Of a stretch of DNA of 64,000 bases, positions 1 to 64,000 are shown one piece after another. Numbering within the stretch: the first letter of the stretch is position 1; each line of letters opens with the position of its first letter. The position numbers and the translations under genes are program-made. The stretch is from an uncultured Thermoleophilia bacterium (GTDB lineage Bacteria > Actinomycetota > Thermoleophilia > Miltoncostaeales > Miltoncostaeaceae), in the NCBI GenBank assembly GCA_938017905.1, contig CALIKX010000001.1, forward strand, positions 1 through 64,000, read 5' to 3'. The notes under the pieces were generated by a model. It was not told the origin of the DNA, did no database searches, and saw only the letters and a program-made list of their open reading frames with translations.

Positions 1-927
1 CCGGCATGATGGGCGCGGTGTCCCGTCGGGTCGCATCGGGGCCTCGGTCGTTGCCGGACCGTGCGCAGGATCGCACCGGCAGAGCCCCCCGAAGATGTCC
101 TCGTACGGCTCCACCCCGGCGGCGCGCTCGGCCTCGCGCAGAAGCGCGAATGCCTCATCCACCTGCTCCTCGACGGCGGGGATGTGCTCGGGGGCGGTGA
201 CGCGGTCGAGTTCCGCCTGCGCACGCCGCGCCACGCGGGTGGCCGCGTCCAGGCGGTCGTCCGCGCGTGCGTGGTGCCCGGGCAGCACCGCCAGGGCGTC
301 CAGGCGCGCGCCGATGGCGTCCAGGCGCACACGCGCGCGCGCGGTCACGTCCACCAGGGTGTCGCGACGCACCCGCCGGTTCCTCCGGATGCCGAACGCC
401 GCGGCCCAGACCCCGCCGATCAGCGCGATGCCGAGGAGCGCCAGCAGCGCGCGCGCGGCGTCGCTGGCGGGTGGCGACAGGAGCGGTCCCGCGGCGGCGC
501 GCGCGGCGGCGTCGGCGCGCCGCACCGGATCGGTGATGGCTCCCACCCGGGCCTCGCGCAGGTCGCGCGTCATCGCCCCCTGGCTGCGGGGTCCGGCCAG
601 CCCGATGCCGCGGTTGGGGGCCACGGCCACCACCAGACCGCCGAAGCCCAGTTCGCGGCGCAGACCGCTGGCATACGCGCGCATGGACGACGACCCGACG
701 GGGCCGGGCACCACGGCGATGCGCACGGGGCGCCCACCGCGCTGGAGCTCGTCCGCCACCTCCTGCAGGCGTGCCTGCGCATCCGGGGCGCCTGCCCCTG
801 CGACGATGGGGTTCACGTAGGCCGACCCCTGCTCCAGGGCCTCCACCGCGGGATCCGCCAGCAGCGCGGCGGGCGCCGCCAGCAGGGCCAGCACGGCCAC
901 CGCCACCGCGGCCAGTCGCGCGATCAT
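1..927 (-). CDS. Membrane-anchored TPM-like protein, partial
   Basis: The frame stays open from the ATG at 927 to the left edge of the window (309 codons, no stop), so the C-terminus is missing. Residues 1-24 form a hydrophobic signal peptide ending in an Ala-rich stretch. Residues about 25-130 resemble the alpha/beta fold of TPM-type domains, with a hydrophobic strand followed by VVAVAPNRGIGLAGP. A single transmembrane helix (ALLALLGIALIGGVWAAAFG) follows at about 160-180, then a basic stop-transfer run (RRNRRVRR) and an Arg/Ala-rich region that looks helical or coiled. The start codon overlaps the stop of the upstream acetyltransferase-like gene in an ATGA, so the two are translationally coupled. 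Family and function are inferred; I do not recognise a specific protein. Confidence 0.7.
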   Translation of the reverse strand, partial: MIARLAAVAVAVLALLAAPAALLADPAVEALEQGSAYVNPIVAGAGAPDAQARLQEVADELQRGGRPVRIAVVPGPVGSSSMRAYASGLRRELGFGGLVVAVAPNRGIGLAGPRSQGAMTRDLREARVGAITDPVRRADAAARAAAGPLLSPPASDAARALLALLGIALIGGVWAAAFGIRRNRRVRRDTLVDVTARARVRLDAIGARLDALAVLPGHHARADDRLDAATRVARRAQAELDRVTAPEHIPAVEEQVDEAFALLREAERAAGVEPYEDIFGGLCRCDPAHGPATTEAPMRPDGTPRPSCR

Positions 928-1532
928 GCCGGCAGGGGGGTACCGCCGGGCACGGGCCGGAGATCGCCCACCATCGCACGCGCCTTCTCCGCGAGTCCGG
1001 GCACCGCGCCCCCGAGGTCCATGCGCATCAGGCTCACCTGCCCGCGGCTGCGGACCGCACGGAAGCCCATGTCCTCGAGCATGGCGAGGTCGAACAGCGT
1101 GTGGTTGAGCGCGGCGCGCTCCTCCGGCGTGACCTCGTCGGGATAGCGCATGGCGAAGGCCTCGACCGCCGCCATGCCACGGCCCTTCACGTCGGCCAGG
1201 GCCTCGAGCACCAGGCGCTCGAGGGCGCCCGCGGCGTCGCCGCCGCTGACGTACGCGCACGTGATGAGGGCGGCGTCGCGGTCGGGCGGGCCGGCGGGAA
1301 GCACCTGGGCGCGTGGGAAGGCCCGCGCCGGTCCGTACTGGAGCAGCCCGAGCACGGCGTCGCCGTCGCGGAGCATGCGCCCCCAGGGCCCGAACGACTG
1401 CTCGGTGCGGTGCGCCCAGCGGTCGCGGCCCGTCTCGTCGCTGGCGCCCCGGAGCGTCTGCCAGAACACGCAGCCCGCGCAGCAGTCCGGCATCTCGCCG
1501 ATGGATGCCCGTGTGAGGGGAACCGGTCGCAC
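924..1532 (-). CDS. GNAT-like acetyltransferase family protein
   Basis: This 202-residue protein resembles a GNAT-fold N-acetyltransferase. It begins with a cysteine-containing motif (DCCAGCVFW, residues about 16-24). It then has a strand-loop-helix region (LITCAYVSGGDAAGALERLVLEAL) that matches the position of the acetyl-CoA binding loop, and ends with a substrate-side strand (MLEDMGFRAVRSRGQVSLMRMDL). The acceptor substrate cannot be told from sequence. The GTG at 1532 is chosen because a TAGATT box lies 6 nt upstream with no Shine-Dalgarno, which fits a leaderless transcript. The stop overlaps the start of the membrane protein downstream, so the two genes probably form an operon. Confidence 0.7.
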   Translation of the reverse strand: MRPVPLTRASIGEMPDCCAGCVFWQTLRGASDETGRDRWAHRTEQSFGPWGRMLRDGDAVLGLLQYGPARAFPRAQVLPAGPPDRDAALITCAYVSGGDAAGALERLVLEALADVKGRGMAAVEAFAMRYPDEVTPEERAALNHTLFDLAMLEDMGFRAVRSRGQVSLMRMDLGGAVPGLAEKARAMVGDLRPVPGGTPLPA

Positions 1533-1538
1533 GCCCCC

Positions 1539-1544
1539 AATCTA
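1539..1544 (-). promoter_or_regulatory. Leaderless -10 box (TAGATT) of the GNAT-like gene
   Basis: TAGATT is followed by 6 nt and then the GTG start at 1532, so transcription should begin at or next to the start codon. No purine-rich ribosome binding site lies between. Confidence 0.55.
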
Positions 1545-1582
1545 GGCGACCGGGGCGGCGCGGCGATGTTCCCGTGAGACGC

Positions 1583-1610
1583 GAACGGCCCGGGGTGGCC
1601 CGGGCCGTTC
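1583..1610 (-). terminator. Hairpin downstream of sdhE
   Basis: A perfect 12-bp GC-rich stem (GAACGGCCCGGG with CCCGGGCCGTTC) closes a GTGG loop. It lies between the end of sdhE and the promoter of the GNAT-like gene on the same strand. It has no U-tract, so it is either a U-less terminator or an RNA 3'-end stabiliser. Confidence 0.5.
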
Positions 1611-1632
1611 GATGTCACGCGGTGCGAACCCC

Positions 1633-1662
1633 GGTGACAGTCCCCGTCCGGGGACAGTCACC
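1633..1662. repeat. Imperfect palindrome with central A-A mismatch
   Basis: GGTGAC and GTCCCC arms, separated by an A, face GGGGAC and GTCACC arms across a GTCC loop. This gives two 6-bp stems interrupted by one A-A mismatch. It sits 10 nt after the sdhE stop codon. It could be the first part of a double terminator or a REP-like element; a related GTGACAGTC string recurs at 6446-6454. Confidence 0.4.
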
Positions 1663-1671
1663 TGCCGTGGG

Positions 1672-2556
1672 TCAGGCGCCCACGGTCTGCAGGACGTCGT
1701 CCACCGGGGTGAAGTGCCGCTTGAACTCCATCGACTGCGTCGGCAGGCCCAGTGCCAGGCCGATCAGCTGTGGCAGGTGCAGCACCGGCATGGCGTACTC
1801 CTCGCCCATCAGCTGCTCGGTCTTGCGCTGGTAGGCGTCCATTGCCAGGTGGCACAGCGGGCACGGGGTCACCATGGCCTGCGCACCGGCGTCTCGGGCG
1901 CCGGACAGGGCCACGTGCGACTCCTTCAGCGCCACCTCCTCGCGGGCGAGGATGATGGGGAAGCCGCAGCAGCGCGTCTTGCCGTCATAGTCGGCGACCT
2001 CGCCGCCCAGGGCCGTGATCAGGCGCTCCAGGCTCTGCGGGCGGTCGGGGTCCTCGAAGCCCATCACGGACGACGGGCGCAGCAGCTGGCAGCCGTAATA
2101 CGGCGCCACCCGCAGGCCGTTCAGGCCCTTCGGACCGCGCTCTTCGAGCAGCGAGAGGCCCTCCTCGGTGGCCAGGTACCACAGCAGGTGGGTCACGTCG
2201 ATCGTGCCCTGGTAGGGGCGCGCGCCGGCGTTCACCAGGTCGGCGTTCACCTGCTCCAGAAGGCGCGGGTCCTCCTTCACCATCTTGTTTGCCCGGCGCA
2301 GGTTCAGCGTGCAGACGTTGCAGATGGTCAGGATGTCCGCGCCCATCTCCTCGGCCTCCGAGAGGATGCGCACGTTGAGCGTGAGGTACAGGTTGGGCTT
2401 GGCCTCGGCGATGTCGCCGGCACCGCAGCAGGTGGCCTGCGGCATAGGCAGGAGCTCGATGTCCAGCAGCGGAGCCAGGGCCTTGGTGGTTGCGTTGAGC
2501 TCCTTCGAGCTGAACTCGGCAACGCAGCCGGGGTAGTAGGCGAACTGTCGCGCCAC
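1672..2556 (-). CDS. sdhE: Succinate dehydrogenase HdrB-like subunit (SdhE type)
   Basis: This is a 294-residue protein with two complete CCG (heterodisulfide reductase B) modules. The first has C11, C43-C44 and C79/C82. The second repeats the pattern from YYGCQLLRP through KTRCCGFP to TPCPLC. In HdrB these cysteines bind noncubane [4Fe-4S] clusters. In the succinate:quinone reductases of Sulfolobus and the fumarate reductases of Campylobacter the homologous subunit replaces the haem b anchors SdhC/D. The GTG start overlaps the sdhB stop by one base (TAGTG), so it is made with SdhA and SdhB as one complex. No haem-anchor gene lies nearby. It should pass electrons from the SdhB Fe-S chain to quinone at the membrane. 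Confidence 0.88.
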   Translation of the reverse strand: MARQFAYYPGCVAEFSSKELNATTKALAPLLDIELLPMPQATCCGAGDIAEAKPNLYLTLNVRILSEAEEMGADILTICNVCTLNLRRANKMVKEDPRLLEQVNADLVNAGARPYQGTIDVTHLLWYLATEEGLSLLEERGPKGLNGLRVAPYYGCQLLRPSSVMGFEDPDRPQSLERLITALGGEVADYDGKTRCCGFPIILAREEVALKESHVALSGARDAGAQAMVTPCPLCHLAMDAYQRKTEQLMGEEYAMPVLHLPQLIGLALGLPTQSMEFKRHFTPVDDVLQTVGA

Positions 2557-3509
2557 TAGATCGTCTCCTTGACGTTCTTGATGAGCTTGGTGACCTGATC
2601 GCGGTCCTTCACCTTGTGGGTGAGGGGCGACTTCGGGAGCTTGCCCTTCTGCAGCATGCGGAGGGCGAGCGGTGCGTTGAACACGCCGCCGACCGGGTCG
2701 GTGTATCCACCCACCAGCTGCTCGTTGAGCTTGCCGCCCTGGCGCATGGAGATGAGGAAGGCCTTGGCGTGACGTGCACCCTTGTCCTTCGTGACCTTCT
2801 CCTGGAACGCGATGGCGCCGAGCTTCTCGATGGCGTCACGCGGGTCCACGCCCTTCGGGCACCGCTCGTTGCAGAACATGCAGCGGGTGCAGTCCCAGAT
2901 GCCGTGGTCGCCCGAGTACAGCTTGGCGCGGTTCTTGCGCTGCGCGTCGCGCTCGTCTGCGGCGAAGCGGTAGCCCCATGCGAACGCGGCCGGCCCGACG
3001 AACTCGGGGTCCGCGGCCAGCGAGTTGCACTCGGAGTAGCAGGCGGCGCACAGGATGCAGGCGCTCTCCTTGGCCACCTTCTCCATCGCGGCCTTCGGCA
3101 CCAGGCGCTCCTTGTCGGGCGCCGGGCCGTCCGGGATGAGGAAGGGCTTGACCGCCTTGAACTTCTCCCAGAACGGGGTCATGTCGACCACCAGGTCCTT
3201 GATCGGGGCGAAGTTGCCGATGGGGTCCACCTGAAGGGTGTCGGCCCCGCTCTCGGCCTTGGCCTCCTCCACCTGGGTCATGCAGGCGAGGACCGTCTTG
3301 CCGTTGACCTTGCAGGCACAGGAACCGCAGATGGCGCTGCGGCAGGAGTACCGCACCGCGAGGGTGCCGTCCTGCTCGTTCTGGATGCGCAGGAGCGCGT
3401 CCAGGATGGTGGTCTTCTCCTCGTGGTCCAGCCGGAAGTCCTGGTGATACGACTCCGACTCGCCGGAGTCCGGCTGGTACCGGAATACGCGGAACGTCGT
3501 GCTCGCCAT
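2556..3509 (-). CDS. sdhB: Succinate dehydrogenase iron-sulfur subunit
   Basis: This 317-residue protein carries electrons from the flavin of SdhA to the quinone-reducing subunit. The N-terminal ferredoxin domain has the [2Fe-2S] ligands C56, C61, C64 and C76 (RYSCRSAICGSC). The helical domain has C151/C154/C157/C161 (CILCAACYSEC) and C207/C210/C213/C217 (CTRCMFCNERCP) for the [4Fe-4S] and [3Fe-4S]-type clusters. At 317 residues it is longer than the usual ~240. The extra C-terminal ~80 residues, rich in Lys and Gly, may contact the HdrB-like partner. The ATG shares one base with the sdhA stop (TGATG). Confidence 0.95.
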   Translation of the reverse strand: MASTTFRVFRYQPDSGESESYHQDFRLDHEEKTTILDALLRIQNEQDGTLAVRYSCRSAICGSCACKVNGKTVLACMTQVEEAKAESGADTLQVDPIGNFAPIKDLVVDMTPFWEKFKAVKPFLIPDGPAPDKERLVPKAAMEKVAKESACILCAACYSECNSLAADPEFVGPAAFAWGYRFAADERDAQRKNRAKLYSGDHGIWDCTRCMFCNERCPKGVDPRDAIEKLGAIAFQEKVTKDKGARHAKAFLISMRQGGKLNEQLVGGYTDPVGGVFNAPLALRMLQKGKLPKSPLTHKVKDRDQVTKLIKNVKETI

Positions 3510-5194
3510 CAGTAGGACCTCACCTGGGGCTCGTACTTGGTCATGGTCACCGGCGAGTAGTCGAGGCGGATCTCGCCATCGTCCAGGTACGCCAGCGTGT
3601 GCTTCATCCAGTTCTCGTCATCGCGCTCCGTGAAGTCGGTGCGCGAGTGCGCGCCGCGGCTCTCGTGGCGGGCGATGGCGCCGGTCACCATGGTGTCGGC
3701 GAGGTCCAGCAGGTAGCCGGTCTCGATCGTGTGGATGAGGTCGGTGTTGAAGGTCCTGCCCTTGTCATCCACCACCACGCCCTGGAACTTCTCCTTGAGC
3801 TCGGTGACCTTGGCCTTGGCCTCCCGCAGCGGGCCGTCTGAGCGGAACACGCCCACCTTCTCCTGCATCACGGCGGCGAGCTCGTCGCGGATCTCGCCCT
3901 GGCGGGGACCGTTCTCGCGGAGCAGCAGCTCCTCGATGCGGTCCTGGGTCTCGGCGGCGGCGTTGGACGGCACGTCCGGCTCGCCCGCCTCCTGGGCGTA
4001 GGCCGCGGAGGCCTCGCCGGCGCGGGCGCCGAACACCACGGCCTCCAGCAGCGAGTTGCCGCCCAGGCGGTTGGCGCCGTGCACCGACACGCAGGAGCAC
4101 TCGCCGGCGGCGAACAGGCCCGGCATATGCGGGGCCGCCCCCCAGTTGTCCACGTGCACGCCACCCATGTGGTAGTGCGCGCCCGGGCGGATCGGGATGG
4201 GCTCCTCGATCGGGTCGGTGCCCGCGAAGGCGATGGCCAGCTCGCGGATCTGCGGCAGCCGCTCCATGATGCGGTCGCGGCCCAGGTGGCGCAGGTCGAG
4301 CAGCACGCAGCCGTCGACCCCGCGGCCCTCCATGATCTCCGTTGCCTCGGCGCGGGACACCACGTCACGGGATGCCAGCTCGAGCTTGTTGGGGGCGTAC
4401 TTGCTCATGAAGCGCTCCCCGTCCTTGTTCAGGAGGTACCCGCCCTCTCCGCGGGCACCCTCCGTCACGAGCACGCCATTCGCGGCGAGCGTGGTGGGGT
4501 GGAACTGCATGAACTCCATGTCCTTGAGCGGCACGCCCTTGCGGAGGGCGAGGCTCATGGCGTCGCCGGTCGACGCGTGCGCGTTCGTCGACGGGCGGTA
4601 CACGCGGCCGGCGCCGCCGGTGGCCATCACCACGGCCTTGGCGCCGATCGTCTCGATGCTGCCGTGGATCATGTCGTAGGCCACGACACCCACGGCGTTG
4701 CCGGAGTCGTCGGTCACCAGGTCGGTGACGAACCACTCCTCGTAGGTCGGGATGTCGTACTTCACGCACACGGTGTAGAGCGTGTGCAGGATGACCAGCC
4801 CGGTCAGGTCGGCCGCGTAGCAGGTGCGCGGGAACCCGGCGCCACCGAACGGGCGCTGGGCGATCTTGCCGGAGTCCTCCTGGCGGCTGAAGACCGCTCC
4901 CCAGTGCTCCAGCTGGTACACCTCGAGCGGCGCGCGCTGGCAGAGGATCTCGATCGCGTCCTGGTCGCCGATGTAGTCGGCGCCCTTGACGGTGTCGAAC
5001 GTGTGGTTCTCGGTGCTGTCCTCGGTCTCGTTGCCGAGAGCGGCGTTGATCCCGCCCTGGGCTGCGCCCGAGTGGCTGCGGACCGGGTGGAGCTTGGTCA
5101 CGAGGGCGACGTCAACGCCCGCCTCGTGCGCGGCGATGGCCGCCCGCATGCCCGCAAGACCGGCACCGACGACGACGACGTCGTGTGTGCGCAC
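3509..5194 (-). CDS. sdhA: Succinate dehydrogenase flavoprotein subunit
   Basis: This 561-residue flavoprotein oxidises succinate to fumarate in the TCA cycle. The FAD dinucleotide motif GAGLAG is at residues 10-15. H41, within SHSGAAQGG, is the expected site of covalent FAD attachment. Active-site landmarks are FMQFHPTTL, the substrate-loop motif [20 protein letters not shown] and [17 protein letters not shown] start at 5194 is preceded by CCGGAGG about 8 nt upstream. It is the first gene of the three-gene sdhABE unit, with 1-nt overlaps throughout. A TAGCCT -10 candidate about 45 nt upstream gives a short leader. Confidence 0.96.
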
Positions 5195-5238
5195 TTTTCC
5201 GATACCTCCGGTTGATTGAGAGGGTTCCCGCTGCCGGA

Positions 5239-5244
5239 AGGCTA
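5239..5244 (-). promoter_or_regulatory. Candidate -10 box of the sdhABE operon
   Basis: TAGCCT lies about 45 nt upstream of the sdhA start, which leaves a leader of roughly 38 nt carrying the GGAGG ribosome binding site. No -35 consensus is evident. A small hairpin (7-bp arms, 5265-5285) just upstream may end the aminotransferase transcript. Confidence 0.4.
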
Positions 5245-5308
5245 CCGCAGGTGCCGTCTCCCGGATGTCCCTACTGACGGGACATTCGGCCCCAGACGCG
5301 GAGCGGCC

Positions 5309-6391
5309 TCAGGCTGCGCGGAACACCGCGCCCAGGCGCTCCATCCCCACGGTGATCTCCTCGGGGGACACCCCCGAGTAGGCGAGCCGCAGGGTGTTGC
5401 GGTGCCCCTCCGTGAAGCAGGCCGAGCCCGCCACGTAGATGACCCCCGCGTCCCGGGCCACCGGCAGCAGCGCATCCGCGTCCATGTCGCCCGGCAGCTC
5501 GAGCCACATGAAGAACCCGCCCTCCGGTGGCGTGCAGCGCGTGCCCTCCGGCATGTGCACCAGGCCCGCGGCCATGGCGTCGCGGCGCACGCGCATGAGC
5601 TCGGTGACCCGTGCGATGTTGGGGTCGAGCAGGCCGTCCTCGCACACCTTCAGCACCGCGGCCTCGGGGAGGTGCGCGGGGGAGATGTAGGTCTGGTTTG
5701 CGCGGGTCACCAGCGCGGAGATGAGGTCCGGCGGCGCGATGAGGTAACCCACGCGCAGGCCGGGCGCCAGCGTCTTCGAGAAGGACGACGAGAACATCAC
5801 GCGGTCGGGGCCGCCCAGCTCGTAGATGCTCGTGATGGGGTCGCCCTCGAACCGCAGGCGGCCGTAGGGGTCATCCTCGAGGATCCAGAAGCCGTGCTTC
5901 TCGCTGAGCGCCACGAGGGCCGTGCGCTTCTCCAGCGAGATGGTGGTGCCCGCGGGGTTGTGGAAGTTGGGGATGGTGTAGACGAGCCTGGGCACGCGTC
6001 CGGCGTCGCAGGCGGCCGCGAGGGCGTCCACGTCCATGCCGTCGTCCTGCATGGGGATCGGCAGGATCTCCATGCCGTGCATCTGCGCCTGCAGTAGCGC
6101 GCGGTCGTACGTGGGCGCCTCGAGGGCGATCAGGTCGCCCGGCGACAGGAAGGTCTCGAGCAGGAACACGTACCCCTCGAGCGACCCGTTGGTGATGAGC
6201 ACGCGGTCGGCCGTGGTGCCGTGGTGCGCGGCCAGCCACTCGCGCAGCGGCGGGTAGCCGCCACCGGTTCCGTAGGAGAGGATGACCGTCGGGTCGTCCT
6301 CCAGCGCGGAGGTGGCGCATCGGGCGACGAGGCCGCCATCGAGGGCCTCGGGGGCCGGGGCGCCGCGGGCGAACGAGATCACGTCAGGCAC
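5309..6391 (-). CDS. PLP-dependent class I/II aminotransferase (LysN/MocR-type fold)
   Basis: This 360-residue fold-type I aminotransferase lacks the GntR DNA-binding domain found in MocR regulators. The Schiff-base lysine is K206 (SSSFSKTLAPGLRVGY). N145 (PNFHNPAG), D174 (LEDDPYG) and R213 complete the cofactor and phosphate pocket. The overall pattern is closest to 2-aminoadipate or aromatic aminotransferases; the amino donor cannot be fixed from sequence. It lies between sucCD and sdhABE on the same strand and could feed 2-oxoacids into the TCA segment, but it has its own TACACT box 7 nt before its GTG and a hairpin that separates it from sucD. Confidence 0.85.
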   Translation of the reverse strand: MPDVISFARGAPAPEALDGGLVARCATSALEDDPTVILSYGTGGGYPPLREWLAAHHGTTADRVLITNGSLEGYVFLLETFLSPGDLIALEAPTYDRALLQAQMHGMEILPIPMQDDGMDVDALAAACDAGRVPRLVYTIPNFHNPAGTTISLEKRTALVALSEKHGFWILEDDPYGRLRFEGDPITSIYELGGPDRVMFSSSFSKTLAPGLRVGYLIAPPDLISALVTRANQTYISPAHLPEAAVLKVCEDGLLDPNIARVTELMRVRRDAMAAGLVHMPEGTRCTPPEGGFFMWLELPGDMDADALLPVARDAGVIYVAGSACFTEGHRNTLRLAYSGVSPEEITVGMERLGAVFRAA

Positions 6392-6398
6392 GCGGGCG

Positions 6399-6404
6399 AG
6401 TGTA
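6399..6404 (-). promoter_or_regulatory. Leaderless -10 box (TACACT) of the aminotransferase
   Basis: TACACT is followed by exactly 7 nt and the GTG at 6391, with no Shine-Dalgarno between. It abuts the 16-bp hairpin that ends the sucD transcript. Confidence 0.6.
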
Positions 6405-6408
6405 GACG

Positions 6409-6448
6409 CACCGTGCTCCCGGTCGCCTGCGTGACCGGGAGCACGGTG
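6409..6448 (-). terminator. Perfect 16-bp hairpin after sucD
   Basis: The arms at 6409-6424 and 6433-6448 are perfectly complementary over 16 bp with an 8-nt loop. It lies 18 nt past the sucD stop and directly before the aminotransferase promoter. No U-tract follows on the minus strand. Confidence 0.6.
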
Positions 6449-6466
6449 ACAGTCGTCTGCGGTCGC

Positions 6467-7336
6467 CTACTTCAGGCGGTCGGCGACGATCTCGGCGACC
6501 TCGGTGGGGTTGGTTCCCACCTTCACGCCGAGCGCCTCGAGGGCGTCCTTCTTGCCCTGGGCGGTGCCGGACGAGCCGGTGATGATGGCGCCGGCGTGGC
6601 CCATCTGCTTGCCGGGGGGCGCCTGGAACCCGGCGATGTAGCCCACCACCGGGGTCGACATGTTCTCGGCGATGAAGGCGCCGGCCTTCTCCTCCTCATC
6701 CCCGCCGATCTCGCCCACCATCACGACGAGGTCGGTGTCGGGGTCGGCCTCGAACATCGCGAGCACATCGATGAACGACGATCCCACGATGGGATCGCCG
6801 CCGATGCCCACCACGGTGCTCTGGCCGATGCCCATGTCACCGATCTCCTTGGAGATCTGGTACGTGAGCGTGCCCGAGCGGCTGATGATTCCCACCCGGC
6901 CCGGCGTGAACACGTCGGTCGGCATGATGCCCACCGTCGCCTTGCCGGGGCTGATCGCGCCCGGGCAGTTGGGGCCCAGCAGGCGCTGGTCGCCACGCTT
7001 CAGGTGCGTGTACACGCGCATCATGTCGTGCGCCGGAATGCCCTCGGTGATGGCGATGGTGAGGTCGATCCCGGCGTCCAGCGACTCGTAGATGGCGTCC
7101 GTCGCGAACCGCGGCGGCACGAAGATCATCGACGTGTTGGCGCCCGTCGCCTCCACGGCGTCGCGCACCGTGTTGAACACCGGGATGCCGTCCACGTCCT
7201 GCCCGGCCTTGCCCGGGGTGACGCCGGCCACCACGTTGGTGCCGTATGCCTTGTTGCGGAGGGTGTGGAACTGGCCCTCGCGGCCGGTGACGCCCTGCAC
7301 CACCAGCTTGGTGTTCTCATCGACCAGGATGCTCAC
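6467..7336 (-). CDS. sucD: Succinyl-CoA synthetase alpha subunit
   Basis: This 289-residue protein forms succinate and a nucleoside triphosphate from succinyl-CoA together with SucC. It has the CoA-binding Rossmann domain ([14 protein letters not shown] near the N-terminus). The phosphorylated histidine is H247 ([10 protein letters not shown]), in the C-terminal flavodoxin-like domain. The GTG at 7336 is chosen because it gives the canonical N-terminus (SILVDENTK) and forms a GTGA overlap with the sucC stop. Longer in-frame extensions would run through sucC coding sequence. The gene ends before a strong hairpin. Confidence 0.95.
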
Positions 7337-8481
7337 GCGGCCTCCTTCGCGAGCTCCACGGCGCGCTTGGCGGCCGAGAGCATCGTGGGCTCGACCACCA
7401 CGTTGGCCGGGGCGCGATCGGCGATGATCGCGCGCCCCTCCTCCGCGGCGGTCCCGTCGAGGCGCACGACGATGGGGAGCGTGGCCCCCAGCGTGTCGAG
7501 CGCCGTGAGGAGGCCCTCGGCCACCTCGTCGCACCGCGTGATGCCGCCGAAGATGTTGATCATCAGCGACTTCACCTTCGGGTCGCTCAGCAGCACCTCG
7601 AGCGCGGTGGCCACGGCCTCTGCGTTCGAGCCGCCACCGGCGTCCAGGAAGTTGGCGGGCGTGCCCCCGGCGAGTGCCACCACGTCCAGGCTGCTCATCA
7701 CGATGCCGGCGCCGTTGCCCATGATCCCCACGTCCCCATCCAGCTTCACGTAGGTCACGCCCCGCTCATGCGCCATGCGCTCCTGCGGGTCGTCGGTGAC
7801 GCTCTCCTGCAGCTCGGCGAGGTCGGGGTGGCGGTACAGGGAGTTGTTGTCGATCGAGACCTTGGCGTCCAGCGCCACCACGCGGTCGTCCGCCGTCCAG
7901 ATGAGGGGGTTGATCTCGATGAGCGTGGCCTCGAGGTCGATGAACGCCTCGTAGGCCTTCATCAGCGCGTCGAGGACGCCCTTCTGCGCGGGCACGTCGA
8001 TGTCCGCGTGGTAGATGAGCCACCGGGCGTCGTGCTGCTGGAACCCGATCAGCGGGTCCACATGCAGCCGGGCGAGCGCCTCGGGGTGCTCCTCGGCGAC
8101 GGCCTCGATGTCCATGCCGCCCATGGCGGAGAGCATCACGAGGGGCTTCTTCGCCGAGCGGTCGAACGTGACCGAGGCGTAGTACTCCTTCTTGATGTCC
8201 GAGGCGGCCTCAATCCACACGCGCTTCACCGTGTGGCCCTTGATGTCCATGCCCAGGATGTTCTGCGCCTCGGCGTAGGCCTCGTCCGGCGTCGCCGCCA
8301 GCTTGATGCCGCCGGCCTTGCCGCGGCCGCCGACCTGCACCTGCGCCTTGACCACGACCGTTCCGCCGATGGCCTCGGCGGCGGCCTTCGCCTGCTCGGG
8401 CGTGTCAGCGATCTCGCCACTCGGCACGGCCAGGCCATGCCGGGCGAACAGCTGCTTGCCCTGGTACTCGAAGAGATCCAC
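7333..8481 (-). CDS. sucC: Succinyl-CoA synthetase beta subunit (ADP-forming type)
   Basis: This is a 382-residue ATP-grasp protein that binds the nucleotide and partners SucD. The N-terminus DLFEYQGKQLF and the ATP-grasp elements VVVKAQVQVGGRGKAGGIKL and LIEINPL are typical. The C-terminal CoA-ligase segment contains MINIFGGITRCDEVA. The GTG at 8481 is preceded by AAGGGA about 7 nt upstream. An upstream in-frame start would add an unconserved basic stretch. It is cotranslated with sucD through a GTGA overlap. Confidence 0.95.
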   Translation of the reverse strand: MDLFEYQGKQLFARHGLAVPSGEIADTPEQAKAAAEAIGGTVVVKAQVQVGGRGKAGGIKLAATPDEAYAEAQNILGMDIKGHTVKRVWIEAASDIKKEYYASVTFDRSAKKPLVMLSAMGGMDIEAVAEEHPEALARLHVDPLIGFQQHDARWLIYHADIDVPAQKGVLDALMKAYEAFIDLEATLIEINPLIWTADDRVVALDAKVSIDNNSLYRHPDLAELQESVTDDPQERMAHERGVTYVKLDGDVGIMGNGAGIVMSSLDVVALAGGTPANFLDAGGGSNAEAVATALEVLLSDPKVKSLMINIFGGITRCDEVAEGLLTALDTLGATLPIVVRLDGTAAEEGRAIIADRAPANVVVEPTMLSAAKRAVELAKEAA

Positions 8482-8548
8482 CCGCGTCCCTTGTCTCGCT
8501 GTCAGTGAACGGCCGCGCACGGGTCATCCCGCCGCGGGCCGGTGGGGG

Positions 8549-8554
8549 ACTCTA
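8549..8554 (-). promoter_or_regulatory. Candidate -10 box of sucCD
   Basis: TAGAGT lies about 68 nt before the sucC start, leaving a ~60-nt leader with a ribosome binding site. It is back-to-back with the TACGCT box of the divergent gene at 8596. Confidence 0.4.
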
Positions 8555-8582
8555 CCCATGACGCCGCAGCGGGCGGCCGGGA

Positions 8583-8588
8583 TACGCT
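8583..8588 (+). promoter_or_regulatory. Leaderless -10 box (TACGCT)
   Basis: TACGCT is followed by 7 nt and the ATG at 8596; no Shine-Dalgarno is present. Confidence 0.55.
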
Positions 8589-8595
8589 CGGGTGC

Positions 8596-8895
8596 ATGTC
8601 CGGTGACACCGACCTCGCCGCGCGCCTGGAGATGCTGCTGGTGCTGCAGTGGCTTGATGACGGCCGGCCCCCGGAGGGCGACGTGATGCTGTCGGTCGCC
8701 ACCGCCGCGGCGGAGTTGGGACGGGAGGGCCCGTCGGGCCTCCTGGCGGTGATGGGGGCGCTGGGTGCGCTGGAGGACGCCGGCCGCGTCCGCGTGGAAT
8801 GGCCCGGACACCGGCCCGGCGCGGGCGACGCACGGGTACTGCTGTCCGACGGCATCACGCGCGACGCCGATCGGCTGTTCGGGACCGGGGCCTAG
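8596..8895 (+). CDS. Hypothetical protein, 99 aa
   Basis: This small acidic protein is not recognised. It starts MSGDTDLAARLEMLLVLQWL and is predicted mostly helical, with a pattern (LLAVMGALGALEDAGRVRV) that resembles a winged-helix wing region, so a small helix-turn-helix fold is possible but unproven. The ATG at 8596 is chosen because a TACGCT box lies 7 nt upstream. The gene converges on the 265-aa membrane protein, and their stop codons share the same four bases, CTAG, at 8892-8895. It is divergent from sucC and could be coregulated with it through the 114-bp gap. Confidence 0.6.
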   Translation: MSGDTDLAARLEMLLVLQWLDDGRPPEGDVMLSVATAAAELGREGPSGLLAVMGALGALEDAGRVRVEWPGHRPGAGDARVLLSDGITRDADRLFGTGA

Positions 8896-9689
8896 CGGCG
8901 CAGCAGGCGTACGGCGATCGCCGCGCCGATGGCCGCGCCGATGATCGCTCCCGCCACGAGGGCGGTAGTCCGGTTGGCGGTGGCGGGGTCGAGCGCCGCC
9001 ACCAGCGCCGCGGCGATCCCGGTGCCGATGGCGCCCATGAGCAGCGCGGCACCGGCGGCGATGCCGAGGGTGCGGGCACCGGGAGCCTCCCATCGGGATG
9101 ACCCGCCGGCGTCCGCCGCCGGTGGGCCCGCGAACAGCCGGACATCCTCCGGGTCGCGCGCCGTCACCGCGATGCCGCTGGCCACGTCCACGAGTGTCTC
9201 CGGGTACGTGGTTGCCTCGCGTGCCAGTCGGCGCAGGGCCACGCCCGTGCGGGCGAGGTGCAGGGGATCGCGCGGCAGGGCCCGGGCCATGGCCGCGGCG
9301 GTCAGGGCCGCGGCCCGGTCGGCCGGCAGGTCGCCCGGCACGATCATGGGCTCGGCATCGTCCGGGTCGTCACCCGGTCGGAGCAGCAGGTCGGCCACGG
9401 CGGCACCGGGCGGCGGGGCCACCTCCCCGGGCGGCACCGCGAGCCCGCCGATCTCGCAGCGGCCGGTCAGGTCCACGAGGTCGTCCGGGTCCGACGCCGC
9501 GAAGGCCCGGGCCACCGCCCGCCGTCCGGCATCCGGGCTCGCGGCAAGCCGGTCCGCGGCCAGCGCGACCCCGCATGCCAGCACGGCCCGGCGCACGGTC
9601 TCGCGATCGGCGCCGCCCGGATCCACCAGGGCGCCCGCCGATGCGCGGCCGGCGCCCAGCAGTCCCGCCCACATGACGACGCGCGTCAT
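8892..9689 (-). CDS. Hypothetical two-helix membrane protein
   Basis: This 265-residue protein is not recognised. An Ala/Arg-rich soluble region covers residues 1-200. Two Gly/Ala-rich transmembrane segments follow (LGIAAGAALLMGAIGTGIAA and TTALVAGAIIGAAIGAAIAV) and it ends VRLLRR, so the N-terminal part is either cytoplasmic or periplasmic with a hairpin anchor. It starts one base after the stop of the biotin carboxylase gene and is therefore the last gene of the mutase-carboxylase operon. A role in that complex, such as membrane tethering, is only a guess. Confidence 0.6.
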   Translation of the reverse strand: MTRVVMWAGLLGAGRASAGALVDPGGADRETVRRAVLACGVALAADRLAASPDAGRRAVARAFAASDPDDLVDLTGRCEIGGLAVPPGEVAPPPGAAVADLLLRPGDDPDDAEPMIVPGDLPADRAAALTAAAMARALPRDPLHLARTGVALRRLAREATTYPETLVDVASGIAVTARDPEDVRLFAGPPAADAGGSSRWEAPGARTLGIAAGAALLMGAIGTGIAAALVAALDPATANRTTALVAGAIIGAAIGAAIAVRLLRR

Positions 9690-9690
9690 G

Positions 9691-11466
9691 TCAGCCGATG
9701 ACGGCGATGACCTCGTCGGCGGCCACCGACTGGCCGGCCTCGACATTGACGGCCGAGATCGTGCCGCCGGTGTGGGCCGTGACCTCGTTCTCCATCTTCA
9801 TGGCCTCGACGATGCAGATCACGTCGCCCTCGGCGACCTCCTGGCCGGCCTCCACGGCCACGCTCAGCACCGTGCCCTGCATGGGCGAGTGCACCTCGCC
9901 GGTTGCCCCGCCATTGGCCGAGCCGTGGTGCGCGCCACCCCGCCGCGGGCGCTTCCTCGTCGGCGCGGGGGCACCCGCGGGTCCGAGGTCCTTCTCGGGG
10001 ATGAACAGGCGCACGTCGAACCTGCGGCCGCCCACCTCGGCGACCATCGCGCGCTCGGCCACGGGCTCGGCCTCGGGCGCCTCCGGCGCCGGGGGCGGCC
10101 CGCCGTCGCGCGGCGGCAGCGGCGTGTTCTCCTCGGCCATCACCTTCAGCGCCGCGTGGCACGCACCGCCGTCGATGAAGTCCTGCTGCTGCAGCAGCCA
10201 GATGTGGAAGGGGATCAGCGTGGTGGTGCCCTCCACCACGTACTCGTCCAGTGCGCGCAGCATGCGCATGCGCGCCCGCTCGCGGTCGACGTCCCAGGTG
10301 ATGAGCTTGGCCACCATCGGGTCGTACATGTCGCTGATCACCGAGCCGCCCTGCACGCCCGAGTCCACGCGCACGCCGGGGCCGGCGGGCTCCCTGTAGG
10401 CGGTGATCGGCCCGGGGGTGGGGAGGAACCGCTTCTCGGCGTCCTCGGCGTTGATGCGGCACTCGAAGGCGTGGCCGCGCGGGCGGACGTCGTCCTGGGT
10501 CAGGCCGATGGCCTCGCCCGCCGCGATCCGGACCTGCTCGCGGATCAGGTCGAGCCCGGTGACCATCTCGGTCACCGTGTGCTCCACCTGGATGCGCGTG
10601 TTCATCTCGAGGAAGAAGAACTCCTCGCCCGAGACCAGGTACTCGAGGGTGCCGGCCGACCGGTAGCCCACGGCCTCGGCGGCACGGACCGATGCCTCGC
10701 CCATGCGACGGCGCAGGTCGTCGCCCACGATGGGCGACGGGGTCTCCTCCACCAGCTTCTGGTGGCGGCGCTGCACCGAGCAGTCGCGCTCGCCCAGCCA
10801 CAGCGTGGTGCCGTGGCCATCGGCGAGCACTTGGATCTCCACGTGCCGGGGGTCCGGCAGGTAGCGCTCCAGGTACACCGTGCTGTCGGCAAAGAACTTC
10901 TCGCTCTCGCGGCGTGCCCCCTCGAACGCGCCCTCCAGGTCGTCCGGCGTAAGCGCCACGCGGAAGCCCTTGCCGCCACCGCCCGCGGCGGCCTTCACTG
11001 CGATGGGGTAGCCGATCTCCTCGGCGATGCCCGTGGCCTCGGCCACGTCGGCCACGCCCTCGGTGACGCCCGGCACGATCGGCACGCCTGCGGCATCCAT
11101 CAGTGCGCGCGCGGCGGTCTTCGAGCCCATGGCATCGATCGCGTCGGCCGGCGGGCCGATGAAGGTGACGCCGGCGTCCTCGCATGCGCGCGCGAACGGC
11201 GCGTTCTCGGCCAGGAACCCGTAGCCCGGGTGCACCGCCTGCGCGCCCGCGGCGGCGGCCACCTCGAGGATCTTCGGGATGTTCAGGTAGGTGTCCGCCG
11301 CCGGGCCCGCGCCGAGCGAGTGGGCCTCGTCGGCGAACTGCACGAACAGCGCATCGCGGTCGGCCTCCGAGTACACGGCCACCGAGCGGATGCCCATCTC
11401 GCGCAGCGTGCGCATCACCCGGATCGCGATCTCGCCGCGGTTGGCGACCAGCACCGCCTCGAACAT
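9691..11466 (-). CDS. pccA: Acetyl/propionyl-CoA carboxylase alpha subunit (biotin carboxylase-BCCP)
   Basis: This 591-residue fusion carboxylates its own biotin with ATP and bicarbonate. The biotin carboxylase part starts FEAVLVANRGEIAIRV, has the glycine-rich ATP-grasp loop KAAAGGGGKGFRV and the catalytic EMNTRIQVEH. A linker rich in Pro and Ala (about 440-510) leads to a biotinyl domain with K557 in EAMKMEN. The ATG at 11466 shares one base with the stop of the epsilon-like gene. With the beta subunit and the neighbouring mutase, the substrate is most likely propionyl-CoA, although acetyl-CoA activity is known in actinobacterial relatives. Confidence 0.93.
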   Translation of the reverse strand: MFEAVLVANRGEIAIRVMRTLREMGIRSVAVYSEADRDALFVQFADEAHSLGAGPAADTYLNIPKILEVAAAAGAQAVHPGYGFLAENAPFARACEDAGVTFIGPPADAIDAMGSKTAARALMDAAGVPIVPGVTEGVADVAEATGIAEEIGYPIAVKAAAGGGGKGFRVALTPDDLEGAFEGARRESEKFFADSTVYLERYLPDPRHVEIQVLADGHGTTLWLGERDCSVQRRHQKLVEETPSPIVGDDLRRRMGEASVRAAEAVGYRSAGTLEYLVSGEEFFFLEMNTRIQVEHTVTEMVTGLDLIREQVRIAAGEAIGLTQDDVRPRGHAFECRINAEDAEKRFLPTPGPITAYREPAGPGVRVDSGVQGGSVISDMYDPMVAKLITWDVDRERARMRMLRALDEYVVEGTTTLIPFHIWLLQQQDFIDGGACHAALKVMAEENTPLPPRDGGPPPAPEAPEAEPVAERAMVAEVGGRRFDVRLFIPEKDLGPAGAPAPTRKRPRRGGAHHGSANGGATGEVHSPMQGTVLSVAVEAGQEVAEGDVICIVEAMKMENEVTAHTGGTISAVNVEAGQSVAADEVIAVIG

Positions 11467-11663
11467 CAACGATTCCTCATCTGATCGGCGGGCAGGCCCG
11501 CGCCCTCGCGGATGGCCGCCCGCCGCCACATCGACCGGTAGGCGGCGGGGCGCGGGTCGGTGTCGCCGCCGCGCGCGGCGGTGATGACCGCGGTGACCGC
11601 CGCGGTGATGGCGACGGCCTCCTCGGGGGACGGCATGGGGGAGATCGCGATCGACGCGCTCAC
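11466..11663 (-). CDS. Acyl-CoA carboxylase epsilon-like small subunit
   Basis: This 65-residue protein sits between the beta and alpha carboxylase genes, exactly where actinobacteria encode the epsilon subunit that joins the two. The motif [17 protein letters not shown] followed by a short linker and [11 protein letters not shown] matches the family pattern: a helix after PTPEE, then W-R-R-x-R-near-end. The GTG at 11663 overlaps the pccB stop (GTGA), and its own stop overlaps the pccA start (TGATG), so stoichiometric translation is likely. The sequence is short, so the family assignment relies heavily on context. Confidence 0.65.
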
Positions 11664-13222
11664 AGGGGGATGTTCCCGTGCTTGCGCCGCGGCCCGTCCA
11701 CGCGCTTGGTCAGCGACACCTCGAGTGCCTTCACCAGCCACGGGCGCGTGTCCTCGGGCTGGATCACGTCGTCCACGTAGCCGCGCTCGGCCGCCTGGTA
11801 CGGGTTGGCGAACCGCGCCTTGTACTCATCCACCATCTCGGTGCGGCGGGCATCGACGTCGCCCCCCTCCTCGGCCACGCGCTTCAGTTCGCTGCGGTGG
11901 ATGATGTTCACCGCGCCGTCGGCACCCATGACGGCGATCTCCGCCGATGGCCATGCGGCATTGAAGTCGGCGCCCAGGTGCTTGCTGTTCATCACGTCGT
12001 ACGCGCCCCCGTAGGCCTTGCGCGTGATCACGGTGATCTTCGGCACCGTGGCCTCGGCGTAGGCGTACAGCAGCTTGGCACCGTGCAGGATGATGCCGCC
12101 GTACTCCTGGCTGGTGCCGGGGAGGAACCCGGGCACGTCCACGAACGAGATCACCGGGATGTTGAAGGCATCGCAGAAGCGGATGAACCGCGCGCCCTTG
12201 ATCGAGGCGTCGATATCCAGGACCCCGGCGAGCGCCTTGGGCTGGTTGCCCACCACGCCCACCGAATGGCCGTTCAGGCGGGCGAACCCGATCACCAGGT
12301 TTTGCGCGTAGAGCGGCGCGACCTCCATGAACTCCCCGGCGTCGAACACCAGCTCGATGACGTGCTTCATGTCGTACGGCTTGTTCGGGTTGTCCGGGAC
12401 GATGGACCGCAGCTCGGGCTCACGGCGGTCCGGGTCGTCCGACGGCGCCTCGTACGGCGCGGAGTCGAGGTTGTTCTGCGGGATGAACGAGAGCAGGTGG
12501 CGCACCTCGTCGATGCACGACTCCTCGTCCTCGGACGCGAACTGGCACACCCCGGACTTGACCGCGTGCGACAGCGCGCCGCCCAGTTCCTCCATGGTCA
12601 CGTCCTCGCCCGTGACCGTCTTGATCACGTCGGGGCCCGTGATGAACATGTGGCTGGTCTGCTTCACCATGAAGATGAAGTCGGTGATGGCCGGGCTGTA
12701 CACGGCCCCGCCGGCGCACGGGCCCAGGACGACCGAGATCTGCGGGATCACGCCGCTGGCCTGCACGTTGCGCAGGAATATGTCGGCGTACCCACCCAGG
12801 CTCACCACGCCCTCCTGGATGCGGGCCCCACCGGAGTCGTTCAGTCCGATGACCGGGCACCCCATCCGCACGGCGAGGTCCATGACCTTGCAGATCTTCT
12901 CGGCGAAGACCTCCCCGAGGCTGCCGCCGAACACCGTGAAGTCCTGGCTGAACACGAACACCTGCCGGCCGTCCACGGTGCCGTGGCCCGTGATGACGCC
13001 GTCGCCCCACGGGCGGTTGTCCTCCAGGCCGAACCCGGTGGCGCGGTGGCGCGTGAACATGTCCAGTTCCACGAACGAGCCCGGGTCGAGCAGCAGGTCG
13101 ATCCGCTCGCGCGCCGTCAGCTTCCCGCGGGCGTGCTGGCGCTCCACTGCGGCGTCGCCCGACGGGTTCATGGCCTCGGCCCGCAGGTCGTCCAGGCGCT
13201 TCTCCGCGTCGGAGGTGCTCAT
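11660..13222 (-). CDS. pccB: Propionyl-CoA carboxylase beta subunit (carboxyltransferase)
   Basis: This 520-residue crotonase-fold carboxyltransferase transfers CO2 from biotin to acyl-CoA. The N-terminal half has [18 protein letters not shown] and the oxyanion-hole motif [12 protein letters not shown]. The C-terminal half has [16 protein letters not shown] and [11 protein letters not shown], the second oxyanion loop. An aspartate ([10 protein letters not shown]) stands at the acyl-selectivity position, as is typical of propionyl-CoA carboxylases. The ATG at 13222 overlaps the mutase stop (ATGA) and the stop overlaps the epsilon start (GTGA). Confidence 0.93.
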
Positions 13223-14826
13223 CCCGCACCCGCGATCATGCGGTCGTACTCGCCGAACTCCTCGCGGAGCACCCCGCACACCTCGCCGATCGTGGCCCGG
13301 GCGCCGAGGGCGCGGTGCATGGGGGGCAGCAGGTTGTCAGTGCCCCGGGCGGCGCTGCGCACTGCATCGAGGGCCGCGCGCACGTCGGCCTCATCGCGCG
13401 TGGCGCGAAGGTCGGTGAGCCGCTGCACCTGGGCACGCTCCACCGCCGGGTCGATCTTGAGGATGTCGATCTCGGTCTCCTCGGGTTCCGCCTGCACGTT
13501 GATGCCCACCACCCTCCGCTCGCCGCTCTCCATGGCCGTGTGCCAGCGGTATGCGGCGTCGGCGATCTCCTCGCGCATGAAGGCGATGCCGTCCACGGCC
13601 CCGCCGCGCTCGTCGATGCGCGCGATGAGCTCGCGGGCACGGTCCCCGATCTCGGCGGTGAGCGACTCCACCATCCATCCGCCGGCCATCGGGTCGACGC
13701 TGTCGGTGATGCCGGTCTCCTCGGCGATCACCTGCTGCGTGCGCAGCGCCAGCTTGGCCGAGTGCTCGGTGGGCAGGGCCAGCGCCTCGTCGAAGCCATT
13801 CGCATGGATGGACTGCGCGCCGCCGAGCGCGGCCGACAGCACCTGCAGGGCCACCCGCACCACGTTGTTGTCGGGCTGCTGGGCCGTGAGCGTGCTGCCA
13901 CCGGTCTGGGCATGGAAACGCAGGGCCATGGACTTCGGGTCGGTGGCCCCGAACCGCTCGCGCATGATCTGCGCCCACAGCGTGCGCGCCGCGCGGAACT
14001 TCGCGATCTCCTCCACGAAGTTGGAGTGGGCGTTGAAGAAGAACGACAGCCGTGGCGCGAAGCGGTCCACGTCCAGCCCGGCATCCACCGCCGCCTGCAC
14101 GTACGCGATGCCGTCGGCCAGCGTGAAGGCCACCTCCTGCACCGCCGTGGAGCCGGCCTCGCGTATGTGGTACCCGCTGATCGAGATGGTGTTGAAGCGC
14201 GGCATCTCGGCCGCGCAGTACGCGAAGGTGTCGGTGGTGAGCCGCATGCTCTGGTGCGGCGGGAAGATGTAGTTGCCGCGGGCGATGTACTCCTTCAGCA
14301 CGTCGTTCTGAATCGTGCCGCGCAGCTGGTCGGCCGCCACGCCCTGCGACTCGCCCACCAGCCGGTACAGCAGCAGCAGCACCGCCGCCGGAGCGTTGAT
14401 GGTCATGCTCGTCGAGACCTCGTCGAGCGGGATGCCATCGAACACCCGCAGCATGTCGTCCAGCGAGTCGATGGCCACGCCCACGCGACCGACCTCGCCG
14501 AGCGCACGCGGGTCATCGGAGTCCATCCCCAACTGGGTCGGGAGGTCGAAGGCCATCGACAGCCCCGGTGCGCCGTTGACCAGGAGGTACCGGAAGCGCG
14601 CGTTGGTCTCCTCGGCGGTGGCGAAGCCCGCGTACTGCCGCATGGTCCACGGCTTCTCGCGGTACATCGTGCGGTACGGACCGCGCGTGAAGGGGAATTC
14701 GCCGGGCTCGCCGAGGGCGGAGGCCAGGTCGAGCGCCTCCACGTCCGATGCGTGGTAGACGGGCTCGATATCGATTCCGGAGTCGGTCCTCCGTGCTGCT
14801 CCGGCAGCGTCGGTGCCGCTGCTCAC
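13219..14826 (-). CDS. Methylmalonyl-CoA mutase large (substrate-binding) subunit
   Basis: This 535-residue TIM-barrel subunit lacks the cobalamin-binding domain, so it needs a separate B12 subunit that is not in this window. It converts methylmalonyl-CoA to succinyl-CoA. Residues Y65 (MRQYAGF) and R183 ([12 protein letters not shown]) fall at the positions of Tyr89 and Arg207 of the Propionibacterium enzyme. Isobutyryl- and hydroxyisobutyryl-CoA mutases carry Phe or Ile and Gln there, so methylmalonyl-CoA is the likely substrate. The GTG at 14826 has GAGGGAGG 5 nt upstream. It is the first gene of the mcm-pccB-epsilon-pccA-membrane protein unit. Confidence 0.9.
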
Positions 14827-14880
14827 GCGCGCCTCCCTCGGGTCGCCGGCACGCTCAGGAGGCCCCTCGCGTGCGGCGGC

Positions 14881-14886
14881 ACGCTA
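14881..14886 (-). promoter_or_regulatory. Extended -10 promoter of the mutase-carboxylase operon
   Basis: TAGCGT is preceded by TGG, giving an extended -10 (TGnTAGCGT). It lies about 55 nt before the GTG, leaving a ~48-nt leader with a strong GAGGGAGG site. Confidence 0.5.
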
Positions 14887-14939
14887 CCAAAGCCCGGCCT
14901 CCCGGCACGACCGTCGGCGCGGCCCATGCCCCGCCACGG

Positions 14940-14945
14940 TACGCT
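14940..14945 (+). promoter_or_regulatory. Leaderless -10 box (TACGCT)
   Basis: TACGCT is followed by 7 nt and the ATG at 14953, the same spacing and box as at 8583. Confidence 0.6.
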
Positions 14946-14952
14946 GGCCATC

Positions 14953-15354
14953 ATGAGCGATCAGGACCGACGCATCGACCCGGCGACGGGACCCGGGGTG
15001 GGAGTGATCGACGCCCCGGATCAGTCGACGGACATCGACGAGCACCTCTGGACCGATGACTCGGGCGAGGACCTCGAGGGCTGGTACTGCATCGCCACCG
15101 ATCCGTGGCCATGCCCCGCGGAGGGCTGCGGGTTCGTGGCCAACCACATCACCGCGGCGCACCTGGTCATCTGCTGGCCCGAGATGGACGACCCGAACCT
15201 CCTCACGCACGCGCAGATTGCCAAGGAGGTGGGGCGCAATCCCCGCGTGGCCGAGTACCAAACGGGCATGGGCCCCGCGTGCTCGTACTACCAGTGGATC
15301 GCCGCCGGGCGTCCCGTGCACGGGGTGCGCGGGGGCGAGACCACGGCCTCCTAG
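14953..15354 (+). CDS. Small zinc-knuckle hypothetical protein
   Basis: This 133-residue protein has an acidic N-terminus followed by a compact cysteine/histidine cluster: C54-x4-C59-x5-H65-x4-H70, with extra C46 and C74. It looks like a C2H2-type structural zinc site (CPAEGCGFVANHITAAH). The rest (AQIAKEVGRNPRVAEYQ) is helical. I do not recognise a named family; nucleic-acid or protein binding is possible. The ATG follows a TACGCT box by 7 nt. The stop codon overlaps that of the convergent amidase in a shared CTAG at 15351-15354. Confidence 0.65.
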   Translation: MSDQDRRIDPATGPGVGVIDAPDQSTDIDEHLWTDDSGEDLEGWYCIATDPWPCPAEGCGFVANHITAAHLVICWPEMDDPNLLTHAQIAKEVGRNPRVAEYQTGMGPACSYYQWIAAGRPVHGVRGGETTAS

Positions 15355-16178
15355 AGCAGGCGCCGAGCCCGCAGGTCGGCCACCACGGCGCGCGACAGCG
15401 CTGCGGAGATGGTCCCGACCCGGCGGAGGAAGCGGTTGTCGTCCGGCGCCGCGCCGACCTCCACGATCACCCGCGATTGCGCCGTGGTGCGGTAGAAGCC
15501 ATAGAAGTGGTTGATGCGCCGGTTGGTCCCCGGGCGGATGACGCCCGCGAACCGCGACCGGGCGCCCGCGCGGCGGGTGCGCACGCGCTTCAGGCCCGCG
15601 GCGACCCGCCGTGCGGTGGCGGCCGAGGTCCGCTGCACGGCGCTGTTCACCGTGGTGGCCGGCGTGCGATGGGTGGCGCTGTCGGGGTACGGCGTGGACC
15701 TGCCCGTGCCGAAGCCCTGCCCCCGGTAGTAGTTCTCGTTGCCCCCGGTGACCGCGTAGCCCACCATCGCGGCGCCGCCGGGGGAGTCGTGGTGGATGCT
15801 CACGAAGGTGGCGCCGCCCACTCCCAGTGGCTCCACGCGCGCCGCGAGGGGGCGCGCATTCACGCCCGCGCGCCGTAGGCGGCGCACCATGTCGTTGCGC
15901 ACGCGGCGGTTGAACTCCGCCTCGCCCCCGAACGGATTGCCGGAGGCGCCGGTCTGCGCCAGGTAGCCCGGCTCCCCCGGACTCAGGTGGCCGGCCTGCA
16001 CCAGCACCACGGGTCGTGACCGGCGCGCGGACGGGCCTGTGCGGGCGGGCGCCGCCGGTTCCGCTCCCGGGGCGGGGGCCTGCGACTGGGCGCCGGCCGG
16101 TGCCGCGACGATCGCCAGGCATGCCATGGAGGCCACGGCAAGTGACGTGGGGAGGAGCGGGGACGGGGCCGGACGCAT
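15351..16178 (-). CDS. Secreted N-acetylmuramoyl-L-alanine amidase (Amidase_3)
   Basis: This 275-residue protein has a signal peptide (hydrophobic LAVASMACLAIVAAPAGA, residues about 13-30) and a Pro/Ala linker before the catalytic domain. It cleaves the bond between muramic acid and the stem peptide. Zinc ligands fit H64 (LVQAGHLSPG), E86 or E88 (GGEAEFNRR) and H129 (SIHHDS), and the catalytic glutamate fits IVEVGAA near the C-terminus. The ATG at 16178 gives a proper signal peptide; an upstream open frame is Arg-rich and unlikely. A CATCCT box 6 nt before the ATG may be a weak leaderless promoter. Confidence 0.85.
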   Translation of the reverse strand: MRPAPSPLLPTSLAVASMACLAIVAAPAGAQSQAPAPGAEPAAPARTGPSARRSRPVVLVQAGHLSPGEPGYLAQTGASGNPFGGEAEFNRRVRNDMVRRLRRAGVNARPLAARVEPLGVGGATFVSIHHDSPGGAAMVGYAVTGGNENYYRGQGFGTGRSTPYPDSATHRTPATTVNSAVQRTSAATARRVAAGLKRVRTRRAGARSRFAGVIRPGTNRRINHFYGFYRTTAQSRVIVEVGAAPDDNRFLRRVGTISAALSRAVVADLRARRLL

Positions 16179-16184
16179 GCCCGC

Positions 16185-16190
16185 AGGATG
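16185..16190 (-). promoter_or_regulatory. Possible leaderless -10 box (CATCCT) of the amidase
   Basis: CATCCT is 6 nt before the ATG at 16178. The first base deviates from the TANNNT consensus seen elsewhere in the window, so this is weak. Confidence 0.3.
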
Positions 16191-16233
16191 CCATCGCCGG
16201 CGGCGGCCGCCCGTGGAGCGGGTACCACCCGGC

Positions 16234-16503
16234 CTACCCGCGGCGGCCCCGGCCGCGCCGCGGGCACACGTCGAGCGCGAGCGAGGCCACCCGGTCGAGG
16301 ATGAGCACGCCGTCGAGATGATCCATCTCATGGAGGATCACCCGTGCCTCGACTCCCTCGGCCTGCACCGCGCAGGGCGTTCCCGCGAGGATGCCTGCCC
16401 GGCGGTTCTCCACGTTGCTCCTGCCGCCCAGCAGTGCGCCGGTCACGGCCGCCACGATCCCGGGGAGGTCTCCGCCCATGATGCTCACGGTGTACTCGTT
16501 CAT
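16234..16503 (-). pseudogene. ACT-domain / peptide deformylase chimera, likely remnant
   Basis: The 89-residue reading frame joins two unrelated halves. Residues 1-32 (NEYTVSIMGGDLPGIVAAVT) match the first beta-alpha-beta unit of an ACT domain. Residues about 36-71 (VEARVILHEMDHLDGVLILD) match the C-terminal helix of peptide deformylase, including the metal motif H58-E59-M60-D61-H62. The deformylase glycine motif and the EGCLS cysteine motif are absent, so it cannot form an active site alone. This is best explained by an in-frame deletion that fused an upstream ACT gene to a def gene. An expressed small protein is not excluded: a weak AATCCT box lies 6 nt upstream. It is divergent from pgsA with a 34-bp gap. 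Confidence 0.6.
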
Positions 16504-16525
16504 GCCGCGAGGATTGGGCGCCACC

Positions 16526-16531
16526 TATGCT
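16526..16531 (+). promoter_or_regulatory. Leaderless -10 box (TATGCT) of pgsA
   Basis: TATGCT is followed by 6 nt and the GTG at 16538. It also lies in the 34-bp gap upstream of the divergent chimera. Confidence 0.6.
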
Positions 16532-16537
16532 TGCGGC

Positions 16538-17113
16538 GTGAGCGGCCGCGCATCGCTGAACCCCGCACTGGTCGTGACGGCCGCGCGAATCGCGCTGATC
16601 CCGGTCGTGATGGTGCTCATCCTCGTTGACGACGAGGGCGCCCGGTACTGGGCGTTCGCCCTGTACGTGGTGGCCGCGGCCACCGACTCCCTCGACGGCT
16701 GGCTGGCGCGCTCGCGCGGCGACGTGACCGTGGCCGGTGCCTTCCTGGACCCGCTCGCCGACAAACTGCTGGTCACCGGAGCCCTGCTCTGCCTCATCGA
16801 GGTCGGTGACGTATCGGCCTGGATCGCGATGGTGATCATCACGCGCGAGTTCGCCGTCACCGGGCTGCGGCTGGTGGCCGTGAGCGAGAACCTGGTGATC
16901 CCCGCCAGCAGCCTCGGGAAGATCAAGACCCTCAGCCAGAACGTGGCGATCGCCTGGGTCATCCTGAACATCGCGCCGCAGTGGCAGTACGACGCCCTGC
17001 TCTACCTGGCGGTGGCGCTCACCGTCATCTCGGGTGCCTACTACTTCATCATGGCCCGGCGCCGGCTCTTCGAGGGCCGTCTCCCGGCCGCCGACGTCAC
17101 CGGAGACCCGTGA
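16538..17113 (+). CDS. pgsA: CDP-diacylglycerol-glycerol-3-phosphate 3-phosphatidyltransferase
   Basis: This 191-residue membrane enzyme makes phosphatidylglycerol phosphate from CDP-diacylglycerol and glycerol-3-phosphate. The CDP-alcohol phosphotransferase signature is complete: D50 and D53 in TDSLDGWLAR, then G68, D71 and D75 in GAFLDPLAD. About five or six transmembrane helices are visible. The GTG at 16538 is chosen over an upstream in-frame extension because a TATGCT box lies 6 nt before it. The stop overlaps the plsY start as GTGA, so the two phospholipid genes are coupled. Confidence 0.9.
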   Translation: MSGRASLNPALVVTAARIALIPVVMVLILVDDEGARYWAFALYVVAAATDSLDGWLARSRGDVTVAGAFLDPLADKLLVTGALLCLIEVGDVSAWIAMVIITREFAVTGLRLVAVSENLVIPASSLGKIKTLSQNVAIAWVILNIAPQWQYDALLYLAVALTVISGAYYFIMARRRLFEGRLPAADVTGDP

Positions 17114-17718
17114 ATCAGGCCATCGCCCTCATCGCCGCGTACCTGCTCGGCTCGATTCCCTTCGCCCTCATCGCCGGCCGCCTGAACGGCGTGGACCTGC
17201 GCGCGGTGGGCAGCGGCAACCTGGGCGCCACCAACGTGTTCCGCACCCTCGGCCGGTCGTGGGGGATCGCCGTGATGGTGCTTGACATCGCCAAGGGCGC
17301 GGCCGCCGTGCTGCTGGCCGACTGGCTCGCGGGCGGGTCGTGGTGGCCCATCGCCGCTGGTGCGCTGGCGATCCTCGGCCATGTGTTCCCCGTGTGGACC
17401 GGCTTCCGGGGCGGCAAGGGCGTGGCCGTTGGCGCCGGTGCGCTGATCGGCCTCGTTCCCGCCGCCTCCGGGGTGCTCATCCTGCTGTGGCTCCTGCTGG
17501 TGGTCACCACCCGGTACGTCTCGGTCGCCAGCATCGTTGCCGCACTCGCCGCCGCCCCGCTCGCCTGGGCCTTCGGCGCCCCGTGGTCGTACGTGGGCTT
17601 CATCGCCGCCGCCGGGCTGTTCGTCATCTGGAAGCACCGCGAGAACATCCGCCGTCTTCTGAACGGCACCGAGAACCGCATCCACCTCGGCGGCAAGGGC
17701 GCGCCCGGCCCCACCTGA
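17110..17718 (+). CDS. plsY: Acyl-phosphate:glycerol-3-phosphate acyltransferase
   Basis: This 202-residue integral membrane enzyme makes lysophosphatidic acid, the first acylation of phospholipid synthesis. Family motifs are present: SGNLGATN near residue 38, FRGGKGVAVGAG near residue 100 and HRENIRRLLNGTENR near the C-terminus. About five transmembrane segments are seen. The GTG start overlaps the pgsA stop (GTGA). Its last three codons and stop (GPT*) lie in one arm of an 18-bp inverted repeat whose other arm encodes the identical GPT* end of the convergent folE2 gene. Confidence 0.93.
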   Translation: MNQAIALIAAYLLGSIPFALIAGRLNGVDLRAVGSGNLGATNVFRTLGRSWGIAVMVLDIAKGAAAVLLADWLAGGSWWPIAAGALAILGHVFPVWTGFRGGKGVAVGAGALIGLVPAASGVLILLWLLLVVTTRYVSVASIVAALAAAPLAWAFGAPWSYVGFIAAAGLFVIWKHRENIRRLLNGTENRIHLGGKGAPGPT

Positions 17719-17803
17719 TCCACCCCGCACTGCTGTGGTTGTCGCCGGGGGTAACACGAGGCCCGGCTCACCAGGGCCCGCGTCAGGGGTGGATCAGGTG
17801 GGG
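17709..17803. terminator. 18-bp inverted repeat containing both plsY and folE2 stop codons
   Basis: The arms at 17709-17726 and 17786-17803 are perfectly complementary over 18 bp and separated by 59 bp. The plsY stop (TGA, 17716-17718) lies in the left arm and the folE2 stop (17794-17796) in the right arm. A smaller GGCCC/GGGCC hairpin can form in the spacer. It probably ends both convergent transcripts, although no U-tract is visible. Confidence 0.6.
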
Positions 17804-18780
17804 CCGTCGAGCCATTCGGCGAGGGTGATGTGGCGCGCGGCGTGGTCCCCGCCGGCGACCTCGGCGCGCATCTCGCCCAGCAGGCCGTGGCGCTCGGCCT
17901 CGACATCGTGGGTGTGGATGGTCTCGTAGTTCTCCTGGTGCGCGGAGACGAATGAGTCGTCGGGCAGGCCCGGGAATCCGGCGATGACCCCGGCCACCAT
18001 CTCGCGCACGGAGTCCTCGACGAACCGCGGCCGCCGGTGGGCCTTGTCGACGACGTACAGCTCGTCCGGGCGCTTCAGCAGCTCGTATATCTCGGACGAC
18101 ATGCCGTCCTCGACGATGGCGATGAGGTCATGCGCGGGGACGTCCTCGTTGCCGGGTGATCCGACGATCAGGGTTCCTCGCGCGCGCTGGTTGTGCGTGG
18201 CGATGGGCACCCGGGCGACGATGCGGTCGATCTCCGACGGCGAGAAGCCGTCGTCGGCCAGGGCGGCCTCGGCCTGCTCACGCACGAGCCCCTGGGCGCA
18301 GGGGCAGGCGTTCATGCCCTGCGCGGACACGCCGACGGCGCGGCGGCTCCACCCCGGGCGTGCGCTGGCGGTGCCGATGAGGCCGTACATCTCCTGCGTG
18401 GCCACGTCGGTCACCGGCGTGCGCTTCTCCACCGGGTAGCGGGCACGGATGGTGGCCATGCCGCGCAGGGCACCCTGCCGCTCCACCACGCGCTGGGCGA
18501 TGTGCTCGGCCAGCGCCTCGATGGCCACGGCCTCGCCGATCAGCACGGCGTCGATGGCCTCGTTGACCTCCTCCTCGAAGCGCGACATGTGGACGCCCTT
18601 CTGGTCGGGGTCGAGGTCCACCACGCACTCCACGGTGGCGTCCATGTAGTGCTCGCCACCGCCAAAGGCCAGGCGGATGGCCTTGGCCGAGCGCGAAACC
18701 CCGGCGCGGGACAGCCCGATGCGGGTCGCAGGGATGGTGTCCTGCAGGTCCTCCGAGAACTCGAGGGGATGGCTCGCCAT
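17794..18780 (-). CDS. folE2: GTP cyclohydrolase FolE2 (type IB)
   Basis: This 328-residue enzyme converts GTP to dihydroneopterin triphosphate, the first step of folate synthesis. It belongs to the zinc-independent COG1469 family. The family landmark GMNACPCAQGL carries the catalytic cysteine and lies mid-protein, followed by the conserved THNQRARGTL and a C-terminal VSAHQENYETIHTHDVEAER. The ATG at 18780 follows GGAGG by 10 nt. It is the last gene after bolA and the glutaredoxin gene (5-nt gap), so it is cotranscribed with them. No canonical folE1 is seen in this window. Confidence 0.92.
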   Translation of the reverse strand: MASHPLEFSEDLQDTIPATRIGLSRAGVSRSAKAIRLAFGGGEHYMDATVECVVDLDPDQKGVHMSRFEEEVNEAIDAVLIGEAVAIEALAEHIAQRVVERQGALRGMATIRARYPVEKRTPVTDVATQEMYGLIGTASARPGWSRRAVGVSAQGMNACPCAQGLVREQAEAALADDGFSPSEIDRIVARVPIATHNQRARGTLIVGSPGNEDVPAHDLIAIVEDGMSSEIYELLKRPDELYVVDKAHRRPRFVEDSVREMVAGVIAGFPGLPDDSFVSAHQENYETIHTHDVEAERHGLLGEMRAEVAGGDHAARHITLAEWLDGPT

Positions 18781-18785
18781 CAGAA

Positions 18786-19118
18786 TCAGACCTCCAGCAT
18801 CGGCTGCAGCTCGCCGTCCTGAAACAGTTCGGTGACGATGTCGCAGCCACCGACGAGCGAGCCGTTCACGAACAGCTGCGGGATGGTGGGCCAGTCGGAC
18901 CACCCCGACAGCACCATGCGCACCCGCGGGTCCTCCAGGATGTTGCGGGCGCCGTACTCCACGCCGAGGTGGTCGAGGATCTGCACCACGCGCATGGAGA
19001 AGCCGCACGCCGGCGCGTCCGGCGTGCCCTTCATGTAAAGGAAGACGCGGTTGCCCGCGACCTCGCCCTTGATGGCCTCGAGGATTTGCTCGTCGGTCAT
19101 CGTCGTGACGTCGCTCAT
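18786..19118 (-). CDS. Monothiol CGFS glutaredoxin (Grx4 type)
   Basis: This 110-residue protein carries the monothiol signature CGFS at C38-S41 (GTPDAPACGFSMRV), plus WPTIPQLFV and GGCDIVTEL. CGFS glutaredoxins bind a [2Fe-2S] cluster together with glutathione and deliver it to target proteins, usually with BolA as partner. Two adjacent ATGs exist; the second (19118) is preferred because GGAGG then sits 4 nt away instead of 1. The stop of bolA overlaps this start. It may supply Fe-S clusters to clients such as SdhB and SdhE. CGFS proteins are uncommon in actinobacteria, most of which use mycothiol. Confidence 0.88.
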   Translation of the reverse strand: MSDVTTMTDEQILEAIKGEVAGNRVFLYMKGTPDAPACGFSMRVVQILDHLGVEYGARNILEDPRVRMVLSGWSDWPTIPQLFVNGSLVGGCDIVTELFQDGELQPMLEV

Positions 19119-19351
19119 CATGCCTCCGGGGCCCGCGTCTTCAGCGCGAGCGCGTGGATCTGGCCGTCGTCGATGCGCGCCTGGACGGCGGCGTACACGG
19201 CCTTGTGCTGGTCAATGCGGCTCATGCCCTCGAACTGCGGCGCCACGACCACCGCGGACAGGTGGTCGCCGCCGCCGTGGTCCTTCACCTCCACGGCCGA
19301 GCCGGGGAGGGCGGTTTCGATCAGTGCGCGGATCTCGTCGAGGTCGGCCAT
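19118..19351 (-). CDS. BolA family protein
   Basis: This 77-residue protein has the BolA alpha/beta fold. It begins MADLDEIRALIETALPGSAVEV, has the conserved DHGGGDHLSAVVVAPQFEG loop and the RIDQHKAVYAAV helix with His, then a C-terminal HALALKTRAPEA. BolA proteins form cluster-bridged heterodimers with CGFS glutaredoxins, and the next gene encodes one, overlapping this stop. The ATG follows a TATCCT box by 7 nt, so the operon appears to start with a leaderless bolA message. Confidence 0.88.
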   Translation of the reverse strand: MADLDEIRALIETALPGSAVEVKDHGGGDHLSAVVVAPQFEGMSRIDQHKAVYAAVQARIDDGQIHALALKTRAPEA

Positions 19352-19358
19352 GCGCCGC

Positions 19359-19364
19359 AGGATA
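19359..19364 (-). promoter_or_regulatory. Leaderless -10 box (TATCCT) of bolA-grx-folE2
   Basis: TATCCT is followed by 7 nt and the ATG at 19351. It overlaps the 18-bp gap after the end of the upstream gene at 19370. Confidence 0.6.
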
Positions 19365-19369
19365 GGCCG

Positions 19370-21376
19370 TCAGGCGCCCTGCAGCACGGAGATCAGTGCA
19401 TCGGGGTCGGAAACCGGCTCCCGGCAGGTGAATCCGCTGCAGGCGTATGCGGTCGGGGCCCCGCCGCGCATCGGGCGGTCCGCGAGCAGCGGGGCGGCCG
19501 CGTGCGCGCGCAGATCATCCGGCGCGCCTGCGGCGATCACCGCGTATGGGCCGGCGTGCAGCCGCGCGGCCTGCACCAGGGCGATGGTGCGCGGATCGTC
19601 CGGGTGGCCTGCCACGGCCACCTCGACGGGCCGGGTCGCCAGCAGGTCGGCCGTGGCCAGGGCCCGTGCGAACGCCTGCGGCCAGCGCCCGGCCTGCTCC
19701 GCCACCACCCCCACGGCTCCCTCCGCCGCGCGCCGGTACCGGTCATCGCCCGTCAGCAGGTGCAGCCGCGCCAGCACCCATGCGGCCTGGGAGTTGCCGG
19801 AGGGCGACGGGTGATCCTCGAGGTCGCGGGGGCGCGCCAGCAGCGCCGGTGCGTCCGAGCCCGCCATGAAGAACCCGTCGCCCGTACCCTCGGCGAACAG
19901 CTCCAGCATGGCCTCCGCCAACTCCCGGGCGTGCGTGAGCCACGCCGGGTCGAAGTCCGCGGCGTACAGCGCCAGCAGCCCGTCGGCCAGGTCGGCGTGG
20001 TCATCCAGGGTGCCGAGATGGCGGGCGCGGCCCGCCGCATGCACCCGCATGAGCCGGCCGTCCACCACCATGCGGTCAAGCACGAAGCGCGCCGCCTGCC
20101 GCGCGGCGTCCACCCACGCCGGGCGCTCCATCGACACGCCGGCCTCCGCGAGCGCCCCGATGGCGAGGCCGTTCCATGATGCGATCACCTTGTCGTCCCG
20201 GGCAGGCGCCGGCCGGGCGTCCCGGGCGTCGCGGAGCGCGGCGAGGGCCGTGTTCCCCACGGGCACCCCGGGGTCCACCACGCGCAGGATCGTGCGCCCA
20301 TCGAAGTTCCCGCCGTCGGTCACCCCGAACCGCGCGATGACCGCCTCGGCATCCGCGGGGTCCAGCACCGCGCGGATCTCCCCGGGGGTCCACGTGAAGA
20401 AGGCGCCCTCGCCGCCGGGCGAGTCGGCGTCCTGCGCGGCCGCGAACGCGCCCCCCTCCACGCGCATGTCGCGCAGCAGGTACCCGGCGACCCGCTCGGC
20501 GACCGCTCCGTGGCGCGTGTCGCCCGTCAGCCGCTCCGCCAGGGCGTAGTCGCGCAGCAGCAGGGCGTTGTCGTACAGCATCTTCTCGAAGTGCGGCACG
20601 AGCCAGATGTCGTCCACTGCGTAGCGGTGGAACCCGCCACCCACCTGGTCGAACACCCCGCCCGCCGCCATGGCGTCAAGGGTCCCGATGGCCATCGCGA
20701 GGGCATCCCCGGGCTGCCCCGCCCAGTGGCGGCGGAGCAGGAGGTCGATCACCACCGAGGGCGGGAACTTGGGGGCCCCGCCGAACCCCCCGTGGGCGTC
20801 GTCGTACAGGCTGCGCAGGCCGCCGACAGCCGCGCCCACCGCATCGCGGCCGGGTGGTGGTGCCACGGTCACGGCGGACTCACCCCGCAGGCCGGTCGCC
20901 AGCAGTTCCGCCTGCCGCATCACCTGGTCGCGCCGCTCGCGCCACGCCTCCGCCACCCCCTGCAGCACCTGGGTGAACGACGGCATGCCGGCACGCGGCT
21001 GCGGCGGGAAGTAGGTGCCCGCGTGGAACGGCTCGCCGCCCGGCGTGAGGAACACCGTCATGGGCCAGCCCCCGTGGCCCGTCATTGCCAACGTGGCCTG
21101 CATGTACAGGGCGTCCACGTCGGGCAGCTCCTCGCGGTCCACCTTGACGCAGGTGAACAGCGCGTTCATGAGGTCGGCCGTCGCCGGGTCCTCGAACGAT
21201 TCATGGGCCATCACGTGGCACCAGTGGCATGAGGAGTACCCCACCGAGAGCAGCACGGGCACGTCCCGGGACCGGGCATTGGCGAGGGCGTCCGGCCCCC
21301 AGGGCCACCAGTCCACGGGGTTGTCCGCGTGCTGGCGCAGGTACAGCGAGGCCTCGGTGGCAAGCCGGTTGGGCAC
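19370..21376 (-). CDS. Thioredoxin-domain (SSP411/YyaL, DUF255) protein
   Basis: This 668-residue protein has an N-terminal thioredoxin-like DUF255 domain and a C-terminal six-hairpin glycosidase-like (alpha/alpha)-barrel. The N-terminus [19 protein letters not shown] and the redox motif [15 protein letters not shown] (C50, C53) are diagnostic. The conserved [13 protein letters not shown] follows. Function is unknown in bacteria; the mammalian homologue SPATA20 is testis-enriched. The GTG at 21376 is chosen because it gives the conserved family N-terminus. No clear -10 box or Shine-Dalgarno precedes it. The gene is divergent from a J-domain protein with an 82-bp gap. Confidence 0.88.
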
Positions 21377-21445
21377 GGGGGCGATGGTCGCATCAGGGCG
21401 CGCCGGGCGCCCGCGGTGCGGCGCGTTTCCGCAGGGGTCCTGCAC

Positions 21446-21451
21446 TACCGT
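21446..21451 (+). promoter_or_regulatory. Leaderless -10 box (TACCGT)
   Basis: TACCGT is followed by 7 nt and the GTG at 21459. Confidence 0.55.
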
Positions 21452-21458
21452 TCGGTGG

Positions 21459-22529
21459 GTGAACGACGCATTCGCACACGCGGGCGGCACGCTCCCGCGG
21501 CGCGGCGAGTCGGCCCGCTGGCGCCAGGTGGCCCTGCTCGGCATCGCCGCAGCGGCGGGCGATCGCCACGCCCGGCCGCCCTTGGCGTCGGTGCTGCTGT
21601 CCCTCGACCACCCGGTGGAGGCCGGCCGCGTGCTGTCGGCCGCACCGGACGACGACCCGTGGACGCGCTGGTGGTCGGTGCTCGCCGTGGGCCAGGGCCC
21701 GGGCGCCGAGGGCCTCGATGATGCCCTGGCGGCGGCTCGCGGCGTGGCCTCCGACGGCCCGGATGGCCGTGAGGTGGCGCGTCGGCTCGACGACCTCGCG
21801 GGCGAGCTCGCGGCCCTGCGCGGCGCACCCGCGCCCAACGCCCGGTTCGCCCTCCTGGGTCATCGCGCGCAGCCCGACCGGCGCGTCCTGCTCGCGGGGC
21901 GCTCGTCGGCGGCGTTCATCGCCGATCCCTCGTGGGATGCCCTGTCGCTCGTGCGCCTGGGACCCTCCGATGGCCCGGTCATGGCGAATTCCGCGCATCA
22001 CCGGATCGACGAGGTCATCGGCCTCGTCCGCCAGGGTCAGTGGGGGCAGGGGCGCTCCCCGGCGGCCGATGATCCGTCACCCGCGGACCCCACGGTGATG
22101 CTGGAGGCACTCAGGGCCGACGCCGGTGGGCGGGACCGTGCCCTGGCGTCACTCGCGGACGAGGTCCGCGAGGAGCGCGCCCGCCTGGCCGAGCGCCAGG
22201 AGGCCCTCGATGACGAGTGGGGTGACATCCAGGCCGAGAAGGCGCGCCTGCGGACCCTGGCCCACGGCCTGCTGGACCGCCAGCGGGCCGGCGGGGTCAC
22301 GGCGCCGTCGAGCGCCGCGGAGGCGGCGGAGCTGCTCGGCCTCGGTCCGCGGCCATCCCCTCCCGAGGTGGAGCGGGCGTGGCGGCGCGAGGTGGCGTGC
22401 TGCCACCCGGATCGCGTCGCGGACCTGCATCCCGAGCTCCAGCAGCGGGCATCCGACATGACCGTCGCCCTCAACCAGGCGCGCGACATCCTGCTCGGAC
22501 GGACCGCTGCGCCCCGTACCCGCCGCTGA
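21459..22529 (+). CDS. C-terminal J-domain protein
   Basis: In this 356-residue protein the only recognisable domain is a C-terminal J-domain-like segment (about residues 288-350) with the HPD tripeptide at 316-318 ([11 protein letters not shown]). HPD is the signature by which J-proteins stimulate DnaK. Residues about 215-270 form an Arg/Glu-rich coiled coil ([17 protein letters not shown]). The N-terminal half is Ala-rich, possibly TPR-like, and not recognised. It lacks the zinc and C-terminal substrate domains of DnaJ, so it would be a type III J-protein with a special client. The GTG follows a TACCGT box by 7 nt. It is divergent from the SSP411-like gene. Confidence 0.65.
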
Positions 22530-22555
22530 GGTCCGCACCCCACCACCACGCGGGG

Positions 22556-22804
22556 TCAGTCCCAGTCATCCTCCACGGCCAGCCGCGCGTACTCGCGCCA
22601 CTCGTCCAGGACCACGCGCACATCCCGGGGTCGGACGTGGGGATACAGGCGCGTGATGAGGTCCACGGCCATGCCGTCGGCGTTCCTCACCGGCGGGTCC
22701 TGCAGTTCATTGAGCACTGTCCACACGGTGTCCTCGGCCAGGGCCGGTCGCTCGCCGAGGATGAATGCTGCCGCCTCGCCCAGGTCGAGGGGGTCGTCGT
22801 CCAT
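22556..22804 (-). CDS. Small acidic hypothetical protein, 82 aa
   Basis: The protein begins [20 protein letters not shown] and is largely helical, with a central LITRLYPHVRPRDVRVVLDEW. It is not recognised. The ATG shares one base with the stop of the acyl-CoA ligase (TGATG), so it is coupled to that gene. Its high acidity and coupling would suit a small partner or regulator of the ligase, but nothing in the sequence proves this. It converges on the J-domain gene with a 26-bp gap. Confidence 0.6.
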   Translation of the reverse strand: MDDDPLDLGEAAAFILGERPALAEDTVWTVLNELQDPPVRNADGMAVDLITRLYPHVRPRDVRVVLDEWREYARLAVEDDWD

Positions 22805-24435
22805 CACGCGCTGATCTTCGGACCGCTCGTCACGCGGTCGTACACCGTGTCGTCCAGGGGCAGGTCGCGCAATTCCACCTTGCGCACCCGCTCGGTGGGC
22901 GTCTTCGGCAGGTGCTCCATGAAGCGCACGTACCGTGGCACCGCGAAGTACGGCATCTTGTCGCTGCAGTAGGTGAGCAGTTCGTGCGGGTCGGGCATGC
23001 CCTCGCGCGGCACCACGCAGATGAGGATCTCCTGTTCCGAGCCGGCCCCCTCGCCGGCGGCCACGCCCACCGCCGCGGCCTCCAGCACCCCGGGGTGGGA
23101 GGCCACGATGCGCTCGACCTCCATGGACGAGACGTTCTCGCCGCGCCGCCTGATGTAGTCCTTCACGCGGTCCTTGAAGTACAGGTAGCCGTCCTCGTCC
23201 ATCACGCCCAGGTCGCCGGTGTGGAGCTTCAGGTTCTTGAAGTCCTCGGCGGTCTTCTCCGGCATTCCCGCGTATGCGCGCATCACGATGTTCGGCAGCT
23301 TCATGTCCACCACGATCTCGCCCGGCTCGCCCGGGGGCAGTGGCAGGTCGGTGCCCGGCTGCACCACGCTCACCTCGAACCCGGGGCTGGCGAGCCCGCA
23401 CGACCCGGGCTTCTCGACCCCCGGCGGCACGTAGGTGACCATGCCGGTCTCGGTAAGCCCGTAGCCCTCGTGCCAGCGGACGCCGAAGCGCTCCTTGAAC
23501 TCGTGGTAGATGTCCTTGGGCGCCGGCATCGCCATGATGCGCTCCACCGAGTGCGCGCGGTCGAACTCACCGGGCTCGGTGTTCCAGATGAAGTAGTTCA
23601 TCGCGCTGACGGTGTTCAGGATGGTCGCCCCGCACCCGGTCACCTCGCGCCAGAAGTTCGTGGACGAGTACCGGGCGGACAGCTGGATGCGCGCGCCGGC
23701 GATCATGGCCGGGTAGCAGTTGAGCACCTGCGCGTTGCTGTGGAAGAGCGGCAGGCAGGTGTAGAAGACGTCGTCCGCGGTAACGCCGCACACTTCGTTG
23801 TAGGTGCGGCCCGAGAAGTAATCGGACGCGTGCTGCTTGATGACGCCCTTGCTGCGGCCCGTCGTGCCCGAGGTGAACATGATGCGGGCGTCATCCACCC
23901 ACGTCACCTCCACGCCCGGGTCGGTGTCGGGTGCGTCGTCGAGCACGGCGAACGGTTCGAAGGGCACGGCGGGATCCGGGCCGTGCGGCGCGCCGGACGA
24001 CCACACGAACACGTGCTCGAGCACCGGCAGCTCACCTGCCACGTGGTCCAGGCGGTCCAGCAGGTCGTCCGAGATCACCAGGAACCGGGATTCGGGCAGG
24101 TTGATGACCCAGGAGAGGAAATCGCCGCGGTAGGCCAGGTTGATCGGTGATTGCACGCCACCGGCCCGGAGGATCCCGAACCACAGGGCCACCTGGTCCA
24201 CGGAGTTCGGCATGAGGGTCGAGACGCATTCGCCCTTGCGCAGCCCCCGGGCGATCAGCGCGTTCGCGATGCGGCTCGCCCGCGCGTCGATCTCCCCGTA
24301 TGTCACCCAGGCGCCGTCGCCGAACCGGATGTACGGCCGGTCGGGGTGCGCCTCGGCGCGCGCGCGGAGGATGCGGGGGAGGACCCACCCCGTCGTGTCC
24401 TCCCGCGTGTACCAGTCACTCCATTCGGAAGCCAT
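22804..24435 (-). CDS. AMP-forming acyl-CoA ligase (CaiC-like)
   Basis: This 543-residue ANL-superfamily enzyme activates a carboxylate with ATP and forms its CoA thioester. It has the P-loop [18 protein letters not shown], the [12 protein letters not shown] motif, and the hinge region [19 protein letters not shown] with [11 protein letters not shown]. The pattern is closest to crotonobetaine/carnitine-type ligases; the real substrate is unknown. The A10 region reads [15 protein letters not shown], so the usual catalytic Gly-Lys is Glu-Arg and the next lysine is three residues later. Activity or register there deserves attention. The ATG follows a TAGCCT box by 6 nt. Confidence 0.85.
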
Positions 24436-24441
24436 GCGGGC

Positions 24442-24447
24442 AGGCTA
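24442..24447 (-). promoter_or_regulatory. Leaderless -10 box (TAGCCT) of the acyl-CoA ligase
   Basis: TAGCCT is followed by 6 nt and the ATG at 24435. Confidence 0.55.
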
Positions 24448-24470
24448 CCGGGGCGGCCAAATCACTGTGG

Positions 24471-24476
24471 TACCTT
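24471..24476 (+). promoter_or_regulatory. Extended -10 promoter of rpmG
   Basis: TACCTT is preceded by TGG (extended -10, TGnTACCTT). The transcript would have a ~25-nt leader with a CCGGAGG site before the GTG of rpmG. No -35 consensus is visible. Confidence 0.5.
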
Positions 24477-24507
24477 CCCGGACCCGCCAACGACCGGAGG
24501 CTTCCCC

Positions 24508-24672
24508 GTGGGCAAGACCGGCCAGCGCATCGCCGTGACCCTGGCATGCCAGGACTGCAAGAGGCGCAACTACCAGTCGAACAAGAGCAAGCGCAACACG
24601 CCTGACCGCGTGTCGCTCTCGAAGTACTGCCGCTGGTGCGGCCGGCACACGGAGCACCGCGAGACGCGGTAG
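24508..24672 (+). CDS. rpmG: 50S ribosomal protein L33 (zinc type)
   Basis: This 54-residue protein has two CxxC pairs, CQDCKRRNY and [10 protein letters not shown], so it is the zinc-binding (C+) form. The family core ([21 protein letters not shown]) is intact. The GTG at 24508 is preceded by GGAGG with a 7-nt spacer. It sits upstream of tRNA-Trp and secE, an order common in actinobacteria. Confidence 0.93.
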
Positions 24673-24706
24673 GGAGGTCCCGCCGGCTCGCCGGCGCGGG
24701 GAACAC

Positions 24707-24779
24707 AGGGTCGTAGCTCAATTGGTAGAGCACCGGTCTCCAAAACCGGGGGTTGGGGGTTCGAGTCCCTCCGGCCCTG
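24707..24779 (+). tRNA. tRNA-Trp (anticodon CCA)
   Basis: The 73-nt cloverleaf has an acceptor stem AGGGTCG pairing with CGGCCCT (one G-U) and a D-arm with GCTC/GAGC. The anticodon stem CCGGT/ACCGG closes a CTCCAAA loop, so the anticodon CCA is at 24740-24742. The T-arm contains GGTTCGAGTCC. The 3' CCA is not encoded. It lies between rpmG and secE and is probably cotranscribed with them. Confidence 0.97.
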
Positions 24780-24818
24780 TCCAGCAGAACGCGACAGACT
24801 GAGAAGGCCGCCAGCCAG

Positions 24819-25196
24819 ATGGCACGCATCCGCCCGTCAAAGGGCCAGAGCTCGGGCGAACCGGGCCCCGACGAATCCGGCCCCGGCGGGGCCGAGCCGC
24901 CGCCCGTGCCCGGCCGGCGGAAGAAGAAGTCGTCGGGCGGCCAGCCCAAGGCGCAGCCCCGTCCGCGCCAGCAGGCGAAGAACGAGAAGGCCGGCACGGT
25001 CACGAAGTCCGTCCAGGAGGGGCGCAGCCGCCGCTACCTGGGCGAGGTGACGACCGAGTTGAAGAAGGTCACCTGGCCGAACCGGGCACAGCTCTTCCAG
25101 GCCACCGCCGTCGTGCTGATATTCGTCGCCGTGGTGGCGATCTACCTCGGGCTCGTCGACGCTCTCATGAGCACCCTCGTCGACGCCATTTTCTAG
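24819..25196 (+). CDS. secE: Preprotein translocase subunit SecE
   Basis: This 125-residue protein has a long charged, low-complexity N-terminal extension (residues 1-70, rich in Gly, Pro, Lys and Arg). The canonical core follows: RYLGEVTTELKKVTWPNR and one transmembrane helix (AVVLIFVAVVAIYLGLVDAL). It clamps SecY in the Sec channel. The ATG at 24819 is chosen as the first in-frame ATG past the tRNA; the ribosome binding site is weak (GAGAAGG 11 nt away). The stop overlaps the Shine-Dalgarno of nusG. Confidence 0.93.
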   Translation: MARIRPSKGQSSGEPGPDESGPGGAEPPPVPGRRKKKSSGGQPKAQPRPRQQAKNEKAGTVTKSVQEGRSRRYLGEVTTELKKVTWPNRAQLFQATAVVLIFVAVVAIYLGLVDALMSTLVDAIF

Positions 25197-25205
25197 GAGA
25201 AGTAT

Positions 25206-25748
25206 TTGCTGCGCTGGTACGTCATCAACACCTACTCGGGTCACGAGAACAAGGTGCGGGCCAACATCCTCCGCCGCGTGGAGACCCAGCACCGCAAGCG
25301 GTCGATCCGCGAGGTCGTCGTGCCCACCGAGCAGGTGGTCGAGACCAACAAGGACGGGCAGAAGGTGCAGACCGAGCGCCGCACGCTGCCCGGCTACGTG
25401 CTGGTCAACATGGACATGGGCGATGACGACGCCTGGTCGCTCATCAAGGACACCCCGGGCGTCACCGGGTTCGTGGGGGCCACCAAGAACGACGACCACC
25501 GCCCGCCGCCCCTGACGCGGTCGGAGGTCGACCGCCTGCTGCACACGCAGACCGAGAGCCGCCCGAAGGTGCGCGCCGAGTTCACGGTGGGCGAGAGCAT
25601 CAAGGTCATCTCGGGCCCGCTGTCGGACTTCACCGGCGAGATTGCCGAGATCAACGCCGAGCAGGGTCGCGTGAAGGTGCTCGTGTCCATCTTCGGCCGC
25701 GAGACGCCCGCCGAGTTGTCGTTCGATCAGGTGAAGAAACTCACGTAG
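25206..25748 (+). CDS. nusG: Transcription termination/antitermination protein NusG
   Basis: This 180-residue protein has the NGN domain (LRWYVINTYSGHENKV) that binds the RNA polymerase clamp and a C-terminal KOW domain (VGESIKVISGPLSDFTGEI). It couples transcription to Rho or the ribosome. The TTG at 25206 is the only sensible start: AGGAGAAG precedes it by about 4-5 nt and upstream sequence is in secE. It lacks the long acidic N-terminal extension typical of Streptomyces and Mycobacterium NusG. Confidence 0.95.
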   Translation: MLRWYVINTYSGHENKVRANILRRVETQHRKRSIREVVVPTEQVVETNKDGQKVQTERRTLPGYVLVNMDMGDDDAWSLIKDTPGVTGFVGATKNDDHRPPPLTRSEVDRLLHTQTESRPKVRAEFTVGESIKVISGPLSDFTGEIAEINAEQGRVKVLVSIFGRETPAELSFDQVKKLT

Positions 25749-25804
25749 GTACCGGCGCGCGCACCCGGCCGGAGCTACCCGCTGGCCATTCGCGCGCACA
25801 GATG

Positions 25805-25810
25805 TATGAT
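25805..25810 (+). promoter_or_regulatory. Candidate -10 box of rplKA
   Basis: TATGAT lies 44 nt before rplK in the 106-bp gap after nusG. It would give a ~38-nt leader containing a GGGCCG/CGGCCC hairpin (about 25813-25831) and a GGAAGG site. Confidence 0.5.
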
Positions 25811-25854
25811 CCCGGGCCGCTCGAGACGGCCCCAGTCCGGAAGGTCACGCCCGC

Positions 25855-26280
25855 ATGGCGAAGAAGGTCCTGCAGATCATCAAGCTCCACATCCCCGCGG
25901 GGGGTGCCTCGCCGGCGCCGCCGGTGGGCCCGGCGCTGGGTGCCGCGAGCATCAACATCATGGACTTCTGCAAGGCGTTCAACGCCGAGACGCAGAACCT
26001 CGGCGGGGTCATCACCCCGGTGGAGATCTCGGTGTACGAGGACCGGTCGTTCTCGTTCATCACCAAGACCCCCCCGGCGGCCGTCCTCATCAAGGAGGCC
26101 ATCAAGCTGCCCAAGGGCTCGCCGGAGTCGCACCGCACCAAGGTGGGCACCATCACGCGGGCGCAGCTGCAGCAGATTGCCGAGACGAAGATGCAGGACC
26201 TGAACGCGAATGACATCGACGCCGCTATCTCGATGATCGCGGGTACGGCCCGCTCGATGGGCGTCACGGTGGAGGGCTAG
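25855..26280 (+). CDS. rplK: 50S ribosomal protein L11
   Basis: This 141-residue protein of normal length binds the GTPase-associated region of 23S rRNA. The N-terminal domain has [20 protein letters not shown] and [10 protein letters not shown]; the C-terminal RNA-binding domain has [20 protein letters not shown]. The ATG follows GGAAGG by about 12 nt. It is followed by rplA after 3 nt, the usual L11 operon. Confidence 0.97.
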
Positions 26281-26283
26281 GAA

Positions 26284-27000
26284 ATGTCCAAGCACGGCAA
26301 GCGCTACGACGATGCCAAGGCGCAGATCGATCCCGAGGGCAACTACCGCCCGCTTGACGCCTTCCGGCTGCTGGTCAGCCAGGAGGTCGCCCGGTTCGAC
26401 ACCACGGTGGAGGCGCACTTCCGCCTGAGCGTGAACGTCCGCCATGCGGAGGAGCAGCTGCGCGGCACCATCGCGCTGCCCCACGGCACCGGCCGCGCCG
26501 TCACGGTGGCGGTGTTCGCCGAGGGCGAGAAGGCCCGGGAGGCCGAGGAGGCCGGCGCGCAGATCGTGGGCGGCGAGGACCTGGTGAAGCGGGTCGAGGA
26601 GGGCTTCACCGACTTCGACGTGGCCATCGCCACGCCCGACATGATGGGCGCCGTCGGCCGGCTCGGCCGCGTGCTCGGCCCATCGGGCAAGATGCCCAAC
26701 CCCAAGACGGGCACCGTCACGTTCGACGTGGGCAAGGCCGTCGCGGACGTCATCGGCGGCAAGGTCGAGTACCGCACCGACCGCGCCGGCATCGTGCACA
26801 TCGGCCTTGGCAAGAAGTCGTTCACGGCCGAGCAGCTCACCGAGAACTACGCGGCCATCCTGGACGAGATCCTGCGTGCGAAGCCGGCTGCGACCAAGGG
26901 CAAGTACATCACGTCGATCAGCATCGCCCAGACCATGGGCCCCGGCATCGACATCGACCCGCAGTACACCCAGAACCTGCTCGAGGAGGCCACGGCCTAG
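26284..27000 (+). CDS. rplA: 50S ribosomal protein L1
   Basis: This 238-residue protein binds the L1 stalk of 23S rRNA and in many bacteria represses its own operon. The two-domain pattern is intact, with the family signature GRLGRVLGPSGKMPNPKTGTV split over the central region and the C-terminal KGKYITSISIAQTMGPGI. The ribosome binding site lies in the end of rplK (GGAGGGCTAGG). A 182-nt leader region for rplJ follows the stop. Confidence 0.97.
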   Translation: MSKHGKRYDDAKAQIDPEGNYRPLDAFRLLVSQEVARFDTTVEAHFRLSVNVRHAEEQLRGTIALPHGTGRAVTVAVFAEGEKAREAEEAGAQIVGGEDLVKRVEEGFTDFDVAIATPDMMGAVGRLGRVLGPSGKMPNPKTGTVTFDVGKAVADVIGGKVEYRTDRAGIVHIGLGKKSFTAEQLTENYAAILDEILRAKPAATKGKYITSISIAQTMGPGIDIDPQYTQNLLEEATA

Positions 27001-27182
27001 GGGCGCGGCACCGCACGGCAGACCGACCGAAGATCACGGGGGCGGCCATCCGGTCGCCTTGAACCAGGGGGACACCCCGACCCGTGTGAGGACGGAGCCA
27101 CTGGGGGTACGCCCGGCCGCGCGCCGTGCGTCATCTCCTCCCGGCCCGCCCTCGCGCGGCTGGCAGAGGAGGAGGTGAGGAA
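27001..27182 (+). promoter_or_regulatory. rplJ-rplL leader region
   Basis: This is a 182-nt non-coding stretch between rplA and rplJ, where many bacteria carry the L10-binding autoregulatory leader. It contains a GGGGGACACCCC segment and ends with an 11-bp helix that can mask the rplJ ribosome binding site. No promoter with a good -10 is apparent, so the leader may be reached from rplK. Assignment as an L10 leader is by position. Confidence 0.5.
27131..27178 (+). promoter_or_regulatory. Helix sequestering the rplJ Shine-Dalgarno
   Basis: TCATCTCCTCC (27131-27141) pairs with GGAGGAGGTGA (27168-27178) over 11 bp with one G-U. The second arm is the rplJ ribosome binding site. The 26-nt loop is GC-rich and can fold further. 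The structure would hold translation off until an L10-L12 or ribosome event opens it. Confidence 0.55.
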
Positions 27183-27890
27183 CTGAACAGGGAGCAGAAG
27201 GCAGAGGCCATCGCGGCGATCGCGGAGCGCCTCTCCACCACCGACACCGTCATCGCGACGGCGTTCCATGGCCTGAGCGTCCGCGAGGTCGAGGACCTCC
27301 GGGGTGCGCTCCGCGAGGCCGACGCCCATTTCCAGGTCGTCAAGAACACCCTGGCGCGTCGTGCATGCGATGAGACCGGTCGCGAGGCCCTGCTCGAGTA
27401 CCTCGAGGGGCAGACCGCCCTGGTCTGGGCGAATGGCGACCCGGCCATGATCGCGAAGGCGCTGAACAGCTTCGCGAAGTCCACGGAGGACCGGCTGAGC
27501 ATGAAGGGCGGCATCCTCGATGGCGCCCCCATCTCGGCCGGCGAGCTCAAGCAGCTCGCCGCCCTCCCGCCCCGCGACGAGCTGCTCGCCCGCCTGGTCG
27601 GCGGCGTGGCCAGCCCGCTGCAGGGCACCGCCAACGCGCTGAACAGCCTCATCTCCGGCATGGCCCGTGCCCTGGGTGCGTACCACGCCCAGCGCGCGGC
27701 CGAGCCCGGCGCAGCCACGGAGGCCCCGGCCGCCGAGCCGGCACCGGAGGCCGAGGCCACCACCGATGACACCGCCGAGGCGGCGCCCGAGGCGCCCGCT
27801 GAGGACACCCCGGAGGCCGTGCAGGAGCCGGCAGCCGACGACAACGCGGACGCCGAGCCGGCTGCCGACGACACCACGGAAGGAGACTGA
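27183..27890 (+). CDS. rplJ: 50S ribosomal protein L10
   Basis: This 235-residue protein anchors L7/L12 dimers to the ribosome stalk. The conserved start [16 protein letters not shown] places the first codon at a CTG (27183), 7 nt after GGAGG. No ATG, GTG or TTG is in frame before it except a GTG at 27126 that would encode the leader helix. The core has [18 protein letters not shown] and [10 protein letters not shown]. The C-terminal ~65 residues are an Ala/Glu/Asp/Pro-rich acidic tail beyond the normal length. rplL follows after 2 nt. Confidence 0.9.
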
Positions 27891-27892
27891 CG

Positions 27893-28279
27893 ATGGCGAT
27901 GACCACCGAGGAGTGGATCGAGGAGCTCAAGGGCATCTCCGTGCTCGAACTGAGCGAGCGCATCTCGGCGCTGGAGGAGGCCTTCGGCGTGAGCGCGGCG
28001 GCCGCCCCGGTCGCGGTTGCTGCGGCCCCGGCCGCAGGCGGGGGCGATGGCGGCGGCGACGCCGAGCAGGACTCGTTCACCGTCACGCTCGACGCGGCCG
28101 GCGACAAGAAGATCCAGGTGATCAAGGTCGTCCGCGCCGTCACCGGCCTTGGCCTCAAGGAGGCCAAGGACCTCGTCGATGGCGCCCCCGGCACCATCAA
28201 GGAGGGCGTGGCCAAGGAGGAGGCCGAGCAGATCAAGTCGCAGGTCGAGGAGGCCGGCGGGTCCGTCTCGCTCTCGTAG
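27893..28279 (+). CDS. rplL: 50S ribosomal protein L7/L12
   Basis: This 128-residue stalk protein recruits translational GTPases. It has an N-terminal dimerisation domain ([20 protein letters not shown]), an Ala/Gly hinge and the C-terminal domain ([20 protein letters not shown]). The ATG follows GGAAGGAGA by 6 nt. A strong intrinsic terminator lies 26 bp past the stop, so the rplJL transcript is separated from the next genes and from rpoB. Confidence 0.97.
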
Positions 28280-28305
28280 CGACGACCTCATCCTGATGTG
28301 CCCGA

Positions 28306-28336
28306 CGGCCCGGGTGGCAATGCGCCACCCGGGCCG
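28306..28336 (+). terminator. Intrinsic terminator after rplL
   Basis: A perfect 13-bp stem (CGGCCCGGGTGGC with GCCACCCGGGCCG), loop AATGC, is followed by TTTGCTT. It should uncouple rplJL from the subtilase genes. Confidence 0.8.
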
Positions 28337-28355
28337 TTTGCTTACCTGCATCTCC

Positions 28356-29801
28356 ATGCCAGGCCTCCTCGCGCGCATGGCGGGGGCCGCGCTGGTCGCG
28401 GCTGCCTCCTCATCCCCCGCCCTCGGCGTCGTGTCGCAGGGTGTCTTCCGCATGGGCGCGGACGCGTCGTGGGCACGCGGCATCACGGGCGCGGCCACGC
28501 AGGTCGCGGTGCTGGACCAGGGCTTCGGTGGCCTGGCCGAGTCCATCGCCGCCGGCGAGTTGCCGCCGCTTTCATCAATGGAGACCCGCTCGTTCGACCC
28601 GGTCCACGGTCTGGAGGGGCGCGACAACCTCGGCGGGCGCACCCAGCACGGCACGAGGATGGCCGAGATCGTCCACGACGTCGCCCCGGGCGCGCGCCTG
28701 GTGCTGGTGAACTACGACGACATCGGCGGCTTCGTCCGTGCGGTCGAGTGGATCGCGGCCAGCGGCATCCCGGTGGTCAGCCATTCGAACAGCCTCCTCG
28801 GGGGGCCGTTCGACGGCAGCGGCGTGCTTGCCCAGGCCGTCAATGGCGCAGCGGCCCGCGGGGTGCTGTGGGTCAACTCATCAGGCAACTTCGGCGAGCG
28901 GCACTGGCGGGGCGTGCCCGGGCCCGCGGGTACCGAGATCCCCATCAGCCCGCGGCCGGGCGAGACGATGGCGTTCGGGCTGGGCTGGAGCGGCGCCGGC
29001 GCCGAGGCGGTCCTGCTGGTCCAGCGCCTGCGGGGCGACGGGTCGTGGGCCGAGGTGGCCCGCAGCGACCGCACCCGTCGCACGCCACCCGTGGCGGTGG
29101 ACGGAGGCGCGTGGCGCCTGGTGGTGATGCGCACCGCGGGTGCCGAGGTCCCGGTGGACGTGTTCTCGCGCACCGTCGGCTTCGGGGCGGCCGCCACCGC
29201 GGATGGCAGCGTGGCCACCCCCGGTGACGCCCTGGGCTCGCTCTCGGTGGGCGCGGTGAGCTGGCGCGGCACGGCGCCCGAGCGGTACTCGTCGCGCGGC
29301 CCCACCCAGGATGGTCGCTCCAAGCCCGACCTGGTGGGGCCCACGTACGTCACGTCCAATCGGCTCTTCCCGGGTACCGCGGGCACCTCCGCATCCACGG
29401 CGCACGTGGCGGGCGCGGCGGCGCTCATCCGCGACGAGCGGATCGCCACCGGGGCGCGCAGCGACGTGTGGGCCCTGCGCGCGGAGATCCTGCGGCGGGC
29501 GAAGCGGCTGGGCGACCGCGCGGCGACGGGCGCAGGGATGGCGCGCGTGGACGTGGTGCGCCCCCGCGTGCGGCTGGTCGTGCCCTCCGGGCGGCGCCCC
29601 GTGGTGAGGGTGCGGGCCACCGATGCCGGCACCATGGCGGCGGTGGAGCTGCGGCTGAATGGCCGTGTGATGCGCACGCGTCCCGGCCCCGTACTCGCGC
29701 AGCGCATCTGGTTGCGCGACGGGCGCAACCGCATCGAGGTGCGTGCCCGCGACCTCGCCGGCAACGAGGCAGTCGTGCGTCGCACGGTGACCCGCCGATG
29801 A
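28356..29801 (+). CDS. Secreted subtilisin-like serine peptidase (S8), first copy
   Basis: This 481-residue protein has a signal peptide (MAGAALVAAASSSPALG). The S8 triad fits D54 (VAVLDQGFGG), H98 (RTQHGTRMAEI) and S345 (GTSASTAHVAG), with N in VNSSGNFGERHW as the oxyanion residue. The Pro normally found after GTSxA is missing. The C-terminal ~80 residues form an Ig-like beta domain. The following gene overlaps by ATGA and encodes a paralogue, so both are cotranslated. The start is the first ATG giving a signal peptide; no clear promoter is seen. It has no link to the ribosomal genes around it. Confidence 0.85.
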   Translation: MPGLLARMAGAALVAAASSSPALGVVSQGVFRMGADASWARGITGAATQVAVLDQGFGGLAESIAAGELPPLSSMETRSFDPVHGLEGRDNLGGRTQHGTRMAEIVHDVAPGARLVLVNYDDIGGFVRAVEWIAASGIPVVSHSNSLLGGPFDGSGVLAQAVNGAAARGVLWVNSSGNFGERHWRGVPGPAGTEIPISPRPGETMAFGLGWSGAGAEAVLLVQRLRGDGSWAEVARSDRTRRTPPVAVDGGAWRLVVMRTAGAEVPVDVFSRTVGFGAAATADGSVATPGDALGSLSVGAVSWRGTAPERYSSRGPTQDGRSKPDLVGPTYVTSNRLFPGTAGTSASTAHVAGAAALIRDERIATGARSDVWALRAEILRRAKRLGDRAATGAGMARVDVVRPRVRLVVPSGRRPVVRVRATDAGTMAAVELRLNGRVMRTRPGPVLAQRIWLRDGRNRIEVRARDLAGNEAVVRRTVTRR

Positions 29802-31930
29802 TCGTCCGCGTCGCAGGACTGTCCGTTTCCCTGGCGCTGGCCGGCATCGTGCCGGCCCAGGGCGCGGCCGGCACGGGCCCCGTGAGCGTCATCGCCTCGC
29901 GGGGTCACGGCGACGGCGTAGCCGCGGCCCTGCGCGCGGCGGCTCTGCCGGTCGTGCGACGGAGTGGCGCGATGATGCAGGTGAACGCACCGGCGGCGCG
30001 CATTGCCGCCATCCGTCGTCTGCCCGGGGTGGCAGCGGCCTATCCGGCGCCCGGGGGAGTCCCCGCCACGGATCCTGAGGAGGATCCCGGCGCGAAGGTC
30101 ACGCCCGTGGCGGGCCCCGTGATGAGCGAGGGCCTCGAGCGCATCGGCGCCGATGCGCTCCAGTCGCTCGCCCGCGACGGGCGCGGGGTGACCATCGCCG
30201 TGCTCGACCTGGGGTTCGGGCCCATCTCGCGCATCGTGGGGCTGCAGCGCCGGAAGGAGCTTCCGCCTTCGTCGCGGCTCGAGACGGCCAGCTTCGATCC
30301 GGCGTGGGGCTTCGCCGGCCGGAATGCCTACGGCAACCCCACCAACCACGGCGAGCTCGTGGCGCAGACGGTGTACGACTTCGCGCCCGCCGCCCGCTAC
30401 CTGTTCGTCAACTACCACACCGAGCAGGACTTCGAGGCCGCCGTGGACTGGCTCATCGCGCGCCGCCCCGACGTGGTGGTCCACAGCAACAGCTTCCTCG
30501 AGGGGCCGTTCGACGGCACCGGCGCGGCTGCCCAGGCCGTCGATCGCGCCGCGGCCGCCGGAATCGCGTGGGTCAACTCTGCGGGTAACTACGCCGAGCG
30601 CCACTGGGAGGGCACGTGGGCGGACGGCGATGGGGACGAGGTGCTCGACTGGCCGCGCGCGCCGGGCTGGTCGTTCGCCGTCGCTCCCGGGAAGCCGATC
30701 ACGTTCGCCCTCTCGTGGGACCAGCCCGAGGGCGCCGAGGTGACCGACCTGGACCTCGTGCTGGAGAAGCTGACGCCGGGCGGATGGGCCGCGGTGGCCA
30801 CCTCTCGCGACTCCCAGTTGGCGGGCGCTCCCCCGGCGGAGCGCCTCACCGGCATCCCGTCGGGTGATGGCGGCGAGTTCCGGGTGCGCGTGGCGCTGGC
30901 CGGGGGTCCGCCGCCACCGGGCACGCTCACCATGTTCTCGCGTGAGATCCCCATGGACGCCATCGGCGATCCCGGGCCGGGCAGCATTCCCACGCCGGGC
31001 GACGCCGATGGGGCCATCGCCGTGGGCGCCGTCGAGTGGAAGAGCAACGCCATCAAGGCGTACTCATCGCGCGGGCCCACCGACGACGGACGCCTCAAGC
31101 CTGACCTCACGGCGCCCACGAACACGCGGGTGCAGACGCCCACCGGGCCGCGGTCGGTCGGGGGCACGTCGAACGCCGCCCCGAACGCCGCGGGGGCCAT
31201 CGCGCTGCTCATCGCGGCCCGCCGCCGGGCCGGCGCGCCGCTCGAGCTCACGGCCCTCGGCGACCTGCTCGCCACGCAGGCCCTGGACCTCGGGCTGCCG
31301 GGACCCGATGACGTCTTCGGCGCCGGACGCGTGCGCGTGGATGTGGACCCGCCCGAGATCCGCATGACCGCGCGCCCGCGCCGGTCGGAGGCGAGGTTGC
31401 CCGTGCGCGTGGGCGCGGAGATCGGCGACGCCTCGCGCGTGGTGGGCTGGAGCGTGGCGGTCGACGGCCGTACCGTTGCGCGCCGGTGGGGCGAGGTGGG
31501 GCGTTCCGTCGCGCTCGGATCGCGCTGGCTTCCGGACGGCCTGCACGAGGTGGTGGTGACGGCCCGCGACTGGCCCGGGAACGTCTCGACGCGGCGCATG
31601 GACGTGTTCGTCGATTCCCGGCCGCCGCGCCTTGCGTCGCTGCGCCTCACGCGGCCATCGGCGGCACGGACGGGCGCCCGCGCTGCCGCGTCGCGCGCGG
31701 CACGCCTGGCCCTCGTGGCGCGTGACGCCAGCCCGGCACGGCTGGTGATCACCCTGCGCGCCCCGGACGGCCGGGAGATCCGCCGCGTGGTGCGCTTCCG
31801 CGGCACCGTGCGCCGGGACCTCGCGCTCGGGTCACTCCCGGCGGGTCGGTACGAGGCGACGATCGCCGCCTCGGATGCCGCCGGGCATGCGCGCACGCTC
31901 ACGCGGGTACTCCGCCTGCGCGCCCGTTGA
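29798..31930 (+). CDS. Secreted subtilisin-like serine peptidase (S8), second copy
   Basis: This 710-residue protein is a larger paralogue of the preceding gene. A signal peptide (VAGLSVSLALAGIVPAQG) is followed by a ~90-residue region resembling a propeptide (QVNAPAARIAAIRRLPGVAA). The triad fits D137 (IAVLDLGFGP), H184 (TNHGELVAQTV) and S458 (GGTSNAAPNAAG), with N264 as oxyanion residue. Two Ig-like beta domains follow from about residue 505 (VDVDPPEIRMT and VDSRPPRLASL). The core shares EGPFDGTG, SAGNYAERHW and YSSRGPTDDGRLKPDL with the first copy. The ATG overlaps its stop (ATGA). Its target is unknown. Confidence 0.87.
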   Translation: MIVRVAGLSVSLALAGIVPAQGAAGTGPVSVIASRGHGDGVAAALRAAALPVVRRSGAMMQVNAPAARIAAIRRLPGVAAAYPAPGGVPATDPEEDPGAKVTPVAGPVMSEGLERIGADALQSLARDGRGVTIAVLDLGFGPISRIVGLQRRKELPPSSRLETASFDPAWGFAGRNAYGNPTNHGELVAQTVYDFAPAARYLFVNYHTEQDFEAAVDWLIARRPDVVVHSNSFLEGPFDGTGAAAQAVDRAAAAGIAWVNSAGNYAERHWEGTWADGDGDEVLDWPRAPGWSFAVAPGKPITFALSWDQPEGAEVTDLDLVLEKLTPGGWAAVATSRDSQLAGAPPAERLTGIPSGDGGEFRVRVALAGGPPPPGTLTMFSREIPMDAIGDPGPGSIPTPGDADGAIAVGAVEWKSNAIKAYSSRGPTDDGRLKPDLTAPTNTRVQTPTGPRSVGGTSNAAPNAAGAIALLIAARRRAGAPLELTALGDLLATQALDLGLPGPDDVFGAGRVRVDVDPPEIRMTARPRRSEARLPVRVGAEIGDASRVVGWSVAVDGRTVARRWGEVGRSVALGSRWLPDGLHEVVVTARDWPGNVSTRRMDVFVDSRPPRLASLRLTRPSAARTGARAAASRAARLALVARDASPARLVITLRAPDGREIRRVVRFRGTVRRDLALGSLPAGRYEATIAASDAAGHARTLTRVLRLRAR

Positions 31931-32025
31931 CCGACCGAACATCGGGCGCCCGCGCGCGCGATTTCGCACAATCCCGGTGCACGCGCGCCAGCGCCCCATT
32001 CATCCTTCCCCAACAGAGGTACGCA

Positions 32026-32250
32026 ATGCCGCTCGATCGCGAAACCAAGAGCAAGCTGAGGGACCGGGTGTCCCTCGCCAACAAGTCCAACGTCGAGGAG
32101 GTCGTCGCCGAGGTCGAGGCCGCCCGCGCGGGCCTCGCGCCCGACGACAAGGACTACGACCGCCTCGGCGGTTGGCTGGAGGACCTCTCCCACATCGCCG
32201 GTGGCAAGGTCATTGGCCGCACGGGTGACCCGGGCGGGCTCCAGGGCTGA
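32026..32250 (+). CDS. Small helical hypothetical protein, 74 aa
   Basis: The protein begins MPLDRETKSKLRDRVSLANKS and is a charged helix-rich protein (VEEVVAEVEAARAGLAP) with a Gly-rich end. It is not recognised. AGAGG lies 7 nt before the ATG. It is followed by a strong bidirectional terminator, so it is a short transcript unit or the end of the subtilase operon (95-bp gap). Codon choice matches its neighbours. Confidence 0.6.
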   Translation: MPLDRETKSKLRDRVSLANKSNVEEVVAEVEAARAGLAPDDKDYDRLGGWLEDLSHIAGGKVIGRTGDPGGLQG

Positions 32251-32257
32251 TTCCGGT

Positions 32258-32294
32258 GAGATCCCCGGCCGACCCCGCGCCGGCCGGGGATCTC
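32258..32294. terminator. Bidirectional terminator between convergent small genes
   Basis: A perfect 14-bp stem (GAGATCCCCGGCCG with CGGCCGGGGATCTC) has a 9-nt loop and a TTC tail. It separates the 74-aa gene from the convergent 166-aa gene. Confidence 0.7.
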
Positions 32295-32295
32295 T

Positions 32296-32796
32296 TCAGC
32301 GCTTCGTGCGCGTGGCCCGCACCGACAGCAGCCGCTGCAGTCGCCGGGTCTCCGCCAGGGCGTTGACCTGGCGCCTATCCGCGGCGCTCCAGTGCCCGCG
32401 CCGCAGGCGCTCCTCGCGCCCCTCGCGGGCCTCCACCCAGCGCTCGTAGCTCTGGATCAACTGGTTGACCGAGTCGGCTAGGGCGATGCCGGCAGCCGTC
32501 GGCCGGAACGGGCCGCCATCGAGCGCGATCCCGTCGCCCGCCACCCATGAGAGTTCGCCCGTGCCGTCATCGGCCACCACGCGGAGCGCGTCCGGCCCCA
32601 CCCGCACCTGCGTGCCGTGCCACTCGCGCTTGAGCACCCCGGGCTCGACTGCGGGGCGGAACCCGAAGGCGCGGAGGCGACGCCGCTCCTGCGGGGATGA
32701 CCACACCTGATGGGTGGCGTCGAGGAGCGGCACGAGGCGCTCGAGGATGGCCTCGCCCGCGGCTGCGGCGTCGGTGCCCTGGGGTTCGCGTTCCAC
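32296..32796 (-). CDS. Hypothetical protein, 166 aa
   Basis: This protein is not recognised. It is a mixed alpha/beta protein: helices in residues 10-50 ([16 protein letters not shown]), a beta-rich middle ([20 protein letters not shown]) and a C-terminal Arg/Glu-rich helix ([19 protein letters not shown]). The GTG at 32796 has a CATACT box 6 nt upstream, a possible leaderless start. It converges on the 74-aa gene and is divergent from rpoB with a 242-bp gap. Confidence 0.55.
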
Positions 32797-32802
32797 CCGG
32801 TG

Positions 32803-32808
32803 AGTATG
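32803..32808 (-). promoter_or_regulatory. Possible leaderless -10 box (CATACT)
   Basis: CATACT lies 6 nt before the GTG at 32796. The first base deviates from the TANNNT consensus. Confidence 0.35.
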
Positions 32809-32859
32809 GCGACCGTCGCGGCGGAGCGCCACGGCATGGGCATGGCCGGTCCGATGGTG

Positions 32860-32865
32860 TAAGAT
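32860..32865 (+). promoter_or_regulatory. Candidate -10 box of rpoBC
   Basis: TAAGAT (preceded by TGG and TG) lies ~175 nt before rpoB and after the rplJL terminator, so rpoBC probably has its own promoter. The ~167-nt leader between has no clear structure that I can name. Confidence 0.5.
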
Positions 32866-33038
32866 CGCCGTTCCGCCGTTGCCGCCCCTCGCGCCTATCG
32901 CCCGGCGCGGCGGCATTCGGTGGACGCGTACGACGTGCCCGCACCGCTGCCCGCCCACATATTCCGCGTCTTCGCGCCCACGGCGCCTGCCGCCGCATGC
33001 CCGTTCACCACCGAGCTCACGTCAGGAGGCTCTGCGAC

Positions 33039-36000
33039 TTGAGCACGCCCACCGCCCATCGCACCCGGGAGAGGGAGTTCTTCCCGATCGCCGGCACCAG
33101 GGGAACCAAGGATGACGCGCCGCGCATCCCGGACGTCCCCAACCTGATCGCCATCCAGCGCGCCAGCTTCGACCAGTTCCTCGCCGAGGGACTGCGCGAG
33201 ACCGTGGATGACATCTCGCCGATCCAGGACTTCACCGGCACGCTCATGGTGGAGTTCGGGCCCTACACGATCGGGGGCTGGGAGCCCGGGATGCCGTTCG
33301 ACGAGATCATGCCGAACAACCCCATCAAGGAGTGCCGCGAGAAGGACCTGACCTACGCGGCACCGCTGACGATGGAGGTCTCCTTCGTCAACAAGGAGAC
33401 TGGCGAGATCCGCCGCCAGAAGGTGTTCATGGGCGACCTCCCGCTCATGACGGACTGGGGCACGTTCATCATCAACGGCACCGAACGCGTCATCGTGACG
33501 CAGCTGGTGCGCTCCCCTGGCGCCTACCTGATGGAGCCGAAGGACCGCGAGAAGCAGGTCTTCATCGCGAATCTCATGCCCGCCCGCGGCTCGTGGGTGG
33601 AGCTCGAGATCGACAAGAAGGGCGTGGTCAACGTCCGCATCGACCGCAAGCGCAAGCTGCCGGTCACCACCCTGCTCTTCGCGGTGGGGTACACGCGGGA
33701 CGACGTGCGCAACCTGTTCCCGCACCCGCTCGACAAGAAGCGCGTGAACCCCTTCATCGAGGCCACCCTCGAGAAGGACCCCACCGAGGGCGCCGCCGCG
33801 TCCGGTAACGCGAAGTCGCTGCAGGAGCTGGGCGCGATCGTGGCCGAGATGCAGGAGATCGCCAAGGACATCGACACCGTGCCGGGTGACGACCGTGCGC
33901 GCATCGAGTCCGAGCTGGAGCGCCTCGAGAAGCGCGTGGACCTGCGGTCGGGCGACCTGATGCAGAACGCCCTGATCGAGGTGTTCAAGAAGCAGCGCCC
34001 GGGCGAGCCCCCGACCGAGGTGAACTCGCTGAACCTCGTGCGCGGCCTGTTCTTCGACCCCAAGCGCTATGACCTGACGAAGGTGGGCCGCTACAAGCTG
34101 GACGCCCGCCTCGCTGCCGATGGCACCACCGACACCCGCACGCTCGCGAACCCGCGCTTTACCGGGTCGCGCACCGGCATGCGGGATGACCTCGTGGAGC
34201 TGATCAGGCGCCTGATCGACCTGCCGATCCGCTACGGCATCGATGAGGAGTCGAAGGACTTCGCCGCCGACGGCATCCTGCTGCCGCGCGACGAGATGGT
34301 GCACGAGCTCGATGAGTACGAGCACTTCGGCAACCGTCGCCTGCGCACCGTGGGCGAGCTCATCCAGGAGGCCTTCCGCATCGGGCTGTACCGGATGGAG
34401 CGCGTGGTGCGTGAGCGGATGAGCACCGAGGACCCGGACACCATCACCCCGCAGACCATCATCAACATCCGTCCCGTGGTCGCGGCGCTGAAGGAGTTCT
34501 TCGGCTCGTCACAGCTGTCGCAGTTCATGGACCAGACCAACTCGCTCGCGGGGCTCACGCACCGCCGCCGCCTGTCGGCGCTGGGCGCCGGAGGGCTTAC
34601 CCGCGAGCGCGCGCCCATCGAGGTGCGCGATGTGCACCCCACGCACTACGGACGCATGTGTCCCATCGAGACCCCGGAGGGCCCGAACATCGGCCTGATC
34701 GGCTCGCTGTCGGCGCACGCAACGGTGAACGAGTTCGGCTTCATCCAGACGCCGTACCGCGTGGTGAAGAGCGGCAAGCTGCAGAAGGACGGCACCGGCG
34801 ACTGGGAGATCGTCTGGCTCGACGCCACCCAGGAGGAGAACCGGATCATCGCCCAGGCGAGTGCCGAGGTGGACCGCAACGGCAAGCTGCTCGAGGACGA
34901 GGTGCTCTGCCGGCGCAACGGCCAGCCCGTGCTGGTCACCGCCAAGGACGTCGAGTACATGGACGTGTCACCGGACCAGATCGTGTCGGTGGCCACCGCG
35001 CTGATCCCGTTCCTCGAGCACAACGACGCCAACCGCGCCCTGATGGGCGCCAACATGCAGCGGCAGGCCGTGCCGCTCATGGTGAGCGAGGCGCCGCTGG
35101 TGGGCACCGGCATGGAGCACCGCGCCGCCGTTGACACCGGTGACGTGGTCGTGGCCCGCCGCGCGGGCACGGTGTCCGCCGTCGATGCCACGCGCATCAT
35201 CGTGGAGGCACGCGGCGGCGAGCACGACTCCTACGAGCTCGAGAAGTTCGTCCGCAGCAACCAGGGCACGATCATCCACCAGAAGCCCATCGTCGGGATG
35301 GGCGAGAAGGTGGAGGCAGGCCAGGTGCTGGCCGACGGCTCGTCCACCGACCAGGGCGAGCTGGCGCTGGGCAAGAACATGCTCGTCGCCTTCATGTCCT
35401 GGGAGGGCTACAACTTCGAGGACGCCATCATCGTGTCGCAGCGCCTCGTGAAGGATGACGTCCTGTCCTCGATCCACATCGAGGAGTACGAGATCGACGC
35501 CCGCACCACCAAGCTGGGCGCCGAGGAGATCACCCGCGACATCCCCAACCGCTCGGAGGAGTCGCTGGCCGACCTCGACGAGCGCGGTGTGGTGCGCATC
35601 GGCGCCGAGGTGTCGTCGGGCGACCTGCTGGTGGGCAAGGTGACGCCGAAGGGCGAGACCGAGCTGACCGCGGAGGAGAAGCTGATCCGCGCCATCTTCA
35701 AGGAGAAGGCCGGCGAGGTGCGCGACACCTCGCTGAAGGTTCCCCACGGCGAGGGCGGCAAGGTCATCGACGTGAAGACGTTCAACCGCGAGGCCGGCGA
35801 TGACCTGCCCGCGGGCGTGAACGAGCTGGTGCGTGTGTACGTGGCCAAGCGGCGCAAGATCGCCGAGGGCGACAAGCTCGCCGGCCGCCACGGCAACAAG
35901 GGCGTCATCTCCAAGATCGTTCCCGATGAGGACATGCCGTTCCTCGAGGACGGGACGCCGATCGACATGATCCTGAACCCGCTCGGCGTGCCGAGCCGCA

Positions 36001-36829
36001 TGAACATCGGCCAGATCCTCGAGACCCACCTCGGATGGGCCGCGGCCACCGGGTGGCAGAAGGAGGACTCCGGTTCCACGAAGCGCACGTTCGTGGCGAC
36101 GCCGGTGTTCAACGGCGCGAGCCCCGAGGACGTGGACCGCGTGCTGGCCGAGTGGTCCGCCGCGCATGCCGACGAGCCCATCGACCTGCGGGTGCGCCCC
36201 GACGAGATCGACGGGCGCAGGGTGAGCGGCAAGTTCCGCCTGTTCAACGGTCGCACGGGCGAGCCGTATGACGGCCGCGTGACCGTGGGCTACATGTACA
36301 TGCTGAAGCTTCTGCACCTCGTGGACGACAAGATCCACGCGCGCTCCACGGGGCCGTACTCGCTCGTCACCCAGCAGCCGCTGGGCGGCAAGGCACAGTT
36401 CGGTGGCCAGCGCTTCGGCGAGATGGAGGTGTGGGCACTCGAGGCCTACGGAGCCGCCTACACGCTGCAGGAGATGCTCACCATCAAGAGCGATGACACC
36501 GTCGGCCGCGTGAAGGCCTACGAGGCGATCGTGAAGGGCGAGAACATCCAGGAGCCCTCGATCCCCGAGAGCTTCAAGGTGCTGCTGAAGGAGATGCAGA
36601 GCCTCGCCCTGGACGTGCGCATCGAGGGCGGTGCCGGCGCCGATACCGCCGCACGCGAGGACGACGAGCTCCTGCGCGCGGCCGAGGAGCTGGGCATCGA
36701 CCTGTCCGGGGCCCCGCTGCCGATCGAGGAGGAACTCGAGCGGGAGGCCGAGGAGGCCCGGGAGGCGGAGAAGGTGGCGGCCGGAGCGGGTGACGGAGGC
36801 GACGACCAGGGCGACGCGGAGGACGGCAA

Positions 36830-36833
<4 letters not shown>
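33039..36833 (+). CDS. rpoB: DNA-directed RNA polymerase beta subunit
   Basis: This 1264-residue protein is the catalytic-side subunit of RNA polymerase. The TTG at 33039 is the start because AGGAGG lies 9 nt upstream and upstream in-frame sequence is Arg/His-rich and unconserved. The rifampicin region is at about residue 487-515 ([20 protein letters not shown], then [14 protein letters not shown]). Asp, His and Ser at the main resistance positions are wild type. Later motifs [17 protein letters not shown] and GNKGVISKI are normal. It ends with an acidic tail rich in Glu/Asp. The stop overlaps the rpoC start as GTGA. Confidence 0.98.
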
Positions 36834-41392
<4,559 letters not shown>

Positions 41393-41407
41393 TCGCAGCG
41401 CGCGCCC

Positions 41408-41447
41408 GCAGGACGCCACCCCGGCCTATGCCCGGGTGGCGTCCTGC
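41408..41447. terminator. Bidirectional terminator after rpoC
   Basis: A perfect 14-bp stem (GCAGGACGCCACCC with GGGTGGCGTCCTGC) encloses a 12-nt loop and is followed by TT. The loop contains the stop codon of the convergent membrane-protein gene (41426-41428). Confidence 0.8.
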
Positions 41448-42205
41448 TTGGGCCGCTGCCAGAACCACATGGGGAGGCGCCGGTCCTCCGGGTACCGCGC
41501 CTCCGCGCGCGACGTCTTGTCCGGTCCGTACAGGCGCCGGGCCCACAGCGAGTTGGGGCGGGCGAGCCGTACCGCACCGATGAATGCAAGCGGCCAGAAG
41601 AGAAGGCCGATGGCCGCGAAGATCCACTTCCCCTTCAGGAAGGACGTGACCGCGAAGCCGGCCGAGAGCAGGTGCCAGATGCCGAGCACCCAGCTTCCGG
41701 TGATGTTGGCGTCGGCCCAGACATCCGCCCAGAACGGGATTCCAAGGGCAATGAGTCCCAGCACCACCGCGAGGACGATCACGGCATCCACCGACCGTCG
41801 TCCCTCGTGCGACCAGTAGACGTCGCGGAGCGTGAGCCACAGGGCGAACTCGTCCAGAGTGAGCGCCGCACCGATGCCGAAGAGCGTCGGCACGATGAGC
41901 GAGGCGGGGCCGTCCGGCTGCCAGTCGATGGCGATGCCGATGACGCCGCTGATGAGGAGCAGGAAGATGCCCGGGACGAGGTGGTGGATGTGCGTGCTTC
42001 CCACCGACACATCACCGAACGGCCCCTTGCCCGCCTTGATGAGGTGGGTGATGGTGCGCGTGATGAGGAACGTCGCGAGGAACGCGATCAGCGTCATCTG
42101 CACGGTGCCGACGCCGGTCTGCCGGATGCGCTCCTGGAATGCGTCCGCCACCGGGAACGCCTCGGCCCACACGCTGGCCAGGGGGAGGAGGGGAGTGCCC
42201 ATCAT
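41426..42205 (-). CDS. Conserved polytopic membrane protein
   Basis: This 259-residue protein has about six transmembrane helices (for example LIAFLATFLITRTITHLI, GIFLLLISGVIGIAI and AVIVLAVVLGLIALGI). A short conserved motif SVGSTHIHHLVPG, rich in His, lies between the first helices and could bind a metal. I recognise a conserved actinobacterial type but no function. The ATG follows a TAGGCT box by 7 nt. The last codons form one arm of the rpoC terminator. It is followed on the same strand by a murein endopeptidase-like gene upstream of it. Confidence 0.7.
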   Translation of the reverse strand: MMGTPLLPLASVWAEAFPVADAFQERIRQTGVGTVQMTLIAFLATFLITRTITHLIKAGKGPFGDVSVGSTHIHHLVPGIFLLLISGVIGIAIDWQPDGPASLIVPTLFGIGAALTLDEFALWLTLRDVYWSHEGRRSVDAVIVLAVVLGLIALGIPFWADVWADANITGSWVLGIWHLLSAGFAVTSFLKGKWIFAAIGLLFWPLAFIGAVRLARPNSLWARRLYGPDKTSRAEARYPEDRRLPMWFWQRPKQDATRA

Positions 42206-42212
42206 CGGGATG

Positions 42213-42218
42213 AGCCTA
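42213..42218 (-). promoter_or_regulatory. Leaderless -10 box (TAGGCT)
   Basis: TAGGCT is followed by 7 nt and the ATG at 42205. Confidence 0.55.
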
Positions 42219-42231
42219 GCGGCCTGCGCCC

Positions 42232-43005
42232 CTAGCCCGGGAAGCGCACATGCAGGTGGTCATCATGGTTCGGCCACCTCACCACCACGCCCGCCGGGCC
42301 ACGCAGGTCCAGTGAGTGCCCGATCAGGATGAGCGATGCACCGCGTGCGACCAGGCGGTCCACCACGGCCTGCGTCAGCGCCCGGTCGTAGTTCGACGGG
42401 TTCGCAGGGCCACGTGCGCGGTCGCGGCGCGGAAGGCGGATGTCCACGTCCAGGCCGTTCTGGTGCGACGCGTGCCCATCGATGCGGCCGCCGTCGGGGC
42501 GCGAGAGGTCGCCGATGCCGAGGGGCCCGGCGCCCGGGCGCGTCCGCGACCACCACTCGCCGAGGTCCACCATCTCCCGCACCAGGCGGGCGGTGCCCCA
42601 TCGGGTAGCGAGCCCGCCGGGCTCGCGCTGGGTACGCGGGTCATAGGTGTAGTACCCGGCGCCGGATGCGGGCAGGCGCACGCCGTTGCTCAGGCGACCT
42701 CCATTGGGAGAGCCCCCGGGCTCGCTCTCCCGCCAGTCGATGATGGCCCCGCCACCTTCGCCCGTCACGCGCACGGTGCCGGGCACGAGCACCGGCTCGC
42801 GCGGCACGGTCATGGTGACGGGAGTGGCCACCACGCCACCGGCCTCCGGCTCGTCACCGGGCAGGGCGGCAGCCAGGGGCACCGAGCATGCGAGCAGCCC
42901 CAGCAGGCCGAGCCACGCCGCGCGCCCGCGCGCGCCGTGGCGTGCCTCGCGGCGGTGCCCGCAGGCGATGCAGGGGCAGGGGGCGTTGAGCAGGCGTCGT
43001 GGCAT
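42232..43005 (-). CDS. MepA-like murein endopeptidase, secreted
   Basis: This 257-residue protein has an N-terminal hydrophobic segment (AWLGLLGLLACSVPLAAALP, about residues 30-49) after a basic, Cys-containing stretch. The C-terminal domain matches the LAS-fold penicillin-insensitive murein endopeptidases. Its landmarks are LSNGVRLP, YYTYDPRTQ, the metal motif GHASHQNGLDVDIR (His and Asp ligands) and HDDHLHVRFPG (His ligands). These cut peptide cross-links in peptidoglycan. The CxxC-like N-terminus (CPCIACGH) is unusual before a signal peptide, so the true start may be later. A TAGCGT box lies 9 nt before the ATG. Confidence 0.8.
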   Translation of the reverse strand: MPRRLLNAPCPCIACGHRREARHGARGRAAWLGLLGLLACSVPLAAALPGDEPEAGGVVATPVTMTVPREPVLVPGTVRVTGEGGGAIIDWRESEPGGSPNGGRLSNGVRLPASGAGYYTYDPRTQREPGGLATRWGTARLVREMVDLGEWWSRTRPGAGPLGIGDLSRPDGGRIDGHASHQNGLDVDIRLPRRDRARGPANPSNYDRALTQAVVDRLVARGASLILIGHSLDLRGPAGVVVRWPNHDDHLHVRFPG

Positions 43006-43110
43006 GGGCGCGGCACGCTAGGCGGCACGCGGTGAGGGGTGGGAAATGCCCGTTTCGGGGTTGCGGCGTCGACGCGTGCGTGCGGTCTCCTTCCCCCGGC
43101 CGGACTGTCC

Positions 43111-43116
43111 TACGAT
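43111..43116 (+). promoter_or_regulatory. Leaderless -10 box (TACGAT)
   Basis: TACGAT is followed by 7 nt and the GTG at 43124, immediately followed by an ATG at 43127. Confidence 0.6.
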
Positions 43117-43123
43117 CGGACGC

Positions 43124-43885
43124 GTGATGTCGCGACTTGCCCGCCCGGTGGTGCTGGTGCCCCTCGTCGTGGTGCTCGTGCTGATCGGCGTGGGTGCATG
43201 GTGGTGGACCCGCGCGGGGTCGAGCACGGGCGTGTCGGCCGAGCAGGCATCGCGCGAGTACGGGGGCCCTCCGGCGCGGGCCGTGGCCGGCGCCCCGCGG
43301 GGCGGCACATGGACCTACCGCGCCCGCGGCGATGAGACGGTGGGCCTCGGCCCGATCGGGCTGGACCGCCCGCTGCCGGCCGAGGCGCAGGTGGTCGTCC
43401 GGTCCGCGCCCGGCGGGTACTGGCGCACGCTGGTACTGAGCGAGGAGCATGTGGAGGCGTCGCGGTTCCGCGTGCGCACGCGCGGGGCCTTCCTGGAGGA
43501 GCGCATCACCACGGTGACGGTGGCGGGCGTGGGCCGCGATGATCGCCAGGTGCTGGTGCCGCCCCCGCTCGCCTGGCCGCGGCGTATTGCGGTGGGGGAC
43601 ACCTGGCGGGAGCGGTACATGATGGACGAGGTGCGCGTGGACACCCGCGTGCGGGTGCTCCGGCGCACGTCCGTCGAGGTGGCGGGGCGGTGGATCCCCG
43701 TTCTGCTGGTGGATCGCCGCGGGGTGGTGAGCGGGCCGCTCGAGGGCGTCCGCGACGACCGCATGTGGTGGTCGCCGTCCATGCAGATGCCGGTGCGGTG
43801 GGTGGTCCGGACGAATCTCGATGGCTTCGCATCCATCCGCACCGATGTCGACCTGGTGATGACCGGCGTGGAGCCCACGGCATGA
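43124..43885 (+). CDS. Membrane-anchored extracytoplasmic protein
   Basis: This 253-residue protein has one N-terminal transmembrane helix (VVLVPLVVVLVLIGVGAWWW) and a ~220-residue extracytoplasmic region rich in beta strands (RVRVLRRTSVEVAGRWIPVL). I do not recognise a family. The GTG at 43124 follows a TACGAT box by 7 nt; the adjacent ATG is an equally possible start two bases later in register. The stop overlaps the start of the EcfT gene as ATGA, so it may act with that transporter component, for example as a substrate-handling partner. That is inference. Confidence 0.65.
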   Translation: MMSRLARPVVLVPLVVVLVLIGVGAWWWTRAGSSTGVSAEQASREYGGPPARAVAGAPRGGTWTYRARGDETVGLGPIGLDRPLPAEAQVVVRSAPGGYWRTLVLSEEHVEASRFRVRTRGAFLEERITTVTVAGVGRDDRQVLVPPPLAWPRRIAVGDTWRERYMMDEVRVDTRVRVLRRTSVEVAGRWIPVLLVDRRGVVSGPLEGVRDDRMWWSPSMQMPVRWVVRTNLDGFASIRTDVDLVMTGVEPTA

Positions 43886-44778
43886 GTGGTCCCGTCGCGG
43901 GCGACCGCGCGCCGCTGCCGGTGCTGCTGCTGGTCATCGCCGCGGGCGTGCTCGCGTTCATCACGGACCAGCCGCTGGTGCTCGGGGCGCTCGCGGCGGG
44001 CGCACTGGTACTGCTGCGCCTCGCCCCGGGCAGCCCGGGGCGCCTGGTGCTGGTGGGCGCCCTGGCGTCTGCCGTGGCCGTGCTGGTGCTCACGCCCCTG
44101 GTGACCGACCAGGGGGACCTCGTGCTGTTCCACCTCCCGGTGCCGCCGCCGCTCAGCGGCGACATCACCGCCGAGGCGCTCGCGGCAGGTGCCGCCGCTG
44201 CGGCGCGGGTGCTCGCCACCATCGCCCTGGTCGCGGCGCTCTTCGCGTGGGCCGACCCCGATCGCATGCTGGCCGGGTTGTCACGGGTTGCGCCGCGCTC
44301 GGCCCTGGCGTCCGCGCTGGCCGCCCGCCTGGTGCCGACGATGCGCCGGGACGCCCGTGCGATTTCCGAGACCGCCCGGCTGCGGGGCGTTGCCCTGACG
44401 AGCGGCCCGCGCATCCGTCGTGCCCGTGCCGCGGCGCCGCTCGCACTGCCCCTCGTCGGATCCGCCCTCGAGCGCGGCCTGGACGTGGCCGAGGCGATGG
44501 CTGCGCGGGGCTACGGCGAGGGCCCGCGCACGCGGCTGCCCGAGCGCCCGGCTGATCCCGGTGAGCGCGCTGCGCTGGTGATCGGGGTCGTGCTGTCGGT
44601 CGTCGTCGCGTGGGCCATCGCGGCCGGCATCACCGGCTTCACGTTCTATCCCGCTCTCGGACCCATCATGACCCCCGGTGCCGTGGGGCTCGCCGCCGCG
44701 GCGTTCCTCGCCCTTGCGCTGGCCGCGCTGGCGCTCGCGCGCGGCCGGACCGATGTTGGCCCGCCCGATTCCCCGTGA
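43882..44778 (+). CDS. Energy-coupling factor transporter transmembrane protein (EcfT/CbiQ)
   Basis: This 298-residue protein has the EcfT topology: N-terminal helices, a long cytoplasmic coupling region with two Arg-Gly motifs ([10 protein letters not shown] and [12 protein letters not shown]), and C-terminal helices ([20 protein letters not shown]). EcfT links the vitamin-binding S component to the EcfA ATPases. Neither an S component nor an ATPase gene is adjacent, so it is an orphan here. The ATG overlaps the stop of the upstream gene (ATGA). The rpsL promoter begins at its stop codon. Confidence 0.8.
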
Positions 44779-44784
44779 TACGGT
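44779..44784 (+). promoter_or_regulatory. Extended -10 promoter of rpsL-rpsG
   Basis: TACGGT is preceded by TGA, which gives TGnTACGGT; the TGA is the stop codon of the EcfT gene. The leader contains a TCGCCC/GGGCGA hairpin (44795-44810) and an AAGAGG site. Confidence 0.5.
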
Positions 44785-44845
44785 CCCGGACCGCTCGCCC
44801 GCGAGGGCGATCCGCTATTTCACGCTCATCACCCGGAAGAGGCTC

Positions 44846-45217
44846 GTGCCGACGATCAACCAGATGGTCCGAAAGGGCCGCAAGCCCAAGCCGACCAAGA
44901 ACGCCACGCCCGCGCTGCGTGGCGCTCCGCAGAAGCGCGGGGTCTGCACGAGGGTCTACACCACCACCCCGAAGAAGCCGAACTCGGCGCTGCGCAAGGT
45001 CGCGCGTGTGCGGCTGACCAACGGGATGGAGGTCACGAGCTACATCCCCGGCGAGGGCCACAACCTGCAGGAGCACTCCGTCGTGCTGGTTCGTGGTGGC
45101 CGCGTGAAGGACCTGCCGGGTGTCCGGTACAAGGTCATCCGCGCCGCCCTCGACACCGCCGGCGTGTCCGACCGCAAGCAGGCGCGTTCCAAGTACGGCG
45201 CCAAGACCCCGAAGTAG
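44846..45217 (+). CDS. rpsL: 30S ribosomal protein S12
   Basis: This 123-residue protein lies at the decoding centre. It has [25 protein letters not shown] (wild type at the streptomycin-resistance lysine) and [12 protein letters not shown]. The GTG at 44846 follows AAGAGG by about 4 nt; the ATC and AGG codons upstream are not conserved. It is followed by rpsG after 4 nt. Confidence 0.96.
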
Positions 45218-45221
45218 GCAC

Positions 45222-45692
45222 ATGCCCCGCCGCGCAGCAATCACCCGTCGTCCGCTCACCCCGGACCCCGTCTACGACAACGTCGTCGTGACGCAGCTCA
45301 TCAACAAGGTCCTCCTCGACGGCAAGAAGTCAGTCGCCGAGCGCACCGTGTACGACGCCCTCGAGCGCATCCGCGATCGCACGGGCCGCGACCCGGTGCA
45401 GGTGATGGAGGAGGCCATCCGCAACGTCACGCCCGTGCTCGAGGTGAAGAGTCGACGCGTGGGTGGCGCCACCTACCAGGTGCCGATCGAGGTGCCCGCC
45501 CGCCGCGGCCGCACCCTCGCCATCCGGTGGATCGTCCTGTTCTCGCGCCAGCGTCGCGAGAAGCAGATGAGCGAGCGCATCGCGAACGAGCTGCTGGACG
45601 CACTCGGCTCGCAGGGCGGCGCCTTCAAGCGCAAGGACGACCTCTACCGCATGGCCCAGGCCAACAAGGCCTTCGCCCACTACCGCTGGTAG
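45222..45692 (+). CDS. rpsG: 30S ribosomal protein S7
   Basis: This 156-residue protein of normal length nucleates assembly of the 30S head. It has [34 protein letters not shown] and the C-terminal [11 protein letters not shown]. An intrinsic terminator with a TTTT tract lies 8 bp after the stop, so fusA may be transcribed mainly from its own signals. Confidence 0.97.
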
Positions 45693-45700
45693 CCCCGTTC

Positions 45701-45719
45701 CCCGCCCGGTCCGGGCGGG
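45701..45719 (+). terminator. Intrinsic terminator after rpsG
   Basis: CCCGCCC and GGGCGGG form a 7-bp stem around GGTCC and are followed by TTTTCGG. It lies between rpsG and fusA, so read-through would set fusA level from the rpsL promoter. Confidence 0.7.
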
Positions 45720-45796
45720 TTTTCGGCTTGCATTCAGGAGAGACGCCACGGGAGCGAGTGCACCCGTGCCACACCGCGACGGACAGGTGAGATTCA

Positions 45797-47887
45797 GTGG
45801 CTGAGAAGACGGTCCCGCTCAAGGACACCCGCAACATCGGGATCATGGCCCACATCGATGCGGGCAAGACGACCACGACCGAGCGCATCCTCTACTACAC
45901 CGGCCGCACGCACCGGATCGGCGAGGTGCACGAGGGCGCTGCCACGATGGACTGGATGGAGCAGGAGCAGGAGCGGGGCATCACCATCACCTCCGCCGCC
46001 ACCACCTGCTTCTGGCGCGACCACCGCATCAACATCATCGACACCCCCGGCCACGTGGACTTCACGGTGGAGGTGGAGCGCTCGTTGCGCGTGCTCGACG
46101 GCGCCGTTGCCGTGTTCGATTCGGTGGCCGGCGTGGAGCCGCAGTCGGAGACCGTGTGGCGCCAGGCCGATCGCTACCGCGTGCCGCGCATCGCCTACGT
46201 GAACAAGATGGACCGCATCGGCGCCGACTTCGACGCGGCCGTGCAGACGATGATCGACCGCCTCGGCGCCCGGGCCGTGCCGATCCAGCTGCCCATCGGC
46301 GCCGAGGCCGAGTTCGCGGGCATCATCGACCTGGTCGAGATGAACGCCACCACCTACAAGGACGATCTCGGCACCGAGGTTGAGGTCGGTGCGATCCCGG
46401 ACGACATGGCCACCGATGCCGAGGTCGCCCGCGAGCAGCTGATCGAGGCCCTCGCCGACAGCGATGATGCCCTGGCCGAGGCCTACCTCGAGGGCAACGA
46501 GATCACGCCGGACCTGATGAAGGCCGCCATCCGCACCGCGGTGCTGGCCATCGACATGACGCCGGTGCTCTGCGGGTCATCGTTCAAGAACAAGGGAGTG
46601 CAGCCGCTTCTCGACGCCGTCGTCGACTTCATGCCCTCGCCTCTCGACGTGCCCCCCGCCATGGGCATCGATGACCGCGGCGAGGAGGTGGAGCGTCCGG
46701 CCGACCCCGCCGCGCCGTTCTCCGCCCTGGCCTTCAAGGTGATGAGCGACCCGTACGTGGGCCGCCTCACCTTCATGCGCGTCTACTCCGGCTCGATCAG
46801 CGCCGGTGCCGGTGCCATCAACGCCACGAAGAACGAGCGCAAGGAGCGCTTCGGCCGCCTGCTGATGATGCACGCGAACCACCGCGAGGAGGTCGACTCG
46901 GCCTCGGCCGGTGACATCGTGGCCGCCGTGGGCCTGAAGAGCACCACGACGGGCGACACCCTGTGTGACCCGGGCGACCCGGTGATCCTCGAGGAGATGA
47001 CCTTCCCCGACCCGGTCATCCGCCTGGCCATCGAGCCGAAGACCAAGGCGGACCAGGAGAAGCTATCCACCGCGCTGCAGCGCCTGCAGGACGAGGACCC
47101 GACCTTCCGCGTGCGCACCGACGAGGAGACCGGCCAGACGGTCATCGCCGGCATGGGTGAGCTGCACCTGGAGATCATCGTCGACCGCCTCATGCGCGAG
47201 TTCAGCGTGGACGCGAACGTGGGTGCGCCGCAGGTGGCGTACCGCGAGACCATCCGCAAGCGGGTCGAGAAGATCGAGGGACGCTTCGTCCGCCAGTCCG
47301 GTGGCCGCGGCCAGTACGGCCACGTCTACATCTCGGTCGAGCCGAACGAGCCCGGCAAGGGGTATGAGTTCGAGAACAAGACCGTGGGTGGCTCGATTCC
47401 CAAGGAGTACATCCCGGCCGTCGACGAGGGCATCAAGGAGGCCCTCGAGGGCGGCGTGGTCGCGGGCTACCCGATGGTGGACGTGAAGGTGGAGCTGATC
47501 GACGGCTCGTACCACGACGTGGACTCCAACGAGGGCGCGTTCAAGATCGCCGGCTCTATGGCCATCCGCGAGGCTGCGAAGCGCGCCAGCCCGTGCCTGC
47601 TCGAGCCGCTCATGGCCGTGGAGGTCGTGTGCCCCACCGAGTTCATGGGCACGGTGGTGGGCGACCTGAATGGCCGCCGCGGCCGCATCAGCGGCATGGA
47701 GGAGAAGGGCACCACCGGCACCATCCAGGCCCAGGTGCCGTTGTCCGAGATGTTCGGCTACGCCACCTCGGTGCGCTCGGCCACGCAGGGCCGCGCCACC
47801 TTCACCATGCAGTTCGACCACTACGCCGAGGTCCCGAACTCCATCTCGGAGGAGATCAAGGCCAAGGTGGGCGCTGCGAGCGACTGA
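45797..47887 (+). CDS. fusA: Elongation factor G
   Basis: This 696-residue translocase has the GTPase motifs [28 protein letters not shown] and NKMDR in domain I. Domain IV has [10 protein letters not shown]-like [12 protein letters not shown], and domain V ends with the usual [15 protein letters not shown]. The GTG start is preceded by AGGTGAG about 7 nt upstream. A hairpin (CACGGG/CCCGTG) lies in its leader at about 45748-45769. It is separated from tuf by an opposite-strand gene. Confidence 0.97.
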
Positions 47888-47913
47888 CGCCCGCTGCGTC
47901 ACCGTGATGTCCC

Positions 47914-47937
47914 GGGGGCCGCATTCGTGCGGCCCCC
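47914..47937 (+). terminator. Terminator after fusA
   Basis: A 9-bp stem (GGGGGCCGC with GCGGCCCCC) around ATTCGT is followed by GTCGTT. It ends fusA before the convergent oxidoreductase gene. Confidence 0.65.
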
Positions 47938-47950
47938 GTCGTTCGGGTTC

Positions 47951-50632
47951 CTATCCGTGCAGCAGGCGGTCCAGGTGCACCGCGGGGTGCCGCGCCTCGC
48001 GCCCGGTGAGGTCGCGCACCTGCTGCCGGCAGCTCACCCCGGCGGCCACGACGGGCGCCGATGAGGCGCGTACCTGCGGGGCCAGGCGGTCCTCGCCGAT
48101 GCGCCGCGATTCGTCCGGGTGCAGGTAGCCGAAGGCGCCGGCCATTCCACAGCATCCCGCATCGGTGGCGTGCGCACCCGCGCCCAGCGCCGCCACGGCG
48201 GCGGTGTCGCCATCGGCCCGGGCGTGGCAGTGGCGGTGCACGAGGGGCGCCGCGGCGACCCCGGGCACCTCGAGGCCGAAGTCCAGCACGGCGCGCTCGA
48301 ACGATACGACGGCATCGGCCACCCATCGGGCCCGGGGGTCGTCGGGCAGCAGCCATGGGAGGTCGGATGCCAGCATCGACAGGCACGAGGGCTCCAGCAC
48401 CACGATCGGGCGCCCGCCCATGGCCCATGGTGCCAGGGCGTCGAGCAGCTTCACGCCCTGGGTGCGGGCGAGGTCCGGCATGCCCTGCGACAGCGCTGGG
48501 CGTCCGCAGCACCCACCGGACAGTACGCGCACGCCCGCCCCGGCGGTGCCCAGCACACGCACCGCGGCGTCGCCCACCGGGGGATCGAGGAACCGGGTCC
48601 AGGTGTCGGCGAACAGGCCCACCGGCGTCCCGGGGGGCAGGTCCCCCCGTGGACGCCATTCCGCCACCGGCACCGGCACCACCCGGCCGAGGCGGCGACC
48701 CGCGAGGCGGGCCGTGTGGCGCGCGAGGCGCGGCGACGCCGAGCCTGCGCGCATGAGGTCGTGGGCGTGGGCGGCGGCCAGCACCGTGGGGGATGGGCGC
48801 TGCTCGGCGTGCCGGTGCACCATGGCCTCCACCTTCAGGCGCGACATGTCCACCCCGGCAGGGCACTCGGTGGCGCAGGCCCGGCAGGAGAGGCAGAGAT
48901 CGAGCGCCTCCGCCAGTCCGGGGTCGGCCAGCCCCAGGTCGAGGTGGCCCTCGATGGCGGCGCGCAGCAGGACCGCCCGGCCGCGCGTGGAGTGCCGCTC
49001 GTCGCGCAGGGCCTGGTACGACGGGCACATCACGGCATCCGCGCGACGGCACTGCCCATTGCCGTTGCAGGCCTCGATGGCGCGCTGCAGTCCGCCCGTC
49101 GCCGTGAACGGGACGCTGGTTGCGATCTCGTGCAGGGGCGGCGATGCGCCGATCCGCAGGCCCTCATCCAGCGACTCCGGTCGCGCGATGATGCCCGGGT
49201 TGAGGATCCCGGCCGGATCCAGCGCGTCCTTCACCTCCTCGAAGCGCCGGATGAGGTCGTCCCCGTACATGCGCGGCAGCAGCTCCCCCCGCAGTCGTCC
49301 GTCACCGTGCTCACCCGACAGCGATCCCCCGTGGGCCGCGACGATGTCGGCCATGCCCTCGGCAACGCGCCGCACGCGCGCCACGGCGCCGTGTGCCCGC
49401 AGGTCCACCATCGGGCGGATGTGCAGGCAGCCCACTGATGCGTGCCCGTACCAGATGGCATCGTCAAGGCCCTCACCGGCGAGCAGGCGGCGCACCTCGC
49501 GGGCAAACGCTGCGAGCTGATCCGGGGGCACGGCGGGATCCTCGATGAACGGGATGGGCTTCGCGTCGCCCTCGGAACGGAGCGCGCGTGCGATGCCGGT
49601 GCGGCGGATCGCCCACACCGCCGCCTGCTGCCCCGGGTCGTGCACCACCGTGGCGCCCGCGAGCCCCCGGGTCCGGGCGCGTGCCTCCCCGCGCTCCCCC
49701 GAGTACTCCACCACCAGCATGGCCGGGGCACGCCCCACGATGCCGAGCAGCGCCCGCTCCGCGGGCTGGCGGTTCGCCGGATCCACGAGGTCGGCATCCA
49801 TCAGCTCCACGGCCGACGGCCCCGTCGCGAGCAGGTCGGGCACGGCCTCGAGGGCATCGTCCACCGAGCGGAACGGCAGGATCGCCAGCGCGCGCTCCGC
49901 CGGCGCGCGGACCAGTCGCACGGTCGCCGCGCGCAGTACCGCCAGCGTGCCCTCGCTTCCGGCGAGGAAGGCCGGCCAGTCGGGCTCGGTGCCGGCCAGG
50001 CGATCGAGCGCATACCCCGACACCCGGCGCATCAGCGCGGGGTATCCGGCATCGGTGGCCAGCGCCCGCGCCGCCTCCAGCGCCGCGGGCGCGGGGCCGC
50101 CCCTGCGCAGTGCGGCGCGCGTGCCATCGGCGAGCACCACGTCGAGTTCCACGAGGTTGTCGGAGGTCATCCCATGCACGACCGAGCGCGCCCCGGCGGA
50201 GTTGTTGCCGATCATCCCGCCGAGCGTGGCGCGGCTCGCGGTGGCCACGTCGGGGCCGAACATCAGGCCGTGTGCCGCCGCCGCGCGGTTGAGGTCGTCC
50301 AGCACCGCGCCGGGGCCCACGACGGCGGTCATGGACGCGGCGTCCACCTCGATGCCGCACAGGCGCGAGCAGTCCACCACCAGCCCGGTGCCCAGCGCCT
50401 GCCCGGCCAGGCTGGTGCCCGCGCCCCGCATGGTCAGCGGAACGCCGTGACGGGCACAGGCATCCAGCGCGAGGTCGAGGTCGTCCGCGTGCCCGGCCAG
50501 CAGCGCCCCCATGGGAACCCGGCGGTAGAGGCTCGCGTCCACGGCGTACAGCTCGCGCGTGGGGCGGTCACCGCGCACCGTGCCGCGCGCTTCGCGCGCG
50601 ATGTCGAGCAGCACGTGATGGGCTGGATCCAC
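47951..50632 (-). CDS. FAD-linked and Fe-S oxidoreductase (D-lactate/glycolate dehydrogenase type)
   Basis: This 893-residue fusion resembles GlcD-GlcF or the large D-lactate dehydrogenases. The N-terminal FAD domain has [18 protein letters not shown] and [16 protein letters not shown]. The FAD-oxidase C-terminal domain ends near residue 470 with SGEHGDGRL. Two ferredoxin sites follow (CNGNGQC with MCPSYQ, and [12 protein letters not shown]) and then CCG modules ([12 protein letters not shown] and DAGCCGMAG). It oxidises a 2-hydroxyacid and passes electrons to quinone. The GTG follows a TAGGAT box by 7 nt. It is inserted on the opposite strand between fusA and tuf, an uncommon place. Confidence 0.9.
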
Positions 50633-50639
50633 GTCCCCG

Positions 50640-50645
50640 ATCCTA
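50640..50645 (-). promoter_or_regulatory. Leaderless -10 box (TAGGAT)
   Basis: TAGGAT is followed by 7 nt and the GTG at 50632. It lies within the divergent region shared with the tuf promoter. Confidence 0.55.
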
Positions 50646-50671
50646 TGCCCGGCGCCTCACCGAAGTCGCGC

Positions 50672-50699
50672 TTGCGAGGAGTCGCTCGCATGCTATGTT
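50672..50699 (+). promoter_or_regulatory. tuf promoter
   Basis: TTGCGA (-35, 50672-50677), 16 bp spacer, TGC and TATGTT (-10, 50694-50699) make the best two-box promoter in the window. The transcript would have a ~135-nt leader. Confidence 0.65.
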
Positions 50700-50729
50700 C
50701 CCCCGGCTCGAAAGAGCGAGGGCCTCTTC

Positions 50730-50754
50730 ACGCGCGGCCATCAGGGCCGCGCGT
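50730..50754 (+). promoter_or_regulatory. Leader hairpin upstream of tuf
   Basis: A perfect 10-bp stem (ACGCGCGGCC with GGCCGCGCGT) around ATCAG lies in the tuf leader, after a smaller GCTC/GAGC hairpin. It might slow RNA polymerase or stabilise the RNA; no function is shown. Confidence 0.45.
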
Positions 50755-50839
50755 CGCATGTGGAGGCCGTTTCGGAAGCACTGGCGGGTGGCGACACCAA
50801 TGGTCGCACGCCCGCTCGGACGCGCATGAGGAGCGTGTG

Positions 50840-52027
<1,188 letters not shown>

Positions 52028-52042
52028 ACGCACCAGTTGGAC

Positions 52043-52074
52043 GGGCCCCGTCGCCCCCATGGGCGGCGGGGCCC
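52043..52074 (+). terminator. Terminator between tuf and rpsJ
   Basis: A 14-bp stem with one G-U (GGGCCCCGTCGCCC with GGGCGGCGGGGCCC) around CCAT is followed by TCGCTTT. It would separate tuf from the S10 operon; no obvious -10 for rpsJ is seen in the 43 nt that remain. Confidence 0.65.
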
Positions 52075-52117
52075 TCGCTTTCCCCGGGCAGCACGAGACG
52101 AACGAGAAGACCGAACC

Positions 52118-52429
52118 TTGATCACCCAGAACAAGATCCGCATCAGGCTCAAGGCCTACGACCATGAGCTGATCGACAAGAGCGCGGCATCCATCGTGGA
52201 GACCGCGCAGCGGAGCGGCGCGACCATCTCCGGTCCGGTGCCCCTTCCCACGGAGTGCCACCGTTACTGCGTGATCAAGGGCCCGTTCACGGACAAGGAC
52301 TCGCGCGAGCACTTCGAGGTGCGCACGCACAAGCGCCTCATCGACATCTTCTCGCCGACCCCCAAGACGGTGGACTCCCTCATGCGCCTGGACCTCCCGG
52401 CTGGCGTCGACATCGAGATCAAGGTCTGA
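52118..52429 (+). CDS. rpsJ: 30S ribosomal protein S10
   Basis: This 103-residue protein starts the S10 block. The core [20 protein letters not shown] and the C-terminal [20 protein letters not shown] are canonical. A TTG at 52118 is the best start by alignment (L-I-T-Q-N-K); only a weak GAGAAG lies 7-8 nt upstream. The protein also serves as NusE in antitermination. rplC follows after 2 nt. Confidence 0.95.
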
Positions 52430-52431
52430 CC

Positions 52432-53055
52432 ATGGCGGCGATCATCGGACGCAAGGTCGGAATGACCCAGATCTTCGCCGAGGACGGTCAGCGCGTGCCG
52501 CTGACCGTCATCGAGGCGGGCCCCTGCCCCGTGGTGCAGGTGAAGACCGAGGAGCGCGACGGCTACGACGCCGTGCAGCTCGGCTTCGGCGCGGCCAAGG
52601 CGAAGCACATCAACAAGCCCGAGCAGGGTCACCTGGGCAAGGCGGGCGCACCGCTGGTCCGTCACCTGCACGAGTTCTCGTCCGTAGAGCTGGGCGTGGA
52701 TGACATCGCCGAGGGCGAGGTCGTCACGGTGGATACCTTTGTCCCCGGCTCGTACGTGAAGGTGACCGGCACCTCGAAGGGCAAGGGCTACGCCGGAACC
52801 ATCAAGCGGCACAACTTCCAGAGCGGACCCAAGAGCCACGGCTCGCACAACGTCCGCCAGCCCGGCTCCATCGGCGCCGCGGCCTACCCCGCCCGCGTGT
52901 TCAAGGGCATCCGGATGAGCGGCCACATGGGCGCCCGGCAGGTGACCCAGCGCGGGCTGCAGGTGGTGGACTGCGACCCGGAGCGCAACATCCTCCTGGT
53001 CAAGGGTGCCGTGCCCGGTGCCGTTGGCTCGATCGTGTTCGTGAGGCCCGACTGA
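52432..53055 (+). CDS. rplC: 50S ribosomal protein L3
   Basis: This 207-residue protein binds near the peptidyl transferase centre. MAAIIGRKVGMTQIFAEDG, the loop KRHNFQSGPKSHGSHNVRQP and GARQVTQRGLQVV are typical. The length is normal. The rplD ATG shares one base with its stop (TGATG). Confidence 0.97.
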   Translation: MAAIIGRKVGMTQIFAEDGQRVPLTVIEAGPCPVVQVKTEERDGYDAVQLGFGAAKAKHINKPEQGHLGKAGAPLVRHLHEFSSVELGVDDIAEGEVVTVDTFVPGSYVKVTGTSKGKGYAGTIKRHNFQSGPKSHGSHNVRQPGSIGAAAYPARVFKGIRMSGHMGARQVTQRGLQVVDCDPERNILLVKGAVPGAVGSIVFVRPD

Positions 53056-53705
53056 TGGCGGCTCATCTCCTTTCCCAGACCGGCTCCGCATCCGGCCCCG
53101 CCGCGATGGGCGCCGAGCTCGAGGCCCAGGCCATCAAGCCGCACCTGATCCACGAGGTCGTGACGGCGGAGATGGCGTGGCGCCGTGCCGGGACGCACAG
53201 CACCAAGACCCGCACCGACGTGCGCGGTGGCGGCAAGAAGCCGTGGCGCCAGAAGGGCACCGGCCGCGCGCGTGCTGGCTCCACCCGCTCGCCCATCTGG
53301 ACCGGTGGTGGCATCGTGTTCGGCCCGCACCCGCGCAGCCACGGAGGCAAGGTCAACCGCAAGGTGCATCGTCAGGCCTTCCGGTCGGCGCTCAAGGCCC
53401 ATGTGGAGCGCGGCACGATCGCCGTGATGGAGCCCACCGGCTGGGACGCACCGTCCACGAAGCGCGCTGCGGAGTACCTGTCGCAGGCCCCGGACGACAT
53501 GTCCGCCCGCCCGCTGCTCGTGGTGGTCACCGAGTCCGCGTCGCCCGAGGCGCTGTCGTTCCGCAACCTCCGCGACGTCCGGGTGATCGAGGCGCGCGAC
53601 ATCGAGACCGTCGACATCATGGCCGGCCGCTCGGTGCTTGTGGAGCGCGACGTCTGGGACCGCTGGAACGGCGCCGCACCGGTCGCCGGGGGGGATGACG
53701 CATGA
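53055..53705 (+). CDS. rplD: 50S ribosomal protein L4
   Basis: This 216-residue protein lines the exit tunnel and in many bacteria represses the S10 operon. KTRTDVRGGGKKPWRQKGTG and RSPIWTGGGIVFGPHPRSH form the tunnel extension. The N-terminal ~25 residues (SQTGSASGPAAMGAE) are variable. ATGA overlap with rplW. Confidence 0.95.
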   Translation: MAAHLLSQTGSASGPAAMGAELEAQAIKPHLIHEVVTAEMAWRRAGTHSTKTRTDVRGGGKKPWRQKGTGRARAGSTRSPIWTGGGIVFGPHPRSHGGKVNRKVHRQAFRSALKAHVERGTIAVMEPTGWDAPSTKRAAEYLSQAPDDMSARPLLVVVTESASPEALSFRNLRDVRVIEARDIETVDIMAGRSVLVERDVWDRWNGAAPVAGGDDA

Positions 53706-54013
53706 GCACCAGCAGTGACCTTCGCGGCGATGTCCGCCGCGCCATCGTCAGCCCGGTGGTCTCCGAGAAGAGCTACCAGCTCGTGCAGGCGCACAACCAG
53801 TACACCTTCCGCGTGCTTGACGAGGCGCACAAGGTCGAGATCCGCCAGGCGGTCGAGGAGCTCTTCGACGTCACGGTGACCGACGTGCGCATCATCAAGG
53901 TGCAGCCGAAGCCGAAGCGCCGCGGCCGCAGCATGGGCACGCGCCCGGGCTGGAAGAAGGCCATCGTCGAGCTCCAGCCCGGCGACACCATCGACATCTT
54001 CGAGGGCGCCTGA
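53702..54013 (+). CDS. rplW: 50S ribosomal protein L23
   Basis: This 103-residue protein sits at the tunnel exit and contacts trigger factor and [23 protein letters not shown] and the C-terminal [16 protein letters not shown] match the family. Both ends overlap neighbours (ATGA with rplD, TGATG with rplB). Confidence 0.95.
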
Positions 54014-54861
54014 TGGGTATCCGCAAGCACAAGCCGACCTCGCCAGGCCGCCGTTTCGTGGCGAGCTCCGACTTCGCCGAGGTCACCAAGAGCACGCCCG
54101 AGAAGTCGCTGCTCGAGCCCATCCACAAGACGGGCGGCCGCAACAACAACGGGCGCATCACCACGCGCCACAAGGGTGGCGGGCACAAGCGCCGCTACCG
54201 GGTGATCGACTTCAAGCGGACCAAGGACGGCGTGCCCGCCCGCGTGGCCGCAATCGAGTACGACCCCAACCGCACCGCGCGCATCGCACTGCTCCACTAC
54301 GCGGATGGTGAGAAGCGTTACATCCTCGCGCCGCAGCGCCTGGAGGTGGGCGACACAGTGATGAGCGGTCCCGGCGCGGACATCCGCCCGGGCAACGCCC
54401 TGGCCCTGCGCGACATCCCCACGGGTACGCTCGTCCACAACGTGGAACTGCAGATCGGCCGCGGCGGCCAGATGTGCCGCGCGGCCGGTGCCGGCGCCCA
54501 GCTGATGGCGAAGGAGGGTGACTACGCCACCCTGCGCCTGCCCAGCTCGGAGATGCGCATGGTGCACATTGACTGCCGGGCCACGGTGGGCGAGATCGGT
54601 AACACGTCGCACGCCAACGAGGTCGGCGGCAAGGCCGGTCGCAGCCGCTGGCGCGGCGTGCGCCCGACCGTCCGCGGCTCCGCCATGAACCCGGTGGACC
54701 ACCCGCACGGCGGTGGTGAGGGCAAGAGCAACTCGGGTCGCCATCCGGTGACCCCCTGGGGCAAGCCGACCAATGGTCACCGCACGCGTGACCCGAAGAA
54801 GGCAAGCCAGAAGCTGATCGTCCGCGGACGCAAGCGCGGCAAGCACACGGAAGGCCGATGA
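54013..54861 (+). CDS. rplB: 50S ribosomal protein L2
   Basis: This 282-residue protein is needed for peptidyl transfer and subunit joining. The RNA-binding part [19 protein letters not shown] and the C-terminal [20 protein letters not shown], with the key histidine, are intact. The stop overlaps the rpsS start (ATGA). Confidence 0.97.
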
Positions 54862-55136
54862 GCCGTAGTCTCAAGAAGGGTCCGTTCGTCGACCCCAAGC
54901 TGATGAAGAGGATCGAGGAGATGAACTCCTCGAACGAGAAGCGCATGCTCCGCACCTGGTCGCGTGCGTCCACGATCTTCCCGGAGATGGTGGGCCACAC
55001 CATTGCGGTGCACGATGGCCGCAAGCACGTGCCCGTCTTCATCTCCGAGAGCATGGTGGGCCACAAGCTGGGCGAGTTCGCGCCCACGCGCACCTACCGT
55101 GGCCACGCGGACGACCGACAGACCTCGAGGCGCTGA
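54858..55136 (+). CDS. rpsS: 30S ribosomal protein S19
   Basis: This 92-residue protein is in the 30S head. [20 protein letters not shown] and [16 protein letters not shown] are conserved. ATGA overlap with rplB. Its stop is one base before the GTG of rplV. Confidence 0.97.
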
Positions 55137-55137
55137 C

Positions 55138-55623
55138 GTGAGCACCGAGACCACCGCAGAGGCGACCGACGTGGAGGCCACCAACGACGTGGAGTCCACC
55201 GAGGCCCCGGAGACCGGGCAGTCGCCCGAGCCGGCCCGCTCCGACCGGTCGCGCAACCGCGCCCCCGCCCGTCCGCAGGCCACGGCCAAGTTCGTGCGCG
55301 TGTCGGCCCGGAAGGCCCGCCTGGTGGCGGACCTGATCCGGGGCGCGTCGGTGCCCGAGGCGCAGGCCATCCTGGCTTTCTCCACCCGCGCGGCGGCCGA
55401 GCCGGTGCGCAAGGTGCTGGAGTCGGCCATGGCGAATGCCGACCACAACGCGGGCCTCGATGTCCGCGAGCTCCACGTGGTGCGCGCCACGGTGGACGAG
55501 GGCCCGACCATGCGGCGCTTCCGCCCGCGTGCACAGGGCCGCTCGAGCCGCATCAACAAGCGCACCTGCCACATCACGATCGGCCTCGGCCTTCCGGGCG
55601 ACGAGGCGGAGGGACGTGCCTGA
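55138..55623 (+). CDS. rplV: 50S ribosomal protein L22 with acidic N-terminal extension
   Basis: This 161-residue protein has the L22 core from about residue 50 ([20 protein letters not shown]) to the C-terminal [20 protein letters not shown], which forms the tunnel hairpin. The first ~47 residues are a low-complexity acidic extension ([19 protein letters not shown]) not found in standard L22 (~110 residues). The GTG at 55138 is the only start near the rpsS stop. If real, the extension should lie on the ribosome surface near the tunnel exit. Confidence 0.93.
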
Positions 55624-56402
55624 TGGGACAGAAGGTCAACCCCACCGGATTCCGCATCGGCGTCCTGCAGGGCTGGAAGAGCAACTGGTACACCGAGCGC
55701 GACTACGCCGCGTACCTCGATGAGGACCGCGCCGTGCGCGACCACATCATCGGCAAGCTCAGCCACGCCGGGCTGTCCGACATCCAGATCCGCAAGGACG
55801 CCACCAAGCTGACGGTGGACATCTACACCGCGCGTCCCGGCATCGTGATCGGCAAGAGCGGATCCGAGGTGGATGCCCTGCGCCGTGAGCTGAACCAGCT
55901 CACCGGCAAGCAGATCCAGATCAACATCAACGAGATCAAGCGCCCGGAGCTCGACGCCACGCTGGTTGCCCAGTCGATCGCCGAGCAGCTGGAGAACCGC
56001 GTCTCGTTCCGCCGCGCCATGAAGCGCGCGCTCACCTCGGCCATGCGCTCCGGCGCCCAGGGCGTGAAGGTGCAGTGCGGCGGGCGCCTGGGTGGATCCG
56101 AGATGTCGCGCTCCGAGCACTACTCCGATGGCCGCGTGCCGCTCCACACGCTGCGCGCCGACATCGACTACGGATTCGCCGAGGCGAAGACCACCTTCGG
56201 CCGCATCGGCGTGAAGGTGTGGATCAACAAGGGTGAGGTCCTGCCCGAGGGCGTCGTGGACGCCCGTGGACGCAGCGCCGAGATCGACGCACCCCCGCCG
56301 CGGCGCCCGCGCCGTGACGGCCGCGGTGGCGGTGGCGGGCGTGGCCGCGGTGGCCAGGGCCGTGGCGGCCAGGGCGGCCCGCAGGGCCAGGGAGCGAGGT
56401 AG
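55623..56402 (+). CDS. rpsC: 30S ribosomal protein S3 with RGG-type tail
   Basis: This 259-residue protein lies at the mRNA entry. It has the KH domain ([20 protein letters not shown]) and the C-terminal domain ([20 protein letters not shown]). After about residue 222 the tail is Arg/Gly-rich ([20 protein letters not shown]), resembling an RGG box. Such a tail would be disordered and could bind mRNA at the entry channel. TGATG overlap with rplV. Confidence 0.96.
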
Positions 56403-56405
56403 CCC

Positions 56406-56819
56406 ATGCTGATGCCGAAGCGCACCAAGTACCGGAAGGCCCACCGCGGCCGCCGCCGGGGCATGTCGAAGGGGAACCAGCAGGTCAACTTCGGCGAGTA
56501 CGGCCTGAAGTCGCTTGAGAACGGCTGGATCACCAACCGGCAGATCGAGAGTGCGCGTGTGGCCATGACGCGCTACATCAAGCGCCAGGGCAAGGTGTGG
56601 ATCAACCTGTTCCCGCACCTGCCGGTCACCAAGAAGCCGGCCGAGACCCGCATGGGCTCCGGCAAGGGGTCCCCCGAGTCGTGGGTGTCGGTGGTCAAGC
56701 CGGGCATGGTCATGTTCGAGCTGTCGGGCGTGCCCGAGGAGACCGCGCGCGAGGCCATGCGCCTCGCCGCGATGAAGCTGCCCGTGAAGTGCAAGTTCGT
56801 GATGCGTGAGGACGCCTAG
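56406..56819 (+). CDS. rplP: 50S ribosomal protein L16
   Basis: This 137-residue protein organises the A-site t[23 protein letters not shown] and [19 protein letters not shown] are typical. The ATG lies 3 nt after the rpsC stop, with purine-rich GGGAGCGAGG upstream acting as the ribosome binding site. Confidence 0.97.
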
Positions 56820-56822
56820 CCC

Positions 56823-57044
56823 ATGCCGATGCTGAAGGCCAGTGAACTGCGCGAGCTGTCGGATGACGAGCTCGCGGCCAAGCTCGAGGAGTCGCGTGAG
56901 GCGCTCTTCAACCTGCGGTTCCAGCTGCCCACGGGCGCGCTGGAGCGCACGAGCGAGATCGGCGTCCGCAAGCGGGAGATCGCCCAGATCCTGACCGTCG
57001 CCCGCGAGCGCGAGATCGCCAAGGAGGAGATTGCCGGTGGCTGA
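56823..57044 (+). CDS. rpmC: 50S ribosomal protein L29
   Basis: This 73-residue two-helix protein is near the tunnel exit. [20 protein letters not shown] and [19 protein letters not shown] match the family. The stop lies 8 nt inside the rpsQ coding region. Confidence 0.95.
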
Positions 57045-57309
57045 GACGCCCCAGGAGAGCGTGGTCCGGCGCAAGGTGCGCCAGGGCGTCGTCACGAGCG
57101 ACGGCCGCGATCGCACCATCACGGTGCGCGTCGATACCTCGCGCCGCCACCCCATCTACGGGAAGACCGTCCGGTCGTCGTCGAAGCTCCACGCGCATGA
57201 CGAGGGCAACGAGGCCGGCATCGGCGATGTCGTCCGCGTGGTGGAGTGCCGCCCCCTGTCGAAGCAGAAGCGCTGGCGCCTCGTCGAGATCGTCGAGAAG
57301 GCCCGCTAG
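57037..57309 (+). CDS. rpsQ: 30S ribosomal protein S17
   Basis: This 90-residue OB-fold protein has [20 protein letters not shown] and [20 protein letters not shown]. The GTG at 57037 is chosen over a TTG 6 nt earlier because AGGAGG is 9 nt before the GTG but only 3 nt before the TTG. It overlaps the rpmC end by 8 nt. Confidence 0.94.
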
Positions 57310-57318
57310 GAGCACGCG

Positions 57319-57687
57319 ATGATCCAGAACGAATCACGACTCCGCGTGGCGGACAACACCGGTGCCCGCGAGATCCTGTGCATCCGCGTGCTGGGCGGCA
57401 GCAAGCGCCGCTACGCGCACGTGGGTGACACGATCGTGGCCACCGTCAAGCAGGCCACACCCAACGGCGCCGTCAAGAAGGGCGAGGTCGTGAAGGCCGT
57501 GGTGGTGCGCACGAAGAAGGCGCACCCGCGCGACGACGGCACGCTCATCGCCTTCGACGAGAACGCCGCCGTCATCATCGACAACGCGCAGAACCCGCGC
57601 GGCACCCGCATCTTCGGGCCTGTCGCGCGCGAGCTGCGCGAGAAGCAGTTCATGAAGATCGTCTCGCTTGCGCCGGAGGTGCTGTGA
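57319..57687 (+). CDS. rplN: 50S ribosomal protein L14
   Basis: This 122-residue protein of standard length has [20 protein letters not shown] and [25 protein letters not shown] precedes the ATG by 6 nt. The stop is part of a GTGATG junction with rplX. Confidence 0.97.
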
Positions 57688-58001
57688 TGCCCGCTCGCGT
57701 GAAGAAGGGCGATGAGGTGATGTGCATCGCGGGCAAGGACCGGGGCCGTACCGGCACCGTGCTCGAGGTGATGCCCCAGGAGCAGCGCGTCCTGGTGGAG
57801 GGCCTGAATATCGTGAAGCGCCACACCAAGGCGCGTCCGCCCGACGACCCGGGCGGGATCATCGAGAAGCCGGCTCCCATGCACCTCTCGAACGTCATGC
57901 CGATCGACCCGTCGGACAAGAAGCCATGCCGGGTCCGCATCGAGGAGAAGGACGGGGAGCGCATCCGCGTGTCCGCCCGTACCGGGGAGGCCCTGGATTG
58001 A
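57687..58001 (+). CDS. rplX: 50S ribosomal protein L24
   Basis: This 104-residue protein starts assembly of the 50S subunit. It has a KOW motif ([20 protein letters not shown]) and the usual [20 protein letters not shown]. Either the ATG at 57687 (TGATG) or the GTG three bases earlier can serve; the ATG is preferred. The stop overlaps the rplE TTG start in a TTGA. Confidence 0.95.
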
Positions 58002-58639
58002 GCACCGACACCGCCATTCCGCCCGCGCGCCTGAAGGCGCGCTACGAGGACGAGGTCCGGCCGAAGCTGCAGGAGCAGTTCGGCTACTCCTCGCCGATGC
58101 AGCATCCGCGCATCGAGAAGATCACGCTGAACATGGGCGTGGGCGAGGCCAAGCAGAACTCGAAGACGCTCGACGAGGCCGTGGAGCAGCTGGCGATCAT
58201 CTCCGGCCAGCGCCCGGCCATCACGCGGGCCCGCAAGTCCATCGCCCAGTTCAAGCTGCGCGAGGACATGCCGATCGGCGCGAAGGTCACCCTGCGCGGC
58301 GCGCGCATGTGGGAGTTCCTGGACCGCCTGAACACGGTCGCGCTGCCGCGCATCCGCGACTTCCGGGGCATCAACCCCGACGGGTTCGACGGCCGCGGCA
58401 ACTACAACCTCGGCCTGCGCGAGCAGACGATCTTCCCCGAGATCGACTACGACAAGGTCGACAAGGTCCGTGGGCTCAACGTGACCATCACGACGTCGGC
58501 GACGACGGACGAGGAGGCCCGTGCCATGCTCACGGCCCTCGGGATGCCGTTCCGCGAGGAGGGCTACAGCGCCGAGGAGCGCGCTGCCCGCCGTCGCAAG
58601 AAGATGCGCAAGTACGGCGGCCGCGGCCGCAAGCGATAG
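57998..58639 (+). CDS. rplE: 50S ribosomal protein L5
   Basis: This 213-residue protein binds 5S rRNA. It has [40 protein letters not shown] and [20 protein letters not shown]. The TTG at 57998 overlaps the rplX stop (TTGA) and follows GGGAGG by 7 nt. It is longer than the usual ~180 residues because of a basic C-terminal tail ([18 protein letters not shown]). Confidence 0.95.
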
Positions 58640-58657
58640 AGGAAGGTTCACGAACCC

Positions 58658-58843
58658 GTGGCGAAGACGTCCCTCAAGGTGAAGGCCTCCCGGCCTCCCA
58701 AGTACCGCACCCAGGCGTACACCCGGTGTCACCGGTGCGGTCGCTCGCGCGCCGTGTTCCGCAAGTTCGGCCTGTGCCGCATCTGCCTGCGCGACGAGGC
58801 CCACGCGGGCCACATCCCCGGCATGACGAAGTCGAGCTGGTAG
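58658..58843 (+). CDS. rpsN: 30S ribosomal protein S14 type Z (zinc)
   Basis: This 61-residue protein is the short zinc-binding form, with CHRCGRSR and [10 protein letters not shown]. The C-terminus [11 protein letters not shown] is conserved. A GTG start follows GAGGAAGG about 10 nt upstream. Confidence 0.96.
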
Positions 58844-58847
58844 CCCG

Positions 58848-59243
58848 ATGCTGACCGATCCCATCGCAGACATGCTCACGCGCATCCGCAACGCCAATCT
58901 GGCGCTGCACGACACCGTCGAGATGCCCGGCAGCCGCCTGAAGGCCGACATCGCCCGCGTGCTCGAGGAGCAGGGCTACATCGCCGGCTACGAGACGGTG
59001 ACCGGGGACTCGCGCTCGACCCTGGTCGTGAAGCTCAAGTACGACGAGGACCGACGCCGCGTGATCACCGGCCTCAGCCGCGTGTCGAAGCCCGGCCGCC
59101 GCGTGTACGCCGACAAGGACTCCCTGCCCAAGGTCCTGGGCGGCATGGGAGTCGCCATCATCTCGACGTCGCAGGGGCTCCTCACGGGGCACGACGCCCG
59201 TCGCCGCGGGGTCGGCGGCGAGGTCCTGTGCACGGTCTGGTAG
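58848..59243 (+). CDS. rpsH: 30S ribosomal protein S8
   Basis: This 131-residue protein binds the central domain of 16S rRNA and in many bacteria represses the spc operon. [20 protein letters not shown] and the C-terminal [18 protein letters not shown] are canonical. It lies 4 nt after rpsN. Confidence 0.97.
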
Positions 59244-59256
59244 GGGGAGAGCGCAG

Positions 59257-59790
59257 TTGAGCCGAATCGGACGCGCGCCCATCACGGTGCCCGACGGGGT
59301 CACCGTGGACATCACGGGGCAGAAGGTGTCGGTGAAGGGCCCGAAGGGTGAACTCGAGCACACGGTGGTCGAGCCCATCCGCGTGGCCCAGGAGGAGGGC
59401 GCCCTCGTGGTGACCCGCCCCACCGACCGCGGCCCGCACCGGGCGCTGCACGGGTTGTCCCGCAGCCTCGTCGCCAACATGGTGACTGGCGTCACCTCGG
59501 GCTTCGAGAAGCGCCTGGCCCTCGTGGGCGTGGGCTATCGTGCCCAGCTCAAGGGCAAGAACCTCGAGCTGGCGGTGGGCTTCTCGCACCCCGTCACGTT
59601 CGAGCCGCCCGAGGGCATCACGTTCGAGGTCCCCGAGCCCACGGAGATCGTGGTGTCGGGCATCGACAAGCAGAAGGTCGGCCAGATTGCGTCGGAGATC
59701 CGCCGCGTGCGGCCGCCCGAGCCCTACAAGGGCAAGGGTATCCGCTACGAGGGCGAGGCCGTGAGGCGCAAGGTCGGGAAGAGGGCGTAG
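59257..59790 (+). CDS. rplF: 50S ribosomal protein L6
   Basis: This 177-residue protein lies near the sarcin-ricin loop. [20 protein letters not shown] and [20 protein letters not shown] are family signatures. The TTG at 59257 follows GGGGGAG by about 7 nt. Confidence 0.96.
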
Positions 59791-59795
59791 GAGAC

Positions 59796-60149
59796 ATGGG
59801 CAAGATCAGCACCCGCGACGCCCGCGCGCGTCGCCACCGCCGCGTCCGCGGCAAGGTCCACGGCACGGCCGAGCGCCCCCGCCTGTCGGTGTCGCGATCG
59901 AACCTGCGCATCTACGCGCAGCTGATCGACGATGACCGCGGCCACACGGTCGCGGCCGCGGGGTCGCACGAGGCGGCGCTCAAGCCGCTTCCCAAGGGCG
60001 ACGCCGCGGGCGAGGTGGGCAAGCTCATCGCCGAGCGCGGCAAGGCCGCCGGCGTGACCCGCGTGGTCTTCGACCGCGGCGGCTACCTGTACCACGGCCG
60101 GGTGAAGGCCCTGGCCGACGGCGCCCGCGAGGGCGGGCTCGAGTTCTAG
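59796..60149 (+). CDS. rplR: 50S ribosomal protein L18
   Basis: This 117-residue 5S rRNA-binding protein has [20 protein letters not shown] and [20 protein letters not shown]. The ATG follows GTAGGAG by about 2 nt, overlapping the rplF end region. Confidence 0.96.
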
Positions 60150-60165
60150 GACCGGGGAAGAGGAC

Positions 60166-60729
60166 ATGGCAGAGCGCAGGCGCGACAGGGTGACGACCGA
60201 GGGGCAGGAGCTCTCCGAGCGCGTGGTTCAGGTGAACCGCGTGGCCAAGGTCGTCAAGGGCGGCCGCCGCTTCTCGTTCTCGGCCCTGGTGGTCGTGGGC
60301 AATGAGGTGGATGCGGTAGGCGTGGGTCACGGGAAGGCCAACGAGGTCCCCCTGGCCATCCAGAAGGCCGTCGATGACGCCAAGAAGAACATGTTCCGCG
60401 TGCCGCGGTACGGGCAGACCATCCCCCACGAGGTGATTGGGCGCCATGGCGCGGGCCGCGTGCTGCTGAAGCCGGCGGCGCCCGGTACCGGGGTCATCGC
60501 GGGCGGCGGCGTGCGCGCCGTGCTGGAGCTGGCCGGCGTGCGGGACATCCTCAGCAAGTCGCTGGGCACCACCAACCCGGTCAACCTGGTGACCGCGACC
60601 GTGAACGGGCTGAAGAGCCTGCGCACGCCAGAGGAGGTCGCCGCGCTGCGTGGGAAGACCGTGGCCGAGGTGCTGGGCACCGGCGGCAACGCCACGGCGT
60701 CCGCGGCTGCCGAGGAGGTCACGGCGTGA
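60166..60729 (+). CDS. rpsE: 30S ribosomal protein S5
   Basis: This 187-residue protein has [40 protein letters not shown] and [21 protein letters not shown] short C-terminal Ala-rich stretch ends it. The stop overlaps the rpmD start (GTGA). Confidence 0.97.
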
Positions 60730-60917
60730 GCGCCCTCAGGGTCACGCAGGTCCGCTCCCAGATCGGGAGCAGCGAGCGCCACCGCGGCACCCTTCGTGCC
60801 CTGGGCCTCGGTCGCATTGGCAAGACGGCGGTCCACGAGGACTCGCCGGCACTGCAGGGGGCCCTCCGCAAGGTGGCGAACCTCGTGCAGGTGGAGGAGG
60901 TCGACAGTGGCAGCTGA
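60726..60917 (+). CDS. rpmD: 50S ribosomal protein L30
   Basis: This 63-residue protein has [20 protein letters not shown] and [24 protein letters not shown] start overlaps the rpsE stop; the last 11 nt overlap rplO. Confidence 0.94.
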
Positions 60918-61443
60918 TGAGCCCATGGTGACGGGCGCGGGCGTGGATCCCGAGGATGTGCGCCTCGAGAGCCTCGGCCCCAACCCCGGTTCCCGCCACC
61001 GCCGCAAGCGCGTGGGTCGCGGTCCCGGTTCCGGCAAGGGCAAGACGTGCGGCCGCGGCACCAAGGGTGCCGGCGCGCGATCGGGCCCTGGTCCCCGTCC
61101 CGGCTACCAGGGCGGGTCGATCCCCCTCCACATGCAGAAGGGCAAGCTGCGCGGCCCCAACCACAAGAAGTCGATGCCGATCGGTCCGTTCCGCACGTCA
61201 TCGGTGCCCGTGAACGTGGGCGCGCTGGCAAATGCCTTCGCGGCCGGTGACGTGGTGGACGTGGAGGTCCTGGCCGCGCGCGGCCTGGTGAAGAACAACT
61301 CCAACCGCGACTACCCGGTGAAGCTGCTCGCGGGCGGCGAGATCTCCCACGCACTCACGGTGCGCGTGAATCAGGCGTCGGCGGCCGCGGTGGCCAAGAT
61401 CGAGGCGGCCGGCGGCCGCGTCGAGCTCGTCGGCACGGAGTAG
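60907..61443 (+). CDS. rplO: 50S ribosomal protein L15
   Basis: This 178-residue protein has RKRVGRGPGSGKGKTCGRGT, GYQGGSIPLHMQKGKLRGPN and the C-terminal KIEAAGGRVEL. The GTG at 60907 follows GGAGGAGG by about 8 nt and begins inside rpmD. The first ~25 residues are a non-conserved extension. Confidence 0.95.
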   Translation: MAADEPMVTGAGVDPEDVRLESLGPNPGSRHRRKRVGRGPGSGKGKTCGRGTKGAGARSGPGPRPGYQGGSIPLHMQKGKLRGPNHKKSMPIGPFRTSSVPVNVGALANAFAAGDVVDVEVLAARGLVKNNSNRDYPVKLLAGGEISHALTVRVNQASAAAVAKIEAAGGRVELVGTE

Positions 61444-61467
61444 GACGCCTCAGGCGAGGCCCCGCTG

Positions 61468-62733
61468 ATGCTCCAGGCCATGCTCAACTCGCTCCGCTCG
61501 CCGGAGCTGCGGAAGAAACTGCTGTTCACGGCGGGCATCCTGGTGGTGTTCCGGTTCGGCTCGTACGTGCCGGTGCCCGGCGTCGAGCCCGAGCGCCTGG
61601 CCGCCGCCCTGGAGAACCAGGGCACCACCAACATCCTGAACTTCCTCAACCTGTTCGCGGGTGGGGCGCTCACGCGCTTCGCCGTGTTCGCGTTGGGGAT
61701 CATGCCGTACATCACCGCGAGCATCATCCTGCAGCTGCTCACGGTCGTGATCCCGTCGCTCGAGCGCCTCCAGAAGGAGGGCGAGTCGGGCTACGCCAAG
61801 ATCACCCAGTACACGCGGTACATGACCGTGGGCCTGGCATTCCTGCAGTCCATGGCCTACGTCCTGTACTTCCGGTCGCAGGACGCCCTGCCGGGCGTGG
61901 GCTGGTCGCGCACCTTCCTGATCGTCATCTCGCTGACCGCGGGCACCACGCTGGTGATGTGGTTGGGCGAGCTGATCACCCAGCATGGCGTGGGCAACGG
62001 CATCTCGCTGCTCATCTTCGTGTCGATCGTGTCGGCGCTGCCCGACGCAATCCGCGGCTGGCTCGGCCTGCCCCCGGTCACGGCCGTGGTGATCGGCGTC
62101 ATCGCCGCCGCCATCGTGGTGGGCGTGGTGTTCGTGAACGAGGGCGTGCGCCGCATCCCCATCCAGTACGCGAAGCGCCAGGTGGGCCGCCGCATGACAT
62201 CGGGCGGCAGCACGTACATGCCGATCCGCGTGAACATGGCGGGCGTGATCCCCGTGATCTTCGCGGCCTCCATCACGATCCTCCCGCCCACCATCGCCGA
62301 GCTCGCGGGCGGCACCGGCTGGGCCCAGGGCGTGGCCGACTTCCTGTCACCGGGCTCCTGGTGGTTCATCCTGTTCGAGGGCCTGCTGATCGTGCTGTTC
62401 ACCTACTTCTACACCGCGGTGCAGTTCAACCCGACGGAGCAGGCCGACAACCTGAAGAAGTACGGCGGGTTCATCCCCGGCGTGCGCCCCGGCCGCCCGA
62501 CGGCCATCTACCTCGATCGCGTCGTGTCACGCCTCACGCTCCCGGGTGCGATCTACCTCGCCATCATCGCCGAGTTCCCGAACATCGTCTTCCGGTACCT
62601 GCCGGAGTCGAACGTGTTCTTCGGGCTCTTCGGCGGAACGTCCATGCTCATCGTCGTCGGCGTCGCCCTGGACACCATGCGCCAGATGGAGGCCCAGCTG
62701 ATGATGCGCTCCTACGAAGGGTTCCTCCAATAG
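61468..62733 (+). CDS. secY: Preprotein translocase subunit SecY
   Basis: This 421-residue protein of ten predicted transmembrane helices is the protein-conducting channel. The N-terminal [25 protein letters not shown], the second helix [20 protein letters not shown] and the cytoplasmic loops ([20 protein letters not shown]) are canonical. The ATG lies 24 nt after rplO. Its TAG stop overlaps an ATA that appears to start adk. Confidence 0.97.
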
Positions 62734-63368
62734 CGCGCCTCGTTCTGTTCGGACCACCCGGTGCCGGCAAGGGCACCCAGGCGGAGATGCTGAAGGAGCG
62801 CGGGCTCCTGCACCTCTCCACCGGCGACCTGCTGCGCGCCGCGGTGAAGGAGGGCACGCCGCTGGGGCTCGAGGCCAAGCGCTACATGGACGCCGGCGAC
62901 CTGGTGCCCGACGCGGTCGTGATCGGGATGATCCAGGAGGCGCTTGCCGGGCGCACCGATGACTTCATGCTGGACGGCTTCCCGCGCACCACTCCCCAGG
63001 CCGAGGCGCTCGACGCCATGCTGGCCGGGATGGGCGCGCCGGTGGACGCCGTGATCTCGTTCGACGTGCCGCGCGATGAGCTGGTGCGGCGCCTCGGCGG
63101 CCGGTGGATCTGCCGCGGCTGCGGCCGGTCGTTCCACGAGGTGAGCAATCCCTATGACGGCGCGCCATGCTCGGCAACGGGGGCCGAGTGCGACCTGTAC
63201 CAGCGGGATGATGACCGTCCGGAGGCCGTCGCCAACCGCCTCGACGTGTATGACTCCCAGACCGCGCCGCTCATCGACTACTACGCATCGCGTGGGCTGC
63301 TGCGCCGGGTGGACGGCGCGCTGCCGCTCGACGAGGTCCAGGCGCAGGTTGTCGAAGCGATCGCGTAG
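62730..63368 (+). CDS. adk: Adenylate kinase, apparent ATA start
   Basis: This 212-residue enzyme interconverts ATP+AMP and 2 [23 protein letters not shown] holds the P-loop and FMLDGFPRTTPQAEALDAML the AMP-binding region. The LID has CRGCGRSFHEVSNPYDGAPC and a further Cys, as in zinc-binding types. The frame has no ATG, GTG or TTG near its N-terminus. The codon at the methionine position is ATA (62730-62732), with GAAGGG 8 nt upstream and a 4-nt ATAG overlap with the secY stop. The next downstream candidate would cut the first beta strand. Confidence 0.93.
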   Translation: MARLVLFGPPGAGKGTQAEMLKERGLLHLSTGDLLRAAVKEGTPLGLEAKRYMDAGDLVPDAVVIGMIQEALAGRTDDFMLDGFPRTTPQAEALDAMLAGMGAPVDAVISFDVPRDELVRRLGGRWICRGCGRSFHEVSNPYDGAPCSATGAECDLYQRDDDRPEAVANRLDVYDSQTAPLIDYYASRGLLRRVDGALPLDEVQAQVVEAIA

Positions 63369-63387
63369 GGCGCGGGGGCAGGACACC

Positions 63388-64000
63388 GTGGACGGCGGAA
63401 CGGGCCGGGGCGGTCCCATCACCAAGACGCCGGCCGAGATCGACGCCATGGCGGCGAGCGGTGCCGTGCTGGCCGAGTGCCTGGACATGCTCGAGGCCGC
63501 AGTGGCTCCCGGCGTCACCACGCTCGCCCTCGACGAGATGGCCGAGGAGTTCATCCGCGGTCGTGGTGGGGTGCCGTCATTCAAGGGGTACCACGGCTTT
63601 CCCGGCACGATCTGCCCTTCGGTGAACGAGGAGGTCGTGCACGCGATCCCCGGGCCCTACGTGCTGGGCGAGGGCGACATCGTGAGCATTGACTGCGGCG
63701 TGACGCTGGACGGCTGGGTGAGTGACTCGGCCCGCACGATCCCGGTGGGCGAGGTGGGCCAGGTGGCCTCCGACCTCATGGACGCCACGCGGCGGTCGCT
63801 CGCCGCGGGCATCACCCAGGCGCGGCCCGGCAACCGCACCGGCGACATCGGGGCTGCGGTGCAGGAGGTCGTGGAGCGTGCCGGCTTCAACGTGGTGCGC
63901 ACGCTGGTGGGGCACGGAGTGGGTCGCAGCATGCACGAGGAGCCCCAGGTGCCGAACTTCGGCACGGCCGGCACGGGGGTGCTGCTGGAGGAGGGCATCG
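63388..64000 (+). CDS. map: Methionine aminopeptidase, type I, partial
   Basis: The frame is open from the GTG at 63388 to the right edge (204 codons), so the C-terminus is missing. The enzyme removes the initiator methionine. GYHGFPGTICPSVNEEVVHA holds the substrate histidine. Metal ligands include two aspartates in VSIDCGVTLDGWVSDSA and the histidine in LVGHGVGRSMHEEP. The remaining His/Glu ligands lie beyond the edge. An Ala/Gly-rich N-terminal ~10 residues and a weak CAGGAC site make the exact start less certain. It follows adk by 19 nt, the usual spc-operon order. Confidence 0.94.
   Translation, partial: MDGGTGRGGPITKTPAEIDAMAASGAVLAECLDMLEAAVAPGVTTLALDEMAEEFIRGRGGVPSFKGYHGFPGTICPSVNEEVVHAIPGPYVLGEGDIVSIDCGVTLDGWVSDSARTIPVGEVGQVASDLMDATRRSLAAGITQARPGNRTGDIGAAVQEVVERAGFNVVRTLVGHGVGRSMHEEPQVPNFGTAGTGVLLEEGI

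Follow-up and report, generated by a model that had tools for sequence, protein, structure and literature searches.

Background

The Bacillus subtilis rplJL leader is a three-structure switch through which the L10(L12)4 complex acts by transcription attenuation (PMC4538822). In E. coli, L10(L12)4 is proposed to repress rplJL at the level of translation, the Shine-Dalgarno (SD) sequence being hidden (summarized in PMC4538822). The rplJ leader described here resembles the B. subtilis leader and the Rfam L10_leader family (RF00557) in having a kink-turn core 5' of rplJ, three mutually exclusive structures and a core 3' strand able to pair with a downstream effector hairpin. It differs from them in four respects: in its genus the effector hairpin lacks a U-run and bears an anti-SD arm, there is an additional hairpin (P4), UGAA replaces the UUAA of other leaders and the element falls below detection by RF00557. 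Compared by description rather than by alignment, it also resembles the E. coli system in its proposed translational repression with a hidden SD, and differs from it in its CUG start codon and local sequestor.

The start codon has parallels of its own. infC starts with AUU, AUC or AUA and is under feedback control by IF3. Like infC, rplJ is a gene of the translation apparatus with a non-canonical start; the genes themselves differ, and in the Miltoncostaeales family studied here infC appears to start with GTG or TTG, for which reason IF3 autoregulation via infC was rejected. In Streptomyces, sigR starts with GTC in 32 of 34 species and with GTT in the other two, has a conserved extended AGGAGGTG SD and is repressed by IF3 (PMC5472188). 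rplJ shares with sigR a conserved non-canonical start, a different non-canonical codon in rare species and the extended AGGAGGTG SD; gene and codon are different, and IF3 dependence, demonstrated for sigR, is drawn for rplJ by analogy only. CUG accounts for 0.024% of annotated bacterial starts and initiates at 0.86% of the AUG level in E. coli (PMC11497404). This rare, weak codon nonetheless appears to be fixed order-wide on an essential ribosomal gene, a natural and conserved case in which to ask why a ribosomal protein should retain a weak start codon and whether IF3 can coordinate the supply of ribosome components beyond infC. Our literature search found no text joining "CUG start codon" with "rplJ".

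The rplJ locus

The window, a stretch of 64,000 nucleotides, belongs to a Miltoncostaeales (Thermoleophilia) metagenome-assembled genome (MAG) of 1.54 Mb (95% complete, 89 contigs). By our reading of its open reading frames, the genes run in the order secE-nusG-rplK-rplA-(182 nt)-rplJ-rplL; the features considered below are collected in Table 1. Among named records, the best matches to the encoded L10 are from "Miltoncostaeales bacterium" MAGs (97% and 88% identity).

Table 1. Features of the rplJ leader and the adjoining genes in the window
Feature	Coordinates	Strand	Basis and remarks
L10-leader-type core	27023-27095	+	Covariation; full-length RF00557 alignment to the same element in G027
Core P1	27023-27028/27090-27095	+	
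Core P2	27035-27040/27081-27086	+	
Core P3	27041-27047/27052-27058	+	
Core P4	27067-27070/27075-27078	+	
Kink-turn strand 1, ACC-GAA-GA	27026-27033	+	Strand 2 is GA-GG at 27088-27091
Antisequestor 5' arm (core 3' strand)	27082-27095	+	Partner 27146-27159
SD-mimic G-rich motif	27104-27107	+	GGGG here, GGAG in most relatives; RNAalifold consensus, pair counts
Anti-SD arm of sequestor	27131-27141	+	11 pairs with SD; 7-11 pairs, identically placed, in 18 of 19 genus members
GC-rich hairpin within sequestor	27142-27163	+	Local folds; place of the outgroup terminator; holds antisequestor 3' arm 27146-27159
Extended SD GGAGGAGGTGA, sequestor 3' arm	27168-27178	+	GGAGGTGA invariant within the family
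rplJ start codon CTG	27183-27185	+	35 of the 36 family genomes have CTG, one has ATA; upstream in-frame stops in eight
rplJ (L10)	27183-27890	+	235 codons and stop; PF00466, 96.9 bits; translation
rplL (L7/L12)	27893-28279	+	ATG start, 2 nt past the rplJ stop

Several features of the surroundings were noted in passing. L10 of the window's genus is about 225-276 residues long, compared with about 175 in several other genera, and has an acidic Ala/Glu/Pro-rich C-terminal tail (27680-27890 in the window) adjoining its L12-binding end. Two tandem ORFs 3' of rplL (28360-31930), judged by motifs alone to be subtilisin-type serine peptidase-like, are unexpected neighbours for a ribosomal operon. Two MAG records titled Bifidobacterium breve (L037, CAMCDF010000052.1; L046, CAMCOB010000022.1) encode a Miltoncostaeales-type L10, with 86% and 77% identity, and are apparently mislabelled.

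A conserved CTG start codon

To place the start in relatives, L10 proteins were aligned and the codon under the initiator Met was identified; 36 genomes of the family from 11 genera, with L10 identity down to 47%, could be read in this way. The window's CTG falls opposite the first Met of L10 from other families. The codon at this position is CTG in 35 of the 36 genomes and ATA in the other (G007; 98% complete, 20 contigs), so that a non-canonical start is conserved across species, as in infC and sigR. The outgroups, 34 genomes drawn from nine other families of the class, use ATG or, in a few cases, GTG. Upstream starts are excluded by eight family genomes, spread over six genera, that carry an in-frame stop 9-24 nt 5' of this codon and no ATG, GTG or TTG in between; sixteen family genomes have no canonical in-frame start anywhere upstream of the rplJ codon. 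Downstream, the nearest canonical start in this family is 8-106 codons inside L10. Gene callers limited to ATG, GTG and TTG would mis-start or extend rplJ across the order. The neighbouring genes keep canonical starts: rplL has ATG wherever it is readable, and rplA has ATG or GTG at every start that could be placed (all but one).

In the family alignment, GGAGGTGA is invariant 5' of the start codon, at a spacing of 4 nt in most genomes and of 5 or 6 nt in three. Loci were examined in five family genomes, and among them rplJ alone is an evident gene start with such an SD and CTG. General use of CTG starts behind strong SDs was rejected, as the other GGAGGTGA-N-CTG matches examined with this narrow pattern fall within open reading frames or ahead of short ORFs. 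A phylum-wide search with a similarly narrow pattern (SD, CTG and the L10 N-terminus) gave matches in the Miltoncostaeales family only. Assembly error as the source of the CTG is ruled out by independent MAGs and by the single-contig genome G030, and a recoded initiator tRNA was rejected because a search for the standard GGGCTCATAACCC anticodon stem-loop found it present. From the family conservation, the upstream stops, the invariant SD and the standard initiator tRNA, we assign the rplJ start to CTG (ATA in G007) with high confidence on comparative grounds, and the trait appears to be order-wide.

We argue that selection keeps this codon non-canonical, since a maximal SD has been retained and since CTG has been replaced by ATA, another non-canonical codon. 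IF3 normally discriminates against codons of the CUG/AUA class. With a CUG start (AUA in one species) placed after an exceptionally long SD, L10 synthesis would for this reason probably depend also on initiation fidelity or the level of IF3. By analogy with the systems above, IF3, unnamed in an earlier note on this DNA, would be the natural reader of the brake that CUG provides.

A different account, which we consider unlikely though deserving of weight, is that the CUG is real but a fixed setting with no sensor: it would lower L10 relative to L12, and the leader alone would regulate. The stalk has one L10 per four or six L12, and rplL and rplJ differ in the expected direction, with ATG in the former wherever readable and CTG in the latter. 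The output from CUG in E. coli, 0.86% of that from AUG, also suits such a setting (PMC11497404). A merely weak start, however, needs no maximal invariant SD, as GTG or TTG or a weaker SD would be enough, and the sole exception to CTG is ATA, neither GTG nor TTG.

A divergent L10-leader-type RNA

Leader alignments were made from 19 genus and 23 family sequences, and in both the segment 27023-27095 forms a strongly conserved block. Its helices P1, P3 and P4, together with the invariant inner P2, have 94.9% of cells paired and include 9 pairs changed on both sides. Covariation of the core is 0.272 as against 0.117 for shuffled alignments (reached in 0 of 500), and slid versions give 0.053-0.141. 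The kink-turn motif ACC-GAA-GA / GA-GG sits between P1 and P2; its A34, G35 and A36 and its G91, A92 and G93 (leader numbering) are invariant in the 23 family sequences, and the same motif is found in the Rfam L10_leader consensus.

An Rfam scan of the window gave no RF00557 match. The best RF00557 score within the family is that of G027 (27.5 bits over the full length, E=0.0064), which does not reach the gathering cut-off of 44, and one outgroup family scores 48 bits. The element lies between rplA and rplJ, as L10 leaders do, and has their kink-turn and conserved, covarying helices; the downstream intrinsic terminator of the Rfam model is absent from the window's genus, where there is no U-run. 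Because RF00557 aligns to the element in G027 and in the outgroup, comparison of these sequences supports well its identification as a divergent L10-leader-type RNA that fails the formal RF00557 score test. An unpaired UAA in L10 leaders is a requirement for L10 binding. At this site the window has UUGAA, and some relatives have UAAA or UUAAUU. Regulation through the rplJ leader, proposed in the earlier note on general grounds, is strongly supported by this core with its kink-turn.

In another family of the class (f7; L108, L109 and L111), a compact L10-leader core seems to adjoin the rplJ SD directly (AAGACC...CCGG-AGGAGG), another possible route to translational control.

Probable sequestration of the Shine-Dalgarno sequence

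The helix first described in the earlier note is present in the window: TCATCTCCTCC pairs with GGAGGAGGTGA over 11 contiguous pairs, 10 of them Watson-Crick and one U-G. When the 91 nt upstream were shuffled 200 times with dinucleotide content preserved, no shuffle paired as strongly with this SD. The minimum free energy (MFE) structure computed for the entire leader (-100.6 kcal/mol) leaves no base of the SD core unpaired; in it, the sequestor arms enclose a second GC-rich hairpin. The anti-SD arm is found throughout the genus, the nineteenth member retaining CCTCC. Beyond the genus the idea of a hidden SD holds less well: anti-SD arms lie at other, non-homologous positions in g3, g4, g9 and g10, no anti-SD helix beyond chance was found in g2, g7 or g8, and by the cost of opening the SD across genera, occlusion is only modestly above that of GC-matched shuffles (Fisher P=0.016).

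The two arms do not covary (0.083 as against 0.073 shuffled, with one two-sided change). The earlier note had named this outcome as counting against the helix, which we regard as an unfair refutation: the SD arm, nearly invariant here, is fixed for ribosome binding and cannot vary. Opening of the helix by upstream translation, also suggested there, finds no support. We consider SD sequestration to be moderately supported by the sequence comparison.

The place occupied by the sequestor may once have been that of a terminator. Several other families have a GC-rich hairpin with a U-run, an intrinsic terminator, just 5' of the rplJ SD, and within the family a terminator-like hairpin with a U-rich tract persists in g9 and g11. 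The window's genus has lost the U-run, and its hairpin is bracketed by the anti-SD arm. Derivation of the sequestor from a terminator is supported but not proven by these alignments; if correct, the family forms a terminator-to-SD-sequestor series and shows directly a way in which attenuators may become translational switches. The terminator-like hairpins of the outgroups, g9 and g11, and the attenuator function of B. subtilis rplJL (PMC4538822), would also suit a leader that is still a transcription attenuator (intrinsic or Rho-dependent) in the window's genus, with SD pairing as a by-product. We judge this improbable, as no U-run follows the hairpin in this genus and the CCTCC arm is kept within an otherwise variable stretch. 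A leader acting on translation through its anti-SD arm is the reading preferred here.

A putative competing helix and proposed control of rplJL

RNAalifold analysis of the genus alignment gave an alternative fold that joins the core's 3' strand (27082-27095) to 27146-27159, within the hairpin adjoining the SD, and the G-rich motif at 27104-27107 to CUCC of the anti-SD arm (27135-27138). This antisequestor fold is mutually exclusive with both the core and the sequestor. Its 17 pairs (including one A-U pair that we added) have 97.2% of cells paired in the genus, compared with 40-59% for slid versions, and two pairs are changed on both sides. For the core 3' strand, the best-pairing segment lies 2-15 nt before the SD in 24 of 26 family sequences, with individual P values from 0.005 to 0.7. 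The antisequestor and the core-plus-sequestor states are about 0-2 kcal apart in several relatives, but the latter is favoured by 12 kcal in the window. The antisequestor is thus supported but not proven, and the layout likely follows the anti-antiterminator/antiterminator/terminator logic of B. subtilis, with a sequestor replacing the terminator.

The kink-turn core is predicted to bind the L10(L12)n complex when this outnumbers 23S rRNA; a folded core would leave the anti-SD arm to pair with the SD, turning off L10 translation. When free of L10, the core 3' strand would pair with the SD-adjoining hairpin, forming the antisequestor and releasing the SD. The sequestor would have taken the place of the intrinsic terminator of related families. 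Both the binding of L10 and the direction of the switch are what we infer from the likeness to known leaders. Two brakes seem to restrain L10 output together, and we consider translational control of rplJL by a leader switch combined with an IF3-discriminated start to be probable; the start codon and the leader are well supported parts of this proposal. Autogenous repression through the leader together with such a start is the most economical account.

A more specific proposal, which we put forward tentatively and hold to be possible rather than probable, is that synthesis of the stalk protein L10 is tied to initiation fidelity in this order: an IF3-discriminated CUG/AUA rplJ start would be gated by an attenuator-derived, L10-binding sequestor, and supply would answer both free L10(L12)n and IF3 status. 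The interpretation in the earlier note, a helix-controlled L10 with the weak codon as a second brake, is partly borne out; it missed the putative L10-binding core, the competing antisequestor helix, the apparent terminator ancestry and the seemingly order-wide CTG.

Other candidate start sites

The earlier note had taken CTG at 27183 as the only start fitting L10. The comparative evidence confirms the codon; its uniqueness does not follow from the window alone, because an in-frame GTG at 27126, which had been overlooked, opens a 254-aa ORF. It is very improbable that L10 starts at this GTG, with a 19-residue extension and CTG as an ordinary Leu codon: the reading frame is open from it, but it has no SD before it and is unconserved, in-frame stops separate upstream starts from CTG in the eight relatives noted above, and sixteen genomes lack a canonical upstream in-frame start altogether. 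The out-of-frame GTG at 27175 reads GTG AGG AAC TGA and does stop after three codons, as the earlier note had stated. Termination at this mini-ORF followed by reinitiation at CUG is equally hard to credit; the mini-ORF is present in the entire genus (with TAG as the stop in G007) and in most genera, but its spacing or stop is lost in g2 (CTGC), in one g7 genome and in both g4 genomes (different spacing), and its GTG lies inside the SD and has no SD of its own. For the same losses it was rejected as a conserved element, and its TGA is a by-product, because CTG precedes a codon that begins with A.

Two further observations concern infC. In another family of the class (f4; L070, L071, L072 and L075), infC has an apparent ATA start behind GGGAGGTG, a further non-canonical infC start. 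In the window's family (L081 and others), the apparent GTG or TTG start of infC has no SD before it and is followed directly by the anti-SD-like CCTCCTAG or CCACCTAG; these genes are possibly leaderless or self-occluding.
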